A DNA stretch of 64,000 bases from Natrinema mahii (GTDB taxonomy: Archaea; Halobacteriota; Halobacteria; Halobacteriales; Natrialbaceae): contig JHUT02000004.1 in NCBI GenBank assembly GCA_000690595.2, forward strand, positions 124,001 to 188,000, written 5' to 3'. The notes under the pieces were generated by a model. That model was not told the DNA's origin and did not search any database. It saw only the letters and a program-made list of their open reading frames with translations. Below, piece after piece: positions 1 to 64,000 of this stretch; position 1 is the first letter of the stretch, and the number at the start of each line of letters is the position of its first letter. The translations under genes and the position numbers were made by a program.

Positions 1-175
1 ACTCCTCACTCCCTCAGCTCGCGGCTTCGCCGCTCGCCATGTCGTGGCGCGTTGCGCCACGCTCCGGTCGTTCGTCGGCCCGCTCGCTCACTGGCTCACG
101 GCTATCGCCGTTCGCCTATTCGCGGCGCGTCGCGCCGCGAAACCGTTCGTTCGCGGTGACTCCCTATGGGGCCCC
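1..175. repeat. Intergenic stretch with three GC-rich hairpins
   Basis: No gene is visible here. Three short inverted repeats stand out: 21-33 (GCGGC/GCCGC), 44-60 (GTGGCGC/GCGCCAC) and 119-141, where two perfect 11-bp arms flank a single central T. They lie just downstream of the minus-strand aminotransferase stop, so they could form RNA structures at its 3' end, but no T-run follows on that strand. Similar GC-rich palindrome clusters recur in other intergenic regions of this window. Confidence 0.5.
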
Positions 176-1288
176 TCACAGCCCGGCGACGTCCTCGATC
201 GCGTCGGTCAGCTCTTTGATCGACTCGAGGTCGTGTTCGCCCATGTGGCCGATGCGGAAGGTCTTCTCGCCGAGTTGCGAGCCGTAGCCGTTCGAGAAGA
301 CGAAGTCGTACTCCTCGGAGACGGCCTCGATGGTCTCGGCAACGTCGATGCCCTGCGTGTTCTCGATGCAGCTGACCGTCTGGGACTCGTAGCCCTCCTC
401 GGGGAACATGTCTAAGTGGTCACGCGCCCACTCGCGGGTGTACTCGGCCATCTCGCGGTGGCGCTCGTCCCGGGCGTCGTGGCCCTCGGAGAGCATGTGT
501 TTCATCTGCTTGCGATACGCGAGCATGATCGGGATCGCCGGCGTGGAGTGAGTCTGGCCCTTCCGCTCGTAGTAGTCGATCGTCCGCTGGAAGCCGCCGT
601 ACCACGACGCGGAGTCTTTCTCGAGTTCGCGCTCGTAGGCGTCGTCGCTGACGACACAGACTGCGAGTCCGGGGGGCATCGCGAACGCCTTCTGGGTCGA
701 GGCGAAGATGACGTCGATATTGTGTTCGTCGATATCGACGTAGTCCCCGCCCAGCGAGGAGACGGCGTCGACGACGAAGTAGGTGTCCGGATACTCGGCG
801 ACGACGTCGCCGATCTCCTCGATCGGGTTGCGCACGCCCGTCGAGGACTCGTTCATGACGGTCGCGACGACATCGTAGTGTTTGTCGCTTTCCTCGAGCG
901 TCTCGCGGATGTCCTCGGGTTTGATCGCCTGCCCCCACTCGTACTCGAGGCGATCGACGTTCTTCCCGAGCCGCTCGGCGACGTTGGCGTGGCGCTCGCT
1001 GAAGCTGCCACAGGTCGGCACGAGGATGTTCTCGTCGACGAGATTGAGCGTCGAGGCCTCCCAGAACTCCGTGCCCGATCCGGTCAGGATGACGACCTCG
1101 TTGTCGGTGCCGAGGAACTCCTTGGTGTCCTCGACGATGGTCGTATAGAGGTCGGTCATCCGGTCCATCCGGTGGCCGAACATCGGCTCGCACATCGACT
1201 CGATGACGTCCTCGCGCACCTCGGTCGGGCCCGGAATATACAGCGTCTTGTCGGGGTAGTCGCCCGTGTATTCGCGTTTTTCGGTCAC
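176..1288 (-). CDS. Class V PLP aminotransferase (alanine-glyoxylate / serine-pyruvate type)
   Basis: This 370-residue fold-type I PLP enzyme probably moves the amino group of serine or alanine to glyoxylate or pyruvate in the cytosol. The N-terminal YIPGPTEV motif is typical of the alanine-glyoxylate/serine-pyruvate branch. Lys200 in FASTQKAF is the expected Schiff-base lysine, and VVDAVSSLGG at about 172-181 carries the PLP-ring aspartate. The reading frame is open to an ATG at 1378, but GTG at 1288 is preferred because AGGTGAT lies 5 nt upstream and the extra 30 residues are basic and unlike the family. Serine genes serB and serA lie 8-12 kb away, so a serine-glyoxylate role is possible. 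Substrate specificity cannot be read from the sequence. Confidence 0.88.
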   Translation of the reverse strand: MTEKREYTGDYPDKTLYIPGPTEVREDVIESMCEPMFGHRMDRMTDLYTTIVEDTKEFLGTDNEVVILTGSGTEFWEASTLNLVDENILVPTCGSFSERHANVAERLGKNVDRLEYEWGQAIKPEDIRETLEESDKHYDVVATVMNESSTGVRNPIEEIGDVVAEYPDTYFVVDAVSSLGGDYVDIDEHNIDVIFASTQKAFAMPPGLAVCVVSDDAYERELEKDSASWYGGFQRTIDYYERKGQTHSTPAIPIMLAYRKQMKHMLSEGHDARDERHREMAEYTREWARDHLDMFPEEGYESQTVSCIENTQGIDVAETIEAVSEEYDFVFSNGYGSQLGEKTFRIGHMGEHDLESIKELTDAIEDVAGL

Positions 1289-1430
1289 GGATATCACCTG
1301 ATACGGGCTACTGCGAAGCGAGGCGGTATGGTACTTTTGATGCCATCCTGAGAGCGCGGCGCACCGGCGAGAAGGCACCCCTCCGCGAGCAGGCGGGGCG
1401 ACTCGATCGGGGACGCGACCGCCGCTCGAG

Positions 1431-2075
1431 CTACTCGCCGCTTCGGACTCGGATAGTCCCCTGCATGATGGTGTAATGCGGGTGGCAGACGTACGTGGCC
1501 ATCTCCTCGCTGGCGGTGACCGTCAGCCGCTGGCCCTCGTCGGGCTCGGCGACCAGTTCGGTCTCGAGACCGTCGACGACGTCCTCGTTTTCGTCCCAGA
1601 TCTCGATGTTGTGTAGGGCGCCGTCTCCCTCGGTCCAGCCGATCGTGTACTCCGCGCCCGCCTCGAGAACGAGCGTCGGGTTCGCGACCCCCTCGATCGC
1701 GGACGGCTCGAGGCCGACCCATTCGGCGGTCTCCCCGCTGAACAGGATCTCCGTTCCGGGTTCGATCTCGTACTCGCGATCGGTCTCGGTCGGTTCGGTC
1801 CCCTCGTCCTCGGGGTCGGTCTCCGAATCGTCGTCGTCGGCGGTATCGGCACCGTCCGACGCCGCGTCACCGTCGGCCCCGTCCGCTCCCGACCCGTCGC
1901 CTCCATCGGTCTCGTCCCCGGTCTTGGGTTCGTCGCCATCGCTGTCATCGGTCGAACCGCCGGGATCGTCGTCGGTCGTACTTTCGTCCAGACACCCCGC
2001 GAGGACGCCGGTCGCCGCCGTCAGTCCGGCGACTCGGAGCAGCCTGCGACGAGTCCGCTCGCCATCAGTGTTCAC
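1431..2075 (-). CDS. Tat-exported lipoprotein with halocyanin-like cupredoxin domain
   Basis: A 214-residue surface blue-copper-type protein, likely an electron carrier. A twin-arginine motif (RTRRRLLR) leads to a lipobox LAGC with Cys28. Residues about 30-100 form an Asp/Ser/Glu-rich low-complexity stalk. The cupredoxin domain (about 103-214) has candidate copper ligands His155, Cys197, His200 and Met204. The Cys-to-Met spacing (Cys+7) is one residue shorter than the usual plastocyanin spacing seen in the neighbouring paralogue. Start is GTG, with a TATA-like box (TTTTAGTATA in the minus-strand sense near 2100) about 27 bp upstream, consistent with a leaderless mRNA. It is a diverged paralogue of the gene at 2355-2822. 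Confidence 0.85.
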   Translation of the reverse strand: MNTDGERTRRRLLRVAGLTAATGVLAGCLDESTTDDDPGGSTDDSDGDEPKTGDETDGGDGSGADGADGDAASDGADTADDDDSETDPEDEGTEPTETDREYEIEPGTEILFSGETAEWVGLEPSAIEGVANPTLVLEAGAEYTIGWTEGDGALHNIEIWDENEDVVDGLETELVAEPDEGQRLTVTASEEMATYVCHPHYTIMQGTIRVRSGE

Positions 2076-2290
2076 GAACCCGAGATCATGTCAAGTATAC
2101 TAAAACGTGCTGATTCGGCTGGCAACGTCGGGGCCACGCCCGGGAACGGCTCGACGGTGACGGAGAAACGATGAACGGGGAGAGACGTCGTACCTACCGG
2201 GGTGATCGCCGGCGACGGCAGCGGCTCTGCCAGTGACCACTCCTGACTACTGAGCCGCGATCGGCGCCCACCGAGAAAAACGACAGAAAG

Positions 2291-2336
2291 TGACCGGTAA
2301 ATACACCGGTCAGTGCGGTATCGACCGGTCCGGTCG
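2291..2336. promoter_or_regulatory. Two adjacent GACCGGT inverted repeats
   Basis: TGACCGGT (2291-2298) is mirrored by ACCGGTCA (2305-2312) across a 6-nt spacer, a perfect 8-bp inverted repeat. A second palindrome follows at 2322-2336 (CGACCGG, T, CCGGTCG). Both share the ACCGGT core and lie between the two cupredoxin genes, downstream of one and about 220 bp upstream of the other. They could be operator half-sites for a regulator of the downstream gene, or a terminator for the upstream one. No T-run supports the terminator reading. Confidence 0.45.
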
Positions 2337-2354
2337 AACCGTGGGTAAGGCCCG

Positions 2355-2822
2355 TTATTCGAGTTCGATGTTGCCCGCCATTCCGGCGGTGTAGTGAGGC
2401 ACACAGACGTACTCGACGGTGTCACTCGAGGCCTCGAATTCGACCGACAGGCCGGGTTCGTCTCCGCTGGCCTTTTCAGTCGGTCCCTCGACGGCCGACT
2501 CGCTGTCGTCGTAGACTGCGAGGTTGTGTTCGCCCTGCTCGTTCTCTACCCACTCGATCGTGTAGGTCTCGCCCTCGGTGAGGCTGAGGTCGGGGTTCTC
2601 CACGCCTTCGATCTTGGACGGCGCGACGCCTTCCCAGGACTGGGCCAGCGATTTGAGTTCGATGGTTGTGCCGGACTCGATCGTGTACGGGCCCTCGCTG
2701 TCGCCGTTGCCGTTGCCGTTACCGTTGCCGCCACTGCTACACCCGGCGAGGAGCGCGGTCGTCGCCGCCGCACCCGTCACCTTCAGCGCTGTCCGCCGTG
2801 AAACCGGATTATCTCGTGCCAT
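2355..2822 (-). CDS. Halocyanin-like Tat lipoprotein (type I copper protein)
   Basis: A 155-residue membrane-anchored blue copper protein. It has a Tat motif (SRRTALKV), lipobox LAGC with Cys28, a short Gly-Asn repeat linker (about 31-40) and one cupredoxin domain. Ligands are His99, Cys140, His143 and Met148; the C-x2-H-x4-M spacing is the canonical plastocyanin/halocyanin pattern. It probably shuttles electrons at the outer face of the membrane. Start ATG at 2822 has a TATA-like box (CTTTTATG, minus-strand sense, near 2849) 27 bp upstream, so the mRNA is likely leaderless. The linker is coded by a hexanucleotide repeat and could vary in length between strains. Confidence 0.9.
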   Translation of the reverse strand: MARDNPVSRRTALKVTGAAATTALLAGCSSGGNGNGNGNGDSEGPYTIESGTTIELKSLAQSWEGVAPSKIEGVENPDLSLTEGETYTIEWVENEQGEHNLAVYDDSESAVEGPTEKASGDEPGLSVEFEASSDTVEYVCVPHYTAGMAGNIELE

Positions 2823-2944
2823 CACCGGAGGTAGGGACTGAGAACATAAAAGTTGATACCTTCTCCCATTACAATGATATGAGAATACACACCACAATAT
2901 TTGTATTATCAGAATCGGGTACCTCGTCGGACTCACGGCCGTCG

Positions 2945-4177
2945 TCAGGCGTCGCCCCGGTCGCCGGATCGGAACCGGTCGGTCGGCTCGAGCGAGAGGC
3001 GCAGAAACGCCGGGACGGTGACGACGGCGATCGCGACCTCCAGACCGCCGACGACGAGGAAGGCCAGATCGTAGCCGTAGCTGCCGGCGACGGTGCCGCC
3101 AACGAGGAAACCGCCGAGGAAGCCGAGGCTGCCGGCGAGGTTGAACCCGGCCATGGCGAGCCCGCGTTCGCTCTCGTCGGCGAGGTCGGTGACCAGCGCC
3201 ATCGTCGCGGGGGAGACGAGCGCGCCGAGGACCCCGACACCGATCATCGCGACGGCGGCGGCGGCGACCGAGGGGGACGCGCCGACGAGGAGGATCCCGC
3301 CGCCGTAACAGGCCGAGCCGACGACGATGGGGACGGTCCGTCCGATCCGGTCCGAGAGCGCGCCCATGGGGTATTGCAACAGAGCGAACGGGGCGAAGAA
3401 ACACGCCAGCATGAGGCCGGTCGCCCCGGCATCGAGCCCGAACGTCTCCTGGAAGTACAGCGTGCCGACGAGCGCGAAAAACCCCGCGGTGAGTCGGTCG
3501 ACGAAGCCGAAGGCGTACGGGATCGAGAGGACCGGTCGCCGCCGGACCCCGTCGACGAGGGCGCGAGCGTTCCGCCCCCGATCGGGCGTTCGGTCCTCGA
3601 CGCGGGTCACGAGCGCGCCGACGCAGACGAGGAGCCCGGCGGCGACCAGCAGCGGCGCGATCGGATCGACCTCGGTCAACTGGCCGCCGATCGGCGCGCC
3701 CAGCGCCGCGCCAGTCCCGATGGCGATCCCCGCCGCGCCCATGTTCCGGCCGTGGCCTCCCTCGAGGTCCATCAGCATGGTCATGGTCAGCGAGAACGCG
3801 CCGATGGTCATCGCGCCCTGCAGGACCCGCAGCGCGAGGACGCCTGCAAAGGGGATCGAACCGATCGCCGGGACCGCGGCGAGGGCGGCGTAGCCGACCG
3901 CGCCGGCGAGCGAGCCCGCGACGATGAAGGGGACCCGTCGCCCGGTCGCGTCGCTGGCGACCCCCCAGACGCCGACGACAGCGACGTAGGCAGCGAACTC
4001 GGCCACGAGGAACCACATGCTCGCGTCGAGCGGCGTCGCGGCGAACACCGACGTCGTCGCGTCGGCCCCCAGCGTCTCGACGAGCGTCGCGACGCCCGGA
4101 TAGAGCAACAGCTGGGAGAACATCACCGCGAAGACGAGAGTGGCCAGCACGATCCGGTCGCGGTCACTCGAGGACAC
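2945..4177 (-). CDS. MFS transporter, 12 transmembrane segments
   Basis: A 410-residue major facilitator superfamily permease. About twelve hydrophobic segments are visible, split by a hydrophilic loop near residues 195-215. The loop after TM2 has the MFS motif-A-like GVASDATGRR, and the second half repeats it as GALSDRIGR. The start appears to be GTG at 4177. It stands alone between the cupredoxins and the DsrE-like gene, so neighbours give no hint of substrate. An efflux-type (drug or metabolite exporter) reading is plausible but not shown. Confidence 0.85.
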   Translation of the reverse strand: MSSSDRDRIVLATLVFAVMFSQLLLYPGVATLVETLGADATTSVFAATPLDASMWFLVAEFAAYVAVVGVWGVASDATGRRVPFIVAGSLAGAVGYAALAAVPAIGSIPFAGVLALRVLQGAMTIGAFSLTMTMLMDLEGGHGRNMGAAGIAIGTGAALGAPIGGQLTEVDPIAPLLVAAGLLVCVGALVTRVEDRTPDRGRNARALVDGVRRRPVLSIPYAFGFVDRLTAGFFALVGTLYFQETFGLDAGATGLMLACFFAPFALLQYPMGALSDRIGRTVPIVVGSACYGGGILLVGASPSVAAAAVAMIGVGVLGALVSPATMALVTDLADESERGLAMAGFNLAGSLGFLGGFLVGGTVAGSYGYDLAFLVVGGLEVAIAVVTVPAFLRLSLEPTDRFRSGDRGDA

Positions 4178-4304
4178 GAGCGACCCTTTGTACTACGGGA
4201 CTATCAAGTCGTCCGTCTCGGGCGACGCCGGGTCGCCGGTCGGACCCGTTCGAACGATGCGGTCACTCCCCGAGGCCGTCTCGAAACGGCGGGAGGGCGG
4301 CAGG

Positions 4305-4643
4305 CTACGGCCGGATGTAGGCGTAGCCCTCGTCCTGCAGTCGCGTGAGTTCGCCACCGCCCGAGGAGACGGTTTCGACGCCCTCGACGAGGTCCGACTC
4401 GGCGAGGTCTTTCAGGTCCAGCGTGTTACGACAGGCCTTGACCGCGACACCCGTCTCGAGCAGCGATTCGACTGTCTCGCTGCCGTCGCCGCCGGCCGTC
4501 AGCGGTTCGATGCCGTCGGCCTGGGCGACGATCGCGACGTCGTCCATGTCGACGGCGTCGTCTTCGGTGAGGTTCCGCGCGATCGTGAGTGCGGTCGCTC
4601 GCTGTGCCGGCTCGTCGGCGATAAGGTGAAACACTGTCTGCAC
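4305..4643 (-). CDS. DsrE/DsrF-like sulfur-relay family protein
   Basis: A 112-residue small cytosolic protein of the DsrE-like fold, whose members often carry or sense sulfur species. The opening QTVFHLIADEP, the repeated beta-alpha pattern, and Cys63-containing VAVKACRNTL (the usual location of the family's reactive cysteine) fit the family, as does the length. The GTG at 4643 was chosen because the family starts at this strand; upstream sequence in the same frame is histidine-rich and atypical. It is divergent from metY, with about 158 bp between the starts, which suggests a shared sulfur-related control region. Confidence 0.78.
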   Translation of the reverse strand: MQTVFHLIADEPAQRATALTIARNLTEDDAVDMDDVAIVAQADGIEPLTAGGDGSETVESLLETGVAVKACRNTLDLKDLAESDLVEGVETVSSGGGELTRLQDEGYAYIRP

Positions 4644-4767
4644 GTCTCGAGGGTATCGGTCCCCGGTGATAGCGGTTGAGCCTGCAGGTGACGCGTAGCC
4701 GTCGCCGGCGTGGACTCGGTCCCCGTGCGTGTGAATATCAATGCTGCTGTTTTTGCCGTTACTGCGG

Positions 4768-4799
4768 TGCATATGAACGTGGAGGAGTATGCATATGAA
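4768..4799. promoter_or_regulatory. Direct repeats TGCATATGAA upstream of metY
   Basis: TGCATATGAA occurs at 4768-4777 and again at 4790-4799, 22 bp apart (two helical turns), each containing the palindrome CATATG. A GGAGG at 4781-4785 lies between them. The repeats sit in the region between the divergent DsrE-like gene and metY-metX and are candidate regulator sites. The second copy also contains an ATG in another frame just before the metY start at 4802, so a short overlapping upstream reading frame is possible. Confidence 0.4.
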
Positions 4800-4801
4800 A
4801 C

Positions 4802-6181
4802 ATGAGCGACGACGCCAGCGACGGGTGCGACGGCGATCGCGAGACGCCTCCGCCGTCTCGAAACGGAGGCGGTGACACCGCCGATCGCGAGGGGCGCGGG
4901 CTCGGCACCCGCAGCGTCCACGCCGGCCAGTCCCCGGATCCGGAAACCGGCGCGAGGGCACCGCCGATCTACCAGACGACCTCCTACGTCTTCGAGGACG
5001 CCGACACGGCCGCCGACCGCTACGCCCTCGAGGACGACGGCTACATCTACTCGCGGATGGCCAACCCCACGGTCACCACGCTCGAGGACCGCCTCGCCGA
5101 CCTCGAGGGCGGCGCGGGCGCGGTCGCGACGGGCAGCGGCATGGCCGCGCTGGACTCCGCCGTCCTGATCCTCGCCGAGGCGGGCGATAACGTGGTCTGT
5201 TCGACCGACACCTACGGCGGGACCACGGCGTACTTCTCGAAGACCGCGACCCGGCGGAACATCGAACCGAAATTCGTCCCCACGCTCGAGTACGACGCCT
5301 ACGAGGCGGCGATCGACGAGGATACCGCCTTCGTCCACGTCGAGACGATCGGCAACCCCTCGCTGGTGACGCCGGACTTCGAACGAGTCGCCGAGATCGC
5401 CCACGACAACGGCGTGCCGCTGGTCGTCGACAACACGTTCGCGACGCCGGCGCTGTGTCGACCGCTGGAACACGGGGCCGACGTCGTCTGGGAGTCGACG
5501 ACCAAGTGGCTCCACGGCTCGGGGACGACCGTCGGCGGGGTCCTGGTCGACGGCGGCTCGTTCCCCTGGGGCGACCACGGCTACGACGAGATCGCGGGCC
5601 AGAACCACGCCTACCACGACGTCGACTTCTCGCGGGACTTCCCCGAGGCCCCCTTCGCCGCGACCGCGCGATACCGCTCGCTGCGCAGTCTGGGCAACCA
5701 GCAGTCGCCGTTCGACGCCTGGCAGACCCTGCAGGGCCTCGAGTCGATGCCGCTGCGCGTCGCGAAACACTGCGAGAACGCCCGGATCGTCGCCGACTAC
5801 CTCGACGATCACGAGGCCGTCGCCTGGGTCACCCATCCCGGCCTCGCGGACCACCCGACCCACGACAACGCGAGCCGGTACCTCGAGGACTACGGCGGGA
5901 TGGTCGCGTTCGGCCTCGAGAGCGGCTACGAGGCGGGCAAGGCCTTCTGCGAGAACGTCGAGTTGGCCTCGTTCCTCGCGAACATCGGCGACGCGAAGAC
6001 GCTGGTGATCCACCCCGCCAGTACCACCCACGGCCAGCTCACGCCCGAAGAGCGCGAGGAGGCCGGTGTTACCGACGATCTGATCCGGATGTCGGTGGGT
6101 ATCGAGGACCCCGAAGACATCCTCGCGGACCTCGAGGGAGCGATCGACGCCGCGACACGAGCGGCGGGTGAGACGGCATGA
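4802..6181 (+). CDS. metY: O-acetylhomoserine sulfhydrylase / Cys-Met metabolism PLP enzyme
   Basis: A 459-residue PLP enzyme that most likely joins sulfide to O-acetylhomoserine to give homocysteine. After an acidic N-terminal extension (about 1-35) come the family motifs [19 protein letters not shown], and ESTTKWLHG, where Lys235 is the Schiff-base lysine; Asp210 in VVDNT is the PLP-ring aspartate. Near the end, [10 protein letters not shown] is typical. It overlaps metX by 4 bp (ATGA), which pairs it with acetylhomoserine formation and favours direct sulfhydrylation over a cystathionine route. A cystathionine gamma-synthase activity cannot be excluded from sequence alone. Confidence 0.9.
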
Positions 6182-7431
6182 CGACCAAGGAGACGGCCGA
6201 TCTCGGGAAGTTCCAGTTCCTCTCGGGGGAGTCGATCCCGACCCTCGAGGTGGCCTACGAGACCTACGGCGAGTTCACCGGCGATAACGCGGTGCTGATC
6301 TGTCACGCGCTGACCGGTAGCGCCCACGTCGCCCGCCGGCCGGACGCGGGCGACGAGACCGCGGGCCAGGCTCGAGCCTGGTGGGGCGACGTGGTCGGCC
6401 CCGGGAAGGCCATCGACACGACGGAGTACTACGTCGTCTGTGCGAACGTGCCGGGATCGTGCTACGGGACGACCGGCCCAGCCAGCGAGAACCCCGAGAC
6501 CGGCAAACCCTACGGCACCGACTTCCCGCCGGTCACGGTCGGCGACTGGACCCGCGCCCAGCGGAAACTGCTGGACGAACTCGGCGTCGGCCGGCTCCAC
6601 GCGGTCGTCGGCGGCAGCGTCGGCGGGATGAACGTCCTTGACTGGCTGCGCCGGTACCCGGACGACGTCGAACGCGCCGGTGCGGTCGCGACCGCCGCTC
6701 GGCTCGATCCGCAGTGTCTCGCGCTCGATACCGTCGCCCGCCGGGCGATCACGAGCGACCCGAACTGGAACGGCGGCCACTACTACGGCGCCGCCGAGAG
6801 CGACGCGAACGGAGGGTCGTCGGACTCGTCCGACGGGAGGGCCGAACCCGAGGACGGGCTGGCTCGAGCCCGCCAGATCGGCCACATCATGTACCTCTCG
6901 AAGGCCTCGATGGGGCGGAAGTTCGGCCGGCGGTCGGCGGGCCGGGAGACGGTCCGCGAGGAACAGCCCGATCCCGCGGCCGCCTTCTTCCCGTATCGCG
7001 AGGTCGAGTCCTATCTGGACTACCAGGCCGACAAGTTCGTCGACCGGTTCGACGCCAACAGCTACCTCTACATGACCCGCGCGATGGACGACTTCGATCT
7101 GTCGGCGGGCTACGAGGGAGACGCCGACGCGCTGGCGGCCTTCGAGGGCGAACTCCTCTTGGTCTCCTTTACCGGCGACTGGCACTTCACCACCGAACAG
7201 GCCGAAGCGCTGGCGGAGGCCGCCCGCGAGGCCGACGTCGACGTCGCGCATCACGTCGTCGAGTCCGACCACGGCCACGACGCCTTCCTCGTCGAACCCG
7301 AGAAGGTCGGCCCGCCGCTGTCGGACCTGCTTGCAAGCGGGCTCGAGGGCCGGGCGATCACCGACACCGAACCCGAGGCCGACGAGTCGGGCGAGTTCGC
7401 GCCGGTCCACACGAGCCTGTTCTCCGAGTAA
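6178..7431 (+). CDS. metX: Homoserine O-acetyltransferase
   Basis: A 417-residue alpha/beta-hydrolase-fold acyltransferase that makes O-acetylhomoserine from homoserine and acetyl-CoA. The nucleophile elbow GGSVGGM places Ser147; the catalytic Asp is in [10 protein letters not shown] and the His in ESDHGHDAF near the C terminus. The SCYGTTGP segment is a family hallmark. It starts inside the metY stop (ATGA), indicating coupled translation. An acidic, Ser/Gly-rich insertion at about residues 205-222 is unusual compared with bacterial enzymes and is probably a surface loop. Confidence 0.93.
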
Positions 7432-7537
7432 GATCGTGCCAGCCCCGATACAAGACGGAAAGTCGACAGTTTCTGGGGTCGGCTCAGTCGGGATTTCGCC
7501 GGCCACTATCGGTATCAGCGGGGAACAGTGCCGTAAA

Positions 7538-7545
7538 TTATAATA
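7538..7545 (+). promoter_or_regulatory. TATA box for a leaderless transcript
   Basis: TTATAATA is centred 27 bp before the ATG at 7569, the classic archaeal spacing from TATA box to transcription start. It implies that the mRNA of the next gene begins at its start codon. The surrounding AAATTATAATACC is markedly AT-rich against the local background. Confidence 0.65.
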
Positions 7546-7568
7546 CCTGTCTGGCTGATGTATTGGTG

Positions 7569-8360
7569 ATGTCAGACGGGAAGCAGCTCGATTACGAGGA
7601 TGAATCGGACGTACAGCGGCAGGTCCCGCAGGACAGCGGGAGCGATCTGCCGGTCAAAGAGGGGGCGGTGTTCGGGGCCATTGCCGTCGTTACGACGTAT
7701 CTCACGCACCTGCTTCTGACGATGATGGCGACGGCACAGTCGTCGCCGATCGCCGAGGCGGTCGGAACGGGTGAGGACTCGTTGGTCATCACGGAGATGG
7801 TTCCGTCTTGGAAGGCCGCAGGTTGGAGTTACCTCAGCGTGTTCGGGACGGGATTCGAAGTCGACGGCGAAGCCGCTGCACTCGGCGATGCCCCGAATCA
7901 CGCTGCCGCGTTCGGCAGCGGCCCGGGTAGCCCATTTTTCCTGTCGGCGCTGTTTCTCTTCCTTGTGACGGTCGGCGGAATCCTCGCCGCAGGGTACGCC
8001 GTCGCGAAGTACACGGACGCCGACGACGCGACCGATGCGGTGAAGGCCGGTGTCACCGTCGCAATCCCGTACGTCGCGTTCGCCGCTATCGTCGCGGTCG
8101 TCATGACCCAATCCTACTCCGAGGTGCCCACAGTCACCAGCCTCATTGGCGCCGAAAACAGCGGCGTTCTGGGCCTCGAGGCCACCGAGTACATCAACGA
8201 CGCGGGCGATTCGGTCACCACTAACGCCAACTTCGGTCCGTCGATGACCGACGCGCTCCTCTTTGCCGGGATCATCGTGCCGGCGATCCTCGGAGCTGTC
8301 GGCGGCCTGCTCACGCAGCCCCGCGACGCCCTCGAGACGGTGATGGCGAAGATCCAGTAA
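7569..8360 (+). CDS. Haloarchaeal integral membrane protein of unknown function
   Basis: A 263-residue protein with a hydrophilic N terminus (about 1-28) and four or five predicted membrane helices: about 32-52, 122-144, 156-178 and 238-256, with a polar, probably extracellular region between them. I recognise it only as a type common in haloarchaeal genomes and can give no function. The start ATG at 7569 is supported by the TATA box 27 bp upstream. It is monocistronic, with about 140 bp of empty sequence on either side. Confidence 0.8.
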   Translation: MSDGKQLDYEDESDVQRQVPQDSGSDLPVKEGAVFGAIAVVTTYLTHLLLTMMATAQSSPIAEAVGTGEDSLVITEMVPSWKAAGWSYLSVFGTGFEVDGEAAALGDAPNHAAAFGSGPGSPFFLSALFLFLVTVGGILAAGYAVAKYTDADDATDAVKAGVTVAIPYVAFAAIVAVVMTQSYSEVPTVTSLIGAENSGVLGLEATEYINDAGDSVTTNANFGPSMTDALLFAGIIVPAILGAVGGLLTQPRDALETVMAKIQ

Positions 8361-8507
8361 CGATCGGTCCGCATCGACGCACGGGGCCGACTCGCTCAAT
8401 AGACCGAACCAATCGGTTTCTCACCCGGTCGAGACGAACACAAACGGACTGTCACGACCGTGGTATGGTAGAATGGCGGGTTCAGCACGAGACGATATTC
8501 GACGGAG

Positions 8508-8885
8508 TCAGTACTGTTGTTCGTGGCCCTGCTCGAGCGGGACGTACTGCTCCACGTGCGATCGGTCCGACCGCCGGCGGGCGAGCCAGTACTGGAGATC
8601 CGAGACGAACAGCGCGAGGTTCTCCCGGGCGAGTACCTTCATCGAGACGCCCTGGGGCGAGCGGAACAACGCGATCAGCGACCACATCGTCCCGGCGGCG
8701 AACGCACCCAGCGCGGAGAAGGTCATCCCCAGCGTGAAAAACGTCGTCGCGTAGACGAAGCCGATCCCCATCGACGGCAGGCTCGTGCCGAGGGGGACCC
8801 GCGCGCTCGAGTCGCGCAGGGTCGGTGCGAGAAAGACGATCGAGAGGCCGCTGCCGAGCATGAAGACGAGGTCTTGCCACATCAT
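8508..8885 (-). CDS. Small membrane protein, unknown function
   Basis: A 125-residue protein with three hydrophobic helices: about 5-22, 38-58 and 60-76, followed by a basic and polar tail that includes YWLARRRSDRSH. No family motif is recognised. Two ATG codons are in tandem at 8885 and 8882; a TATA-like TTATTAA (minus-strand sense, near 8912) sits 27 bp before the first, which favours the first ATG and a leaderless mRNA. It is convergent with the gene ending at 8360. Confidence 0.72.
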   Translation of the reverse strand: MMWQDLVFMLGSGLSIVFLAPTLRDSSARVPLGTSLPSMGIGFVYATTFFTLGMTFSALGAFAAGTMWSLIALFRSPQGVSMKVLARENLALFVSDLQYWLARRRSDRSHVEQYVPLEQGHEQQY

Positions 8886-9050
8886 CAGCAGTACTTACTC
8901 GGTCACGAGTTAATAACTCCCTCGGTGCGGAAATCGGCCGTTAGTTCCGAGAGTCACGCCGACCTAGAAACCGAGCGAAACCGGCAACAGAGACGGCCAA
9001 TCGCGGGAATCCGATATCGGCGAATGCGACAACAGGGAATTACGGGTCGA

Positions 9051-9695
9051 TCAATCCTCGGCGAGGACGCCGTCGGCGACGAGCGTCTCGCGGGCCCCGG
9101 CCATCGTCGAGACGACGGTATCGCAGTGGGGTTCGACCGCCGGCTTGGGTTCGAACCCGATCGCCAGCCCCGCGACCTCGAGCATCGGCAGGTCGTTGGC
9201 CCCGTCGCCGACCGCGACGGTGTCCGCGAGGTCGACGCCGACCTCGGCGGCGAGGTCCGCCAGCGCGTCGTCTTTGGTGCCCTCGATCAGCGGCCCTTCG
9301 ACCGCGCCCGTCAGTTCGCCCCCGTTCATCGGCAGCCGATTCGAGACGATGTGATCGACCGAGACGCCCTCGCGCTCTAAGGCGGCCGCGACTCCGCGTT
9401 CGAACCCGCCCGTGAGGATGGCGGTCGTGACGCCGGCGTCGTTCAGGTCGGCGATGAGGTCGGCCGCGCCCTCCCGGAGGACGACTTCGTCGAAGGCCGC
9501 CTCGGCCTCCGCTTCCGGCAGCCCCTCGAGCAGGGCCGCACGCTTGCGCAGGCTCTCGGCGTACTCGATCTCGTCGTTCATCGCTCGCTCGGTGATCTCG
9601 TCCATGTCCGCGGCGACGCCGCGGCGGTCGCCAAGCAGGACCGTCATCTCGGAGTCGGAAAGCGTCCCGTCGAAGTCGAAAGCGACGACTGTCAT
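9051..9695 (-). CDS. serB: Phosphoserine phosphatase (HAD family)
   Basis: A 214-residue HAD hydrolase for the last step of serine synthesis, phosphoserine to serine. Motif I is FDFDGTLSDSE with Asp7 as nucleophile and Asp9 as acid/base; motif II is the Thr of AILTGG; motif III is the Lys of EGTKDDAL; motif IV is VGDGANDLPML. The order and the length match SerB. serA lies about 2.3 kb downstream on the other strand, and a class V aminotransferase 8 kb upstream. It is divergent from the histidine kinase gene. Confidence 0.9.
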   Translation of the reverse strand: MTVVAFDFDGTLSDSEMTVLLGDRRGVAADMDEITERAMNDEIEYAESLRKRAALLEGLPEAEAEAAFDEVVLREGAADLIADLNDAGVTTAILTGGFERGVAAALEREGVSVDHIVSNRLPMNGGELTGAVEGPLIEGTKDDALADLAAEVGVDLADTVAVGDGANDLPMLEVAGLAIGFEPKPAVEPHCDTVVSTMAGARETLVADGVLAED

Positions 9696-9820
9696 CGCTC
9701 GCCGGTTGACGGTCCCGGGATAAACCAGTTCAGGTTTCCCGTCGCGAGATGCCGGTCGCGAGCGCCGTCGTCCGCAGCGACGATCGACGCTACGATCGAT
9801 CTCGGCTCGGATGGCCGGAG

Positions 9821-9829
9821 TTTATATAA
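9821..9829 (+). promoter_or_regulatory. TATA box that decides the histidine kinase start
   Basis: TTTATATAA lies inside the longest open frame of the kinase. Its centre is about 28 bp before the in-frame GTG at 9853, the standard distance to an archaeal transcription start. The upstream ATG at 9811 therefore would not be transcribed, so GTG 9853 is the better start. Confidence 0.6.
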
Positions 9830-9852
9830 CCGTCGCGGCCCGTGTCCCTCGC

Positions 9853-11310
9853 GTGACCGGCGGTAATCGGGAACGAGCGCGATCGGGTTCGGCCGCCGAC
9901 CTCGAGTCGCCGCTGTTTCCCTTCGAGGAAGGCGAGTTCTTCCGGCAGTTGGTCGCCAACACCTCCGAGGGGCTGCTGACCATCGACGAGGAGAGTACCA
10001 TCGTCTTCGCCAACCCCGCGATCGAGTCGATCCTCGGCTACAGCCCCGCGGAACTCATCGGCTCCTCGAAGATGACGTTGATCCCCGAGCGGCTCCAGGA
10101 CGCCCACGCCGCCGGGTTAGAGAAGTACCTCCGCACCGGCGAGAAACACATCGACTGGGACGGGATCGAACTCCCCGCGTTGCACAAGGACGGCCACGAA
10201 GTCCCCGTGCTGGTGAGTCTCCGGGAACACACCCACGAGGGCCAGCGGCTGTTCACCGGCCTCTTTCGTGATCTCTCCGACCGGAAGGCCCGACAGCGCC
10301 GCTTCGAGGCCGTCTTCAACAACACCTACCAGTTCACCGGTCTCCTCGAGCCCGACGGCACCGTCCTCGAGGCCAACCGGACGGCGCTTTCCTTCGCCGA
10401 AATCGACCGGGCCGACGTCGTCGGCAAACCGGTCTGGGACACCTACTGGTTCCAACTGGACGACGAGGCGCGCGAGACCGCACTCGAGGCCGTCGAGCGC
10501 GCCGGCGAGGGGGAACTATTCCGAGACGAACTCCGGATCAGGGGTGCCGACCGAACCGCAGTCATCGACTTCTCGATCCGGCCGATCACCGACGAACGGG
10601 GCGAGATTCAGCTGCTCGTCACCGAGGGACGGGACATCACGCCGCTAAAACTCCGTGAACAGCACCTGCGAGTCCTCCACCGCCTGCTCCGGCACAACCT
10701 CCGCAACGAACTCAACGTCATCAGCGGGTTCGCGGAAACGCTGCTGGCGGACCTCGAGGACGAGGCCCACCGCGAGAACGCGGCCGAGATCGCGACGGCG
10801 GCCGCGTCGTTGATCGAGCTTAACGAGTCGGCGAAGAAACTCGCCGACGTGACCCTCGAGGACGGCCGCCCGCGGACGCCGGTGGCCGTCGGCGACGTCC
10901 TCGAGACGGTCGTCGACGACCTCCGCGACCGGCATCCCGCGAGTACGATCACGATCACCGGGGCCGCGGACGCCGTCGTCGCCGGCGACGATCGGCTCGC
11001 GACCGTGCTCGAGGAACTCGTCCACAACGCGATCGTCCACGCCGACGCGGCCGAGCCGGCCGTCGAAATCGGCGTCGACGAAAGCGCCGAAACGGTCGAC
11101 GTTCGGATCGCCGACACCGGGCCCGGCATCCCCGCATCCGAGCGGGCCGGCATCTTCAACGACGAACCGATCACGCAGGTCAGACACGGCAACGGGCTGG
11201 GGCTGTGGCTCGCCAGCCTCATCGTCGACGACTACGGGGGCTATCTCGACTACGCGTCCCGCGACGGCGCGGGGAGTTGCGTCGTCGTCCGCCTCCCGCG
11301 AGCGAAATAA
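9853..11310 (+). CDS. PAS-PAS sensor histidine kinase (soluble)
   Basis: A 485-residue signal-transduction kinase with no membrane helix, so it probably senses a cytosolic cue. The first PAS domain (about 30-145) starts at FRQLVANTSEGLLTID, the second (about 152-265) follows. The phospho-accepting His281 is in RLLRHNLRNELN, the halobacterial H-box form. The ATPase domain shows the N-box ELVHNAIVHAD, the G1 box DTGPGIP and the G2 box GNGLGLWL. No response regulator is adjacent. Start GTG 9853 is chosen from the TATA position; a longer form from ATG 9811 would add 14 residues. Confidence 0.88.
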   Translation: MTGGNRERARSGSAADLESPLFPFEEGEFFRQLVANTSEGLLTIDEESTIVFANPAIESILGYSPAELIGSSKMTLIPERLQDAHAAGLEKYLRTGEKHIDWDGIELPALHKDGHEVPVLVSLREHTHEGQRLFTGLFRDLSDRKARQRRFEAVFNNTYQFTGLLEPDGTVLEANRTALSFAEIDRADVVGKPVWDTYWFQLDDEARETALEAVERAGEGELFRDELRIRGADRTAVIDFSIRPITDERGEIQLLVTEGRDITPLKLREQHLRVLHRLLRHNLRNELNVISGFAETLLADLEDEAHRENAAEIATAAASLIELNESAKKLADVTLEDGRPRTPVAVGDVLETVVDDLRDRHPASTITITGAADAVVAGDDRLATVLEELVHNAIVHADAAEPAVEIGVDESAETVDVRIADTGPGIPASERAGIFNDEPITQVRHGNGLGLWLASLIVDDYGGYLDYASRDGAGSCVVVRLPRAK

Positions 11311-11319
11311 CGGACGATC

Positions 11320-11775
11320 CTACTCGCCGTCTTCGACCGGAGTCTTGACGATCGTCACCGGACGGGAGGCCAATCGCGCGACACGGTCGGTGACGCTCCC
11401 GAGCAGCTGGCGGTAGTCGCCGGACCGTTCTTTCGATCCCATCACGAGCATGTCGGCGTCGGCCTCGTCGGCGTACTCGAGGATCTGTTCGTGGGGGCGG
11501 CCGTGTCGGACGACCGTCGTCGGCTCGAGGCCCGCGTCCCGGGCCGCCTCGGCCGCCGACTCGAGGGACTCCTCGCCGACGTGTTCCAGCGCGGTCTCGA
11601 GGCTCTCGAACTCGTGGACGTACTCGTCCCCGCTGTAGGAGCTATAGACGTCGCTGTCGACGACGTACAGCAGGTGCAGGTCCGCGCCGGTATCCTCGGC
11701 GACGGCGACGGCGTGTTCGATCGCGAGTTCCGTTCCCTCCGCGGCGTCGGTCGGCAGCAGGATTGTGTCGTACAT
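11320..11775 (-). CDS. Universal stress protein (UspA family)
   Basis: A 151-residue UspA-fold protein. The start MYDTILLPTD and the C-terminal MGSKERSG...LLGSVTDRVARLASRPVTIVK are typical. In the ATP-binding signature G-x2-G-x9-G-[ST], the second glycine is Glu here, so nucleotide binding may be weakened. The ATG at 11775 has a TATA-like AGTTATC (minus-strand sense) about 27 bp upstream, suggesting a leaderless mRNA. Convergent with the histidine kinase gene, 9 bp apart. Confidence 0.88.
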   Translation of the reverse strand: MYDTILLPTDAAEGTELAIEHAVAVAEDTGADLHLLYVVDSDVYSSYSGDEYVHEFESLETALEHVGEESLESAAEAARDAGLEPTTVVRHGRPHEQILEYADEADADMLVMGSKERSGDYRQLLGSVTDRVARLASRPVTIVKTPVEDGE

Positions 11776-12013
11776 ACGCACTAGTGTCGTCCGTCGATTG
11801 ATAACTCTTGGCCGTGATTTTCGGTCGGTGGGACGAGGAGGGCGGAAGCGGTGTCCGAGTACGCCGGTAAACGGGCCACGACATCGGCGACGCGGGCGGG
11901 GACAGGTTCGGCGTCCGCATCGTCGCCGAGACGCGGGCCGGCAGACTGCGGTATTTTTTGCCGGCCCCGACCACAACGGAAGGGTTTACGTGTTCCGACC
12001 GGTTGTCTCGCGC

Positions 12014-13600
12014 ATGAAGGTTCTCGTCACGGATCCGATCGCGGACGCGGGTCTGGACGTACTCAGAGACGCCGGCCACGAGGTCGAAACGGGCTACGAA
12101 CTCGAGGGCGAGGCACTCCTCGAGGCGGTCTCGGACGCCAACGGCATGATCGTTCGCTCCGGGACCGAGGTCACCGAGGAGGTCCTCGAGGCCGCCGAGG
12201 AACTGGCCATCGTCGGCCGGGCCGGCATCGGCGTCGACAACATCGACATCGACGCCGCCACGGACAACGGCGTTATCGTCGCCAACGCCCCCGAGGGCAA
12301 CGTTCGGGCGGCCGCCGAACACACCGTCGCGATGACGTTCGCGACCGCTCGCTCGATTCCCCAGGCACACATCCGCCTGAAAAACGGCGAGTGGGCCAAA
12401 AGCGACTATCTCGGAGCCGAACTCGACGGCAAAACCTTAGGCGTCGTCGGCCTCGGCCGCGTCGGCCAGGAGGTCGCCAAGAAACTCGACTCGCTGGGGA
12501 TGGACATCGTCGCCTACGACCCCTACATCAGCGAGGAGCGCGCCGACCGCATCGGTGCCGAACTCGTCGAGTTCGAGGACTGTCTCGAGGCCGCCGACTT
12601 CGTGACCGTCCACACGCCGCTGACCCCCGAGACGGAGGGGCTGATCGGCGAGGACGAACTCGATCTGCTTGGCGACGGCTACCTGATCAACTGCGCCCGC
12701 GGCGGCGTCGTCGACGAGGACGCGCTGGCCGCCAAGGTCGAGGACGGAACGCTGGCCGGCGCGGCGATCGACGTCTTCGCCGAGGAGCCCCTGCCCGCCG
12801 ACTCGCCGCTGCTGGAACACGACGAGATCGTCGTCACGCCCCACCTGGGTGCCTCGACGGAGGCCGCACAGGAGAACGTCGCCACCTCGACGGCCAGCCA
12901 GGTCAACGCCGCGCTGGCCGAGGAGCCCGTCGCCAACGCCCTGAACGCCCCCTCGATCGACGAGAGCGCGTTCCCCCGCGTCGAGCCCTACATCGAGATC
13001 GCCGAGACCGCGGGCAAGGTCGCCGCGCAACTGCTCGAGGGCCGCATCGAGGACGTCGAGGTCGTCTACGAGGGCGAGATCGCCGACGAGGATATCGAGT
13101 TCGTCACTGCGAGCGCGCTCAAGGGCGTCTTCCAACCGCTGGAGTGGCAGGTCAACGCCGTCAACGCGCCCCAGATCGCCGAGGATCGGGGCGTCGACGT
13201 GACGGAATCGAAAACGCGACAGGCCGAGGACTTCCAGAGCCTGATCTCGGTGACGGTGAGCAACGACGACGACGAGGTCTCCGTCGACGGGACCCTCTTT
13301 GCCGGCGACGACCCCCGGATCGTCCGCGTGGACGGCTACCGGGTCGACGCCATCCCCCACGGCCGGATGGTCATCGCCCGCAACACCGACGAACCCGGCG
13401 TCATCGGCCAGATCGGCTCCGTGATGGGCGAGTACGACGTCAACATCGCCGGCATGTTCAACGCCCGCGAGACCATCGGCGGCGAGGCACTGACCGTCTA
13501 CAACGTCGACAGCGAGGTGCCCACGGAAGCGAAGGAGGAACTCGAGTCCGACGAGCGGATCATCGGGATCAACGACATCACGCTGAACGGTCAGAACTGA
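12014..13600 (+). CDS. serA: D-3-phosphoglycerate dehydrogenase
   Basis: A 528-residue NAD-dependent enzyme for the first step of serine synthesis. The NAD-binding motif is GLGRVGQEVAKKL near 147-159; the catalytic Arg is in NCARGGVVDE and the catalytic His in TPHLGASTEAA. After the dehydrogenase domain comes the allosteric substrate-binding segment (about 320-440) and a C-terminal ACT domain (about 450-528, RNTDEPGVIGQIG), so feedback control by serine is likely. This is the long SerA form. A TATA-like GGTTTACG about 27 bp before the ATG at 12014 suggests a leaderless mRNA. Confidence 0.95.
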   Translation: MKVLVTDPIADAGLDVLRDAGHEVETGYELEGEALLEAVSDANGMIVRSGTEVTEEVLEAAEELAIVGRAGIGVDNIDIDAATDNGVIVANAPEGNVRAAAEHTVAMTFATARSIPQAHIRLKNGEWAKSDYLGAELDGKTLGVVGLGRVGQEVAKKLDSLGMDIVAYDPYISEERADRIGAELVEFEDCLEAADFVTVHTPLTPETEGLIGEDELDLLGDGYLINCARGGVVDEDALAAKVEDGTLAGAAIDVFAEEPLPADSPLLEHDEIVVTPHLGASTEAAQENVATSTASQVNAALAEEPVANALNAPSIDESAFPRVEPYIEIAETAGKVAAQLLEGRIEDVEVVYEGEIADEDIEFVTASALKGVFQPLEWQVNAVNAPQIAEDRGVDVTESKTRQAEDFQSLISVTVSNDDDEVSVDGTLFAGDDPRIVRVDGYRVDAIPHGRMVIARNTDEPGVIGQIGSVMGEYDVNIAGMFNARETIGGEALTVYNVDSEVPTEAKEELESDERIIGINDITLNGQN

Positions 13601-13654
13601 TCGGACAAAGCGTAGAACCGGTTCTGACCGGCGGAGCGTTCCTCCCGATCCGAT

Positions 13655-13740
13655 CTATAGTAGCTCTTGAAAGTCAGTGCACACCCGATCGCAGGACAGC
13701 GTTGTGATCGGTGTGTAAATCGTTTCAAGAGCTACTATAG
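13655..13740. repeat. 86-bp palindromic element, copy 1
   Basis: Perfect 18-bp inverted arms (13655-13672 and 13723-13740) start and end with CTATAGTAG/CTACTATAG. Inside is a second stem, CACACCCGATC against GATCGGTGTG with one bulged base, closed by a loop with GCAGGACAGCG. Two more 86-bp copies lie at 59168-59333. Arm changes between copies are compensated on the other side, so folding appears selected. It lies 5 bp past the stop codon of the vapC gene at 13746. It looks like a MITE or REP element that may also act as a terminator; no transposase is nearby. Confidence 0.8.
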
Positions 13741-13745
13741 TAGAG

Positions 13746-14186
13746 CTATACGCCGTGGTCGCGAAACCGTTCGCACGACACTTCGAGTGGGAGATCGTCG
13801 AAATCGTCGTCTCCACCGACGACGAGCGTCGCATCCCGTTCGTACGCGAGTGCAACGGCAGCCGCGTCGGCTAGTGAGATGTGTCCGTCGCCTTTCACTT
13901 TCCCGACGAGTCGCCAGTCAGGAGCTGTGACAGTCACTCCCCGTCGCTCGAGGGCACGGAGATCGCGGTCGGCGACACGAAACGAATCAGCGGTCGGCGT
14001 TCCGTCGTCTGCACCCTCGAACCGAGCGACGAGATAGAACACTTCGCTGGCGTTCGCTTCTGTGAGAAAGCCGTCCACGTCACCGGCGAAGACAGCAGAA
14101 AGTAGGTCTGCGACTGCTTCGTGACCGGGTTCGCCGTAGAAATACGCGATGATCGCTTCCGTGTCGAAAACGTAGCGATCGCTCAT
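13746..14186 (-). CDS. vapC: VapC-type PIN-domain toxin
   Basis: A 146-residue PIN-domain ribonuclease, the likely toxin of a type II toxin-antitoxin pair. Acidic residues expected for metal binding are Asp8 in YVFDTEAII, a Glu in ANASEVFY, an Asp in ISLADAAAV and the Asp cluster of VVGGDDDFDDL. Its ATG overlaps the antitoxin stop by 4 bp (ATGA). Its stop codon is immediately followed by an 86-bp palindromic element. The product is expected to cut RNA when the AbrB-like partner is lost; the target is unknown. Confidence 0.85.
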   Translation of the reverse strand: MSDRYVFDTEAIIAYFYGEPGHEAVADLLSAVFAGDVDGFLTEANASEVFYLVARFEGADDGTPTADSFRVADRDLRALERRGVTVTAPDWRLVGKVKGDGHISLADAAAVALAYERDATLVVGGDDDFDDLPLEVSCERFRDHGV

Positions 14187-14479
14187 TCGTCGCTCTCCGG
14201 CCGGAGTCGTTCGAACTGCTCTTCTTCACGGCGATGGTCGGCGTCTCTGAGTTTGCGCATCCGTTCGGTAATCGATCCGGACTCGCGCGCGTCGGCGTGG
14301 ATTCCGTGGAGTTCGTCCGGTGACGGAACCGGTTCGATGACGATTCGATCACTCTCCTCGTAGACGAACACCTCGCCAGGCGTCTCGATACCGAATTTCT
14401 CACGTAACGCCTTCGGGATGGTCGCCTGCCCCTTCTGCGAAACGCGTACTATCTCTGGATCCGTTATATTACTACTCAT
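14183..14479 (-). CDS. vapB: AbrB/SpoVT-type antitoxin (VapB)
   Basis: A 98-residue protein with an N-terminal swapped-hairpin AbrB DNA-binding domain (about 7-53; VRVSQKGQATIPKALREKFG is the signature) and a charged C-terminal tail (about 54-98) that would bind the PIN toxin. First gene of a two-gene operon with a 4-bp overlap. An ACCCT-T-AGGGT palindrome at 14490-14500 lies just upstream and is a candidate autoregulatory operator. Confidence 0.87.
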   Translation of the reverse strand: MSSNITDPEIVRVSQKGQATIPKALREKFGIETPGEVFVYEESDRIVIEPVPSPDELHGIHADARESGSITERMRKLRDADHRREEEQFERLRPESDE

Positions 14480-14489
14480 ATCTAGTTGT

Positions 14490-14500
14490 ACCCTTAGGGT
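14490..14500. promoter_or_regulatory. Candidate VapB operator
   Basis: ACCCT and AGGGT flank one central base, 11 bp upstream of the vapB start. A weaker inverted repeat, TATCTG (14534-14539) and CAGATA (14551-14556), lies further out in an AT-rich stretch. AbrB-type antitoxins usually repress their own operon, so the first palindrome is a reasonable operator; the proof is inference only. Confidence 0.45.
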
Positions 14501-14661
14501 CGAGTCCTACTAAAGGAACCGCAGTAGCAGTATTATCTGCCATTATATATCAGATACTCACGCTCGAGCGAACCTGATCCCTCCACCACACGGACAGTCC
14601 AGCCGCTCGTGAACGCGCTTTATCCCCGTCGGGAGCCTCAGTTCTAGCGGAGGCGAACAAC

Positions 14662-14919
14662 ATGACAATTCAGGATCGCGGGACCGTACAGCAGCCGACC
14701 GACAGCGCCCGCGAGGACGCTGCCGACACGAGATGGGGTATCCGGGAGGGGATCGGCGTCTCGCTGGTCTCGATCTTCGGGCTGTTGTTCCTGGTGGTCG
14801 GCCTGCTGCTGGCTCCAGGACTGGCCGAAGCGGCGTCGACGGTCGCCATCACGGTCGGCCTGCTGGCGGTCGCGGTCGCGCTTGTCGTCGTCGGCCGCTG
14901 GAGTTGGCAGGGACGCTAG
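14662..14919 (+). CDS. Small two-helix membrane protein
   Basis: An 85-residue protein with a polar N terminus (about 1-30) and two membrane helices (about 33-53 and 57-79), ending WSWQGR. No family recognised. The start has an unusually good ribosome-binding site for this window, GGAGG at 14649-14653, 8 nt before the ATG. It precedes hisI by 77 bp on the same strand; no functional link is apparent. Confidence 0.7.
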
Positions 14920-14996
14920 GGGACCATTTTTCGACGCGGTTGCGACGACCGAGTCGCGGCAAAAGACCTATCGCTCGGACGACCGATACCGCGAGT

Positions 14997-15365
14997 ATGG
15001 ACGAGGCAGTTTCGGTCGACTTCGGCGAGGACGGACTCGTCCCCGCCGTGGCACAGGACGCCGACTCCGGCGAGGTACTCATGCTCGCGTACGTCTCGCC
15101 GGAGGCCTTAGAGCGGACCCGCGAGACGGGCCGGGCACACTACTACTCGCGGAGCCGCGAGGAGTTGTGGGAAAAGGGTGCGACCAGCGGCCACGTCCAG
15201 TCGGTCGAAGAGGTCCGGGTCGACTGCGATGCCGACACCCTGCTCTATCTGGTCGACCAGAAGGGCGGCGCGTGTCACACCGGCCACCAGTCGTGCTTCT
15301 ACCGGACGATCGAGGGGGAAAACGTCGGCGAACAGGTGTTCGATCCCGACGCCGTCTACGAATAA
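14997..15365 (+). CDS. hisI: Phosphoribosyl-AMP cyclohydrolase
   Basis: A 122-residue cytosolic histidine-biosynthesis enzyme that opens the adenine ring of phosphoribosyl-AMP. Motifs are [25 protein letters not shown] (Mg2+-binding aspartates) and [12 protein letters not shown] (Zn2+-binding cysteines). It is the stand-alone form without a HisE domain, as usual in archaea. The next gene begins 1 bp after its stop codon, so the two are probably co-transcribed. hisA and hisB are elsewhere in this window. Confidence 0.94.
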
Positions 15366-15366
15366 G

Positions 15367-16545
15367 ATGAGCGAACGCGCTCCACCCTCCGACGCTCGCT
15401 CGAGCGCCACTGCAGGGAGCGACGACGGACCGACCCCGCTCGAGGAACTCGAGGCCGCCCGGAACCGCCTCGAGACGATCGAGGACCGCATCGCCGACCA
15501 CGACGAAGACACGGTCGACGAGGTCGCGACGGCCTATCGGCGGGCCGAGACCCTGCTCGAGGACTACGTCGACCGCGCGACCGGCACCGGCAAGGAGAAC
15601 TTCCAAGCCTACATCGAACTCGAGGGGAAATTCGACGGACTCGTCTCCGGACTCTCCGAGGACCTGCCCGAACACGGGGCCTTCGAGGACGCCCTCGAGG
15701 CGATCGACAAGCGCCGGCTCAGCGAGTCGGACTTCGAACGGGCCCGCGAGGCGCTGGCCCCGGCGGCCGACTACGCCGACCTGCTCGACGACCGCGAGGC
15801 CGCCCGCGCGGAACTCGCCGAGGCCCGCAAGACCGCGAGCAAGCGCCTCCGGACGGTCGGCGACGAGATCGACGAGCGAGAGCGCCTGCTCGAACTCGCG
15901 ACCGCCGACTTAGACGCCCCCGTCGAGCGGCTCCGCGAACCGATCGAGCGCTACAACGAGGTAGTCCGCGAGGCGTTTCGCGAGTACCGGCTCGAGGCGA
16001 GCGCCCGCGAGGTGTTCGACCTGCTCGAGCGGAGCCGGTGGTACCCGTTCGTGAGCTACGAGCAGCCGCCGGAGGACCTGTCGCGGTACGTCCGCGAAAA
16101 CGCCGCCGGCGAGTACACGATCCCCGAACTGCTCGAGTACGCCGACTACTCCCGGTCGAAGCTCTCCCACTACGTCGACAGCGCGGACGAACTCAAGCGC
16201 AACGTGGCGACCCAGCAGACGTTTCTCGACGGGATCGACGCCGAACCGCTGACGGTCGACTGGCCGCCCGAGCCGGCCGGCGCGCTGGCCCGCCGAGCGC
16301 GGGAGTATCGCCCCTTCGTCGCCCGGATCGCCGACGAGGAGACCGTAGCAAAACTCCGCGAGGTTCGACTGCTCGCGACCGAGCCCGACTACGACCGGCT
16401 CCAGACGGCCGCTCAGGCCGTCTCGCAGCTCTCGGCCGAGCAACGCCGGCGGCTGACCGACGGCCGCGTCGAGGCCGAACTCGAGGAACTGCGGGCCGAA
16501 CGCGAGCGCCTCGAGGACGCGCTCGAGATCGACGACCCGGTCTGA
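15367..16545 (+). CDS. Haloarchaeal coiled-coil protein, unknown function
   Basis: A 392-residue, highly charged protein, almost wholly alpha-helical. Heptad-like stretches are clear at about 20-80, 130-190 and 355-388. A less charged middle part (about 215-290, with SRWYPFVSYEQPPEDLSRYV) may be globular. No catalytic motif, signal peptide or membrane segment is seen. The start ATG lies 1 bp after the hisI stop, so the genes share an mRNA, but a histidine role is not implied. Confidence 0.82.
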   Translation: MSERAPPSDARSSATAGSDDGPTPLEELEAARNRLETIEDRIADHDEDTVDEVATAYRRAETLLEDYVDRATGTGKENFQAYIELEGKFDGLVSGLSEDLPEHGAFEDALEAIDKRRLSESDFERAREALAPAADYADLLDDREAARAELAEARKTASKRLRTVGDEIDERERLLELATADLDAPVERLREPIERYNEVVREAFREYRLEASAREVFDLLERSRWYPFVSYEQPPEDLSRYVRENAAGEYTIPELLEYADYSRSKLSHYVDSADELKRNVATQQTFLDGIDAEPLTVDWPPEPAGALARRAREYRPFVARIADEETVAKLREVRLLATEPDYDRLQTAAQAVSQLSAEQRRRLTDGRVEAELEELRAERERLEDALEIDDPV

Positions 16546-16638
16546 AACACAGCGACGGGCAGCCAGTGGGCGGCTCGAGGACGGCCATCGCCGCGAAATC
16601 GGCCCCGCACTTTAGCCGCCCCCGACCGAACGGGAGGT

Positions 16639-17034
16639 ATGAGCAGACACGTCCTCGTGCCGATGGACGACTCCGCGCCGGCGCGGGCGGCGCTGGACCA
16701 CGCCCTCGAGTGGGTGCCGGCCGATCGGCTGACGGTCGTCCACGCGGTCGACGATCTCGAGGCAGACTACGAGGGCATCGTTTCAGGGGACGACGAGCCG
16801 GATTTCTTCGCCGACGCGCGGGCGATCGCCGACGACCGCGGCCGGTCGCTCGAGACGGCCGTCGTCGAGGGTGGTGGGACGGCCGAGGCGATCCTCGAGT
16901 ACGTCGGCGAGGCCGACGTCGACGCGATCGTGATGGGCAGCGAGGGGAAGGCGGGCGTCTCGCGGCTGTTGTTGGGCAGCGTCGCAGAGGGGGTTACGCG
17001 GCGGGCCGCGGTTCCGGTGACGATCGTTCCGTGA
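16639..17034 (+). CDS. Universal stress protein (UspA family), short form
   Basis: A 131-residue UspA protein. Unlike the paralogue at 11320-11775, it keeps the full ATP-binding signature: MGSEGKAGVSRLLLGSV fits G-x2-G-x9-G-S. The fold opens with HVLVPMDDSAPA. The protein is acidic, without extra domains, and probably dimeric like its relatives. The gene stands alone on the plus strand. Confidence 0.9.
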   Translation: MSRHVLVPMDDSAPARAALDHALEWVPADRLTVVHAVDDLEADYEGIVSGDDEPDFFADARAIADDRGRSLETAVVEGGGTAEAILEYVGEADVDAIVMGSEGKAGVSRLLLGSVAEGVTRRAAVPVTIVP

Positions 17035-17309
17035 TTCAATAAGGCGATTAGGACGGGCCGATACGGAACGGTAGTCGCGACGAACAGCGTCCTGCTATCG
17101 TGGCAACAGTGAATCACCACACCCTCCCCAACCGATTCGCTCGGTCGCTTCGCTCTCTCGCTCATCCCTCGCGCAGTATCATCGCTCGTCCTCACTGTCG
17201 TTCGGACGACCGATAGCACACGCCACTGCGTACGGCTGTACGGGACGGAGCGAGACGTACCGCTCGCTACGGGCGTTCGAGGCTGTGGATCAGTCGGCAG
17301 AAACCGGGT
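17035..17309. other. Intergenic region without a visible gene
   Basis: About 275 bp between the convergent uspA and glmM genes. It has low coding potential and runs of short GC-rich motifs such as TCGCTCGGTCGCTTCGC. No T-rich terminator of note, no tRNA-like fold and no TATA-led short gene were found. Confidence 0.5.
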
Positions 17310-18686
17310 TCAGGCGTCGGCTTTCGCGTCGGCCAGCGCGTCGTACATGTCCGCGACGAGTTCCTCGGCGCGGTCGCCCTCGCGGGCCTCGGCGTAGATC
17401 CGGACGAGCGGCTCGGTGCCGGAGGGGCGGGCCAGCACCCACGCGTCGCCGTAATCCAGCCGGTAGCCGTCTCGAGTGTTGAGTTCCGCGTCGGCCGCTT
17501 TGGCCTGGTTGGCGGCCGCATCGAGCATCGCGTCGCGTTCCGCCGTCGACTCGTACTCGAGGTTGCGCCGGACGTTGACGTAGCCGTCGTAGGGGGCGAC
17601 GAGCTCGCTGACCGGCCGCTCGGCCACGAGTTCGAGGAATCGGGCCGCGGTGAAGGCCCCGTCCCGGGAGAGCCGGTAGTTCGGGAAGAAGATCCCGCCG
17701 TTGCCCTCGCCGGCGATCGGGACCCGCTGGCCCGAGGCCTCGAGTTCGCGGATGCGGGTGATGATGTTCGTCGAACCGATCGGGGTGAGTTCGAGGTCGG
17801 CCCCGACCTCGTTCACGACGTCGACGAGCCGCTGGGAGACGTTGACCGCCGAGACGGTCGTGTCGCCGGCCTCGAGTTCGGCGGCTGCAAGCGCCGCGAG
17901 CGTGGCGTCGCCTTCGACGTACTCGCCGTCCTCGTCGAAGAAGATCGCCCGGTCGGCGTCGCCGTCGTGGGCGATCCCGACGTCGGCGTCGGTCGACCGG
18001 ACGAGCCGGCCCAGATCGGTGAGGTTGTCGGGGACGGGTTCGGGGTCGCGGCCGGGGAAGTGGCCGTCGGGCTGGCCGTTGACGGTGACGACCCGACAGC
18101 CCAGTTCCCGGAAGAACTCCGGGCTGGTCAGCGCGCCAGCGCCGTGGCCGGGGTCCAGCGCGACGGTCAGGTCGGCGTCGGCGATCGGCTCGCGGTCGAC
18201 GGCCGCGAGCAACTGCTCGATGTAGGCCCGGCGAACGCCATCGACCTCGCGGACCCGGCCCGTCTCGTCCCAGGCGGCCGCGGTGAACGACTCGGCCAGC
18301 AGCCGGTCCTCGATGGTCTCGAGGGTCGCGACCGAGAGTTCGACGCCGTCGGCCCCGACGAGTTTGATCCCGTTGTACTGGGGCGGGTTGTGCGAGGCCG
18401 TGACGACGATCACCGGGACCCCCTCGCGTTCGGCGTAGGCCTGTGCCCCCGGCGTCGGAACGATCCCCAGTCGGTCGACGTCGATGCCGATACTCGCCAG
18501 CCCGCTCGCGGCCGCATCGGCCAGCATTCGTCCGGTGTAGCGGGTGTCACGGGCGATCCCGACCCGCGTTGCACCGGCGTCCTCGGCCCAGATCGTCCCC
18601 GCCGCCTTCGCGACGCGGAGAACGAACGCGGGCGTCAGCTCCTCGTTGGCGACGCCCCGCGTCCCGCTCGATCCGAATATCTCCAT
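17310..18686 (-). CDS. glmM: Phosphoglucosamine mutase / phosphohexomutase
   Basis: A 458-residue alpha-D-phosphohexomutase, probably interconverting glucosamine-6-P and glucosamine-1-P for surface glycans. FGSSGTRGVAN opens the protein; the phosphoserine is Ser98 in VVTASHNPPQYNG; the Mg2+ loop is HDGDADRA; the sugar loop is GEGNGG; and the phosphate loop is RPSGTEPLVRIYAEA. All four domains are present and of normal length. Phosphomannomutase activity is an alternative that sequence cannot rule out. Divergent from the next gene with about 100 bp between. Confidence 0.9.
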   Translation of the reverse strand: MEIFGSSGTRGVANEELTPAFVLRVAKAAGTIWAEDAGATRVGIARDTRYTGRMLADAAASGLASIGIDVDRLGIVPTPGAQAYAEREGVPVIVVTASHNPPQYNGIKLVGADGVELSVATLETIEDRLLAESFTAAAWDETGRVREVDGVRRAYIEQLLAAVDREPIADADLTVALDPGHGAGALTSPEFFRELGCRVVTVNGQPDGHFPGRDPEPVPDNLTDLGRLVRSTDADVGIAHDGDADRAIFFDEDGEYVEGDATLAALAAAELEAGDTTVSAVNVSQRLVDVVNEVGADLELTPIGSTNIITRIRELEASGQRVPIAGEGNGGIFFPNYRLSRDGAFTAARFLELVAERPVSELVAPYDGYVNVRRNLEYESTAERDAMLDAAANQAKAADAELNTRDGYRLDYGDAWVLARPSGTEPLVRIYAEAREGDRAEELVADMYDALADAKADA

Positions 18687-18788
18687 TACGCGTTAGTCGG
18701 CGGGGCCGCCCCATAGTGATTCCGCAAACCGATCCCGAGGAACGGCTCCGGACGGAACGTTTTCGGCCCGCCCCGTCCACGGTCAGGT

Positions 18789-19619
18789 ATGCACTCGATC
18801 GAGGAGAAACGCGTCTACGGCGACCGCGAGGGCGCGACCACCGCCTACGTCGCGAGCGCGATCGGCGTCGTCCGCGTCCGCGTCGCCGGCGACACCGTCG
18901 GCGAGTTCGGCCTCTGCGAACGCTGTACGGCCCGGGACATCGCGACGACCGACGACGCGGTCGCGATCGCGACCGACGAAGACGTCCGCGTGGCCCGACT
19001 CGAGGACGAGGAGGACGAGGAATCGTTCGCCGAGACCGGGTTCGGCCCGGCGGTCGCCGTCGGCGCGGACGGCGACGAGCTGCTCGCGGCCGCACCCGAC
19101 GGCCGGGTCGCTCGCCGGCCGGTGGGGGCCACGGAGTGGACCGACCTCGAGGGCGAGGCCGTCGCGGCGGTGCGGGCGATCGACGGCGACCTCGTCGGGA
19201 CCGAAAGCGGCGTCTATCGAGTCCGCGACGGCGGGCTCGACCACGCCGGCCTGACCGACGTCCGGGACGTCTCGGCGGCCGGCGTCCCGCTCGCGGCCAC
19301 CGCCGAGGGGCTGTACGAACTGGGCAACGGCTGGATGGCGATCCGCGAGGGGCCGTTCGACGCCGTTTCGGCGGCTCCCCGTGCGGAGCCGCGGACGTTG
19401 ACACGCGCACACGCAGTCGCGGGCGAGGAGATCTACGGCTACGCCGGCGACGACGGGTGGGTCGAACTCCCGGACGCGAGCGAACCGGTCGTCGACGTCG
19501 GCTACGGCGAGACGGTCTACGCCGTCACCGAGGCCGGGACCTTCCTGGCGGCCGCCGAGGACGGGTGGCGTCCCCACCCGATCGGGGTCCGCGAGGTAAC
19601 CGGGCTGGCCATTCGATAG
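18789..19619 (+). CDS. Haloarchaeal beta-propeller-like protein
   Basis: A 276-residue soluble protein made of repeated short beta segments of the type DAVAIATDEDVRVARL, GDELLAAAPDGRVARR and GDLVGTESGVYRV, each about 40 residues, which suggests a six- or seven-blade propeller. No signal peptide and no catalytic residues are evident. I know such proteins from other haloarchaea but not their job. The gene stands alone. Confidence 0.78.
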   Translation: MHSIEEKRVYGDREGATTAYVASAIGVVRVRVAGDTVGEFGLCERCTARDIATTDDAVAIATDEDVRVARLEDEEDEESFAETGFGPAVAVGADGDELLAAAPDGRVARRPVGATEWTDLEGEAVAAVRAIDGDLVGTESGVYRVRDGGLDHAGLTDVRDVSAAGVPLAATAEGLYELGNGWMAIREGPFDAVSAAPRAEPRTLTRAHAVAGEEIYGYAGDDGWVELPDASEPVVDVGYGETVYAVTEAGTFLAAAEDGWRPHPIGVREVTGLAIR

Positions 19620-19684
19620 CGGGAGGCCGTCCGATCGGCGTCTGACGGAGGTTTAACTACGCGGGCTGACCACCCACGAGATAT

Positions 19685-20236
19685 ATGGGAGCGATACCAC
19701 GACGGCGACTGCTTGCCGTGACCGGCACTGCCCTCACCGGCGCGGTCGCCGGCTGTACGGGGAGCGACGACTCGGGGAACGGCAACGGCAACGGCAACGG
19801 GGGCGGGGACGGCTCGACGGACGGCGACGATCCGACGGGCAGCGACGGGACCGACGCCGACGAGGGCGCCGGCGGGACGCTGCTCGGAAACGTCGTCGTC
19901 GAGAACTTGGACGACGCGGCACACAGCGTCGACGTCATCGTCGAGTTCGACGGCGAACCCGAACACTGGTCGACCCACGGCCTCGAGGGCGGCGAGGGCG
20001 TGGATCTCGAGCGCGACTGGTCGAGCGAGCCCGGCGCGTTCCGCGTGCTGGTGCGCCTCGACGGCGGCGACCCGACACAGATCACTCCGGAGCGGTGGAA
20101 CGGCCCCGACTGCGTCAACGTCTTCGTGTTGATCGGACGCGAGGGCGGGCTGACGATCAGCGGCGACACCGGCGGCGGTCCCTGCGGCGAGGGCGAAGCG
20201 ACGGTCGACGAGGCCGAGACCGGCCCCGGATCGTAA
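19685..20236 (+). CDS. Tat lipoprotein of unknown function
   Basis: A 183-residue exported lipoprotein. The N terminus has a short twin-arginine motif (PRRRLLAV) and a lipobox VAGC with Cys24. A Gly/Asn/Asp linker (about 25-65) is coded partly by GGCAAC hexamers. The C-terminal part (about 66-165) has a beta-sandwich-like pattern beginning LLGNVVVENLDDAAHSVDV and holds two cysteines (at about 142 and 168) that could pair outside the cell. No cupredoxin ligands are present, so it is not a halocyanin. Confidence 0.82.
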   Translation: MGAIPRRRLLAVTGTALTGAVAGCTGSDDSGNGNGNGNGGGDGSTDGDDPTGSDGTDADEGAGGTLLGNVVVENLDDAAHSVDVIVEFDGEPEHWSTHGLEGGEGVDLERDWSSEPGAFRVLVRLDGGDPTQITPERWNGPDCVNVFVLIGREGGLTISGDTGGGPCGEGEATVDEAETGPGS

Positions 20237-20303
20237 GCCCGGCGGCCGTCTCGAGCGGGTCCAGAACGAAAACTGGTTTAGCCCCCGCGCTGTCGAACCG
20301 ACT

Positions 20304-21161
20304 ATGATCGTCAGCGGCTCCGCGTCGCAGGCACTGGCCGCGGCGCTGGCACGCGAACTCGAGGAACCGCTCGCCGCCGTCGAGTACGACCGCTTTCCCG
20401 ACGGCGAACTGCTCGCGGCCGCCCCCGGCGTCGCCGAGGCCGACCCAGATCGGGCCGTGATCGTCGCCTCGACCGTCTCGAGCGACGCCCACCTCGAGCT
20501 GCTCCAGTTACAGGACGCCGTCCGCGAGGCCGGCGTCGAGGAGGTCGTCACCGTCCTTCCGTACATGGGATACGGCCGTCAGGACGCGGCCTTCGAGCCG
20601 GGCCATCCCGTCTCCGCGCGGGCGGTCGCCCGCGCGATCTCGACCGGGACCGACCGCGTGCTGACCGTCAATCCCCACGAGACCGCCGTCTGTGAGTTCT
20701 TCGAGCCGACGGCGACGGCCGTCGACGCGGCTGGCCGGCTGGCCGATCCCCTTCCGGACGATCTCACCGAACCCGTCTTTCTCTCGCCGGACGCCGGCGC
20801 GATCGAGCTGGCCGAGACGGCCCGCAACGCCTACGGGACGGGCGAGACCGACTACTTCGAGAAGACCCGCCACTCCGGCACCGAGGTCGAGATCTCGCCC
20901 AGCGACGTCGACGTGGCCGGCCGCGACGTCGTCGTCGTCGACGACATCATCGCGACCGGCTCGACGATGAGCGAGGCCGTCGGCGTCCTCAGCGAGCGCG
21001 ACGCCGACCGCCTGTTCGTCACCTGCGTCCACCCGCTGCTCGCCCGCGACGCCGTCACGAAGCTCTCGCGGGCCGGCGTCGAGGCGATCTACGGCACCGA
21101 CACCATCGAGCGGGGCGTCGATACCGTCTCGGTCGCCCCCACGCTCGCGGGACACCTGTAA
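20304..21161 (+). CDS. prs: Ribose-phosphate pyrophosphokinase
   Basis: A 285-residue enzyme that makes PRPP from ribose-5-P and ATP for nucleotide and histidine synthesis. Motifs: FPDGEL near 32-37, LPYMGYGRQD (ATP-binding), and VVVVDDIIATGSTM, the PRPP-binding loop. The length is that of the archaeal class. A TATA-like GGTTTAG about 27 bp before the ATG suggests a leaderless mRNA. PRPP-using enzymes upp and hisA/hisB/hisI lie in the same window but not in an operon. Confidence 0.94.
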   Translation: MIVSGSASQALAAALARELEEPLAAVEYDRFPDGELLAAAPGVAEADPDRAVIVASTVSSDAHLELLQLQDAVREAGVEEVVTVLPYMGYGRQDAAFEPGHPVSARAVARAISTGTDRVLTVNPHETAVCEFFEPTATAVDAAGRLADPLPDDLTEPVFLSPDAGAIELAETARNAYGTGETDYFEKTRHSGTEVEISPSDVDVAGRDVVVVDDIIATGSTMSEAVGVLSERDADRLFVTCVHPLLARDAVTKLSRAGVEAIYGTDTIERGVDTVSVAPTLAGHL

Positions 21162-21258
21162 GTAAACGATTAAGTAGTCGCCGGACACGGGTCTAGGTGG
21201 TATCGCGTCGCACGACCGCGGTCAGATCGACCGCTCGGCGGCGACGCGGGGGAGCCCG

Positions 21259-21798
21259 ATGCACGGAATCGTCCACAAGACCCTCGAGGAGTACGTCGTC
21301 GAACGGACCGACGACGACACCTGGGACACGATCGTCGAGCGATCGGAACTGGAGCCGCAGCTGTATCTGCCCGTCTCGCATTACGACGACGACGAGATCG
21401 ACGCCATCCTCGAGACGCTCTCGGGGATGGCGACACAGGACAGGGACGCCATCGAACGCGACTTCGGCCGGCGGCTGGCCCCGGAGCTGCTCTCGACGTT
21501 CAGCGCACACGTCGGCAGCGACTGGGGCCTCCCCGAGTTGCTGGTCGGCCTCGAAGACGTCTACGACGACATCGAAACCGCCACCGACGAGACGTCGCTG
21601 CCGGAGTTGGCCTGTACCCGCGAGTCCGATCACGCGATCGTCACGTACGACACTCACCGGGACCGCCGGTACTGCGGGCTCGCCCACGGCATTCTCGACG
21701 GACTCGTCGCCGCGTTCGACGCCGACGCGACCGTCACGAAGACCGATTGCGTCGACGACGGGGCCGACGCCTGTCGGTTCCGGGTCGACTTCGAGTGA
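21259..21798 (+). CDS. H-NOX-like protein with Tyr in place of the haem-ligand His
   Basis: A 179-residue soluble protein whose whole length matches the H-NOX (haem-NO/O2-binding) fold by pattern: MHGIVHKTLEEYV at the start, the LLVGLEDVYDDI helix, then TYDTHRDR, and a final DACRFRVDF strand. The Y-x-[S/T]-x-R motif that grips haem propionates is present as Tyr130, Thr132, Arg134. At the position of the usual proximal His102, in a segment that reads (N)DIHRHL in known proteins, this one has Tyr102. Either haem is bound through tyrosinate or the pocket has another use. No kinase or cyclase domain is attached, and none is adjacent. Confidence 0.72.
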   Translation: MHGIVHKTLEEYVVERTDDDTWDTIVERSELEPQLYLPVSHYDDDEIDAILETLSGMATQDRDAIERDFGRRLAPELLSTFSAHVGSDWGLPELLVGLEDVYDDIETATDETSLPELACTRESDHAIVTYDTHRDRRYCGLAHGILDGLVAAFDADATVTKTDCVDDGADACRFRVDFE

Positions 21799-21813
21799 GC
21801 GCCGGTACGGAAC

Positions 21814-23904
21814 TTACCGCCGCCGGACTGCCAGTACCGTCGCGAACAGCAGTAGAACCGAGCCGAGCGTCGCCGAAACCCCGAAGCCGGGGACGTCGTC
21901 GATCGCCGCGGCCGGCCCCGTCTCGCCGACATCGACCGTCGCCGTTCGCTCGCCGACGCCGACCTCGTACCGACCCGCCTCGTCGAACCGGAGTTGCGCC
22001 TCGACCGTCGCCGTCCCGTCGGGACGGACCGCCACCGGTCGCTCGGCGGCGACGCCGTCGACCGTCCGGAACGCGAGGACGGCGGCCCCGGACCCGTCGC
22101 CGGCGGCCTCGACGGTTGCGGTCGCCGTCACCGCCTCGCCGGGGTCGACCGACTCGGGCTCGAGTCGGAGGTCGGTGACGGTCACGCTCGGGGCCGAGCG
22201 GACGACGGCCGTCAGCCGCTCCGAGCCGACGCGCAGAACGTACGTCCCGGGCTCCGCGGGCGTCCACGAGAGCCGGTGAGAGCGCTCCTCGCCGGGCGCG
22301 AGCGTCCCCTGCCGACGGTCGACGGTCCGGCCGTCGGCTCCCAGCGTCAGATCGTAGGTCCCCTCGCGCTCGCCAACGTTGCCGACCGTCGCCGGGACCG
22401 TCACGGCCTCGCCGGCGGGCACGACGATCGCCTCGTCAGTGCCGGCCTCGACGCCCGCCTCGGACGCCGACCACCGCGGCCACTCCTCGCCGGCGACCTC
22501 GATCGGACCCGTCCCGAACCCGGATGCGAAGCTCGCGACCGACTGGTCGAACGCGGCCCGGTGGTCCGTTCGACTCCACACGGCGGGCGTCGCGTCCGTT
22601 CGGGTGTAGCGCTCGGCGTCGGTCCGGACGGCCGACCCGCCGTAGGCCTCGATCGATCCCAGGAGGTCCGCCTCGGTCACCGCGTCGTCGTCGGCGTTCA
22701 GGTCCCGGACGACGTCCGCCAGCGTTCGATCACCGTCGGTCGCAACGCGTAACTGGCGGTCGATCTCGCCCGCGACGAGCGCGCCGTTGACGTAATCGGT
22801 CCGGTCGTGTTCCCACGTCGTGGGGTCGGCGAGCGCGCCATCGGCGTAGGGCGATTCCGTCCCGCGCTCGAGCAGTCGACTGAACTGCTCGAAATCGGTG
22901 TATCCGGCCTCGAGAGCCAGCAATCCCGCGTGGTAATCCGCCTGTCCCTCGACGACCCACTCGGTCTCGGTCGTCGTCCCGTCGGCGGTGTTTGCAAAGC
23001 GCTGGCGGACGTGGACGTACTCGTGGAGCCAGGCCGGGTTCGGACTGTCGAGCGGTTCGTCCGCGACGACCCAGGCGTCGGACGCGCCGTACTGGATGCC
23101 CCGCGGCCCCCAGTCGACGGTGTCGGGGACCGCGACGACGAACGTCTCGTCGGGTCGCGCCCCGACCTCGAGTCGGTCGCTCGCGTCGGCCAGCGCCGAG
23201 AGGATCGCGTCGGGCGACTCCTCGAGCGTCGCGGCCTCGGGGACCGCCAGCCGGAACCGCTCCCCGTCGACGGTCCGCTCGCGTTCGGTCACCGCGCCGA
23301 AGAAGGCGATGTCGCCGCCGGTCGCGCCGGGGCCGTCGACGCGGACCGTCTTTTCGATGCCGACCGGATCCGTCCGGCGCAGCGAGATCGCCACGTCCGG
23401 AACCGGGACGACCGCCCACTCGCCGGTGTCGACGAAGGAATACCCCTCGCCGGCCGCGTCGGCACCCCGCTCGCCCGTTCGATCGGCCGGCATCGTATAT
23501 CGGACCGTCGGCTCGTCGGCATCCCCCGTCCACTCGAGGGTCCGCTCGCCGGTCCGCTCGAAGCCGGTCGTCGACTCGACGGTCGCACCGTCCTCGAGTT
23601 CGATCTCGAGTTCCGTCACCGAGTCGGGGACGCGAAAGGCAGTTTCCACCTCGAAGACGTCCGTGTCCGACGGCCGATGCCGGAGCGTCGTCGTCCGGTG
23701 AAGGACGTCCGACGACGTGGTCGGCGTCGCGACGTCGACGGATGGGACATCGGTCGTCGCAGCCGAAACCGCAAACGACTCGTCGGGACCGACGGTCGAC
23801 GCGGCCGATTCCGCGCCAGCGGCCGCCTCGAGCGGGCCGACACCGGCCGGGAGGCTACAGGCGAGCAAGACGACGAACGCGAGAGTCACGAACCGGGAGG
23901 TCAC
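21814..23904 (-). CDS. Secreted, PGF-CTERM-anchored gluzincin-like metallopeptidase
   Basis: A 696-residue surface protein. A signal peptide (about 1-28) is followed by a beta-rich N-terminal domain (to about 245), then a peptidase-like domain with HEYVH (His294, Glu295, His298) and a downstream EWVVEGQADYH in which Glu319 is the likely third zinc ligand, the gluzincin pattern. Two beta-sandwich repeats, CARDB-like, occupy about 470-650. The end has PGFG, a hydrophobic helix and RRR, the archaeosortase-processed PGF-CTERM signal. Start is GTG, with a TATA-like CATAAAAG (minus-strand sense) 30 bp upstream. Substrate unknown. Confidence 0.8.
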   Translation of the reverse strand: MTSRFVTLAFVVLLACSLPAGVGPLEAAAGAESAASTVGPDESFAVSAATTDVPSVDVATPTTSSDVLHRTTTLRHRPSDTDVFEVETAFRVPDSVTELEIELEDGATVESTTGFERTGERTLEWTGDADEPTVRYTMPADRTGERGADAAGEGYSFVDTGEWAVVPVPDVAISLRRTDPVGIEKTVRVDGPGATGGDIAFFGAVTERERTVDGERFRLAVPEAATLEESPDAILSALADASDRLEVGARPDETFVVAVPDTVDWGPRGIQYGASDAWVVADEPLDSPNPAWLHEYVHVRQRFANTADGTTTETEWVVEGQADYHAGLLALEAGYTDFEQFSRLLERGTESPYADGALADPTTWEHDRTDYVNGALVAGEIDRQLRVATDGDRTLADVVRDLNADDDAVTEADLLGSIEAYGGSAVRTDAERYTRTDATPAVWSRTDHRAAFDQSVASFASGFGTGPIEVAGEEWPRWSASEAGVEAGTDEAIVVPAGEAVTVPATVGNVGEREGTYDLTLGADGRTVDRRQGTLAPGEERSHRLSWTPAEPGTYVLRVGSERLTAVVRSAPSVTVTDLRLEPESVDPGEAVTATATVEAAGDGSGAAVLAFRTVDGVAAERPVAVRPDGTATVEAQLRFDEAGRYEVGVGERTATVDVGETGPAAAIDDVPGFGVSATLGSVLLLFATVLAVRRR

Positions 23905-24293
23905 TACCCTTCTCTGGTGAATCAGCGGGCAAGACTTTTATGGCAGCCGTAGTGTCACTCGGTGCTGAAAGAGCGGGGCTCACGACGTTCTCGAGACCTC
24001 GCGTACGCGAGACGCGGCGGTGAGCGAACTGCGTTTGCTGTCGTCACCAAAAAGCTGCTTCGCTGTTCACGGGCGCTTCGCGCCCGTTCGCTACCGAAGA
24101 CTTCATTTCGTTCAGCCCTCGCGCGCTCGCAGTTCTAGTCCGACGCTTCCGCAGCCGCCAGCGCCTCGAGCGCGATCTCGACATCCACCTTTTTCCGCTC
24201 GGGTCGCTCACGGTGTTCGCGACCGCTCACGCAAAAATCTGGACCAAAAACCAGACCGGTCGGCTTCGCCTCCCGGTCTGTGAATTACCGATA
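23905..24293. repeat. Intergenic region holding a duplicate of the ileS 3' end
   Basis: No intact gene. The stretch 24137-24176 matches the ileS 3' end at 24296-24335 at 39 of 40 positions. Read on the minus strand, the extra copy encodes VEIALEALAAAEASD followed by TAG, against MEIALEPLAAAEASD and TGA in ileS. About 120 bp separate the copies. A GGGCGCTTCGCGCCC hairpin lies near 24080-24095. The layout suggests a recombination or partial-duplication event at the end of ileS rather than a functional gene. Confidence 0.7.
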
Positions 24294-27200
24294 TCAGTCC
24301 GACGCTTCCGCAGCCGCCAGCGGCTCGAGCGCGATTTCCATCGTCACACCTTCGACCTCCCACTCCTTGCGGTGGCCGTCCTCGACCGCGCGGCGCTCGT
24401 CGGCGCGGACCTCGTCGTTGATCAACTCCTCGCGTTCGGCGACGAGGTCGGCGACGCGGTCGTCCTCGATCGCGAGATCCAGCGCGATCCGTTCCTCGAC
24501 GTCGAGATCGAGGTCCTTGCGCATCTCCTGGACCCGGCGGATGACCTCGCGGGCGTAGCCCTCGCTCTCGATGTCGTCGGTCAGCGAGGCGTCGACGTAG
24601 GCGACGCCGCGGTCGTCGCCGTCGAGGCCGAAGGCAGTGCCGGCGACGCCGTCGGGGGTCTGGGTGACGAACGAGACCATCTCGTCGGTGATCTCCTCGT
24701 CGTCCTCGAGGACGTCCGAAACGGCGTCTTCGATCGCCTCGAGGCCCGGCTCGTCGATGCGGGCCTCGTTGAGCGCGTTCATGACCTGCCCGGCGCGGTC
24801 GCCGAAGGCCGGCCCGAGTTCGCTCATGTCGGCCTCGGCGCTGTAGGCGAGTTCGCCCCAGCGCTCGTCGGGGGAGACGAGTTCGATCTCGCGGGCGTTG
24901 AGCCGCTCCTCGAGCAGGCCGGGGTGGCGTTCGACGGCCTCGACGACTCGCTGGTCGTCTGCCGCCACGACGACGCGCGGAACGGGCCAGCGCAGTTTGC
25001 GGCCGGCCTGCTGGCGCGCGTTCGCGCCGGCCTCCTCGATCGCACGGAGGAGGGCGACGTCGTCCTCGAGTTGCTCGTCGGCCCAGTACTCCTCGACGGC
25101 GGGCCAGTCTTCCATGTGAACCGTGGGGTGGCCCTCGTCACCGGTCAGCGTGCCGTAGATCTCCTCGCTGATGAACGGCGCGTAGGGGGCAAGCAGCGCG
25201 ACCGTCTCCCGCAGCACGCGGTAGAGCGTCGCGTAAGCGGCCCGCTTCGAATCGCTGTCGGCCTCGTCCCACATGCGCTCGCGGACCGCCTGCACGTAGA
25301 ACCGGGAGACGTCCTCGACGACGAACTCGAGGAGGGCGTCGATGGCCTTGTCCTGGCGGAACTCCTCGAAGGCGGCGGTCATCTCGGCCTTCGTGGACTG
25401 CAGCCGAGCGAGGACCCACTCGTCGAGGGGCTCGAGATGGTCGTCGACCGACTCCAGCGTCGTCTCGCTGGGGTCGAACTCGTCTAAGCGCATGTACGGC
25501 AGCGGGAACCGGAAGACGTTCCACAGCGTCCGGAGGTGGTTCTCCATCGTCTGCATCCCGTCCCAGTCGAAGCGCATATCCTCGCCCTGCGGGTTGTTCG
25601 ACAGTAGGAACAGCCGCATCACGTCCCGGCCGTGGCGGTCGATCGCCTCGTGGGGATCGATCAGGATGTCCTTGGACTTGGACATTGCGCGGCCGTCGGG
25701 CATCAGCGCGTGGCCGTGCATCAGCACCTCCTGATAGGGGATCTCGCCGAGCGCGGCGGTCCCCATCCCCAGCTGGGACCAGAACCAACCGCGGGTCTGG
25801 TCGTGGGCCTCGAGGATGAAGTCGGCGGGCCAGAGTTCGTCGAACCGGCTGTCGTCGGAGGGGTAGTTCAGGGTGCCCCACGAGGCGACCGAGGAGTCGA
25901 GCCAGACGTCGAAGACGTCGGGGACGCGGGTGTAGGTGGTGCCGTCCTCGGTGATGGTCAACTCGTCGACGGTGTCCTTGTGGAGGTCGACCGCGTCGGG
26001 ATCGACGTCCTGATCGACGCGTTCGGCGAGCTCCTCGCGGTCGCCGATGACGATCCGATCCTCGTCGTCGTCCCGATCTTCGGGCGTCCAGACGGGCAGC
26101 GGAATGCCCCAGTAGCGCTGGCGCGAGACGTTCCAGTCGGGTGCCTCCTCGACGAAGTCACGGAAACGGTTGTCGCGGGCCCAGTCGGGGTGCCACTCGC
26201 TGTCCTCGATGTTCTCGAGCAGTTCGTCTTTCACGTCGGTGATCGTGATGAACCACTGGTCGGTGACGATCTGGACGATGCCCGTGTCACAGCGCCAGCA
26301 GTGGCCGTAGCTGTGGGAGATCGTCTCCGACGCGAGCAGGTCGCCGTCGGCCTCGAGGTCGGCGATGATCTCCTCGTTGGCGTCGCGGACGAACTGCCCC
26401 TCGTATGCCCCGCCCTGGTCGGTGTAGACGCCGTCGCTGCCGACGGGACAGAAGATCGGGAACTCGAGTTCGCGACCGCGCTCGAAGTCCTCCTCACCGT
26501 GGCCGGGCGCGGAGTGAACCAGGCCGGTGCCGTCGCCGTGCGTGTCGACGTAGTCGGCGGCATAGACCTGACAGGCCCCCTCGTGGTCGGGGTGGTCCGG
26601 AACGCGGTCGGCCATCGGGTGTTCGTAGGCCCAGCCGAGCAGGTCCTCGCCGGTGTGTTCCTCGACGACCTCGTAGTCATCGTAGCGGCCCGCTTTCAGC
26701 ACGTCCTCGAACTTCGGTTCGGCGACGTACAGCAGTTCCTCCTCGCCGTCTTTCTCCGCGCGGACGCCGACGTAGTCGCCCTCTTCGTCGACCGCGACGA
26801 AGGTGTTAGCGGGGATGGTCCACGGCGTCGTCGTCCAGATGACGAGTTTTCCGTCGCTGCTCACGGGTCCTTCGTCCCCGTTCGCTCCGTCCGAGGCCTC
26901 CTCGCCGTCGACCTCGCGATCCTCGAGGTCGAACTTGACGTAGATCGAGGGATCCTCGACATCCTCGTACTCCACTTCGTTGTTCGCGATCGCGGTCTCA
27001 CACCGGGGACACTGCGAGATCGAGCGGTGCCCCTTCTCGACGAGCCCGCGGTCGGCGGCGTTCGAAAAGCCCCACCAGGCGGCCTCCATGTACTCCGGTT
27101 CGACGGTTCGGTAGGGGTCGTCCCAGTCCATCCAGACGCCGAAATCCTGGAAGTCCTTCTGGAGCCCCTCGAGTTGCTCGTCGGCGTAGTCCTTGCACTC

Positions 27201-27560
27201 CTGGATGAAGTTCTCCTCGCCGAACTCCTCGATGTCCTTCTTGTTCTCGAAACCCAGCCGCTCCTCGACGCGGGTCTCGATCGGGAGCCCGTGCATGTCG
27301 TAGCCCGGGCGGTCGGTGACGTCGTACCCCTGCATCCGGAAGAAGCGGAGGTAGACGTCTTTCAGCGACTTGTTCCAGGTCGTCCCCATGTGGGCCGACC
27401 CCGACGTGTACGGCGGGCCGTCGACGAAGAAGAAGGACTCACCGTCCGACCGATGCTCGACCGTCTGCTCGTAGGCGTCGACGTCGTCCCAGTACTCGAA
27501 GACCCGCTGCTCGAGTTCGTGGGGGTCGTACTGGTCGTCGACCTCGGCGAACCTGCTCAT
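24294..27560 (-). CDS. ileS: Isoleucyl-tRNA synthetase
   Basis: A 1088-residue class I synthetase that charges tRNA-Ile. The HIGH motif is in the form SAHMGTTWNKSLKDV near 56-70; the KMSKS motif is AMSKSKD near 627-633; the editing (CP1) domain with GTGLVHSAPGHGEEDF lies between. CPRCETAIANNEVEYED is a zinc-binding-like cysteine pair. A long anticodon and C-terminal domain completes the archaeal/eukaryal-type enzyme. An acidic insertion at about residues 215-235 is a haloarchaeal surface loop. Its last 40 bp are duplicated in the downstream intergenic region. Confidence 0.95.
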   Translation of the reverse strand: MSRFAEVDDQYDPHELEQRVFEYWDDVDAYEQTVEHRSDGESFFFVDGPPYTSGSAHMGTTWNKSLKDVYLRFFRMQGYDVTDRPGYDMHGLPIETRVEERLGFENKKDIEEFGEENFIQECKDYADEQLEGLQKDFQDFGVWMDWDDPYRTVEPEYMEAAWWGFSNAADRGLVEKGHRSISQCPRCETAIANNEVEYEDVEDPSIYVKFDLEDREVDGEEASDGANGDEGPVSSDGKLVIWTTTPWTIPANTFVAVDEEGDYVGVRAEKDGEEELLYVAEPKFEDVLKAGRYDDYEVVEEHTGEDLLGWAYEHPMADRVPDHPDHEGACQVYAADYVDTHGDGTGLVHSAPGHGEEDFERGRELEFPIFCPVGSDGVYTDQGGAYEGQFVRDANEEIIADLEADGDLLASETISHSYGHCWRCDTGIVQIVTDQWFITITDVKDELLENIEDSEWHPDWARDNRFRDFVEEAPDWNVSRQRYWGIPLPVWTPEDRDDDEDRIVIGDREELAERVDQDVDPDAVDLHKDTVDELTITEDGTTYTRVPDVFDVWLDSSVASWGTLNYPSDDSRFDELWPADFILEAHDQTRGWFWSQLGMGTAALGEIPYQEVLMHGHALMPDGRAMSKSKDILIDPHEAIDRHGRDVMRLFLLSNNPQGEDMRFDWDGMQTMENHLRTLWNVFRFPLPYMRLDEFDPSETTLESVDDHLEPLDEWVLARLQSTKAEMTAAFEEFRQDKAIDALLEFVVEDVSRFYVQAVRERMWDEADSDSKRAAYATLYRVLRETVALLAPYAPFISEEIYGTLTGDEGHPTVHMEDWPAVEEYWADEQLEDDVALLRAIEEAGANARQQAGRKLRWPVPRVVVAADDQRVVEAVERHPGLLEERLNAREIELVSPDERWGELAYSAEADMSELGPAFGDRAGQVMNALNEARIDEPGLEAIEDAVSDVLEDDEEITDEMVSFVTQTPDGVAGTAFGLDGDDRGVAYVDASLTDDIESEGYAREVIRRVQEMRKDLDLDVEERIALDLAIEDDRVADLVAEREELINDEVRADERRAVEDGHRKEWEVEGVTMEIALEPLAAAEASD

Positions 27561-27653
27561 ACCCGACCTAATCGCCTCCGGCAGTAAAGAGGAATCGATA
27601 TCGCGGGTCCGGCGCGGTAGCCGCAGTGTCGGCTCGGCGTCGTGGCAGGCAGC

Positions 27654-28307
27654 TCAGTCCGTGACGACGACGACCCGCTCGGCTTCCAGATCGACCTGCG
27701 CTTCGTATCGCGGCTCGTTCGATCCCGGTTCGCTGATCGCGACGGTGACGTCGTCCTCGGCGTACGTCTGCTCGGCCGGCGAAACCACGACTGCGTCGTC
27801 TTCCCGCTCGACGGTGAAGTCCTCGGATTCACCGGTGAACGTCCGGGCCGTGGTCCCGTTTTCCGCCTCGACGGTCGTCGTCTCCGAGAGGGAGATCGAC
27901 GTTTGCTGCATCGAGTCGGCGTGGATCCCCTTGATTGGTTCGACCGCGAGTTCGTACTCGTCCATCGATTCGAGCCGCCGCGTGACGGTTTCGTTGTCGC
28001 GCGCGATCTCGAGCGCGCGGTCGCGTTCCGCGTCCGTCAGCGGATCGGCCGGCTCGGAATCGACGGTCAGCCGACCGTCGGCCGCCGCGATCTCGATCGA
28101 CTCGGTTCCGGAGACGTTCTCGAGGACGGTGACCTCGCTGTCGCCGTCCGAAAACGTCACGTCGGTCCCGGAGACGCTGAACTCGCCGCCGGAGCCGGTC
28201 GCGATCGGGTCGCCGAGTCCGACGGCGGCCCCCGCCCACGCTGTTCCGACGCCGAACGACGCGAGCGCGAGCAGCGCGATCAGCCGGACGGCGATGGGGC
28301 GGTTCAT
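27654..28307 (-). CDS. Secreted protein A of a regulator-linked cassette
   Basis: A 217-residue exported protein with a clear signal peptide (cleavage likely after AWA at 25) and no lipobox, cysteine or membrane tail, so it is probably released or loosely held. The centre has a helical then strand module, LTDAERDRALEIARDNETV and RRLESMDEYELAVEPI (about 90-125), which also occurs in the secreted protein at 29196-30212. The C terminus is beta-rich and acidic. It is divergent from a membrane-anchored winged-helix regulator and shares a promoter region with phased GTTTCA repeats. Function unknown; PepSY-like is one possible fold. Confidence 0.78.
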   Translation of the reverse strand: MNRPIAVRLIALLALASFGVGTAWAGAAVGLGDPIATGSGGEFSVSGTDVTFSDGDSEVTVLENVSGTESIEIAAADGRLTVDSEPADPLTDAERDRALEIARDNETVTRRLESMDEYELAVEPIKGIHADSMQQTSISLSETTTVEAENGTTARTFTGESEDFTVEREDDAVVVSPAEQTYAEDDVTVAISEPGSNEPRYEAQVDLEAERVVVVTD

Positions 28308-28354
28308 ACGTTTTCCGTTGTCCGGAAGTCCTCATCAACGTTGTGTCGAAACTC

Positions 28355-28393
28355 GTTTGAAACGCGTTTCAAGCGCGTTTCAGTGGTGTTTCA
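28355..28393. promoter_or_regulatory. Four GTTT(C/G)A repeats, 11 bp apart, with a 16-bp palindrome
   Basis: GTTTGA at 28355 and GTTTCA at 28366, 28377 and 28388 are spaced exactly one helical turn apart. The first two form the perfect palindrome TTGAAACGCGTTTCAA at 28357-28372. They lie in the 144 bp between the divergent secreted protein A and the winged-helix regulator, and a related site occurs at 29067-29103 before the third gene. This is the layout of a cooperative operator for the local regulator. Confidence 0.7.
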
Positions 28394-28451
28394 CGGCGGT
28401 TCTTCCGATCAGAATCGGTGGTCATTAGGAGACGTGTTCGAATGGCGACCT

Positions 28452-29024
28452 ATGGACCTGCGGGCCCTCCACACGAGACAACTCTTCGCGGCGGTCCTCT
28501 TTCTCGCGTCGACGGTCGTCCTGGCGATTCAACTGATCAACCCGTCGCCGGTCATGGTCACGGTCGGCGAAAACGGGACCGAAGTCGCCGAGCTGGGTGG
28601 TTACTTCGAATACACCGACGTTGCAGTGATCGCGACCGCGGCGTGTTCGCTCGGTGCGAGCGGCACGTACGTCCTCCTCGGCGGGTCCGCCGGTGACCCG
28701 GCGAGCGCACGGGAACGGCGAACCGGCGACGGGGACGTAGCGGGGCCGGCTCCCGTCGAGACGGAACCCGACGGCGAACCGAGCGACGAACTCCTCGAGG
28801 CCCGCCGCCGGGAATGGGAGGAGACGGCCGAGCGGCTCGCGAACAACGAGCGAGCGATCTACGAGACGCTGCTCGAGGCCGACGGCGTGTTGCCCCAGAG
28901 CGAGATCGTCGAGCGGACCGACCTGTCGAAAGCGACCGTCAGTCGGGGACTGGACGGCCTCGAGACCAAGAACCTCGTCGAGCGGAAGCGACGCGGGATG
29001 GGGAACACGGTCTTGCTGTTGTAA
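28452..29024 (+). CDS. Membrane-anchored winged-helix transcription regulator
   Basis: A 190-residue one-component regulator. Two membrane helices (about 10-29 and 56-77) enclose a 26-residue outer loop with VMVTVGENGTEVAELGG. A long polar linker follows, then a MarR/TrmB-like winged helix (about 130-190): NNERAIYETLLEADG, the recognition helix SKATVSRGLDGL, and a wing ending ERKRRGMGNTV. It would sense the cell envelope and bind DNA from the membrane. Its flanking genes both encode exported proteins that share a module, and phased operator-like repeats precede both, which suggests it controls them. Confidence 0.82.
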   Translation: MDLRALHTRQLFAAVLFLASTVVLAIQLINPSPVMVTVGENGTEVAELGGYFEYTDVAVIATAACSLGASGTYVLLGGSAGDPASARERRTGDGDVAGPAPVETEPDGEPSDELLEARRREWEETAERLANNERAIYETLLEADGVLPQSEIVERTDLSKATVSRGLDGLETKNLVERKRRGMGNTVLLL

Positions 29025-29066
29025 GAGGGACGCCGTATCGATCGAAATACCGCCCGTAACCGTTCC

Positions 29067-29103
29067 GAAACGCGTTTTCAACGGGTGACTAAGGGGGCTT
29101 TCA
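29067..29103. promoter_or_regulatory. Second GTTTTCA/GAAACGCG operator-like site
   Basis: GAAACGCGTTTTC (29067-29079) is a near copy of the palindrome at 28357-28372 with one extra T. A further TTTCA at 29099-29103 lies 23 bp from the first TTTCA, about two helical turns. The site is between the regulator gene and the secreted protein that starts at 29196. Confidence 0.55.
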
Positions 29104-29195
29104 AACGACCCGTAACCGGGCGGCGCGAACGACCGACCCGGCGGAACGATCGACGCCCGTCGACGGCCGGTCGACGCGTTCGCCCGAGAGACATC

Positions 29196-30212
29196 ATGCA
29201 AACGAAAACGAAACTGACCGCACTCGCGCTCGCGGTACTGCTCGCCATCGGGACCGGTGGCATCGCCGCCGCGACCGGCGCGAGTTCCGGGACTGACGAA
29301 CTGGCCGACGAACCGCACCACCAGTCGACGGTCGACGTCGACGGATACGAGTTCACGGTGTCGACCGAAGACGACGGGTTCGGCGCGGAACGAACCGCCG
29401 ACCTCGAGGCGATCCCGGCGATGATACTGGACGACGACGAGGCCGGGGACTGGCTCCGCGATCACGTCGAAACGGACGACCTCGTCCTCGAAGTCTACGG
29501 CTCGCTACAGCGAGACGACGACAGCGCACACGTCCGTATCCATCCTGACCGAACGGCCGAACACGGGGACGCGCGTCCCCTGCTGGAAGCGACGGTCGAC
29601 ACCGAGACCGGCACCGTCGACGTCGTCGGCACCGACACCGGCCCCGTCGAGTCGGCACACCGACTCGAGGCCACGGAAGCGACCGATATCGACGTGTCCG
29701 AACGGACGGTCGAACTCGTCGACGACGGGGCGACCGTGGACGACCTGTCGACCGACGTGGTGTCCGCCGTGGAGTCCGTCGCCCGGTTCGACGTCCGGTC
29801 GGTAGCGACCGTCGCCGACGGGGAGACGTTTACCGTCGATACCGACGCCGACGACACCGATCGAGCGTCGACCGACGCCGACCTCGCGGTTCGCGATCCG
29901 GACGGCGAACTGACCGACACCGAACTCGAGACGGTTCGAACGCTCGTGACGAACGACGAAGCGGCGACGGAGCGGTTACGGGATCGGTTCCCGACCGCCG
30001 AGACGATCACGCTGACCGTCCACGGCGTCGAGTCGAGCGGTGACGTACACGTCGACGCCACTGCGCCGGGTGACAACCCCGAGACGGCAGTCGTCGTCTC
30101 CCCGTCCAGCGGCAACGTGTCGGTCGATGCGGCTACGCTGCTGGAAACCAGTGAGAGTAGCCGGATCGACGTCGGCGGCTCGACGGTCGTCCAGAAGACT
30201 ACCGAAGCGTAA
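29196..30212 (+). CDS. Secreted protein B of the regulator-linked cassette, two repeats
   Basis: A 338-residue exported acidic protein with a signal peptide (about 1-26) and no lipobox, cysteine or C-terminal anchor. It consists of two similar halves. The first has ILDDDEAGDWLRDHVETDD and LVLEVYGSLQRDDDSAHV; the second has LVTNDEAATERLRDRFPTAE and ITLTVHGVESSGDVHV. The same helix-strand module occurs once in secreted protein A upstream. It follows the membrane winged-helix regulator on the same strand, with an operator-like site between them. No known domain can be named with confidence. Confidence 0.78.
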   Translation: MQTKTKLTALALAVLLAIGTGGIAAATGASSGTDELADEPHHQSTVDVDGYEFTVSTEDDGFGAERTADLEAIPAMILDDDEAGDWLRDHVETDDLVLEVYGSLQRDDDSAHVRIHPDRTAEHGDARPLLEATVDTETGTVDVVGTDTGPVESAHRLEATEATDIDVSERTVELVDDGATVDDLSTDVVSAVESVARFDVRSVATVADGETFTVDTDADDTDRASTDADLAVRDPDGELTDTELETVRTLVTNDEAATERLRDRFPTAETITLTVHGVESSGDVHVDATAPGDNPETAVVVSPSSGNVSVDAATLLETSESSRIDVGGSTVVQKTTEA

Positions 30213-30365
30213 CTGACTACCGGCCACCGACGACCGGTGAGCGAGACTCGAAGCGGCGCTCACGACGATCGCACTCGCCATGCGATCGGCCGTGACGTAC
30301 TGTCATCGGCTATTACTCAGATCGGGTGCGACGCGCGGTTCGAAATCGACCGGCGAACCGACGAA

Positions 30366-30596
30366 TCAGACGTACTCGGAGAGGACCTTCTGGTAGCCGA
30401 CGCCGTACGCACCGGCGTACAGCATGAGGCCGCCGAGCGCGCCGAGCCACAGGGCGATCATCGCCTCACCCGCACCGAGGTGTTGGAGGCTCGCCTGTTC
30501 GACGAGGACGCCGCCGACCGTCAAGGCCCCAGCGACGACGGTATAGAGGAGCAGTTGCAGTGCTTCCGCGAGCAGTTCCGGCCCGATGGATGTCAT
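30366..30596 (-). CDS. Small membrane protein
   Basis: A 76-residue protein with two hydrophobic helices (about 8-30 and 46-66). ATG 30596 is preferred over one at 30659, because the added residues would be basic and cysteine-containing and unlike a haloarchaeal N terminus. A GTTTACC (minus-strand sense) about 30 bp upstream may be its TATA box. No family recognised. It may belong with the nearby uracil-DNA glycosylase only by position; the two genes are divergent. Confidence 0.65.
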   Translation of the reverse strand: MTSIGPELLAEALQLLLYTVVAGALTVGGVLVEQASLQHLGAGEAMIALWLGALGGLMLYAGAYGVGYQKVLSEYV

Positions 30597-30724
30597 CAGT
30601 ACCCCCAGTACCCACCCACACAAGGTAAACCTGTCCCCTCGCGTGCGACGAATCCGCACGGGCGGCGACGACTACGTCGACCGAGAACCGACTCGGCTAA
30701 ACCGCTGGGGACGTAGTCCGGACC

Positions 30725-31432
30725 GTGCCCGCGTCCGATTCCGAGACCGACGCCGACGACGGTTCGGCGACCGGCGACGACCCTCTCCTCCCGACCGACC
30801 GCAACGTCCTCGAGCCCGGCTGTGCGCGCTGTTCGAAACTGACCGAGAGCCGCGAGTGCATCTCGTGGGGAACCGGCCCGCTCGACGCGAGCGTCGTGGT
30901 CGTCGGCGAAGCACCCGGCTACGGGACCCCCGAAGCGGACCGCTGGCAGGGCGGCAACTGGACCGGGAAGGCCTACACCTCGCGTCACTCCGGCCGCCGG
31001 ATCCGGCGCATGCTCGAGCGAGTCGGCTACGGCGACGACGCCTACTACACGAACGCGGTGAAGTGTTTTCCAGCTGATCCGGACGACCCCACCACCAACC
31101 GCGAGCCGACGCCCGAGGAACGGGCGAACTGCCGATCGCATCTGCTGACCGAACTCGAGGCGATCGATCCGACGGTCGTCCTCGCAACCGGCAAACACGC
31201 GACGAAGACGGTACTTTCGGCCGAAGGACGGGACCTCGAGGGGTTTCTCGACAGCGTCCTCGAGCCGGTGTGGTGTGACCGCCTCGGCGTGTGGCTCGTG
31301 CCGGTCCTCCATCCCTCGTATCAGGACGTCTGGATCGGCCGGCTGGGATACGAGCCCGACGAGTATCTCGCGGCGATCGCCGAGACGCTCGACGACCTGT
31401 GTCGTGGCCGGGACAGCGGTGGCGGCGAGTAA
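30725..31432 (+). CDS. Uracil-DNA glycosylase, family 4-like, with Fe-S cluster
   Basis: A 235-residue DNA-repair enzyme that removes uracil from DNA. Four cysteines suited to a 4Fe-4S cluster are Cys33, Cys36, Cys114 and Cys136. Motif A is GEAPGYGT (61-68) and motif B is VLHPSYQD near the C terminus. TNAVKCFPA is also characteristic. An acidic N-terminal tail of about 28 residues precedes the first cysteine pair. The start is GTG at 30725. The HIT gene follows 32 bp later on the same strand. Confidence 0.88.
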   Translation: MPASDSETDADDGSATGDDPLLPTDRNVLEPGCARCSKLTESRECISWGTGPLDASVVVVGEAPGYGTPEADRWQGGNWTGKAYTSRHSGRRIRRMLERVGYGDDAYYTNAVKCFPADPDDPTTNREPTPEERANCRSHLLTELEAIDPTVVLATGKHATKTVLSAEGRDLEGFLDSVLEPVWCDRLGVWLVPVLHPSYQDVWIGRLGYEPDEYLAAIAETLDDLCRGRDSGGGE

Positions 31433-31464
31433 GCTTCTTACGACGAGACGACACATACCCGCGT

Positions 31465-31884
31465 ATGAGTACGATCTTCAGCCAGATCGTGGCGGGGGAG
31501 ATCCCCGCGCGAATCGTGTACGAGGACGAGACGACGATCGCCTTCCTGGACGCCAACCCGCTGGCCCCGGGCCACACGCTGGTGATCCCCAAAGACGAGT
31601 ACGAGCGGCTGAACGACGTTCCCGACGACGTCGCCGCGGACCTCTACGAGACCGTCCACCACATGGTCCCCGTCGTCGAGGACGCGGTCGACGCCGACGC
31701 GACCACCGTCGCGTTCAACAACGGCGAAGAAGCCGGTCAGGAAGTGCCCCACGTCCACTGTCACATCGTCCCCCGGTTCGAGGGCGACGGCGGCGGCCCG
31801 ATCCACGCCGTCGCAGGCGACCGCCCGGATCTCGACGACGACGAACTCGACGACATCGCTGCCGACATCGAGTCCAGCGCCTGA
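31465..31884 (+). CDS. HIT-family nucleotide hydrolase
   Basis: A 139-residue histidine-triad protein of the Hint branch, probably cleaving adenosine phosphoramidates or acyl-adenylates. The triad is HVHCHIV (His96, His98, His100), with His98 as the expected nucleophile. The start TIFSQIVAGEIPARIVYEDE and PLAPGHTLVIPK are family hallmarks. An acidic C-terminal tail follows. The gene is downstream of the uracil-DNA glycosylase and may share its mRNA. Confidence 0.92.
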   Translation: MSTIFSQIVAGEIPARIVYEDETTIAFLDANPLAPGHTLVIPKDEYERLNDVPDDVAADLYETVHHMVPVVEDAVDADATTVAFNNGEEAGQEVPHVHCHIVPRFEGDGGGPIHAVAGDRPDLDDDELDDIAADIESSA

Positions 31885-31954
31885 GATCGGCGGCTCAGTT
31901 CTCGCCGTCGCTCGAGCGGCCCACCCGCTCGAGCGCTCCGACCGGGTTCCGTGA

Positions 31955-32178
31955 GCGAAGCGCTTCAGCGACCACCACCTGCTGGTCGACCTCGAGGACG
32001 GGGAGTCGATGCCGGCGGGGATTCGCGAGTTGCTTGCGGCCCACGACCTCCGCGGGGCGAACGCGGAGTACGACACCGACGCGGACGACTCCTCGCGGGC
32101 GATTTGGAGGAGGGAACGCGTCACCAGTTCGTCGATACCGAGACGCGGGGCGACCACCAGTCCTACGTCGTCGACTGA
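31955..32178 (+). pseudogene. Frameshifted remnant of a haloarchaeal gene
   Basis: Acidic, coding-like sequence in one frame (DHHLLVDLEDGESMPAG, then LLAAHDLRGANAEYDTDADD) runs from a stop at 31952 to about 32100, then continues in another frame (LEEGTRHQFVDTE, DHQSYVVD) to a TGA at 32178. No start codon or upstream domain is present. The pattern suggests the 3' end of a decayed gene with a one-base shift near 32099-32106. I cannot name the parent family. Confidence 0.5.
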
Positions 32179-32225
32179 GCGGCGGTCGCCGTGACGTTTT
32201 TGCCGTCCGCACGCGACGCTGGCGT

Positions 32226-32456
32226 ATGGCCATCGCCGGCATCGTCGCCCAGTTTCGCGCCCACCCCGTCGCCACCGTCCTCGAACTCGGCAGCGTCCTC
32301 GTCTGCTGTCTGCTATTTGCCGGCACCTTCGTTCTCCTCTCGACTGGCGTGCCGACCGGGCGGGGCGATCCGTGGCTCGTCCTGATCGGGATCGGCGTCG
32401 CCTTCGTCCTCTTCTGGACGGCGCTGGTCCCGCTCTACGAGCGGACCCTAGAGTAG
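32226..32456 (+). CDS. Small two-helix membrane protein
   Basis: A 76-residue protein with two hydrophobic helices (about 18-40 and 48-68) and the C terminus LYERTLE. No family recognised. It overlaps the 3' end of the convergent prepilin peptidase gene by 9 bp, which is tight packing but common here. Confidence 0.65.
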   Translation: MAIAGIVAQFRAHPVATVLELGSVLVCCLLFAGTFVLLSTGVPTGRGDPWLVLIGIGVAFVLFWTALVPLYERTLE

Positions 32457-33464
32457 GGTCCCGAGCAGCAGGTCGCCGTAGATCAGCGCGATCACCAGCC
32501 CGGCGAAGATCGGCACCAGGAACGGTGTTCCCGGCGATATCCAGACCGTCTCGGTCTCGGAAAGCACCGCGAGTCCCTCCCGGAGCGTCTCGGGCGTCGT
32601 CCCGTAGGCCGAGCCCTCGATGTCGTCCAGGAACGCCTCGGCACCCCACGGATCGTCCGCGGGCGCGTCGGTCGCCGCGGTCGCGGCCGCGTCGGTCTCG
32701 GCCCCCTCGAGCGTCCCGCCGTCGCCCCGGAGGTCGACGTCTGCGGTGACCGCGCCGTCGGTCGGCGGATTCGGCTCGTTCGGGAGGGTCGCGGGATCGC
32801 GGTACCGCTCGGGGGCCTCACGGAGCTCAGCCAGTGAGAGCCCCCGCCAGCGAAGGTACATCCGCAGGGCGTCGAGGTCGAGGCCGCTCCGCGAGAGTCC
32901 CGTCGGCGTCTCGAGCAGGCGGCCGTGGGTCTCCGGAATCCGCTCCCACGAGACCGGCCAGCCGACGAGCATCACGGGCGCGATCCGGCCCGCGACGGCG
33001 TTGCGGATCGCCAGCACGACCGGGAGCGCGACCGCGACGAGGACGGCGTTGGTCAGGATCGTAAACGAGAAGGCCCCGATCCGGGTCGGCTCGAGCGGCA
33101 GCGTCACCGACCCCAGCGCGTACTCGGGGAACGTCGGGAACACCACGGCGAGGACGAGCAGGGCCTTCGCGTCGGCCCCGCCGAAGCCGCCGAGCCACCA
33201 GAACAGGTAGGCGATGGGGACGACCAGTCCCAGGCTGATCGCCGTCGGGACGAGGAAGTCGTAGCTCCAGGCGGTCCCGCCGGCGGCCCACGCCAGTCGG
33301 GCGTCCCAGAGCAGCAGGACGGCCCCGAGGAGCGCGAGGGGGATCCAGACGGTGCTCGAGACGCGTCTGGTCTCGATATCGCGGTAGGCGGTCCAGGCGA
33401 AGACGGGGACGGCGACGAGTCGAAGGAGGTCCGGCCCGGTCGCCACGGTACCAGCGAGCGTCAC
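32448..33464 (-). CDS. Prepilin/preflagellin peptidase (A24 family)
   Basis: A 338-residue membrane aspartyl protease that would trim type IV pilin or archaellin signal peptides. The two catalytic aspartates are Asp29 in AYRDIETRRV and the Asp of GGFGGADAK, the GxGD-type motif. About six membrane helices span the first 190 residues. Residues 195-310 form a cytoplasmic insert rich in Asp/Ala/Thr, and a last hydrophobic helix closes the protein. The insert before the final helix is larger than in simple PibD enzymes. Start is GTG. Confidence 0.85.
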   Translation of the reverse strand: MTLAGTVATGPDLLRLVAVPVFAWTAYRDIETRRVSSTVWIPLALLGAVLLLWDARLAWAAGGTAWSYDFLVPTAISLGLVVPIAYLFWWLGGFGGADAKALLVLAVVFPTFPEYALGSVTLPLEPTRIGAFSFTILTNAVLVAVALPVVLAIRNAVAGRIAPVMLVGWPVSWERIPETHGRLLETPTGLSRSGLDLDALRMYLRWRGLSLAELREAPERYRDPATLPNEPNPPTDGAVTADVDLRGDGGTLEGAETDAAATAATDAPADDPWGAEAFLDDIEGSAYGTTPETLREGLAVLSETETVWISPGTPFLVPIFAGLVIALIYGDLLLGTLL

Positions 33465-33560
33465 GGGCGTCCCTCCGAAGCGCGGTGCCGTTACGTTTTC
33501 GGCCTCCCGACGATCGTCACAGCAAACGGCATATCCGTCCGTCCCCCGAACGCCTCGGCC

Positions 33561-34067
33561 ATGAGAGACGGCGCGGGCTTCTCGACTCTGTACACCGGCG
33601 TGTTGCTCGCGGTGCCGGGCCTGCTGGCGTGGGTGACCGGGCAGGCGCTGCTCTTTCCGAGTCTGGGACCCACGGCGTTCCTACTGGCGACGGTCCGCGA
33701 GGGGGAGGTGACCGCGCCACGGCGGGTCATCGGCGGCCACGTCGTCGGGATCGTCGCCGGGCTCGTCACCTACCACACCATCGCGCCCGGCCTCGCGGTC
33801 ACGACGGCCGCGCCGACGTTCGCGGTCGGCCAGCTTCGACTGGGCACGAGCGGCGTCGCCGCCGTCGCGCTGACCGCGGGCGGGATGCTCGCGACCGAGA
33901 CGGTCCACCCGCCGGCCTGCGCGACGACGCTGATCGTCTCGCTGGGGCTGCTGGCGTCACCGCTCGAGGGCGCGCTGATCGCGCTTTCGGTCGTCGTCCT
34001 CGTCGGCGCACACGAACTGGTCACCCGCGATCGGCCGTTCCGCGAGTCCGTGCCGACCGAACGCTGA
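33561..34067 (+). CDS. HPP-family integral membrane protein
   Basis: A 168-residue protein with four membrane helices. The family signature is the ETVHPPACATT segment near 116-126, and LFPSLGPTAFLL fits the first helix pair. HPP proteins have been linked to nitrite transport in plants and cyanobacteria; whether that holds here is unknown. It is convergent with the arsenic operon, 8 bp from the end of arsC. Confidence 0.85.
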   Translation: MRDGAGFSTLYTGVLLAVPGLLAWVTGQALLFPSLGPTAFLLATVREGEVTAPRRVIGGHVVGIVAGLVTYHTIAPGLAVTTAAPTFAVGQLRLGTSGVAAVALTAGGMLATETVHPPACATTLIVSLGLLASPLEGALIALSVVVLVGAHELVTRDRPFRESVPTER

Positions 34068-34075
34068 GGCCGGCG

Positions 34076-34516
34076 TCAGGCGTCACTGAACTCGTCGAAC
34101 AGCGCCGTAACCCGGCGCTCGATCTCGTCGCGGATCTCCCGTACCTCCTCGGGGTCGCCGCCGTCCGGATCGGGCAGCGCCCAGTCGCGGACGTCGACGC
34201 CCTCGACGTCGCCCAACTCGAGCGTCGAACAGCCCATCGTCGCGACGTAGTCACATGATTGGAGTTCGTCGGCGGTGATCTCCCGCGGCGTTCGGTCGGA
34301 CAGGTCGAACTCGAGTTCGGCCATGGCGTCGATCACGCCCGCGTGGACCTCGTCCGCGGGATGTGTGCCGCCGGTCAGGATCTCGAGGCGGTCCTCGAGG
34401 CCGCGACGCTCGCGTTCGCGCTCGGCGAAGGCGGTCGACATCTGGGAGCGGCCGGCATTTTGCACGCAGACGAATGCGATTCGAGTCGGGTCGTCGGAGT
34501 CGGTATCGGTTGACAT
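34076..34516 (-). CDS. arsC: Arsenate reductase, low-molecular-weight phosphatase fold
   Basis: A 146-residue enzyme that reduces arsenate to arsenite. The C-x5-R loop is CVQNAGRS (Cys17, Arg23), followed by SQMSTAFAE. A second cysteine in TMGCSTLEL and one in LQSCDYVA are candidates for the relay disulfide of thioredoxin-type ArsC. It is the last gene of arsR-acr3-arsC, 15 bp after acr3. Phosphotyrosine phosphatase activity is an alternative, but the context favours arsenate. Confidence 0.9.
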   Translation of the reverse strand: MSTDTDSDDPTRIAFVCVQNAGRSQMSTAFAERERERRGLEDRLEILTGGTHPADEVHAGVIDAMAELEFDLSDRTPREITADELQSCDYVATMGCSTLELGDVEGVDVRDWALPDPDGGDPEEVREIRDEIERRVTALFDEFSDA

Positions 34517-34531
34517 GGTGTGTTCTCGTGA

Positions 34532-35692
34532 TCAGTCGTCGGTCGGTGTCTCTCGCGTCGTCGACTCGAGGCTCCCCGTATCGCGCCCGCCCCAGTCGAA
34601 CCGGCGCTGGAAGTACAGCGCGACGTTGACCAGCGCGAGCAGAACGGGGACCTCGATGAGCGGGCCGACGACGGTGGCGAAGGCGACGCCGGAACCGACG
34701 CCGAAGACGGCGACGGCGACGGCGATGGCGAGTTCGAAGTTGTTCGAGGCCGCGGTGAAGCCGATCGCGGTCGTCGTCGAGTAGTCCGCGCCGATCCCCC
34801 GGCCCATCCCGAAGCTGACGAGGAACATGACGACGAAGTAGATCGTCAGCGGGATGGCGATCAGCAACACGTCGGCAGGCGCGGCGACGATGTTCTCGCC
34901 CTGCGTGGCGAACATCACGACGATGGTAAAGAGCAGGGCGACCAGCGTGAGCGGGTCGATCTTCGGGACGAACTCGTCGTCGTACCACTCCTCGCCTTTG
35001 GTTCGGGTCCCGACGTATCGGGTGAGGATGCCCCCGGCGAAGGGGATCCCGAGGAAAACGGCGATCGCCCAGAACACCTGTTCGGGCGAGACGTTGAACG
35101 TCGTGATCTCGGCCGCGAGCGCCTCCATGCCGAGCAGCGGCGGGAGGACGAGCGCGAAGAACCAGACGTACACCCCGTAGGTGACGATCTGGAAGAGGCT
35201 GTTAAAGGCCACGAGGCCGGTCACGTACTCGGTCGAGCCCTCGGCGAGTTCGTTCCAGACCAACACCATGGCGATACACCGGGCCATCCCGATGAAGACG
35301 AGCCCGAGGAAGTACTCCGGGCGGGCGGGCAGGCCGGGCACGAGCCCGCTGAAGAAAAAGACCGCCAGTCCGAACATCAGCGTCGGCCCGATGAGCCAGT
35401 TCTGGACGAGGCTCAGACCCAGCACCCGCCAGTTGCTGAAGACCGTCGGGAGCCGCGAGTAGTCGGCCTTCGCCAAGGGCGGGTACATCATCGCGACGAG
35501 TCCGATCTCCACGAGATGCAGGTCTCGAATCGGCTCGGTCACCGACGGCGCGACCTGCCCCAGGCCGACGCCGACGATCATTGCGGCGAAGATCCACACG
35601 GTGAGGTACTTGTCGAGGAAATCCATCGACCGCGGATCCCCACAGCTCTCACAACCGCAGTTCGGTCCGTGGTCGTGTGACGCGCTACTCAT
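34532..35692 (-). CDS. acr3: ACR3-type arsenite efflux permease
   Basis: A 386-residue exporter with ten membrane helices. FLDKYLTVWIFAAMIVGVGLG opens the first helix, and IGMARCIAMVLVWNELA contains the cysteine conserved in ACR3 proteins. A metal-binding-like N-terminal tail (His6, His8, Cys12, Cys14, Cys17) precedes it, which is unusual and may collect arsenite or another soft metal. Its ATG overlaps the arsR stop by 8 bp, so translation is coupled. Exports the arsenite made by ArsC. Confidence 0.93.
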   Translation of the reverse strand: MSSASHDHGPNCGCESCGDPRSMDFLDKYLTVWIFAAMIVGVGLGQVAPSVTEPIRDLHLVEIGLVAMMYPPLAKADYSRLPTVFSNWRVLGLSLVQNWLIGPTLMFGLAVFFFSGLVPGLPARPEYFLGLVFIGMARCIAMVLVWNELAEGSTEYVTGLVAFNSLFQIVTYGVYVWFFALVLPPLLGMEALAAEITTFNVSPEQVFWAIAVFLGIPFAGGILTRYVGTRTKGEEWYDDEFVPKIDPLTLVALLFTIVVMFATQGENIVAAPADVLLIAIPLTIYFVVMFLVSFGMGRGIGADYSTTTAIGFTAASNNFELAIAVAVAVFGVGSGVAFATVVGPLIEVPVLLALVNVALYFQRRFDWGGRDTGSLESTTRETPTDD

Positions 35693-36080
35693 CGACGCTC
35701 CCCTCGATGACGGTCACGAGCGCTACGGCGCGGTTGGTCGCCCGGTACTTCTTCCAGCGACCGTCCTTGCGGCCCTCGACGAGGCCGGCCTCGACCAGCC
35801 CCGAGAGCGCGTGGCTGAGCCCGCTCTCGGTAACGTCGACGACCGCGTGGAGTTCACAGACACAGAGTTCCGCTTCTGCGGCGACGAGAACGCGAACGAG
35901 CGTATAGCGCGTCTCGTTTGCCAGCGCCGAAAGAACGTCGAGTTCGGTGTCGACCTGTTCCGGCCCGATCGCTGCCTCGAGCGTGCCGAGTTCGTCGAGC
36001 CGTTCTTCGACAGCTTCGCTGCGACACTCCCCGAGTTCGTCCTCGAGATATCGTTGGAGTCGCTCCGTCGCTCGTGCCAT
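35685..36080 (-). CDS. arsR: ArsR-family metalloregulator
   Basis: A 131-residue winged-helix repressor that should release DNA when it binds arsenite. The helix-turn-helix region has DVLSALANETRYTLVRVLV; the metal site is ELCVCELHAV, the Cys-x-Cys of ArsR; ESGLSHALSGLVEAGLVEGRKDG is the recognition helix and wing. First gene of the ars operon. A palindrome lies between its TATA box and start (36091-36106), an ideal position for autorepression. Confidence 0.92.
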   Translation of the reverse strand: MARATERLQRYLEDELGECRSEAVEERLDELGTLEAAIGPEQVDTELDVLSALANETRYTLVRVLVAAEAELCVCELHAVVDVTESGLSHALSGLVEAGLVEGRKDGRWKKYRATNRAVALVTVIEGSVDE

Positions 36081-36090
36081 CGCTAGTCGG

Positions 36091-36110
36091 TTGAGCAGTA
36101 GCTCAATTAA
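36091..36110 (-). promoter_or_regulatory. ars operon operator and TATA box
   Basis: TTGAGC and GCTCAA flank AGTA at 36091-36106, a perfect inverted repeat. In the minus-strand sense TTAATTG lies at 36104-36110, about 27 bp before the arsR ATG at 36080, so the mRNA should be leaderless. The operator therefore covers the space between the TATA box and the start point, where a bound repressor would block polymerase. Confidence 0.65.
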
Positions 36111-36220
36111 TGCTTCCGGTAGAAATCTATACTAGTGGCAAGAGTCCTATATAGCGGACACAGGACCGAGGTGTTGGAATCAGCCGAATGCTTTTGGTTG
36201 AGCGTTTTCTAAACTGGCGT

Positions 36221-36640
36221 ATGGAGAATCAGCAGAGAGGCGAGTCTCGTCTCGACCGGGTCAGTGAAAGCAGTCGGAAGCAACGGGAGGGAGCAGAATT
36301 CGTCGGTGCGTTCGGGAAGAAAACCAGGAGTTCCGATCTCGTCTTTCTCGAGGGGGTGCTCCCAGAACGGGACGGAAAGGTCGCTCGGAGGGAACCGCCG
36401 TCACGGCAGCTAGAAATCTGTCTCCAAACGCTCGAAGCGGAACTGGACCGGTATGGCAAAGATCCATCAGACGTGCTTCAATTAACGGTGTATCTCACAG
36501 ACATGGATGCGTACGGGGAAATCAATGACACGTACGAGCAGTTCTTCGAGACGACATGCCCCGCACGTACGACGGTGGGCGTCTGTGAACTCCTCGGAGG
36601 GGCGGCAGTGACCGTTGACGGTGTTATCGCTATCGAATGA
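36221..36640 (+). CDS. RidA/YjgF-family protein
   Basis: A 139-residue protein of the RidA family, whose best-known members hydrolyse reactive enamines and imines. The C-terminal half carries the signature: LQLTVYLTDMDAYGEINDTYEQFF, then PARTTVGVCEL, with the conserved Arg of the active site, and VTVDGVIAIE. The N-terminal 35 residues are polar and not typical. Third positions are noticeably less GC-rich than the surroundings, as is the following 295 bp, which hints at recent acquisition. An alternative ATG at 36188 would add 11 residues. Confidence 0.82.
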   Translation: MENQQRGESRLDRVSESSRKQREGAEFVGAFGKKTRSSDLVFLEGVLPERDGKVARREPPSRQLEICLQTLEAELDRYGKDPSDVLQLTVYLTDMDAYGEINDTYEQFFETTCPARTTVGVCELLGGAAVTVDGVIAIE

Positions 36641-36935
36641 TAGCGACGGTCGCGTATGCACGTACCGAATCACCTCGTTGCGTTCGACGTCTGACACAGT
36701 GGAACTACTACCGGAGTCGCCGACCCAGTGGGAGGTCGTTGCTGGAAGGGCGAAATTCGTCCGAAGATGGGGACTCTCGTGCGGCAACTTGCCTGTGCCA
36801 GACTGGGAACGGCTGCCGGCGGTTCCGGTCGTTGCCGGATACACGGCAGATTAAAGAGTCGAGACTACCCGCGGTTCGGGCGGCATGTTGGTTCGAAAAA
36901 ACGTTGTTGTGGCCACGATGTGGCCCGCTCAAATT

Positions 36936-37325
36936 TTAAATGACGCGGTTCTGCAGGTAGTCGAGGTGCTTGGCGTTGTAGACGATCTTGACCTCGTCGG
37001 TCTCGGGCGAGCCGATGCAGGTCAGGCGGACGTTCTTCTCTTCGACTTCCTCGTCGGAGAGGATCTGCTGCATGTCCATGTCGATCTCGCCCTCCTTGAC
37101 GATCGCCGCACAGTTCGCACAGGCACCTGCGCGACACGAGAACGGCCAGTCGTAGCCCTGGGCCTCGGCCGCCTCGAGGATGTATTCGCCCTCGGCGACA
37201 TCGAGCGACCCGTAGTCCTCGTCGTCGAGGCCGGCGTCTGCGGCCTCGTCGAAGAGGTCCTCGTCGTCCATGTCCCAGCCGTGGTCGTCCAGTACTTCGT
37301 AGTTGAGGTATTCTACCGTGGGCAT
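36936..37325 (-). CDS. fer: Halobacterial 2Fe-2S ferredoxin
   Basis: A 129-residue plant-type ferredoxin, the main soluble electron carrier for 2-oxoacid oxidoreductases in haloarchaea. Cluster ligands are Cys64, Cys69, Cys72 and Cys103 ([11 protein letters not shown] and RLTC). The hyperacidic N-terminal insertion (about 12-40) is typical of halophilic ferredoxins. ATG at 37325 matches the family start [11 protein letters not shown]; the upstream ATG at 37349 does not. Stands alone. Confidence 0.95.
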
Positions 37326-37579
37326 CAGTCTTCGGTTCGGGTCCCGCACTGGTATAGCTTGCTGTTCAGTCCTAAATTGTCTATGAGTCAGAATCGACCA
37401 ATTCGAAGAGAATAATCACCGTGTTCGTTATAGGATCGGCGAACAGGCCCGAGAAGAAAAAGAAGTGTTGGACGGAACCCGTCAAATAGTGGTTGTATTT
37501 GCCGAATCCAAAATCCGTCGTCGGACGGACGTGAGTCGTCGCTGGTCGCCGTCAGCGCCGATCCCGAACCGCGGTCCGG

Positions 37580-38764
37580 TCAGAACCCGAAGATCGGGAC
37601 GAACCGGAAGGTGAGATAGGCCCCGATCGTCGAGATGGCCGGGACGACGTTCTGCATCAGGATAACGCGGGCAGTCGTCGAGGGGTCGAACAGGTCCGAG
37701 GCCTTCGGGATGTCCTCGACGTCTTCTTCGCCGATCTCCGGGGAGCGTTCGCCCTCCTCCTCGGCTGTCAGCGCGCCGACGGAGACGCGGGTTTCCTCGC
37801 CGCGGGCGGCGTCGGACAGCGTCGTCGTCCGGGTGGCTCGTCCCCAGCCCAGTCCGACGATGCTCATCGTCGCGATGACGACGAAGCTCGCGGGGATGCC
37901 GATCGACGAGAGTCCGATGACGATTCCCGAGCTGATGACCGCGACGACGATCGCCGCCGTCAGCGGCAGGTTCGTGATGTCGTTGCCAAGCGTGTCGAGC
38001 GTTCGGCGGGCGATCGTGAAACAGCCGACCGCGACCGCCGCGCAGCCGATCAAGATGAGCGGCACCATGTCGACGTCGCCGGTGCCGTAGATCGGCGCGA
38101 TCGCGTTGGCGATGTTGCTCGTCCCCGAGGCAAAGCCCATGAGACACCCGATCGCGACGACGGTCAGCGCCCCGGTGATCTCCCGGCGGTCGGCGCCGAC
38201 GCCGAACTGGAGTCGTGGGACGAGCCCGGACCGGTCGATCGAGACCATCGGTCGACCCTCCTGATTCCCCTCGATGGCGACCCAGGCGTTGATCTGCGGA
38301 TAGAAGTAGCGCCCGACCACGCCGGCCACCCAGAACCCGAGGATCGGCGCGACGATCCACCAGACGGCGATTTCGCCGAGTTCGTCCCAGTTGAGTTCGC
38401 CGGTCGCCATCCCCAGCGCGGCGATCGCACCGACCGCGGTCATCGACGTCGAGGCCGGGACGCCGGCGTAGTTGCCGACGAACAGCGCGCCGCCGATAAA
38501 AAAGAGGACGGCGACGTTCGAGCGCAGCGTGAAGATCGAGGTATCGGTGACGAGGTCGTTGCCCAGCGTGTCGACGACCTGCGGGCCGATGGTGTAGGCG
38601 CCGACGAAAAAGAAAATCGACATCAGGCCGGCGGCCATCACCTTCGTGATCACGTTCGCGCCGACGGCCGGCCCGAACGCGGGGCCGGTCGTCGAGCCGC
38701 CGATGTTGTAGCCGACGAAGATCGCAGTGAGAATCCCGACGATCAGTAACGGTTCCGCGTTCAC
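37580..38764 (-). CDS. Inorganic phosphate transporter, PiT family (1)
   Basis: A 394-residue permease with about ten membrane helices in two inverted halves. The PiT signature GYNIGGSTTGPAFGPAVGANVITK is near the N terminus (about 18-41), and the second half has FASGTSNIANAIAP. A hydrophilic acidic loop (about 310-355) separates the last helices. A second PiT gene lies at 49988-51181. Neither has an adjacent PhoU-like partner. Phosphate or sulfate transport are both possible. Confidence 0.9.
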   Translation of the reverse strand: MNAEPLLIVGILTAIFVGYNIGGSTTGPAFGPAVGANVITKVMAAGLMSIFFFVGAYTIGPQVVDTLGNDLVTDTSIFTLRSNVAVLFFIGGALFVGNYAGVPASTSMTAVGAIAALGMATGELNWDELGEIAVWWIVAPILGFWVAGVVGRYFYPQINAWVAIEGNQEGRPMVSIDRSGLVPRLQFGVGADRREITGALTVVAIGCLMGFASGTSNIANAIAPIYGTGDVDMVPLILIGCAAVAVGCFTIARRTLDTLGNDITNLPLTAAIVVAVISSGIVIGLSSIGIPASFVVIATMSIVGLGWGRATRTTTLSDAARGEETRVSVGALTAEEEGERSPEIGEEDVEDIPKASDLFDPSTTARVILMQNVVPAISTIGAYLTFRFVPIFGF

Positions 38765-38888
38765 GATCGGAAGTCACGCGATCCGATACTAAAAACACGA
38801 CTGTTTCTCCCGGCAGATGACACGGGGCCTGACGGACGGTCCGGGAGAAACCGTCGCCTTTACTCGCGCCGGCCCCGCGCACTCGAGT

Positions 38889-39641
38889 ATGACCGACGAC
38901 GCAGGCGGCGATTTCGGCGAGTTCGAGGTGATCCCGGCGGTCGACATTCAGGACGGCGAGGTCGTCCAGCTCGTACAGGGCGAACGCGGCACCGAAAAGA
39001 CCTACGGCGAGCCGGTCGAGGCCGCCCGGCGGTGGCTCGACGCCGGCGCGGAATCGCTGCATCTGGTCGACCTCGACGGGGCATTCGAGGGCGAACGGGC
39101 GAACGCCGACGCCATCGACGCGGTGATCGACGCCGTCGACGTCCCCACACAGCTGGGCGGGGGCATCCGCACCGTCGACGACGCGGTCGACCTGCTCGAG
39201 CGGGGCGTCGACCGGGTCATCCTCGGGACGGCGGCGGTCGAGTCGCCGGAGATCGTCGGCGAGATCAGCGACCGCCAGCCGGACAGCGTCGTGGTCAGCC
39301 TCGACGCGAAGGACGGCGAGGTCGTCGTCGAGGGCTGGACCGAGGGCGCGGGGATCAGTCCCGTGGACGCGGCCAAACGGTACGAGGACCTCGGAGCCGC
39401 CGCAATCCTCTTTACCAACGTCGACGTCGAGGGGCGACTCGAGGGCGTCGCGACCGAACCGGTCCGCGAACTGGTCGAGGCGACGGAGATTCCGGTGATC
39501 GCCAGCGGCGGCGTCGCGACCCTCGCGGACGTCCGTGACCTCGAAGCCGCCGGCGCGGCGGCCGTGGTCGTCGGGAGCGCGCTCTACGAGGGGAACTTCA
39601 CGCTCGAGGAGGCACAGACTGCGGTCGACGGTGACGAGTAG
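38889..39641 (+). CDS. hisA: ProFAR isomerase (HisA)
   Basis: A 250-residue TIM-barrel enzyme of histidine synthesis. IPAVDIQDGEVVQLVQG holds the catalytic Asp at the end of strand 1; LGGGIRTVDD and IASGGVATLAD are the two phosphate-binding loops; LFTNVDVEGRLEG carries the second catalytic Asp in the usual T-D position shifted to N-V-D. TrpF-like function is unlikely given hisB and hisI nearby. Start ATG at 38889 follows a short intergenic region shared with the divergent PiT gene. Confidence 0.92.
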   Translation: MTDDAGGDFGEFEVIPAVDIQDGEVVQLVQGERGTEKTYGEPVEAARRWLDAGAESLHLVDLDGAFEGERANADAIDAVIDAVDVPTQLGGGIRTVDDAVDLLERGVDRVILGTAAVESPEIVGEISDRQPDSVVVSLDAKDGEVVVEGWTEGAGISPVDAAKRYEDLGAAAILFTNVDVEGRLEGVATEPVRELVEATEIPVIASGGVATLADVRDLEAAGAAAVVVGSALYEGNFTLEEAQTAVDGDE

Positions 39642-39693
39642 TCGGCTCGAGCGACGGCGGGAGCGAACGCGACGGACGACGAACCGTCTCCCG

Positions 39694-39864
39694 GTGGCTG
39701 ACGCGGACTCTCACTGGTCCGACCACATCCGGACAGCCGCGGTGTTTGCCCCGCTGCCGGCGGTGATCGTCGTCGGCCCGCTCGTCGCCGTCCTCGGCCT
39801 CGCGGTCGTGCTATGTCTTCTTCCCGACGGCGACTCGAGCGGTGACTCGACGAGGACGGCGTGA
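39694..39864 (+). CDS. Possible small membrane protein
   Basis: A 56-residue reading frame from GTG at 39694 with one or two hydrophobic helices (about 12-44) and an acidic tail (DGDSSGDST). It follows hisA by 52 bp on the same strand. Composition fits a real haloarchaeal small protein, but no ribosome site or relative supports it strongly. Confidence 0.4.
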   Translation: MADADSHWSDHIRTAAVFAPLPAVIVVGPLVAVLGLAVVLCLLPDGDSSGDSTRTA

Positions 39865-40059
39865 CCGGTCGAACACGGATCGTCGTCGTCGTGGCCGGGA
39901 GCGCGGCTCGAGCGCTGCGAGAGCCGTGTGACTCGGGGAAGGGCAGGCAGTTCACGGACATTCACCGCGAGTGAGCGCCGTAGGCGCGAACGAGCGGGCC
40001 GACGACCGATGTGGAGGCTCGCGGAGCGAGCCGAAACGGAGGGAGGAGTGCTTTTATCC

Positions 40060-40106
40060 TAAATTTTGCCGAGGGCCGCCAAAGGCGGCCCGTAGAGCAA
40101 AATTTA
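40060..40106. terminator. Long two-part hairpin downstream of trkH
   Basis: TAAATTTTGC (40060-40069) pairs with GCAAAATTTA (40097-40106), and inside it GGGCCGCC pairs with GGCGGCCC around an AAA loop. The structure is 4 bp downstream of the trkH stop on the minus strand and includes T-runs on both strands, so it could end transcription from either side. The upstream 245 bp hold no gene. It could also be a small repeat element. Confidence 0.5.
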
Positions 40107-40110
40107 GTTC

Positions 40111-41607
40111 CTAGGACCGCCAGAACTCCGGCGTCAACAGCACGAGGACGGGAATGATCTCGATGCGGCCGATCCACATCATGACGATCATCAGAGTGCG
40201 TGTCACCGGCGAAAACGCCAGGTAGTTGTCGAACGGGCCGGCGACGCCGAACGCGGGGCCGATGTTGAGAAAGATCGATGCGGCCGCGCCGAGGGCGTCG
40301 AACTCGTCGACCGGGGAGCCGACGCGAGCGGCGTCGACGACGATCACGACCGTCAGCAGGAAGAAGATGACCAGCGCGAGGGTGACGTAGGTGAAGACGT
40401 CGCCGACCGTCTCCTCGTCGACCACGGAATCGTCGAGCCGAATCGGCCGCACGGCGTCCGGGTGGATGGCGGTAAACAAGTTCCGGCGAAAGGCCTTCAG
40501 AACGACCAGCCAGCGCAGCGACTTGATCGAACACGTCGTCGAACCGGCCATCCCGCCGGTGAACATACAGAGAAACAGCATGTGTTTCGCGCCGGGCGAC
40601 CAGAGATCGAAGTTAGCCGAGGCGTACCCCGTCGTCGTCACCATCGACACCACGTTGAACAGCCCGTGGCGGATCGTCGGCTCGAGCCCCATCACGAGGT
40701 CGGGATCGAGAACGAGCGTCGCGACGACGACCGCCGTCACGGTCGCGAGCAGCCCAGTGTAAAAGCGGAACTCGGCCGACTCGAGGGGGCGGTAAAAGTC
40801 GCCCCGCGTGATCGCGTAGAGCAACACGAAGTTGGTCGCGCCGACGATCATGACGGGGATGAGCGTCCACTGGACCGCCGGGGAGAACGCGCCGATGCTG
40901 TCGGGCTGAGGCGAGAAGCCGGCGGTCGAGACGCTCGTCAGTGCGTGGGCGACGGCGTTGTAGAGGTCCATCTCGGGCGCGAGCCCGACGAGCGACAGCG
41001 CGACCAGCACGAGCGTCGTCAGCGCCGTCAGGCCGATGTAGATGCCCCAGATGAGTCGGGCGGTCTCGTCGAGGTGGGGCCGGAGCTTGCGGACGCTTCG
41101 CGTCTGTGTTTCGGTCTCCATCAGCTGGGCACCGCCGACGAGCAGGTGCGAGAACAGCCCGATCGCGACGATCAGGATCCCGAGGCCGCCGAGCCACTGG
41201 AGGATCGCCCGCCAGAGCATGATCGCCCGCGAGTGGACCGAAAAGTCCGCGATCACGGTCGCGCCGGTCGTGGTCACGCCGCTGGTACTCTCGAAGACGG
41301 CGTTGACCGGCCGCGCGAGGACGCCGTCACCGGCGACGAGAAACGGGACCGACCCGATCAGCGCGACGCCCAGCCACGTCAGCGCGACCATCAGGAACGC
41401 CTCTCGCTGTTGGATCTCTCGCTCGTCGGCCAGCGCCTCGAGGCCGGCTCCGAGAACGACCGTGACGGCGATCGTGACGAGAAACGGGAGCGGGTCGTCG
41501 CCGTCGACGAGTGCGAGCGCGAGCGGGCCGCCAAGCGGGACGGCGAGCCACTTCAAGACCGTCCCGGTGAGACTACAGCTCGAGCGCCAGTCGACGCGAA
41601 TCCGCAT
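40111..41607 (-). CDS. trkH: Potassium uptake protein, TrkH family
   Basis: A 498-residue membrane subunit of a Trk K+ channel/transporter, needed for the high internal K+ of haloarchaea. Four pore-loop repeats are visible around STSGVTTTGATV, LTSVSTAGFSP, VSMVTTTGYAS and LNIGPAFGVAG. ATG 41607 is chosen to start at MRIRVDWRSS, as is common; an ATG at 41622 would add five residues. No TrkA regulator gene is adjacent, so it must be encoded elsewhere. Confidence 0.92.
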   Translation of the reverse strand: MRIRVDWRSSCSLTGTVLKWLAVPLGGPLALALVDGDDPLPFLVTIAVTVVLGAGLEALADEREIQQREAFLMVALTWLGVALIGSVPFLVAGDGVLARPVNAVFESTSGVTTTGATVIADFSVHSRAIMLWRAILQWLGGLGILIVAIGLFSHLLVGGAQLMETETQTRSVRKLRPHLDETARLIWGIYIGLTALTTLVLVALSLVGLAPEMDLYNAVAHALTSVSTAGFSPQPDSIGAFSPAVQWTLIPVMIVGATNFVLLYAITRGDFYRPLESAEFRFYTGLLATVTAVVVATLVLDPDLVMGLEPTIRHGLFNVVSMVTTTGYASANFDLWSPGAKHMLFLCMFTGGMAGSTTCSIKSLRWLVVLKAFRRNLFTAIHPDAVRPIRLDDSVVDEETVGDVFTYVTLALVIFFLLTVVIVVDAARVGSPVDEFDALGAAASIFLNIGPAFGVAGPFDNYLAFSPVTRTLMIVMMWIGRIEIIPVLVLLTPEFWRS

Positions 41608-41698
41608 GGAACACGCCGACATGTGGGACGAACCGAAATAACAGTTCGGACACCGGGCGGTGAGGCATCCGTTCCGTGATCGCTCGCGCGATCCGGAC

Positions 41699-41956
41699 TC
41701 ACCGGTTGTAGCTGTGGCCGAGATAGAGCGCGAGGACGTTGATCGCGAGCAGGGCCAGGAAGGTCAGCGTCACGTGGGGATCGCCCAGCCCCTGCATGAG
41801 AAGCGGCAGATGGACGAACGGCAACGCGATCGCACCCCAGAACGACAGGAACTGTGCGGGGCGCTTGACCGACCGGCGGAGCCGGCCGCGGTCGCGTTCC
41901 GTCTCCGGGTTCGACGGACCGATCGATTCGTTCGACAGTGGGGAGGGGTTTGGCAT
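41699..41956 (-). CDS. Small membrane protein, unknown function
   Basis: An 85-residue protein: a polar N terminus (about 1-30), a basic patch (RLRRSVKR), then two hydrophobic helices (about 35-53 and 58-78) and the end LGHSYNR. ATG 41956 is preferred over 42004, as the added residues look non-coding. No family recognised. It lies upstream of trkH on the same strand. Confidence 0.65.
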   Translation of the reverse strand: MPNPSPLSNESIGPSNPETERDRGRLRRSVKRPAQFLSFWGAIALPFVHLPLLMQGLGDPHVTLTFLALLAINVLALYLGHSYNR

Positions 41957-42231
41957 CGGATCGGGGCACCTCGTCTCGAATACGACATTCACTGGGGGCA
42001 TCATATAACGGGTCGACGGTTGGCGTCGTTTCGGTCCGTTTTACCACACGCGTGGCGGGTAAATGATGTTTTTACGCCGACTGAGATTCGCTTAGACGTT
42101 TTATAATAGTCACTCATACAGTTTCAGGCCTCAGAGCGGTTACACCGGATTCGGTGACCGATTCGAGGAGTGTTGGGAGGTGGGCACTGGCGAGCGGAAC
42201 CGCCTTGTATCGGGGGCGGCATGCGTTCGAC

Positions 42232-42819
42232 ATGAGCGAGCGAACGGCAACGGTCACGCGCGAGACGGCCGAGACGTCGATCGAGTGTACCCTCGAGATC
42301 GACGGGAGCGGGACGGCCGCGGTCGACACCGGCATCGGCTTTTTCGATCACATGCTGACGTCGTTCGCGAAACACGGCCTGTTCGACCTCGCGGTCGACT
42401 GCGACGGCGACCTCGAGATCGACGACCACCACACCGTCGAGGACGTCGCGATCGTCCTCGGCGAAGCGTTCGACGCGGCGCTTGGCGACCGGTCGGGAAT
42501 CGTCCGATACGCCGACCGACGCGTCCCGCTGGACGAGGCGGTCGCGGGGGCCGTCGTCGACGTCAGCGGCCGGCCGCGCTTTTACTTCGAGGGTGACTTC
42601 TCCCAGGCGTCGGTCGGCGGGTTCACCAGCGACATGGCCCGTCACTTCGGGGAGTCGCTGGCGATGAACGCCGGCCTGACGCTCCACCTCGAGGTCGACG
42701 GGGAGAACGCCCACCACGAGGTCGAGGCGCTGTTCAAGGCGCTTGCACGGACGCTCGACGACGCGACCCGGATCGACGAGCGCCGAGAGGGAACGCCCAG
42801 CACGAAGGGGACGCTCTAG
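42232..42819 (+). CDS. hisB: Imidazoleglycerol-phosphate dehydratase
   Basis: A 195-residue Mn2+-dependent enzyme of histidine synthesis. Metal-binding histidine motifs are [33 protein letters not shown] and [12 protein letters not shown]. It is the monofunctional archaeal form without a phosphatase domain. Its TAG stop directly abuts the stop of the convergent zinc-ribbon gene, with no base between. Confidence 0.95.
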
Positions 42820-43521
42820 TCACGGTCGCCGAAGCGTCTCCCCCTTCTCGACGAACTCCCCGTCTTCGATCGCGTAATCGACGATCGCCTCGACCTCGCG
42901 GCCCTCGAGGTCGTAGGCCCCGGCGGCCAGGTCCTCGACGGCGCGTCGGTCCATGGGAAACTCACGGTTGCGCAGGAGCCGAACGACCTTGGCGTAGGCC
43001 GCCGGCCGCGACCCGGTCGCGGCCCCGTCCTCACCGTCGTCTCCGTCGGAATCGCTCTCGGTGACAGCATCGGGGGCGGTGGAGTCATCGTCGCCGGCGG
43101 CCGTCCCGTCAGCCGAGCCGGCGTCGGAACCGTGCTCGTCGCGCTCGAACGTGATCCCGTCCTCGAGCGACGCGCCGCCATCGTCGGCGTCGGCCCTCGC
43201 GGTGGCAGAGTCGCTTTTGGGGCCGCTATCGGGGTCTGGATCGGGTTCCGCCGCGTCGGCGGTCGTCGGAGCGGTCGCGGCCGAGCTCCCCCCGTCGGAC
43301 CGCTCGTCGCCGGTCGCGTCGGGGACCGCCCGATCGGCAGCCGCGCCGTCGCGGGCCCGAGCGAGCAGCGGCTCGAGCAGCCCCTCGAGCCGCCCCCGAC
43401 AGTCGGGACAGAGGGCGACCCGTCGCTGCTCGGCCTCGGTCGGCTCGAGTTCGGGCGGGACGATCTCGAAGGTACCGGCGGCGTCGCCGTCGCAGAAGTC
43501 ACAGGTCCGGAGTTCGCGCAT
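42820..43521 (-). CDS. Haloarchaeal zinc-ribbon protein with acidic linker
   Basis: A 233-residue protein. An N-terminal zinc ribbon has two Cys pairs: CDFCDG at 7-10 and CPDCRG at about 38-41. A long disordered Asp/Ser/Ala/Thr linker (about 60-170) joins it to a C-terminal helical domain (about 172-233) with YAKVVRLLRNREFPMDRRAVEDLAAG, a small DNA- or protein-binding-like helical fold. No function is known to me. It is convergent with hisB. Confidence 0.8.
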   Translation of the reverse strand: MRELRTCDFCDGDAAGTFEIVPPELEPTEAEQRRVALCPDCRGRLEGLLEPLLARARDGAAADRAVPDATGDERSDGGSSAATAPTTADAAEPDPDPDSGPKSDSATARADADDGGASLEDGITFERDEHGSDAGSADGTAAGDDDSTAPDAVTESDSDGDDGEDGAATGSRPAAYAKVVRLLRNREFPMDRRAVEDLAAGAYDLEGREVEAIVDYAIEDGEFVEKGETLRRP

Positions 43522-43642
43522 ACGAAAGGGTATCGGGCCGGGGCCTACAAAAGCCTCCGTCAGACGAGCGACGAAGGCCGGCGTCGTCGAACGAGTTCAA
43601 TCACCGGACATTATACCGCCCCGACCGTAGGGGCGACAACGA

Positions 43643-44146
43643 ATGTTCGACGAGATCATGGAGAAGTTCGAGGGATCGCCGAGCCAGCAGGCGGTCATCA
43701 GGCTGTTGCTCGAGCGCGGGTTCTCGGTCAACGACGACGGTCGGGTCGTCTCGGGCGGCATCGAGATTCCCAACACCGGCATCGCCCGCGAGATCGGCGT
43801 CGATCGGCGGGTCGTCGACTCGACGACCGACGTCATCCTCGAGGATCCGGAACTGCGTCGCATCTTCCAGAACATCTCGCAGGTCCCGAGCCTGATGGAT
43901 CTCGCTCCGGTGTTGGACCTGACGGTCCTGTCGGTCGCGGTCCAGAACGCCGAACAAGAGGGGATCGTCGCCGAGGTCACGGGGACGCTCGCGGACAACG
44001 GCATCTCGATCCGCCAGACGATCAGCGAGGACCCTGAGTTCACCGACGAGCCCAAACTCTACCTGATCGCCGACGGCGACCTGCCAGGCGAGGTGATCAC
44101 CGAGATCCGCGATCTCGAGTTCGTCCGGAAGATCGAACTCCAGTAA
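43643..44146 (+). CDS. ACT-domain regulator of amino-acid metabolism
   Basis: A 167-residue protein with an N-terminal winged-helix-like part (about 8-60; SQQAVIRLLLERGFSV and IAREIGVDRRVVDSTT) and a C-terminal ACT domain (about 90-165; LSVAVQNAEQEGIVAEVTGTLADNG). It fits the archaeal group of predicted amino-acid regulators with HTH plus ACT (COG2150-like). It probably binds an amino acid and DNA; the ligand is unknown. hisB lies 0.8 kb upstream, with no shared operon. Confidence 0.85.
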   Translation: MFDEIMEKFEGSPSQQAVIRLLLERGFSVNDDGRVVSGGIEIPNTGIAREIGVDRRVVDSTTDVILEDPELRRIFQNISQVPSLMDLAPVLDLTVLSVAVQNAEQEGIVAEVTGTLADNGISIRQTISEDPEFTDEPKLYLIADGDLPGEVITEIRDLEFVRKIELQ

Positions 44147-44150
44147 CGGC

Positions 44151-44573
44151 TCAGGCGGCGTCGGTCTCGTCGGGAACCGGCGCGTCGACGCTGTCGGCGT
44201 ACTCGTCTAGCACCGACGCGAGGGCGCTCGTTAGTTCCTCGAAGCGCTCGATCGACATGTCGTCGGTCGTCACCCAGACGCCGTGTGGGCCTCGAATGAC
44301 TCGCGAGAGGAACCCGTTCTCGAACATTCGGATCGTCGCCCCGTACTCGCCGAGTTGGGTGTTCCGGTAGGCCGACTGGGAGTGGAACCCGAGCCGTTCG
44401 TGTTCGGCGAAGCCGATCAGGTCGGCCGTCTGCTCCAGGTCCGAGCGGAGATAGAGCTGTTCGACGTCGTTTTCGGTGAAGTAGGTGATACTGCGGAGTT
44501 CGTCGCCGACCGTCGTTCGGCAGACGCTGTGGATCTCGTCCGCGAGGTCGGAATCGATTGCATCGCCGTTCAT
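44151..44573 (-). CDS. Haloarchaeal protein of unknown function
   Basis: A 140-residue soluble protein with a pattern of alternating helices and strands and the phrases EQLYLRSDLEQTADLIGFAEHE and YGATIRMFENGFLSRVIRG, which I associate with a haloarchaeal domain of unknown function. The start at 44573 (MNGDAIDSDL) is preferred over an in-frame ATG at 44600. Convergent with the ACT-domain regulator gene, 4 bp apart. Confidence 0.75.
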   Translation of the reverse strand: MNGDAIDSDLADEIHSVCRTTVGDELRSITYFTENDVEQLYLRSDLEQTADLIGFAEHERLGFHSQSAYRNTQLGEYGATIRMFENGFLSRVIRGPHGVWVTTDDMSIERFEELTSALASVLDEYADSVDAPVPDETDAA

Positions 44574-44782
44574 GTGTCCACACAGCGCATGGAGAAACAA
44601 TAGCGTATGGGACCCAGCGAAATATCCCGTGAGAAGCGACGCGTCGCGGAGCGGGCACCCACTGGACCCGCCTCGAGCGCGCCGTCGCGACGCCGACGGG
44701 AGGCGACCGACGGGCTCTTTTCGACGGCCGGCCTACCGGCAAATATGACACGCGTCCGGATGCGATCGCGGAGGGAACGCCC

Positions 44783-45391
44783 GTGAGCGAGACCTACCGG
44801 ACCGTCGCGGAGTCGGCCACCGCCGAGTTCGTCGTCCAGGGATCGGAGTTTCTCGGGCACGTCCGTCCGGTGGAGTCCGTCGACGCAGCCGAGGCGTTCG
44901 TCGAGATCGTCCGCGAGGAGTACGCCGACGCGACCCACAACGTGCCCGCCTACCGGGTCCGGGCCGGCGACGACGGCGAGTTCCTCCGGGAGTACTCGAG
45001 CGACGACGGCGAGCCCTCCGGTTCCGCCGGCAAACCGGCGCTGAACGTCCTCACCCAGCGGGAGATCGAGAACTGTGCGGTCGTCGTGACGCGATATTAC
45101 GGCGGGACGAACCTCGGCGTCGGCGGCCTCGTCCGGGCCTACTCGCGGGCGGTGAAAGACGCCCTCGACCGGGCCGGCGTCGTCGAGGAACGCCCCCACG
45201 AACGACTCGAGATCACCGTCGACTACGACGACTCGGGGACCGTCCGCTCGATCCTCGAGAGCGAGGGCCACGAGTTCGACGCCGACTACGAGGCCGCGGT
45301 CACGTTCGACGTCCGCGTCCCGCTCGCGGAAAGCGAAGCGCTACGGGATCGGCTCCGAAGCGCGACGAGCGGCCGCGCCGACCTCGAGTGA
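44783..45391 (+). CDS. IMPACT/YigZ-family protein
   Basis: A 202-residue protein with the two-domain YigZ layout. The N-terminal IMPACT domain contains FLGHVRPVESVDAAEAF, THNVPAYRV, SSDDGEPSGSAGKP and VVVTRYYGGTNLG, all family hallmarks. The C-terminal ferredoxin-like domain (about 135-195) follows. Members are thought to bind nucleic acid or affect translation under stress. Start is GTG at 44783. Confidence 0.9.
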   Translation: MSETYRTVAESATAEFVVQGSEFLGHVRPVESVDAAEAFVEIVREEYADATHNVPAYRVRAGDDGEFLREYSSDDGEPSGSAGKPALNVLTQREIENCAVVVTRYYGGTNLGVGGLVRAYSRAVKDALDRAGVVEERPHERLEITVDYDDSGTVRSILESEGHEFDADYEAAVTFDVRVPLAESEALRDRLRSATSGRADLE

Positions 45392-45393
45392 AC

Positions 45394-46242
45394 CTATCCC
45401 GTCGCACCGTTCGGGAGCCGCCCCTCGATCTCGGCCCGGACCGCCTCGAGGTCCGGGAGTTCGTCGCGGTCGAAGCGCACGTCGAACAGTCCTCGGTCGA
45501 GGACGAGTTCGTCCTCGCGGAGCCGGACGTGAGCGATGTCGTCCCAGGGGACGAACTCCCGGGTGTAGGGCCGACACTTGACGAGGCCGTTCTCGTAGAC
45601 ACGGATCTCGGGCGTCGAACCGATCGACCCGAGCCGCCACCGGCCCTCGGCGAGCCCGCTGGCCGCCCACGCGAGCGCCAGCCCGGCCCAGACGAGCGCC
45701 CCCACCCAGTTCCCGGCGAGTCCGTCGCCGATCCCCAACAGGAGCCACATCGCGAGGAGGAGGGCATCCAGCTTGGGACTGCTCGGCGGGTCCCACCGCC
45801 ACGCGGTGATGGGGTCCCCAGGCGTGAGCGCGTCGGCGGTGCGGGTCGCGGCCAGCCAGCGGAGGACCGAGCCCGCGACGGCGACGGCGACCGCCGCCGC
45901 GAGCGCCACGACGCCGGCCGGCGACTCGAGCGGCGTCACCAGCGAGGCGGCGGCCGCGATCCCGAAGGGGACCGGCAACAGGACGAGCGTTGCTCGACGA
46001 CCCCACGTTCGGCCAAGCCGGACCGCCAGTCCGCGGACCCGGCTCGCGAGGCCGACGCCCGCGAGACAGCCGCCGAGAAACGCTGCGACGGCCGTTCCGA
46101 GCAGCGCCGTCGCGGTCGGGTCCGCGAACGCGACGACGCCGACCGCAGCGACGCCGGCGACCAGCAGGCCGACGTAGGCCCCGAACGCGAGGCGGAAGCG
46201 GACGTCCGGCGACTCGGTGACCGCGAGCGCGTGATCGGTCAT
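45394..46242 (-). CDS. Membrane protein with a C-terminal PH-like domain
   Basis: A 282-residue protein with about six membrane helices, within residues 18-205, and a soluble C-terminal part (about 208-275) of pleckstrin-homology type: EIRVYENGLVKCRPYTREFVPWDDIAHVRL. Function unknown. Its stop is 2 bp from that of the convergent IMPACT gene. A palindrome at 46251-46262 lies between its TATA box and ATG. Confidence 0.78.
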   Translation of the reverse strand: MTDHALAVTESPDVRFRLAFGAYVGLLVAGVAAVGVVAFADPTATALLGTAVAAFLGGCLAGVGLASRVRGLAVRLGRTWGRRATLVLLPVPFGIAAAASLVTPLESPAGVVALAAAVAVAVAGSVLRWLAATRTADALTPGDPITAWRWDPPSSPKLDALLLAMWLLLGIGDGLAGNWVGALVWAGLALAWAASGLAEGRWRLGSIGSTPEIRVYENGLVKCRPYTREFVPWDDIAHVRLREDELVLDRGLFDVRFDRDELPDLEAVRAEIEGRLPNGATG

Positions 46243-46250
46243 GAATGACG

Positions 46251-46262
46251 GATCGTACGATC
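46251..46262. promoter_or_regulatory. GATCGTACGATC palindrome near a start codon
   Basis: A perfect 12-bp palindrome sits 8 bp upstream of the ATG at 46242, between it and a TTTTTAAC (minus-strand sense) TATA-like box near 46272. The position suits a repressor site for the PH-domain membrane protein. No regulator gene is adjacent. Confidence 0.35.
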
Positions 46263-46437
46263 GTTCGTGTTAAAAATGCAAGGCAATCGTGCGATACTAC
46301 GGCGTCGGGAGGCCCCGCTCTGCCGTGCGGTTCCACTGGAGCGACCTGCCGAGGGACCGCCCGCCGGTGGCGGGGCTCGACCGGAACCGAAGGTGGACGC
46401 GGGAAAGCTATACCCGACTCGCGATCGTCTCCCCGCT

Positions 46438-46641
46438 ATGGAGCGAAACGTCGGCGGCCTCGATCGCATCGGCCGGACGGTGCTGGCGGCGACCCTGCTG
46501 GTGGTCGGCTACCGGAATCGGGACCGGACCCTGGGTACCCTCGCGTTCATCGCCGGGAGCGACCTGCTCGCGACCGCGGTCATCCGACGGTGTCCGGTCA
46601 ACGCAGTGCTGGGAATCGACACCGACGACGGAGACCGATAG
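46438..46641 (+). CDS. DUF2892-type small membrane protein
   Basis: A 67-residue protein. RNVGGLDRIGRTVLAATLLVVG and CPVNAVLGIDT match the inner-membrane YgaP-like/DUF2892 family, which has two helices and a conserved CP at the end. Its role is unknown; relatives accompany sulfurtransferases, but none is adjacent here. Confidence 0.82.
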   Translation: MERNVGGLDRIGRTVLAATLLVVGYRNRDRTLGTLAFIAGSDLLATAVIRRCPVNAVLGIDTDDGDR

Positions 46642-46860
46642 GGGCTCGGGCTTCCGTCTCGGGTTCGGCGGGCGCGACGGCGTCGACCGACGGCGCGCCG
46701 ATCGCCACGACGGACGCCCGGTCGTCGGCGTACTCGAGGTCGTCCGGATCGACGACGCTGTCCTCCGTGGGTCGATTCGAAGCAGTCCGAAAACGTCCGT
46801 CGCCACCCGTTCGTTCGGCGATCGCTCGAGCGCGAGTTCATACGGTCGACTGTCCGTCAT
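46640..46860 (-). pseudogene. Frameshifted small haloarchaeal gene
   Basis: From ATG 46860 the minus strand reads as coding (MTDSRPYELALERSPNER, then VFGLLRID). After about 46770 coding character moves to another frame: EDSVVDPDDLEYADD and VAIGAPSVDAVAPAEPE. A single missing C in the minus-strand sequence near 46769-46772 would explain the shift. The end is uncertain and may run into the convergent DUF2892 gene. Parent family not recognised. Confidence 0.45.
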
Positions 46861-46919
46861 TGCCGGTGGGACCGCGACCGCCCTGCGGTCCCACCGGGAC
46901 ATCGGGACAGCAAACCGTA

Positions 46920-47597
46920 TCAGGTCGTGCGGAACGCGCGGTCGCCGGCGTCGCCCAGTCCGGGGACGATGAAGCCGTTGTCGTCGAGTCGGTCGTCGAT
47001 CGACACCGTCAGCAGGTCGGCCTCGTCGAACTCCTCGTCGACACGGAGCAGTCCCTCCGGTGCCGACACCGCCGAGAGGACGATCAGGTTCTCCGGCTGG
47101 ACCGCGTTCTCGACGACGTGATCGAGGACGGTACACATCGTACTCCCGGTCGCGAGCATCGGGTCGGCGATGATGACCGTGTCGTCCTCGGTGATCTCGG
47201 GCAGTTTCACGTAGTCGACCGTGATGGGGAACGAGCCGTCTTCCTCGCGGCCGGCCTCCTCGTCGCGGCTCGCGCTGATGACGCCCTGTCGTGCCCGCGG
47301 GAAGGCCTTCAGCAGTCCCTCGACGAACGGCGTCGCCGCGCGCAAGACGTTGATGATCACGACGTCGTCGAGCCCGCGGACGCGCTCGCCCATCGTCTGC
47401 TCTAAGGGCGTCTCGATCTCGACGTACTCGGTCTCCATGCGGCCGTCGATGATCTCGTAGCCACAGATCCGGCCGAGTTTGACCAGTCCCTTCCGGAAGC
47501 TGACCTGCTCGGTTTCGACGTCGCGGAGCCGACTCAGCGTGTCCTTGGCCAGTGCGTGAGTGATGAGATAGGCGTTGTCCCGGTCTTCGATCGGCAT
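46920..47597 (-). CDS. upp: Uracil phosphoribosyltransferase
   Basis: A 225-residue salvage enzyme that joins uracil to PRPP to give [14 protein letters not shown] is the PRPP-binding loop, [17 protein letters not shown] is typical, and [10 protein letters not shown] at the C terminus is the uracil-binding loop. Start ATG 47597 gives [12 protein letters not shown], as in relatives. The small gap downstream holds a decayed gene. Confidence 0.94.
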
Positions 47598-47848
47598 ACC
47601 CGTATGGCCACTCGCCGGGTAGTTCACAGTGTCGATCAGCGGCGACGACCGTGCGACGCTACACCGTCCCGAGACGCCCACGCCGGAGGAAAGCTCGAGT
47701 TGTGAGCGCTAACAGGTTGTTACCGGACTACGATCGACACTGTGACCGTGATTCGAGCGATCGGCGCGACCGCCGAAAACGGCTGTTGGTCGTCGGAAAC
47801 GGTCGTAACGGTGGCTCCGGTTTAATCGCTCGATCGGCGTAGCCCCCG

Positions 47849-48493
47849 ATGCCCGATCACGGGCGAGGACTTCCAATGAGCAACCAGCACCACCAGCGAC
47901 CGCGACAGAGACGGACTGGACAGCAGCCGACGGGCGGCGGCCAGAGCACGGGCGGCAGTCAGGAAATGAGCGGCCAGCAACCGATGCCCGGCGGCCAGGG
48001 CACGGGCGGGCAGGGCCAGCGATCGTTCGAGGACCACCTCACGAACGAACTTCGGATCGCGCTCGAGGACTTCACCGACCTGTCCCACGTCGCCGACTGG
48101 TGTGCGAAGATGTGCGCCTCGGAGGGACCACAGCTGGCGACGTGTGCGGCGATCTGTCGCGACATCGCGGAACTGGCGGCGTTCAACGAGATGCTGATCG
48201 CCCGCGACTCGATGTTCGGCCCCGAGATCGCGGACGCGTTCGTCCGGATCGCCCGGGAGGGCCTGCCCGAACTCCAGCAGTACCGGCAACGGCCCCACGT
48301 CGCCGAGACGATCTCGGCGATCGAGCGGGCGATGGACTCCTGTACGACGCTGCTCGAGATGGTCGGCGGCGGTGGGGAGACGAGCGGCCGCCGGCCGATG
48401 GGGGCCCAACAGTCCGGCGGGCAAATGGGAACGGGGGGCCGACGGACGGGACGACGGTCGATGGGCGGCCAGCAGCCCCGCGGCCAGCGGTAG
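47849..48493 (+). CDS. Csp-like four-helix protein with Gly/Gln-rich tails
   Basis: A 214-residue protein with a helical core (about 60-170) between Gly/Gln-rich tails. The core resembles the DUF326/Csp copper-storage family: DWCAKMCA, TCAAICRDIAELAAFNEMLIARDS. Only five cysteines remain (two C-x3-C pairs plus one), against a dozen or more in true copper-storage proteins, so bulk copper storage is doubtful. GTTTAATC lies about 27 bp before ATG 47849, which supports that start; an internal ATG at 47876 with GAGGAC upstream is an alternative. Tails contain repeats of the type QQP/GGQ. Confidence 0.7.
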   Translation: MPDHGRGLPMSNQHHQRPRQRRTGQQPTGGGQSTGGSQEMSGQQPMPGGQGTGGQGQRSFEDHLTNELRIALEDFTDLSHVADWCAKMCASEGPQLATCAAICRDIAELAAFNEMLIARDSMFGPEIADAFVRIAREGLPELQQYRQRPHVAETISAIERAMDSCTTLLEMVGGGGETSGRRPMGAQQSGGQMGTGGRRTGRRSMGGQQPRGQR

Positions 48494-48576
48494 GTCGACT
48501 CGCACCGACGGCCGACACACGCGGACGACGGCAGAGAAGTTTATGCCTGTCCGCACGCTACCACTCGGCCAGCCGA

Positions 48577-49299
48577 ATGGAAGAGAGCATCTCGGGGTTC
48601 AAAGTCCGCGGTGACTGGGGCGATATCGTCGAACACGGGGAGCGCATCACGCGCGCGCTCCGCGACGTCGACGTCCACGATCCCGACCAGGAGTGGGGCG
48701 CGCGCTTCGCGCGCGCCTTCGAGGAGTGGGACGAGTGGCGACCCAAAGCCCACGAAACCCTCGATTCCGACGTCAGTGAAAAGACCGCCGACCAGGCCAG
48801 CGTCGAGGAAGGCAAAGGCGAAAAGGCCGGCAAGGAACCCGACGAGGACATCAAGACCGCCGGCGAGAAGCTCTCGGAGTCCTACGAGAGCCTCGAGGAC
48901 GACGACGCCGGGGCCGCGGTCGACAACTGGAAGGAGTCGATCGACTACGTCGCGCGCGCGGCCGACTCCGCGAGCCGCAAGGCCCTCCGTCGCGTCGAGG
49001 ACACGGTCTATCAGAACGTGATGACCCAGCTCGCGCCGTACTACTTCGACAACGAACTCGTCAGCGCCAACGTCCAGCAGTCGACGCGCAACGGCGGCAA
49101 CGGCGAGCAGTTCGTCTTCGAGGTCAACGTCAACGACGACGACCTCAAGGAGGCGGTCTCCGAACGGCTCGCCGAGTACGAGGACGAGGTCGACCGCTGG
49201 CACGTCGAGGTCGAGAAAGACACCGACGCGGCCGAAGCCATCGAGGGTGCCGAGCCGCCGCCGGAACCCGACGACAACTCGCGGTCGACGACGAACTGA
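48577..49299 (+). CDS. Haloarchaeal conserved protein, unknown function
   Basis: A 240-residue acidic, mostly helical soluble protein. SGFKVRGDWGDIVEHGERI opens it; a Lys/Glu-rich linker lies at about 66-95; a helical part with YVARAADSASRKALRRVEDTVYQNVMTQ follows; and the C terminus is an alpha/beta part with EVNVNDDDLKEAV. This resembles a haloarchaeal domain of unknown function. No motif for catalysis or export. Confidence 0.78.
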   Translation: MEESISGFKVRGDWGDIVEHGERITRALRDVDVHDPDQEWGARFARAFEEWDEWRPKAHETLDSDVSEKTADQASVEEGKGEKAGKEPDEDIKTAGEKLSESYESLEDDDAGAAVDNWKESIDYVARAADSASRKALRRVEDTVYQNVMTQLAPYYFDNELVSANVQQSTRNGGNGEQFVFEVNVNDDDLKEAVSERLAEYEDEVDRWHVEVEKDTDAAEAIEGAEPPPEPDDNSRSTTN

Positions 49300-49388
49300 G
49301 ACGCCCCATCGGATCGCCGCCTCGCTCGGTCCCGGAGCGATCCGCTCGAAAATAAGGGTATTATATGTTGGACTGACAGAAATATCGT

Positions 49389-49820
49389 ATGGAGCGCGAC
49401 GGACGCGCGACCGCGAAATGGCTCCTCGAGCCGACCGCCGACGGGACACCGTTCAGCGTCGGAATACTGGGCTGGCTCATCCTAATCAACGGAATGAGGA
49501 ACGGTATTCAAGCCATTAGTGGAGAGAACCCCCTGGAGATCCGGCCAGCAATCGTCATCAGTGTGTGTACAGTCGGTATCGGCTGGACGATTATCACCGG
49601 CCGGCCAATCGGCCTCGCCGGTGGAGTCCTCGGTTGGAGTTTGCATATTACAGGGGGATTTCTTGGGATTCTCGACTCAGGAACTGTCCAAGGCGATGAC
49701 GATCTACTACTAAGTGCCGTGGCTGCCACAACACTCTGTCTGACCGGTCTATGGATCCTGTACAAACACAGGGGGTTCTTTCTCGAGCACGCCGCAACCG
49801 ATTCCGAGCCACTCGAGTAG
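49389..49820 (+). CDS. Small membrane protein, lower GC than neighbours
   Basis: A 143-residue protein with four hydrophobic helices (about 22-37, 52-70, 72-95 and 104-123). No family recognised. Third positions include more A and T than nearby genes (for example ATACTGGGC, ATTAGTGGA), and the upstream AGGGTATTATATG is a strong TATA region about 20 bp before the start. It may be a recent arrival. Confidence 0.6.
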   Translation: MERDGRATAKWLLEPTADGTPFSVGILGWLILINGMRNGIQAISGENPLEIRPAIVISVCTVGIGWTIITGRPIGLAGGVLGWSLHITGGFLGILDSGTVQGDDDLLLSAVAATTLCLTGLWILYKHRGFFLEHAATDSEPLE

Positions 49821-49987
49821 TGCAGGCGAGTTCTGATACGGCCGAAAACGGACACGGTGATCGAGCAGCCACGCACGGATCACCCCCTGGTATCGACTCG
49901 AGCAGCCCTGTGGTCTACTCGCTTGGCCGCCACTGGCAGCCGCAGGTCGGCACACACTTGTAGGGGCCGCTAATAGGAAACCAGTAG

Positions 49988-51181
49988 ATGGTCGATATCG
50001 CCACGCTCGGGACCTTCGGCGTCGCTGCGATCGCGAGCCTCTTCATGGCTTGGGCGATCGGTGCCGGCTCGAGCGGGTCGACGCCCTTTGCCCCGGCGGT
50101 CGGCGCGAACGCGATTTCGGTGATGCGGGCGGGCTTTCTCGTGGGACTGCTCGGCTTTTCCGGCGCGGTCTTGCAGGGTGCCAACGTCTCCGAGGCGGTC
50201 GGGACGGAGCTGATCGGCGGTGTGACCCTCTCCTCGCTGGCCGCGACGCTGGCACTGCTGATCGCAGCCGCGCTGGTCGCGATCGGGATCTTCACGGGGT
50301 ATCCGATCGCGACGGCGTTTACCGTCACGGGCGCGGTCATCGGCGTCGGCCTCGCGATGGGCGGCGATCCGGCGTGGGCCAAATACACCGAGATCGCCAC
50401 CCTGTGGGTCCTCACGCCGTTCGTCGGCGGCTCGATCGCCTACGCGGTCGCCCGCGCGTTACGTGCCGAGGTGGTCCCCGAGGAGTATCTCATCGTCGTG
50501 TTGGCCGCCGTGGTCGGCGCGATCGTCGCCAACATCGAGTTCGCGCTGCTGGGCCCGGCGGACGCGGGCGGGCAGTCGATCGCACAGGCCTCGAGCGCCT
50601 CGCTTCCGGTGCCGGCGATCGCCGGGACCGTCCTCGCGACGGCCGTGATCGCGGCGCTGTGGGCGGTCGCGATCGGGCTGGACCTGCGCAACGGTACCGA
50701 ACGGGGCGAACGCCACTTCCTGCTCGTCCTCGGCGGACTGGTGGCCTTTTCGGCCGGCGGCAGTCAGGTCGGGCTGGCGATCGGTCCGCTGATCCCGCTG
50801 TCGGGCGAACTCGATCTGCCGCTGCTCGCGATGCTTATCGGCGGCGGATTCGGCCTCTTGTTGGGCTCGTGGACCGGCGCACCACGGATGATCAAGGCGA
50901 TCTCGCAGGACTACTCCTCGCTGGGCCCGCGGCGGTCGATCGCCGCGCTTATCCCCTCCTTTATCATCGCCCAGGCGGCGGTCCTCTACGGCATCCCGGT
51001 CTCGTTCAACGAGATCATCGTCAGCGCGATCATCGGAAGCGGCTACGCCGCGGCCGGCGCCGGCGGCGGCGTCAGCGCCCGCAAGATGGGCGTGACCGTC
51101 CTCGCGTGGATCGGGTCGCTGGCCGGGTCGATCACCGTCTCCTTTGTCGGCTACACCGCCGTCGCCGCGGTCCTTCTATAG
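49988..51181 (+). CDS. Inorganic phosphate transporter, PiT family (2)
   Basis: A 397-residue permease with about ten helices. The first-half signature is AIGAGSSGSTPFAPAVGANAIS (the usual N before the S/T is missing: GAGSSGS instead of G-x-N), and the second-half repeat contains the AGGSQVGLAIGPLIP segment. It is more diverged than the PiT at 37580-38764. Phosphate uptake or an alternative anion substrate are both possible. Confidence 0.87.
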   Translation: MVDIATLGTFGVAAIASLFMAWAIGAGSSGSTPFAPAVGANAISVMRAGFLVGLLGFSGAVLQGANVSEAVGTELIGGVTLSSLAATLALLIAAALVAIGIFTGYPIATAFTVTGAVIGVGLAMGGDPAWAKYTEIATLWVLTPFVGGSIAYAVARALRAEVVPEEYLIVVLAAVVGAIVANIEFALLGPADAGGQSIAQASSASLPVPAIAGTVLATAVIAALWAVAIGLDLRNGTERGERHFLLVLGGLVAFSAGGSQVGLAIGPLIPLSGELDLPLLAMLIGGGFGLLLGSWTGAPRMIKAISQDYSSLGPRRSIAALIPSFIIAQAAVLYGIPVSFNEIIVSAIIGSGYAAAGAGGGVSARKMGVTVLAWIGSLAGSITVSFVGYTAVAAVLL

Positions 51182-51230
51182 ACCGGCCGACATCGAACGG
51201 TCTTTACCCGACGGGTCGTGAGTCCGACGT

Positions 51231-51950
51231 ATGGACGAGGACGCCGTCGACGTCACCGACGAGACGATCCAGTGGCGTCGCGACGCCAGTACCTCACGTA
51301 CCGTCCGACTGCTGTGGACGTTCGGCGTCGGCACCTTTTTTGCCGCGATCCTGACCGTCGTCTGCTGGCGGCTCTACAGGCTCGCCGGCGAGGCGGCCGG
51401 CGGGACCGGCCGAACCGTCGTCGTCGCGCTCATCGCAGCCGTCGCCGCGACCGTTCTCGCGGTCGCCGCCTCGAGCGACACCGAACGCCACCTCGAGCGG
51501 CTCCCGATCGATGTCCCCGGCGAGAAGCGACTGGACCGCGCGGTCGACGCGGCCGTCGGAACCGTCGTGATGGGGGGCGTCATCGGCCTGTTGATGGGGA
51601 CGGGGCGGTACGTCTCGCAAAACGAACTCCTAGCCGCCGGTGCCAGTCCGTTTACCTTCGTCGCGGCGGCGTCGGTTCCGCTCGCGCTCGTCGCGCTCGT
51701 TCTCGCGTCGTTTCTCCAGTCGGTCGGCAGGCTCGATCCCGAGGAGCGAACGATCTATCTCTACGAACCCGAACAGGTGATCGATCTCGCAGTCATCGAA
51801 GCGGTTTCGATCCGTCGACTCGGCGACGCGGCGGTCCTCTCGCTGACGTACGCCCAGCCGGACGGGCAGTACGTGCAGGGACCGCGACGAATCGTCGTCC
51901 CGCCGGCGGTCGCACGCGATGTCGCCGCACTCGTCGGTTCGGAGAACTGA
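51231..51950 (+). CDS. Membrane protein with four helices, unknown function
   Basis: A 239-residue protein. Four helices at about 28-48, 61-80, 108-124 and 136-160 precede a soluble C-terminal part (about 170-239) with a small beta-rich pattern (EQVIDLAVIEAVSIRRLGDAAVLSLTYAQ). It lies 49 bp after the PiT gene on the same strand and may be co-transcribed with it. No family recognised. Confidence 0.75.
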   Translation: MDEDAVDVTDETIQWRRDASTSRTVRLLWTFGVGTFFAAILTVVCWRLYRLAGEAAGGTGRTVVVALIAAVAATVLAVAASSDTERHLERLPIDVPGEKRLDRAVDAAVGTVVMGGVIGLLMGTGRYVSQNELLAAGASPFTFVAAASVPLALVALVLASFLQSVGRLDPEERTIYLYEPEQVIDLAVIEAVSIRRLGDAAVLSLTYAQPDGQYVQGPRRIVVPPAVARDVAALVGSEN

Positions 51951-51997
51951 TCCGGCCCGCGGTCGCGCTCGATCGACAGGAAGCAGTGATCCGGCGG

Positions 51998-53398
51998 CTA
52001 CTCGTGGTCGTCGTCAGCCTCGAGCGGCGCTGCGTCGTCGGGTTCCGGTTCGTCGTCGGCCGGCTGCTCGAGTTTCGTGAGCCGGGCTTTCAGGATGCGG
52101 GTGTTCTCGACGGTCTCGACGGTGATGCGGACGCCGTCGTAGGTGATCTCTTCGCCCTCCTCGACGAGCCGGCCGGCGCGGTTGAAGATGAAGCCGGCGA
52201 TGGTCTCGAACTCCTGTCCCTCGGGGAGTTCGATGTCCAGCGCCTCGTTGACGTCCTCGATGTTGACCTCGCCGCGGACGAGGACGGTGTCGTCGGCGAT
52301 CTCCTCGATCGGCTGTTCCTCGCCGCCCTCTAAGATCTCGCCGATGATCTCCTCGATCATGTCCTCCATCGTCACCAGCCCCTCGGTGGTGCCGAACTCG
52401 TCGATGACGATGGCCATGTGCATCCGGTTTTCCCGCATCTCGGTCAACAGCTCGTCGACGTTTTTCGACTCGGGGACGTGCAGCGTTGGCTGGATGAGAT
52501 CCGCCAGCTCGAGTTCATCGTCGGCTGCCTCGCCGTAGTTCAGGTCCCGGACGAGATCGCGGATGTGGACGACGCCTTGCACGTTGTCGAGACTGCCCTC
52601 GTAGACCGGGATGCGGGCGTGGCCGCTCTGGATACAGGTCTCGATGGCCTCGTCGATCGGGGCGTCTTTCGGCACCGCCGTCATGTCGAGTCGCGGGGTC
52701 ATCACCTCCTTGACGATTGTATTGTTGAACCGGAAGATCCGCGTGAGCATCTCGTGTTCTTCCTCCTCCAAGACGCCCTCGCGCTCGCCGGACTCGATCA
52801 TCTCCTGGATCTCGTCGCGGGTGACGTAGGGCGACTCGATCGCGCCCGTCGACCCAATGAGGCGGTTGATCTGCCGGGTGAGATAGTCGAAGAGGACGAT
52901 CAGGGGAAAGAGCAGGTACTCGGTGAGCTTCAGCGGTTTCGAGATGCGGACCGCCCACGATTCGGTGTTCTCGACGGCGTAGGACTTGGGGACGCTCTCG
53001 CCGAACAGCAAGACCAGAGCGGTGATCCCGAACGTCGCCAGCAGGACGCCGACGAGCCCGCCGAAGTACAGCGACAGGATCGCCGTCGCGATCGATGACA
53101 TCGCGATGTTGACGATGTTGTTCCCGACGAGGATCGTCACGAGCAGCCGGTGGGGGTCGTCTTTCAGCGATTTGACGAGGGTCGCGCCCGAGATCTCGTC
53201 CTCGATCATCCCCTCGAGACGGTGTTTCGGGAGGTTGAACATCGCGATCTCGGAGGAGGAGAAAAAGGCGGAGAGCGCGATGAGTACGGCGATCGCGAGC
53301 GTGCCGAGAATCGTCACTATCGACTGATCGAACTCGATACCCACGACCGGCAGCTCGTAGGCGGCCAACGGGACCGCGAGCGACGGAGACAACGCCAT
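51998..53398 (-). CDS. CNNM/CorC-family membrane protein with CBS pair
   Basis: A 466-residue protein of the CNNM/CorC (HlyC) family, associated with Mg2+ or other cation efflux. Domains in order: an N-terminal DUF21 membrane domain (about 25-190, with the ALSAFFSSSEIAMFN motif), two CBS domains (about 225-350; VMTPRLDMTAVP and HIRDLVRDL), then a CorC/HlyC C-terminal domain (about 370-440; ELPEGQEFETIAGFIFN). An acidic tail closes it. Convergent with the preceding membrane-protein gene. Confidence 0.92.
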   Translation of the reverse strand: MALSPSLAVPLAAYELPVVGIEFDQSIVTILGTLAIAVLIALSAFFSSSEIAMFNLPKHRLEGMIEDEISGATLVKSLKDDPHRLLVTILVGNNIVNIAMSSIATAILSLYFGGLVGVLLATFGITALVLLFGESVPKSYAVENTESWAVRISKPLKLTEYLLFPLIVLFDYLTRQINRLIGSTGAIESPYVTRDEIQEMIESGEREGVLEEEEHEMLTRIFRFNNTIVKEVMTPRLDMTAVPKDAPIDEAIETCIQSGHARIPVYEGSLDNVQGVVHIRDLVRDLNYGEAADDELELADLIQPTLHVPESKNVDELLTEMRENRMHMAIVIDEFGTTEGLVTMEDMIEEIIGEILEGGEEQPIEEIADDTVLVRGEVNIEDVNEALDIELPEGQEFETIAGFIFNRAGRLVEEGEEITYDGVRITVETVENTRILKARLTKLEQPADDEPEPDDAAPLEADDDHE

Positions 53399-53506
53399 TG
53401 ATGTACAGCCTAATAGCCGGATCGGTTAACCGTTTCCCATTTTGCAATGACGGCCATCACCGCCGGCGACGACACGTTTACCCGGCCGATTCCCCTATAC
53501 GCGGTT

Positions 53507-53797
53507 ATGAACGACACCGACGACCGACCGATCACGTTCTACCGGCTCCAGGGCTGTCCGTTCTGCGAGCGGGTCGCCCGACTCCTCGAGGAGTACGAGC
53601 TGGGCTATCGCTCGCGGTTCGTCGAACCGATGCACTCCGAGCGAGACGTCGTCAAACGGGTCGCCGGCGTCCGAACGGTCCCCGTCGTCGTCGACGAGAA
53701 CACCGGCGTCACGATGGCCGAAAGCGCCAACATCGTCGACTACCTCGAGTCGACCTACGGAGACGAAACCGCGTCGAGCGTCGGAGGTGACGCTTGA
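53507..53797 (+). CDS. Glutaredoxin-like protein (GST N-domain type)
   Basis: A 96-residue thioredoxin-fold protein. CPFC at about 17-20 in YRLQGCPFCERVARLL is the redox motif; VRTVPVVVDENTG carries the cis-Pro, and MAESANIVDYLE is the glutathione-S-transferase-type binding loop. Haloarchaea use gamma-glutamylcysteine, so that may be its partner. ATG 53507 is preferred over 53447. The stop overlaps the next gene as TGATG, so the two are translated together. Confidence 0.85.
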   Translation: MNDTDDRPITFYRLQGCPFCERVARLLEEYELGYRSRFVEPMHSERDVVKRVAGVRTVPVVVDENTGVTMAESANIVDYLESTYGDETASSVGGDA

Positions 53798-54312
53798 TGC
53801 CGGAGTTCGACGTCGTCGAGTTGGGGCCGGCGGATCACCCCGAGCCCGGCGCGGACGCGCCCGACTTCACCCGACCGCTGGTCACCGACGAGTTCTGGGA
53901 GGACCGAACGCTGTCGGAGATCGTCACCGAGACCGACGGCCGGACGATCCTCGTGTTCACGCCGATGACCGGCTCGTTCCTCGCCAAGTACGTCTGGGAC
54001 GAACTGACCGAGCGACACTGGGACGAGCGCGCCGGCCGCGTCGTCGGCCTCACGGCCTCGACACCCTACGGCGTCAAGCGATTCCTCGGGGACAACGACT
54101 ACCCCTTCACGTTCTTTAGCGATCCGAGCAACGAGATCGCCGACTCGTACGGCGTTGCACACGACCTCGACGGGATGACCGGCCTCGGCGAACCCCGCGT
54201 CGCCTTCTTCGCGCTCGCGGACGACCGCACGGTCGAGGGCGCGTGGGTCGCCACCGACTGGCCCGACTTCCCCGACTACGACGCCCTCGAGGCCGAACTC
54301 GGCCTCGAGTGA
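53797..54312 (+). CDS. Peroxiredoxin-like protein lacking the peroxidatic Cys
   Basis: A 171-residue protein of the AhpC/TSA-like fold: GADAPDFTRPLV near 18-29, then ILVFTPMTGSFLAKYVWDEL where peroxiredoxins have T-x2-C. The peroxidatic position has Thr/Gly and there is no cysteine anywhere in the protein. VVGLTASTPYGVKRFL and FSDPSNEIADSYGV are as in the family. It is thus unlikely to be a peroxidase. Translational coupling to a glutaredoxin suggests a redox-linked binding or chaperone role. Confidence 0.78.
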   Translation: MPEFDVVELGPADHPEPGADAPDFTRPLVTDEFWEDRTLSEIVTETDGRTILVFTPMTGSFLAKYVWDELTERHWDERAGRVVGLTASTPYGVKRFLGDNDYPFTFFSDPSNEIADSYGVAHDLDGMTGLGEPRVAFFALADDRTVEGAWVATDWPDFPDYDALEAELGLE

Positions 54313-54362
54313 TCGGCACCGAGCGACAGCTTTTTGCTCGACATCCGCCGAGTTCGACTCGA

Positions 54363-54950
54363 ATGAGCGAGTACGACCGCGCGGCCGAGGCGATCGAGAA
54401 CGGGGACCTGGTCGTCTATCCGACGGAGACGGTCTACGGCCTCGCCGCGGACGCCCTCTCGCCCGCCGCCGTCGAGCGGGTCTTCGAAGTGAAAGGCCGG
54501 GACCGATCGAAGCCGGTCTCTATGGCGGTGCCGTCGGTCCCGTCGGCGCTGCAACACGTCCGCGCGACCGAGCGGGAACGGCAGTTCATGGGCACGTTTC
54601 TCCCCGGCCCGGTGACGGTCCTCTGTCGGCGACGCGAGAGCGTTCCGGACGAACTCACGGCGGGGCGGGACCGCGTCGGGGTCCGGGTGCCGGACCACGC
54701 GGTCGCGTTGCGACTCTGTGAGCGGGCCGGGACGCCGATCACGTCGACCAGCGCGAACGTCAGCGGCCGCGAGAGCGCACGCCAGGTCGACGACCTCGAT
54801 CCGGAAATCCGCGAGGCCGCGGCCGTCGTCCTCGACAGCGGCGAGACCAATGGCGGGACCGAGAGTACCGTCGTCGACGTCTCGAGCGAGACGATCCACC
54901 GGCGCGGCGCGATGGCCGACGAAATCGAGGCCTGGCTCGAGCAACACTGA
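54363..54950 (+). CDS. Threonylcarbamoyl-AMP synthase-type protein (Sua5/YrdC)
   Basis: A 195-residue enzyme for the first step of the tRNA modification t6A, from threonine, bicarbonate and ATP. VYPTETVYGLAADALSP, KGRDRSKPVSMAVP, LPGPVTVLCRR and STSANVSG match the YrdC domain. It lacks the extra Sua5 C-terminal domain, so it is the short form. The final segment (SSETIHRRGAMADEIEAWL) is usual. Start ATG 54363. Confidence 0.9.
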   Translation: MSEYDRAAEAIENGDLVVYPTETVYGLAADALSPAAVERVFEVKGRDRSKPVSMAVPSVPSALQHVRATERERQFMGTFLPGPVTVLCRRRESVPDELTAGRDRVGVRVPDHAVALRLCERAGTPITSTSANVSGRESARQVDDLDPEIREAAAVVLDSGETNGGTESTVVDVSSETIHRRGAMADEIEAWLEQH

Positions 54951-55056
54951 ATCGCGGCAGCCGTAACCGCCACCCGCTCCGAACACGTCGCTGCTGCCCC
55001 CTTTGACAACGAAAACCACATATGACAACGGTCCGACGTGTTTCCGTACGTCGCCC

Positions 55057-55266
55057 ATGAGCAGTCAGCCCACCACCGACTCGTGGTTCCGGACGCGACC
55101 AGTGCTGTGGTTCCTTCTCACCGTTACGGTCCCCGGCGGTGTGTACGCTGGCAGCAAGGTCGTCATCGGCGGGCAGTCGCTCGAGAGCGCGGTGCCGATC
55201 GGCATCGTCTTCGGGCTCGCCTTCGCCGTCGCGACCGCGGTCCTGAAAGCGGCGCTGGGACGGTAG
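55057..55266 (+). CDS. Small two-helix membrane protein
   Basis: A 69-residue protein with two helices (about 14-31 and 44-64) and a short polar N terminus (SSQPTTDSWFRTR). Start ATG 55057 is chosen for the compact N terminus. No family recognised. Convergent with the Cas4-like gene, 14 bp apart. Confidence 0.65.
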   Translation: MSSQPTTDSWFRTRPVLWFLLTVTVPGGVYAGSKVVIGGQSLESAVPIGIVFGLAFAVATAVLKAALGR

Positions 55267-55280
55267 CTCGAGCGACCCGC

Positions 55281-55964
55281 CTACAATCCCAGCAGCGACC
55301 GCAACGTCCGCGTCGTGACACCACACTCGGCCGCGAACTCACAGGACTCGCATTTCGAGCGGTTGGTCGTCCGCGGGGGCGGACCGTCAAGCTCACGGAC
55401 CGCCCGCAACGCGCTTCTGTAGGTCGCTTTCCGGCGCGTCGTCATGTCGACCGAGCGGATCACGCCATGGGCGGGATACTCGAGCCAGGCCCGTTCGACC
55501 GACGTCTGATGTTCCCACGCGATTGCCTTCGCGGCCGCGACCGCCTGGACCGACTGGGACTCCCAGACGCCGTTCTCGGGCGGCTCCCCCGAAGACACCA
55601 GCACCGGCTCGAGCGGGTCGGCAAGGACCTTGTGGACGATCCCGCGACAGTGGCGGCCGGTCGCGAACACGTCGCGGTCGCGCGGGTCTCGAAGCCGGTC
55701 CCACTGCCCGCACTCCTCAAGCCGGTCCCGGGTCGCCGCCAGCCGGTCGCGGTACCGGACCGACGGGACGGCGATCGGTTCGTCCTCGAGGTCGCCGGGC
55801 GGCGCCGCGAGTAGGGATTCGTAGCGGGGCTCGAGCGCCCGGATCGCGTCGACTTCGGGCGGCGGCTCGCGCTCCTCGGCCGGGAGTCGCTGCTGATAGT
55901 AGCACTTCCGTGGACAGTAGGCGGCGGTCCGCAGGTCGCTGAACGAGACGGGGGCTCGAGTCAC
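55281..55964 (-). CDS. Stand-alone Cas4-like protein with a degraded nuclease site
   Basis: A 227-residue protein with the Cas4/RecB layout: an N-terminal CPRKC (Cys17, Cys21) and a C-terminal CESCEFAAEC (Cys205, Cys208, Cys214), which fit the one-plus-three cysteine Fe-S cluster. In the nuclease core, the usual G-x-x-D and E-x-K are replaced by GIVHKV and VLVSSGEPP, so the metal-binding acid and the lysine are gone, while a Gln in SVQAVAAAKAIA remains. The protein probably binds DNA or an Fe-S cluster without cutting. No CRISPR array or cas genes are in the window. Start GTG. Confidence 0.78.
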   Translation of the reverse strand: MTRAPVSFSDLRTAAYCPRKCYYQQRLPAEEREPPPEVDAIRALEPRYESLLAAPPGDLEDEPIAVPSVRYRDRLAATRDRLEECGQWDRLRDPRDRDVFATGRHCRGIVHKVLADPLEPVLVSSGEPPENGVWESQSVQAVAAAKAIAWEHQTSVERAWLEYPAHGVIRSVDMTTRRKATYRSALRAVRELDGPPPRTTNRSKCESCEFAAECGVTTRTLRSLLGL

Positions 55965-56025
55965 GGGCCGTCTGGCCGCGGCTTGGTATAAGAAGTCTCG
56001 CCCAATAGCGACGCAATCGGTTGTA

Positions 56026-56059
56026 CCGAGCGCGCCGTCGGCGCGCTCGGCCTTTTTTT
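56026..56059 (+). terminator. Strong hairpin followed by T7
   Basis: CCGAGCGCGCC (56026-56036) pairs with GGCGCGCTCGG (56040-56050) across a 3-nt loop; TTTTTTT follows at 56053-56059 on the plus strand. No plus-strand gene ends just upstream, so it would stop antisense or readthrough transcription into the minus-strand genes on either side. A separate T-run for the minus-strand gene ends at 56111-56116 (AAAAAA on plus), directly after its stop. Confidence 0.55.
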
Positions 56060-56125
56060 ATCGAAGTTTTTTGGTCGGGTTCGAGCGAGCGGAGCGAGCG
56101 AGGACCCGGCGAAAAAAGTTCGGTC

Positions 56126-56716
56126 CTAGAACTCCACGTCGGTCTCCATCCCCTCGGTCGCGTCCTCGAGGCCGTCCTCGCGGAGGTCGGAGGCCATGCG
56201 TTCGGAGAGGTCGGCGTCCGAGAGGACACTATCGAACTCGTCGCGGTAGCGGTCGTTCGCCGTCCGAGACTGGTCGTCCGCCTCGGCGACACGGCGGTAC
56301 CGACGGATCCGGTCCTCGCTGACGCCGTACTCCGCCGCCAGCGTCGCGTCGTCCTCGCCGCGATCGCGAATCGCCGCGAGGTCGACTTCGTCGGCGTCGT
56401 CCTCGTCCACGAGATGCAGCGACATGCGGGCCTCGAAGACCACGTCTACATCGACGCCGAGTTCGTCGGCGATCTCGTCGTCGCTCCGACCGTCGTAGAA
56501 GGCTCTGGCGACCGTTATCAACGCCTCGTCTGCGAGGGGCGTCTCGAACTCGTAGCGCTCGCGCATCTGCTGGACGACGCTCTCGAGGCGTTCCTGATCG
56601 GTCCGTTCGTCCCGCTCTAAGGAGCCGCGGGTGTCTTCTTGGGATTCGGTGACGGTCTCCTCGCCGTCGGTGACGTCGGTGAAGATGTCCCGGAGTTCCT
56701 CGGTTTTGTCGTTCAT
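56126..56716 (-). CDS. Haloarchaeal HTH-containing protein (conditioned-medium-induced type)
   Basis: A 196-residue, highly acidic soluble protein. The N-terminal TEELRDIFTDVTDGEETVTESQEDTRGSL resembles a haloarchaeal family often labelled conditioned medium-induced protein 4; this is from memory and not certain. Two helix-turn-helix-like stretches follow: SDDEIADELGVDVDVVFEARMSL (about 78-100) and TLAAEYGVSEDRIRRYRRV (about 124-142). It may be a regulator. A TATA-like TTAAATAG (minus-strand sense) lies about 28 bp before the ATG. Confidence 0.7.
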   Translation of the reverse strand: MNDKTEELRDIFTDVTDGEETVTESQEDTRGSLERDERTDQERLESVVQQMRERYEFETPLADEALITVARAFYDGRSDDEIADELGVDVDVVFEARMSLHLVDEDDADEVDLAAIRDRGEDDATLAAEYGVSEDRIRRYRRVAEADDQSRTANDRYRDEFDSVLSDADLSERMASDLREDGLEDATEGMETDVEF

Positions 56717-56896
56717 GGGTGGACACTCCCGACGGGCGGCTATTTAAGCCTGTTGCCAGATAGGTTGGGCGGGCGAAACGAACATGGACGACTATTATAA
56801 ACTCGAAATAGTAGGAAAATTTTCGCAAGACGGCGTCGGGGTTGCCTTCGACCGAGTGTGGCAAGAATTAAGTTACCGCCCTCCCCGTCATTGGAT

Positions 56897-59083
56897 ATGC
56901 ATGCACTAGCACAGTCAGACGTGGCGAGGGAGACGTACTGGGGCATCACCAGCGTCGAGTACGCGACGTTTTACTTCCTCGCGTTTACCGCCATCGCCGT
57001 CTTCACCTACGGCGTCTATCGGCGGTTCGCCCGCTACTCGCAGGGCGACGACGACTCCTTCGCGCGTCTGAACGACCTGCCGAACCGCATCGTGAGCTCG
57101 GCCAAAATCGTGCTCTCGAACGAGAAACAGTTCAACAGGGATCTCTACGGCGGCCTGATGCACTCGTTTATCCTGTGGGGATTCCTGACGCTGTTTATCG
57201 CGACGCTGATCCTGATGGCCGAGGAGTACGCCGCCCAGAAGATCCTTCACATGTCGTTCTGGGACGGTGACTTCTATCTCGCCTACCAGTTCATGGTCGA
57301 CGCGCTGGGGCTACTGTTCGTCGTCGGCATCGGGATGGCGATGTATCGGCGCTACTGGGTGCGCAACCACCGTCTCTGGGGCCGTCACACCTCCAACGAG
57401 GACGATATCTTCATCTGGACGCTGTTCGCGCTGGGCATCGGCGGCTTCCTGCTCGAGGGACTGCGCGTCTACAGCGCCGGCATTCCCGACCACGAGGTCG
57501 TCAGCTTCGTCGCCTATGGGATGGCGCTTAGCTTCGACGCCGTCGGGCTCCCGACGATGGGTGCCGAGCAGGCCGGCCTGAACGGGGCCGGCTTCAACGT
57601 CGAGAACCTCCACTGGCTCGCGTGGTGGTCCCACTCGCTGATCGCCTTTTTCTTCATCGCGTGGATCCCCTACGCGAAGCCGTTCCACATGATCTCTTCC
57701 TTTGCGAACGTCGTCACGCGCGACGAGAAAGCGGGCAAGCGCCTGCCGAACGTCCCCTCGGATCTGGACGCGACCAACGCCGAATCGATCGACGACTTCA
57801 CCTGGAAGGAGATCCTCGATCAGGACGCCTGTACCAAGTGCGGTCGCTGTTCGTCGGTCTGTCCGGCCAAAGCCTCCGATAGGCCGCTGGACCCGCGCAA
57901 CGTCATTCTCGACCTGAAGGCCTACCGCGAGGACCTCGAGGCCGGCGGCGAGGAGAAACCGATCATCGCCGACGGCGGCACCTCGGTGATCGACTCCGAG
58001 ACGATGGACTCCTGTATGGCCTGTATGGCCTGTATGGACGCCTGCCCCGTCGAGATCGAACACCTCAAGAGCTTCACCCGACTCAACCGCCAGCAGACCG
58101 ATCAGGGCGACGTCTCCTCGAGCATGCAGGACGTCTTCCAGAACGTCATGCAGAACGGCAACACCTTCGGCGACTCGCCGCGCAACCGGGGCGACTGGAC
58201 CGAGGACCTCGAGTTCGACGTGACCGACGCCCGGGAGGAGGAAGTCGATTACCTCTGGTACGTCGGCGACTTCCCGAGCTACGACGAGCGCAACAAGCAG
58301 GTCGCCCGCTCGCTGGCGACCATTCTGAAGGAGGCCGACGTCAGCTTCGGCATCCTCTTCGACGACGAGAAGTTCGACGGCAACGACATCCGACGGGTCG
58401 GCGAGGAACTGCTCTACGTCGAACTGGCCGGCCACCACGTCGAGACGTGGGAGGACTGTGAGTTCGACACGATCGTCTGTACGGACCCCCACTCCTACAA
58501 CACCTTCAAGAACGAGTACCCGGAACTCAACTTCGACGAGTTCTCGGACGATCCGATGATGCCCTTCGAGTACGACGAGCAGTGGAACGCGGACGGCGAG
58601 GTCGACGTCTACCACTGGACCCAGGCCGTCGAGGAGCTCGTCGAGGAGGGCAAACTCGACCTGGACGGGACCGAACTCGACTACACGGTCACCTACCACG
58701 ACCCCTGCCATCTGGGCCGGTACAACGACGAGTACGAGGCCCCGCGCGAACTCATCAAGGCGACCGGCTGTACCCTCGATGAGATGCCCCGCAACCGCAG
58801 CAACTCCTTCTGTTGTGGCGGCGGCGGCGGCGGCCTCTGGATGGACTTCGAGGAGGAGCCAAAGCCGAGCGAGGAACGGATCCGCGAGGCGCTCGAGGAC
58901 ACCGACGCCGGCAGCGGGATCGAGAAGTTCGTCGTCGCCTGTCCGATGTGCATGACGATGTACGAGGACGGCCGCAAGACCGGCGACTTCGAGGACGAGA
59001 TCGAGATCGTCGACGTGGCCGAACTCATCGTCGAGGCCATCGGCAAGGCAGACGAAGCGAAGGTCGAAGTCGCTGCGGACTGA
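56897..59083 (+). CDS. Membrane Fe-S oxidoreductase with heterodisulfide-reductase-like CCG domains
   Basis: A 728-residue fusion. The N-terminal part (about 15-270) has six membrane helices like the haem-b NarI/HdrE type. Then come two 4Fe-4S motifs: CTKCGRCSSVCP and CMACMACMDACP, and two CCG-type cysteine-rich domains with YHDPCHLGRYN, FCCGGGGGG and VACPMCM. This is the HdrDE/GlpC-like fused form, which passes electrons between a soluble donor and the quinone pool; beta-oxidation EtfAB or lactate/glycerol oxidation are possible partners. ATG 56897 is supported by TTAAGTTA about 26 bp upstream. Confidence 0.88.
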   Translation: MHALAQSDVARETYWGITSVEYATFYFLAFTAIAVFTYGVYRRFARYSQGDDDSFARLNDLPNRIVSSAKIVLSNEKQFNRDLYGGLMHSFILWGFLTLFIATLILMAEEYAAQKILHMSFWDGDFYLAYQFMVDALGLLFVVGIGMAMYRRYWVRNHRLWGRHTSNEDDIFIWTLFALGIGGFLLEGLRVYSAGIPDHEVVSFVAYGMALSFDAVGLPTMGAEQAGLNGAGFNVENLHWLAWWSHSLIAFFFIAWIPYAKPFHMISSFANVVTRDEKAGKRLPNVPSDLDATNAESIDDFTWKEILDQDACTKCGRCSSVCPAKASDRPLDPRNVILDLKAYREDLEAGGEEKPIIADGGTSVIDSETMDSCMACMACMDACPVEIEHLKSFTRLNRQQTDQGDVSSSMQDVFQNVMQNGNTFGDSPRNRGDWTEDLEFDVTDAREEEVDYLWYVGDFPSYDERNKQVARSLATILKEADVSFGILFDDEKFDGNDIRRVGEELLYVELAGHHVETWEDCEFDTIVCTDPHSYNTFKNEYPELNFDEFSDDPMMPFEYDEQWNADGEVDVYHWTQAVEELVEEGKLDLDGTELDYTVTYHDPCHLGRYNDEYEAPRELIKATGCTLDEMPRNRSNSFCCGGGGGGLWMDFEEEPKPSEERIREALEDTDAGSGIEKFVVACPMCMTMYEDGRKTGDFEDEIEIVDVAELIVEAIGKADEAKVEVAAD

Positions 59084-59167
59084 TCGGCACTCCGGTCGGT
59101 CCAGTAGCCGACGAATCGGATTCGTTTTGCGGATCGGTCGAGCGGAAGAATTCGAACGGTTGTACTG

Positions 59168-59253
59168 CTATAGTAGCCGCTGAACGTCATTGCACACCTG
59201 ATCGCACGACAGCGTTTCGATCAGTGTGTCAATTGTTTCAACGGCTACTATAG
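59168..59253. repeat. 86-bp palindromic element, copy 2
   Basis: Same size and design as copy 1 at 13655-13740: outer arms begin CTATAGTAGCCG and end CGGCTACTATAG, inner stem CACACCTGATCG against CGATCAGTGTG, loop with GACAGCG. The outer stem has one or two mismatches, so it looks the most decayed copy. It shares its last six bases (CTATAG, 59248-59253) with the first six of copy 3. Confidence 0.78.
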
Positions 59254-59333
59254 TAGCCACTGAAAGTCATTGCACACCTGATCGTACGACAGCGGTGCGA
59301 TCAGTGTGTGAATCGTTTCAGTGGCTACTATAG
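59248..59333. repeat. 86-bp palindromic element, copy 3
   Basis: Outer arms CTATAGTAGCCACTGAAA and TTTCAGTGGCTACTATAG pair perfectly. Against copy 1, three arm positions differ and all three are matched by the complementary change on the other arm. The right arm lies inside the 3' end of the vapC-like pseudogene: its last codons (YSSH) and TGA are read from the element. Confidence 0.8.
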
Positions 59334-59765
59334 TCGTCGCCGATTATCGTCGGATCGATCCGATCGACGAGGCCGTCGAAGTCGTCGTCGAAGCTGAGAA
59401 CGGAATCGATACCGTCCCGCTCAACGATCGCGATCGTGTTCGCGTCCGTGAAACTAAGCGAATGATTCCGATAGTTCTCGAACGTTTCGAGCGTCTCCTC
59501 GAACAGTTCCGGTGTCGTCTGCTGTAGTTCGATCCGGTCCGGGTATCCACCACGACCGAGGATTCGCCGTCCGATAGTCCACGCGGCGTCGTAGCTACCC
59601 GTTCGTTTCCGGGTAAGCGTGATCGCTTCATCGATCACGTAGTCGCTCGTGTATGGACGGCCGAGACTACCTGCGAGGACTGTCTGCATTGGCTGCCGCT
59701 TCATGCCTCGCTGCGGCACGATCGTGCTGCGCGAAGAAAACACCAGTGTCGATAAATACGTTCAT
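59318..59765 (-). pseudogene. vapC: Frameshifted VapC-type PIN toxin
   Basis: From ATG 59765 the minus strand encodes a normal PIN start, MNVFIDTGVFFAQHD and then ARHEAAANA, but the frame ends at a TAG about 30 codons on. The rest of the domain continues one base over, from MQTVLAGSLGRPYTSDYVIDEA to SFTDANTIAIVE and VLSFDDDFDGLVDRIDP. The extra T at 59690 (A on the coding strand) accounts for the shift. The original ATG overlaps the antitoxin stop by ATGA. The stop comes from an adjoining 86-bp repeat element. The toxin is probably dead unless the ribosome shifts or an internal start is used. Confidence 0.78.
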
Positions 59766-60040
59766 TCGCCGTACAGAACCTCATCGATGTCTTCCTCCGT
59801 CGTCTCGACACCTGAGTCGACGGTTCCAGACAGCCACCGATCGATCTCGTCCTCCGACAGTGGCTCGAAATCGTCCCGATACGAGTCGATTATCTCGTCT
59901 TTCGATTCGTACGTGTTCGTAACGATCCATTCGAGCAATTCCTGTTGTGTCGCGTTCGTCCCCGTCTCGAGGCGGATTTCGGCCTGTAGCTCCTCGAGAT
60001 GGGACTTCGTCCGGTCGGTGACTTTGACCGACGTACTCAT
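59762..60040 (-). CDS. Antitoxin of a VapBC-like pair
   Basis: A 92-residue acidic protein. An N-terminal ribbon-helix-helix-like segment, STSVKVTDRTKSHLEELQAE (about 2-21), precedes LEWIVTNTYESKDEIIDSYRDD and an acidic tail that would bind the PIN toxin. It is intact, although its toxin gene downstream (overlapping by 4 bp) has a frameshift. Antitoxin genes that outlast their toxin are known in decaying TA loci. Confidence 0.75.
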   Translation of the reverse strand: MSTSVKVTDRTKSHLEELQAEIRLETGTNATQQELLEWIVTNTYESKDEIIDSYRDDFEPLSEDEIDRWLSGTVDSGVETTEEDIDEVLYGE

Positions 60041-60167
60041 ACGCGATAGTAGCGGATTCCACTGGAAATGCTTTTCTCCCGGATCGGAAACGGAATACGG
60101 GCAGTCCGGCGTACAGGAGTGGTTACGGCTACAGCACAGGGCGCAAAACGAATGCAGGGAAAGACGA

Positions 60168-60908
60168 TCAGTCGGAACGACCGGTCGATGTCGCCGAATC
60201 CTCGCTCTCGGCCACGACTACGGCGTCTTCGGCCTTCACCTCGCGGACGAACTCGAGGAAGTTGTCGAAGACGAGTTTCGCTTCGCAGGAGCGGCGATAG
60301 TTCTCCTCGGTGATCTCGGCGAGGACCGACTCGCGGCGCTCGTCGGAGAGGTCCTTGCGGTGGACGAGTTCGCGGGCGGTCTTGGCGTCGTACTCGGGGT
60401 GGAACTGGACGCCGAACACGCGGTCCTTGCGGAAGCCGTGGTTGGAGTAGTCGTTTTCGGCGAGCGGCTCGGCACCGGGTGGGAGTTCGGTGACAGCATC
60501 GGAGTGGCTGGTAAACGAGAGGAACCGCTCGTCGATGCCGTCGAACAGCCGCGACTCGCCGGTGTGGTCGATCTCGCTGTAGCCGACTTCGTAGACGCCC
60601 ATGTCTTCGACGGTGCCGCCGAGGACGTCGGCGAGCAGCTGGTGGCCCCAACAGACCCCGAGGAAGGGGATCCCGCGATCGATCGCCTCGCCGACCCACT
60701 CCTTGACCGGTCGCATCCAGTCGTCGTCCCAGTAGACCGACGATCGGGAGCCGGTGACGACGGCACCGTCGTAGTCGAAGTCGTCGGGGACCGTACCGTC
60801 GGTGGCGTCGAACTCCGCCAGCGAGGCGTCGAGTTCCCGTCGGAAGTTCCGCGTCGTATTCTCGTCCCGGTGAGCCGCGTTCAGGACGGCGATTCGGGGT
60901 TTACTCAT
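60168..60908 (-). CDS. Class I glutamine amidotransferase-like protein
   Basis: A 246-residue cytosolic protein with the GATase1 fold. The nucleophile is Cys in FLGVCWGHQLLADV (about 83-96), with VFGVQFHPEYDAKT holding the His-Glu pair. It is a stand-alone domain like GMP-synthase-type amidotransferase relatives of unknown partner. ATG 60908 is chosen as MSKPRIAVLNAA; the longer frame upstream is not typical. Substrate unknown. Confidence 0.87.
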   Translation of the reverse strand: MSKPRIAVLNAAHRDENTTRNFRRELDASLAEFDATDGTVPDDFDYDGAVVTGSRSSVYWDDDWMRPVKEWVGEAIDRGIPFLGVCWGHQLLADVLGGTVEDMGVYEVGYSEIDHTGESRLFDGIDERFLSFTSHSDAVTELPPGAEPLAENDYSNHGFRKDRVFGVQFHPEYDAKTARELVHRKDLSDERRESVLAEITEENYRRSCEAKLVFDNFLEFVREVKAEDAVVVAESEDSATSTGRSD

Positions 60909-61039
60909 TACGCCATACTGCCCACTGGACAAGAATAGGTGTTCCGCCCGATGCCGTGGTTGCCGCAACTGCCGACGGCCAGCGCCGCCGCGGCTCCAGC
61001 AGTGACGGACTCGAAACCGGTCACGCTCGCGACCGCGGC

Positions 61040-62284
61040 TCATCGTAGATAGTAGGTTCCCGCCTCGTCCCGGCGAAACCGGTCACCGGTATCGACCCAG
61101 CCGTCGACGAACCGGTCGCGGTCGCCGGCATCATCGGAGTCGGCGCGCTCGAGTGCGGCCGACCGGTCGTCGTCGGTTCCGGCAGCGTTTACGTAGCCGT
61201 CGGCCACCACCGGTCCCGAGAGCCGGAGGCGGCCGTCAGCCGCCCCCTCGAGGACGGCATCGTCGTCGACCAGCCGGGCACGACAGTCCGGGACCGGACG
61301 CCCGACCGGTGACCCCTCGGCGTCGCCGGCGCGGGCGTCGTCGACGAAGCCCTCGCTCAGGGCTGTCGGACACTCGAGGCGGCCGTAGACCCGTGCGACC
61401 GGCACGTCCCGGTCCCGATAGGCATCGATCACGTCGTCGTCGACCGGGGCCGCGCAGACCGCCCGCTCGAGCGAGTCGGCGGCCGCGTCGAAGCCGGGTT
61501 CGGCGGCGATATCGCGGAGGGCCGTCGCTCGGACGGGCAACAGCGTGGCCCCCTCCTCGGCGATGGCCCTCGCGGCATCGCCGGGGTCGAAGGCTCGATC
61601 GAGCAGGAGCGTGCCGCCGACGTACAAGACCGACAGCGCGACACGGACGAGCCCGTCCGGCGCGGCCAGCGGCGTCGTGAGGGAAACGACGTCGTTCGCG
61701 GCCAGTCCCCACGCGGCGACACCCGTGCGACAGTTGGACTCGAGGGTGTCGCTCGCGTAGCCCGCGATCGGGCGTCCCGACTGCCCGTGAAGCGCGAGCA
61801 GGGGGGACTCGCCCGGCCGGCGGTCGTCGACCTCGATACCGGCGCGGTCGGTCTCGGCCAACGCCTCGAGCGTCACCGACCGGTCGAAGGGGATCGATCG
61901 CACCAGGTCGCGCTGGGCCGCCTCCGAGACGACGAGCTCGGGCTCCAAGACATCGAAGGGGCGGTCGACGGTGGCAGGCGTCAGCAGATGGGAAACCGGC
62001 GCGAGCGTCGCTCCGAGCCGTCGGCAGGCGAAAAACAGCGCCAGCGACGCGACCCGGTTTCGGGTGACGAGACAGATCGTGTCACCGGGCCCGATCCCGA
62101 GCGTGGCGAGGCGTTCGGCGGTCCGGGTCGCGATCGCCGACAGTTCGTCGTAGGAGACCCGATCCTCGTGGATCGTCTCCGCGGGCGCGTACAGCCGATC
62201 CTCTGAGATATCGACGACCGCCGTCCGATCGGAGACGCGGTCCGCCCGGCGGGCCAGCGAGAGAGTCACGGCGGTCGCTTCCAC
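61040..62284 (-). CDS. Degenerate acyl-CoA-synthetase-like (ANL) protein, lacks C-terminal domain
   Basis: A 414-residue protein with the ANL N-domain only. VSYDELSAIATRTAERLATLGIGPGDTICLVTRN opens the fold, and DGWVDTGDRFRRDEAGTYYL is the A8-hinge motif, after which the protein stops. The phosphate-binding loop, usually TSGTTGxPKG, is LHGQSGRPIAG, and the C-terminal domain with the catalytic lysine is absent. Adenylation is therefore unlikely. It is upstream of nothing that would supply the missing domain. The neighbouring alpha/beta-hydrolase gene, 56 bp upstream on the same strand, also has a lost catalytic residue. Start GTG. Confidence 0.78.
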   Translation of the reverse strand: MEATAVTLSLARRADRVSDRTAVVDISEDRLYAPAETIHEDRVSYDELSAIATRTAERLATLGIGPGDTICLVTRNRVASLALFFACRRLGATLAPVSHLLTPATVDRPFDVLEPELVVSEAAQRDLVRSIPFDRSVTLEALAETDRAGIEVDDRRPGESPLLALHGQSGRPIAGYASDTLESNCRTGVAAWGLAANDVVSLTTPLAAPDGLVRVALSVLYVGGTLLLDRAFDPGDAARAIAEEGATLLPVRATALRDIAAEPGFDAAADSLERAVCAAPVDDDVIDAYRDRDVPVARVYGRLECPTALSEGFVDDARAGDAEGSPVGRPVPDCRARLVDDDAVLEGAADGRLRLSGPVVADGYVNAAGTDDDRSAALERADSDDAGDRDRFVDGWVDTGDRFRRDEAGTYYLR

Positions 62285-62340
62285 GCTCGCGTACGTATAT
62301 GCCGGGGGTCAGTCGCAAGCACTCCCGCCGCCCAACCGAG

Positions 62341-63126
62341 TCACCCGGAGTCGTCGATCTGTGCCTCGAGAAAGCCCAGCAACAGATCGTTGACCGTCCG
62401 CGAGCGCTCGACGAAACAGAGGTGGCCCGCGCCCTCGAGGTCGCGGAACTCCCCACGGGGCAGTCCCCGCGCCAACTCCTTCCCGGCCGCCGGCGACACG
62501 AGTTCGTCCGCACCGCCGTGGATCACCCGCGTCGGCTGGGTCACGTCGACCAGCCAGTCGGTCGCGGCAAAGTCCTCGAGCGCCGCGACCTGTGCCGCCC
62601 AGCCCGCCCGGTCGGCGTCGCCGTCGGCCCGCCAGTCGACGATCCCCTCGAGCGCGTCGGGCTGGGTCTCGAGGAACGCAGCCGAGAGCACCGTTTCGAG
62701 CGACGCCTCGAGTGCGTCCCGGTCGTCCGGCGGCGCGAACAGGGGCTCGAGGTCGAACGCCTCGCCTCGAGCCGCCGTGCCGAACAGCGTCAGCGTCGCG
62801 ACGCGACTCGAGGTCCGGGCGGCCTCGAGCGCGATCACGCCGCCGAGGCCACAGCCCACGAGGTGGGCGTTGCGGATCCCACAGTCGGCGAGGATGGCCT
62901 CGAGGTCGGCGGCGAGCGTCTCGAGGTCGTAGGGGCCCGGCGGCGCGTCGGAGCGGCCCGTCCCGCGGAGATCCCAGACGACGGCCTCGTGGGGGCCGGC
63001 GACGGCGGCGTGTTGCCAGCCCCACAGCCAGCCGCCGAGGCCGGCCTCGGGGACGAAGACGACGGGCTCGCCCTCGCCCGCGCAGTCGTAGTACAGCGAG
63101 ACGGAGCCGTTCGATGCAGTCGGCAT
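62341..63126 (-). CDS. Alpha/beta-hydrolase-fold protein without nucleophile
   Basis: A 261-residue protein. The fold is clear: VFVPEAGLGGWLWGWQH (oxyanion region), VWDLRGTGRSDAP, and GAGHLCFVERSRTVND with the catalytic His; GGADELVSPAAGKE is near the acid. The nucleophile elbow, normally G-x-S-x-G, reads GCGLGG, so the serine is Gly and the preceding residue is Cys. Hydrolase activity through the standard mechanism is unlikely. It lies just upstream of the degenerate adenylate-forming gene on the same strand; the two may form a binding or regulatory pair. Confidence 0.8.
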   Translation of the reverse strand: MPTASNGSVSLYYDCAGEGEPVVFVPEAGLGGWLWGWQHAAVAGPHEAVVWDLRGTGRSDAPPGPYDLETLAADLEAILADCGIRNAHLVGCGLGGVIALEAARTSSRVATLTLFGTAARGEAFDLEPLFAPPDDRDALEASLETVLSAAFLETQPDALEGIVDWRADGDADRAGWAAQVAALEDFAATDWLVDVTQPTRVIHGGADELVSPAAGKELARGLPRGEFRDLEGAGHLCFVERSRTVNDLLLGFLEAQIDDSG

Positions 63127-63198
63127 GGCTGACTCGACGGGACGGCGGTGAAAGAAGGGGACGGTTTCGACTCGAGTTCCCCGTTCCTCGAGAGTCGC

Positions 63199-63711
63199 TC
63201 ACTCCGCGAACGTCTCGAGTTTCCGGACGAGTTTCGAGTAGAGAGCAGGCGAACAGTACCAGCCGGCATCGATCATCGCGTCGATCGTCTCGCGCGCCTC
63301 GGAGACGGAAATAGCGTCCCGTTTCGCACACAGAAGCACGAGATACGCCGTCCCACGCGTCTCGATTCCTTCGACGTCCGCGACCCGGCGTCCGGCCGCC
63401 TCGTCCATCACGACGGTCGCATCACGGGCCGCAGCACAGACGAGTACTGCGACGTCGGCGTCGCTCACGTTCGGGTTGCGTTGGAGACGGTTCGCAAGCG
63501 GCGTCTCCTCGACCGAGACGACATCGAAGATGCCGTCTTCGATGCACTGCTCGATGCGCCGCGCGTCGGGGTATTCATCTTCGAGGCCGGCGGTCACGAC
63601 TTCGTCGTGAACGGGCTCGGGAATGCGACAGCGACGGTCCAGTTTCGAAGCCAGCCGTAGCTGCTCGACTTTTGCGAGGTAGATGAGCGGTGTCGCATCG
63701 AAAACCAACAT
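63199..63711 (-). CDS. PIN-domain toxin (DUF3368-like)
   Basis: A 170-residue PIN-type protein, toxin of a UPF0175-linked pair. LVFDATPLIYLAKVEQL (Asp5), NVSDADVAVLVCAAA and VVMDEAAGRRVA carry the acidic residues. Unlike the VapC at 13746-14186, the length and C terminus (LYSKLVRKLETF) fit the DUF3368 group. It starts directly after the antitoxin stop (TAGATG). Confidence 0.82.
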   Translation of the reverse strand: MLVFDATPLIYLAKVEQLRLASKLDRRCRIPEPVHDEVVTAGLEDEYPDARRIEQCIEDGIFDVVSVEETPLANRLQRNPNVSDADVAVLVCAAARDATVVMDEAAGRRVADVEGIETRGTAYLVLLCAKRDAISVSEARETIDAMIDAGWYCSPALYSKLVRKLETFAE

Positions 63712-64000
63712 CTATAGCTCGTCGAGATCCGCTTCGAGATGGTCGCTCGACACCCAAGAGATATCCCGTTGTTCGACGAGGGTCGCGAACTCCCAGTCGG
63801 ACATCCCCGCGATTTCGGCGGCCTTCGTGAACGTGACGTCTCCCGCTGCGAGACGGTCCAGCGCTTGCTCGCGACGCCACTCCGCCAGTCCTTCAGCGAG
63901 CAGTTTTCGAACGGCCGTACTTCGGTCGAGGCGCTCTTCCTCGAGAAAGTCCTCGAGTTCCGCCTCGAGATCGTCCGGCACCCGCGTCGAAATCGTCCCC
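63712..64000 (-). CDS. UPF0175-family antitoxin, start just outside the window
   Basis: The reading frame is open to the window edge. VPDDLEAELEDFLEEERLDRSTAVRK is the family signature, preceded in frame by GTISTR, the usual opening, so the ATG probably begins two bases beyond position 64000. The centre, AGDVTFTKAAEIAGMSDWEF, is a helix-turn-helix-like part, and the C terminus (VSSDHLEADLDEL) is acidic. It is the antitoxin of the downstream PIN toxin. A GTG at 63981 is an alternative start inside the window. Confidence 0.8.
   Translation of the reverse strand, partial: GTISTRVPDDLEAELEDFLEEERLDRSTAVRKLLAEGLAEWRREQALDRLAAGDVTFTKAAEIAGMSDWEFATLVEQRDISWVSSDHLEADLDEL

Follow-up and report, generated by a model that had tools for sequence, protein, structure and literature searches.

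A membrane-anchored winged-helix regulator (R) and two exported proteins (A and B), encoded by adjacent genes of Natrinema mahii, form what we hold, with somewhat better than even confidence, to be a self-contained envelope-signalling cassette. R would act as a membrane one-component regulator and A as its co-regulator, in a ToxR/ToxS-like logic built from unrelated parts. The cassette was found in about a fifth of the haloarchaea sampled, and the R-A pair also occurs in other archaea. Little is known of how archaea transfer envelope information to transcription, ArnR being the main archaeal membrane-bound transcription factor in the literature searched, and the cassette points to an undescribed archaeal way to sense the cell envelope.

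The regulator and its two exported neighbours

The three open reading frames were found where the sequence-only reading had placed them in the window (the whole stretch of 64,000 nucleotides that was analysed):

27654..28307, minus strand: A, 217 aa, exported, probably membrane-anchored protein (AlphaFold2, conserved N-terminal helix, adjacency to R)
28452..29024, plus strand: R, 190 aa, membrane-anchored winged-helix regulator (Pfam DUF7343, orthologue alignment, per-segment conservation)
29196..30212, plus strand: B, 338 aa, exported two-module paralogue of A (hhalign, AlphaFold2, presence in 68/80 loci)

The two membrane helices and the C-terminal winged helix that had been read into R were both borne out. 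Hydrophobic segments lie at approximately residues 10 to 28 and 56 to 78, separated by an outer loop (29 to 55) and followed by a linker (79 to 125) and the winged helix (approximately 126 to 190). The latter belongs to DUF7343 (PF24034; E 2e-11, 44 bits against a curated cut-off of 27.6 in Pfam) and also matches MarR_2 (E 2.6e-8), while the nearest solved chain is the Lrs14-like protein 6cmv (E 2.5e-5). No HAMP match was obtained in Pfam. Conservation of the outer loop was nearly equal to that of the winged helix (2.6 versus 2.87 bits per column). A cytoplasmic winged helix with a conserved, externally exposed loop of about 27 residues is the best explanation for these features. The relative of R in Natrinema thermotolerans DSM 11552 is 98% identical to that of the window.

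Both A and B carry an N-terminal hydrophobic export segment, in agreement with the earlier proposal that they are exported, but A has the appearance of a membrane-anchored protein rather than of a freely secreted one. Its N-terminal helix, with conserved R8, L15, G19xxxA23 and G30, is among the most conserved parts of the protein and is thus unlike an ordinary cleaved signal peptide; G19 and A23 are kept in 42 of 46 A sequences, in a pattern resembling a classic helix-packing motif. A is therefore probably anchored through this helix, although it could also be a signal peptide under unusual constraint. The outer domains of A and B evolve fast.

Neither protein showed a convincing family in Pfam, NCBIfam, PADLOC or PHROG, and no second copies of A or B were found elsewhere in the genome. 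That the two share a module, as had been suggested, was confirmed by profile-profile comparison and by AlphaFold2, with the correction that B contains two copies and A one. Thus, hhalign matched A without its N-terminal segment to the first module of B (probability 95%, E 1.8e-8) and the first module of B to the second (probability 98%, E 1.5e-14). In the models, a beta-alpha-alpha-beta(3-4) module occupies residues 79 to 217 of A, with a confident core, and occurs twice in B (43 to 146 and 229 to 311); mean pLDDT values were 72 for A and 67 for B, the modules being confident although the whole models are not. The relatives of B found in the second gene layout described below reach about 507 residues (L147, 1470-2987; L148, 1348-2868; L149, 1466-2986), which suggests a further duplication of the module.

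The best structural neighbours of the module were the N-terminal domains of copper amine oxidases (Z of at most 8.9; rmsd 3.6, 81 aligned residues). YpmB (Z 5.2), the vibriolysin propeptide (Z 4.8) and YpeB (Z 4.7) followed, with values below 8 that fall within noise by the tool's own warning. Foldseek returned nothing at E 0.001 with either model, and a PepSY profile matched none of 46 A-family and 36 B-family sequences at E 0.05. Since its structural neighbours are weak to moderate, we term the fold cystatin/PepSY-like without claiming membership. PepSY/cystatin-like envelope domains (YpeB, YpmB, M4 propeptides, copper amine oxidase N-domains) pack a helix on a curved sheet and usually lie outside the cell, features that the modules of A and B may share, but sequence profiles do not link the two groups and the structural similarity is weak to moderate.

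These similarities could also be read as control or inhibition of secreted proteases, the propeptide-like module of A and B binding and regulating an exported enzyme while R reports protease load. The resemblance to the vibriolysin propeptide, YpmB and YpeB fits such a role, but it lies within noise, the best neighbours are copper amine oxidase domains, none of the 82 family members matches PepSY and no protease recurs as a neighbour, all of which makes this reading very improbable. Two other genes of the window lie near the cassette. That at 21814-23904 (minus strand) encodes a large exported protein, which has a CARDB domain and weakly matches M61 peptidase; that at 30366-30659 (minus strand), between B and a gene of the uracil-DNA glycosylase family, encodes a 97-residue membrane protein without a Pfam match.

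Co-occurrence, layouts and mobility in haloarchaea

A profile search with R at E 1e-12 detected relatives in 87 of 392 haloarchaeal genomes, belonging to 31 of 95 genera. The clear R family, which we delimited at E below 1e-30, comprised 77 genomes, a few of them affected by contig ends, and the A profile was found in 75 of the 392. R and A occurred together in 74 genomes, R without A in 3 and A without R in 1 (Fisher p 3.6e-75, a statistic that ignores relatedness). In the single A-only genome the match (G190:C6:311306-311962) spans a TGA codon, and no R was detected at the cut used.

Joint retention of the three genes in other genomes had been put forward as a check on the sequence-only reading, and it held: of 80 R loci, 78 had A and 68 had B in the vicinity. 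In the most frequent layout, which includes that of the window (43/80 loci), A is divergent from R and B lies downstream of R. In a second layout (24/80), A immediately precedes R in the same orientation and B is divergent from A. B is absent from ten loci that contain A and R, one locus (L097) is rearranged and two lack a recognisable A. The latter two (L128, 5373-5780; L129, 5411-6157) carry an unrelated-looking exported protein divergent from R, and A may have been replaced there or have diverged past recognition. When the ORFs around the 80 R loci were clustered, no other recurrent neighbour was detected; the surroundings vary by genome, and the larger clusters are mostly frame-shadow ORFs or shared synteny of close relatives. 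In several Natrinema, a PspA/IM30 gene (Pfam E 5.8e-32) follows R on the same strand (L005, approximately 2100-2938; also L057, L058, L060 and L061), and this membrane-stress protein may be a hint to the stress that is sensed.

R, A and B diverge together, as judged from their sequences: pairwise distances correlated at 0.78 (R-A), 0.71 (R-B) and 0.85 (A-B), compared with at most 0.09 for permuted labels, bearing in mind that related sequences, or sequences transferred jointly, correlate even without contact. The nearest R belonged to another family for 17 of 76 loci, and R identity inside one genus was as low as 40%; thus, the cassette appears to move horizontally as one unit. Many copies are located on large plasmids.

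Patchy distribution, plasmid locations, cassette types that recur across families rather than inside genera and fast-evolving outer domains of A and B would also suit an antagonism or self-recognition cassette, in which A and B were exported effectors or surface proteins, directed against relatives or serving to recognise them, and R a quorum- or damage-sensing switch; archaeal islands of secreted proteins have often been proposed to act in conflicts (PMC4158269). We regard this explanation as improbable: no toxin, nuclease or lytic domain was found in Pfam, PADLOC recognised nothing but the winged helix, phage records gave no match, no linked gene recurs and the A-R pair is widely conserved. 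Anti-phage defence, for which A and B had no PADLOC match and R only one through its generic winged helix, and a phage origin, for which no informative PHROG match was obtained either, were both rejected.

A conserved candidate operator array between A and R

Four candidate regulatory elements were recognised in the intergenic regions of the cassette:

28333..28338, minus strand: putative TATA element of A, TTGATG on the minus strand, 26 to 31 nt before the start codon (conserved in the A-R intergenic alignment)
28347..28393, no strand assigned: candidate operator array between A and R (half-site counts, conservation in relatives)
28423..28428, plus strand: putative TATA element of R, CATTAG, 24 to 29 nt before the start codon (conserved in the same alignment)
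29067..29102, no strand assigned: weak candidate operator before B, GAAACGCGTTTTC at 29067-29079 plus CTTTC at 29098-29102

The array consists of GAAAC/GTTTC half-sites that repeat every 11 bp about a GAAACNNGTTTC palindrome, and it was found in nearly all loci and in both layouts. In the window there are five half-sites, GAAAC at 28348 and 28359 and GTTTC at 28366, 28377 and 28388, and the central palindrome is GAAACGCGTTTC (28359-28370). The 170 bp upstream of A in relatives contain 3.85 half-sites in the first layout and 5.15 in the second, compared with 0.31 in shuffled sequences, and in 119 cases neighbouring half-sites of the same strand are spaced exactly 11 bp apart. The distance between the start codons of A and R is 134 to 151 bp in 41 of 52 divergent loci.

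Operator-like motifs had been noted ahead of both flanking genes. That before A is indeed an array, while B is preceded in the window by a single imperfect palindrome plus CTTTC. In relatives with the first layout, the region before B contains a mean of 1.80 half-sites per 170 bp (0.27 in shuffled sequences), which is weaker than the A array and above chance, and two TTTC motifs 24 bp apart were present in 11 of 44 loci, with an expectation of 0.0.

In the genome of N. mahii, the tandem and extended array patterns were found at the cassette only. When 29 genomes of the genus were scanned for the extended pattern (at most two mismatches), 10 of the 11 that contain R had it, in every case at the R locus, and 2 of the 18 that lack R had a single match with two mismatches. 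A regulon beyond the cassette was also sought with the bare 12-bp palindrome and was rejected, counts being alike and low in genomes with R (2 to 10) and without it (3 to 5); the informative signal is thus the extended array only. Some half-site-poor loci have altered recognition helices in R (SEATVSR, SKSHVSR), but others have the usual one, so that this comparison does not prove the specificity of R. Altogether, the near-invariable pairing, the coevolution and an operator that accompanies R and is all but confined to the cassette lend good, if inferential, support to the earlier proposal that R controls its exported neighbours.

The A-R pair outside haloarchaea

Relatives of R with the same topology were detected in other Halobacteriota (L230, L233 and L234, from a separate whole-genome search) and in metagenome-assembled genomes (MAGs) that bear labels such as Bathyarchaeota, Diapherotrites, Thaumarchaeota and Altiarchaeales. 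A single study is the source of many of these MAGs, and mis-binning may account for the labels, which makes the number of phyla uncertain. Most of the non-halophilic loci examined have an A-like gene immediately before R and in the same orientation, and in several GAAACNNGTTTC (GAAAC-NN-GTTTC) lies upstream of A, in some cases with a further GTTTC 25 bp on. B was not detected in the non-halophilic loci. The arrangement is far more widespread than could be known from the window, and probably older too, and the A-R pair looks older than B on this distribution. Since B is also missing from 10 of the 78 haloarchaeal A-R loci, it is not essential.

We give an even chance to a broader reading, namely, that these loci represent a widespread archaeal class of transmembrane one-component systems made of a winged-helix regulator, a dedicated anchored sensor A and a GAAACNNGTTTC operator that is conserved. 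The class would be ancestral to Halobacteriota at the least and would exist in further archaeal lineages, and haloarchaea would have added B to it, spreading the self-regulating cassette horizontally.

R could instead be a local repressor or activator of the ordinary kind that happens to be anchored in the membrane and that senses it directly through its helices and loop (lipid state, osmotic or redox change), with A and B as mere outputs that return no signal. The helices and outer loop of R are conserved in their own right, and an operator beside A, B and R requires no feedback. However, it is A, not B, that stays beside R across archaea, and the highly conserved membrane helix of A is more readily explained by a membrane partner than by an output, and we consider this alternative rather unlikely.

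Proposed mechanism and relation to known systems

In the envelope-signalling model that we favour, R would be held in the membrane by its two helices, its winged helix facing the cytoplasm. It would act as a dimer or oligomer whose winged helices bind the GAAAC array that separates the promoters of the divergent genes A and R and, presumably, also the weaker site before B, thereby controlling A, B, itself and apparently little else. A would be anchored beside R through its conserved N-terminal helix, and its outer cystatin/PepSY-like domain might read an envelope condition and set the activity of R, by analogy with ToxS and ToxR. B, in haloarchaea, would be an output, and it might also compete as a ligand of A or R. 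With the genes of its own partners under the control of R, a feedback loop would result. The sequence-only reading had R sensing the state of the envelope, possibly with an exported neighbour as ligand; this is plausible and can now be put more specifically, and the interpretation as a whole is partly supported. A is the likelier signalling partner, being the constant companion of R and having its N-terminal helix among its most conserved parts.

We lean slightly towards activation rather than repression of A and B by R, since the array precedes the putative TATA element of A as well as that of R, and in archaea an operator upstream of TATA is more usual for activators. In relatives, a half-site-like CTTTC lies between the putative TATA element and the start of A, which repression would fit equally.

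The closest logic is that of ToxR/ToxS, in which ToxS is the operon-encoded co-activator of the membrane winged-helix regulator ToxR (PMC7496328). Like TcpP/TcpH and PsaE/PsaF, also of Gram-negatives, it is a one-component system that combines a membrane winged-helix regulator with a modulating envelope partner. The cassette likewise combines its regulator with a probably anchored envelope protein, A, which neighbours R in 78 of the 80 loci. In ToxR, the winged helix is cytoplasmic and N-terminal and comes with a single membrane helix and a periplasmic domain, whereas in R it is C-terminal and MarR/TrmB-like and comes with two membrane helices and a small loop; no relation was seen between A and ToxS, and the regulon seems confined to the cassette, unlike that of ToxR/ToxS.

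The closest archaeal case is ArnR/ArnR1 of Sulfolobus acidocaldarius, with an N-terminal HTH, a HAMP, a sensor domain and C-terminal membrane helices; ArnR controls archaellum and pili promoters and is conserved in Sulfolobales and Desulfurococcales (PMC6396743). Both ArnR/ArnR1 and R are archaeal membrane-bound one-component regulators with an HTH and two membrane helices, but R differs in its reversed domain order, in its lack of HAMP and in its dedicated partners A and B. R is thus a member of neither system. Its DNA-binding domain is one of the DUF7343/MarR-TrmB type of archaeal regulators, names that cover the winged helix only; the membrane part, the operator and the partners are absent from the literature found. 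In a search that left most subscription papers outside, no paper named DUF7343 or DUF7345, and the literature within the same reach on archaeal membrane regulators and PepSY partners contained no description of the cassette.

Two haloarchaea that serve as laboratory organisms, Haloferax mediterranei (E6P09_RS15890/15895/15900) and Haloarcula hispanica (HAH_RS19045/19040/19035), carry the cassette on large plasmids. Its compactness, its defined operator and its two candidate targets in these two species make the mechanism directly testable. For their part, some genomes contain two different R loci (G160, G248, G095, G317 and G362) and offer a natural test of operator and partner specificity.
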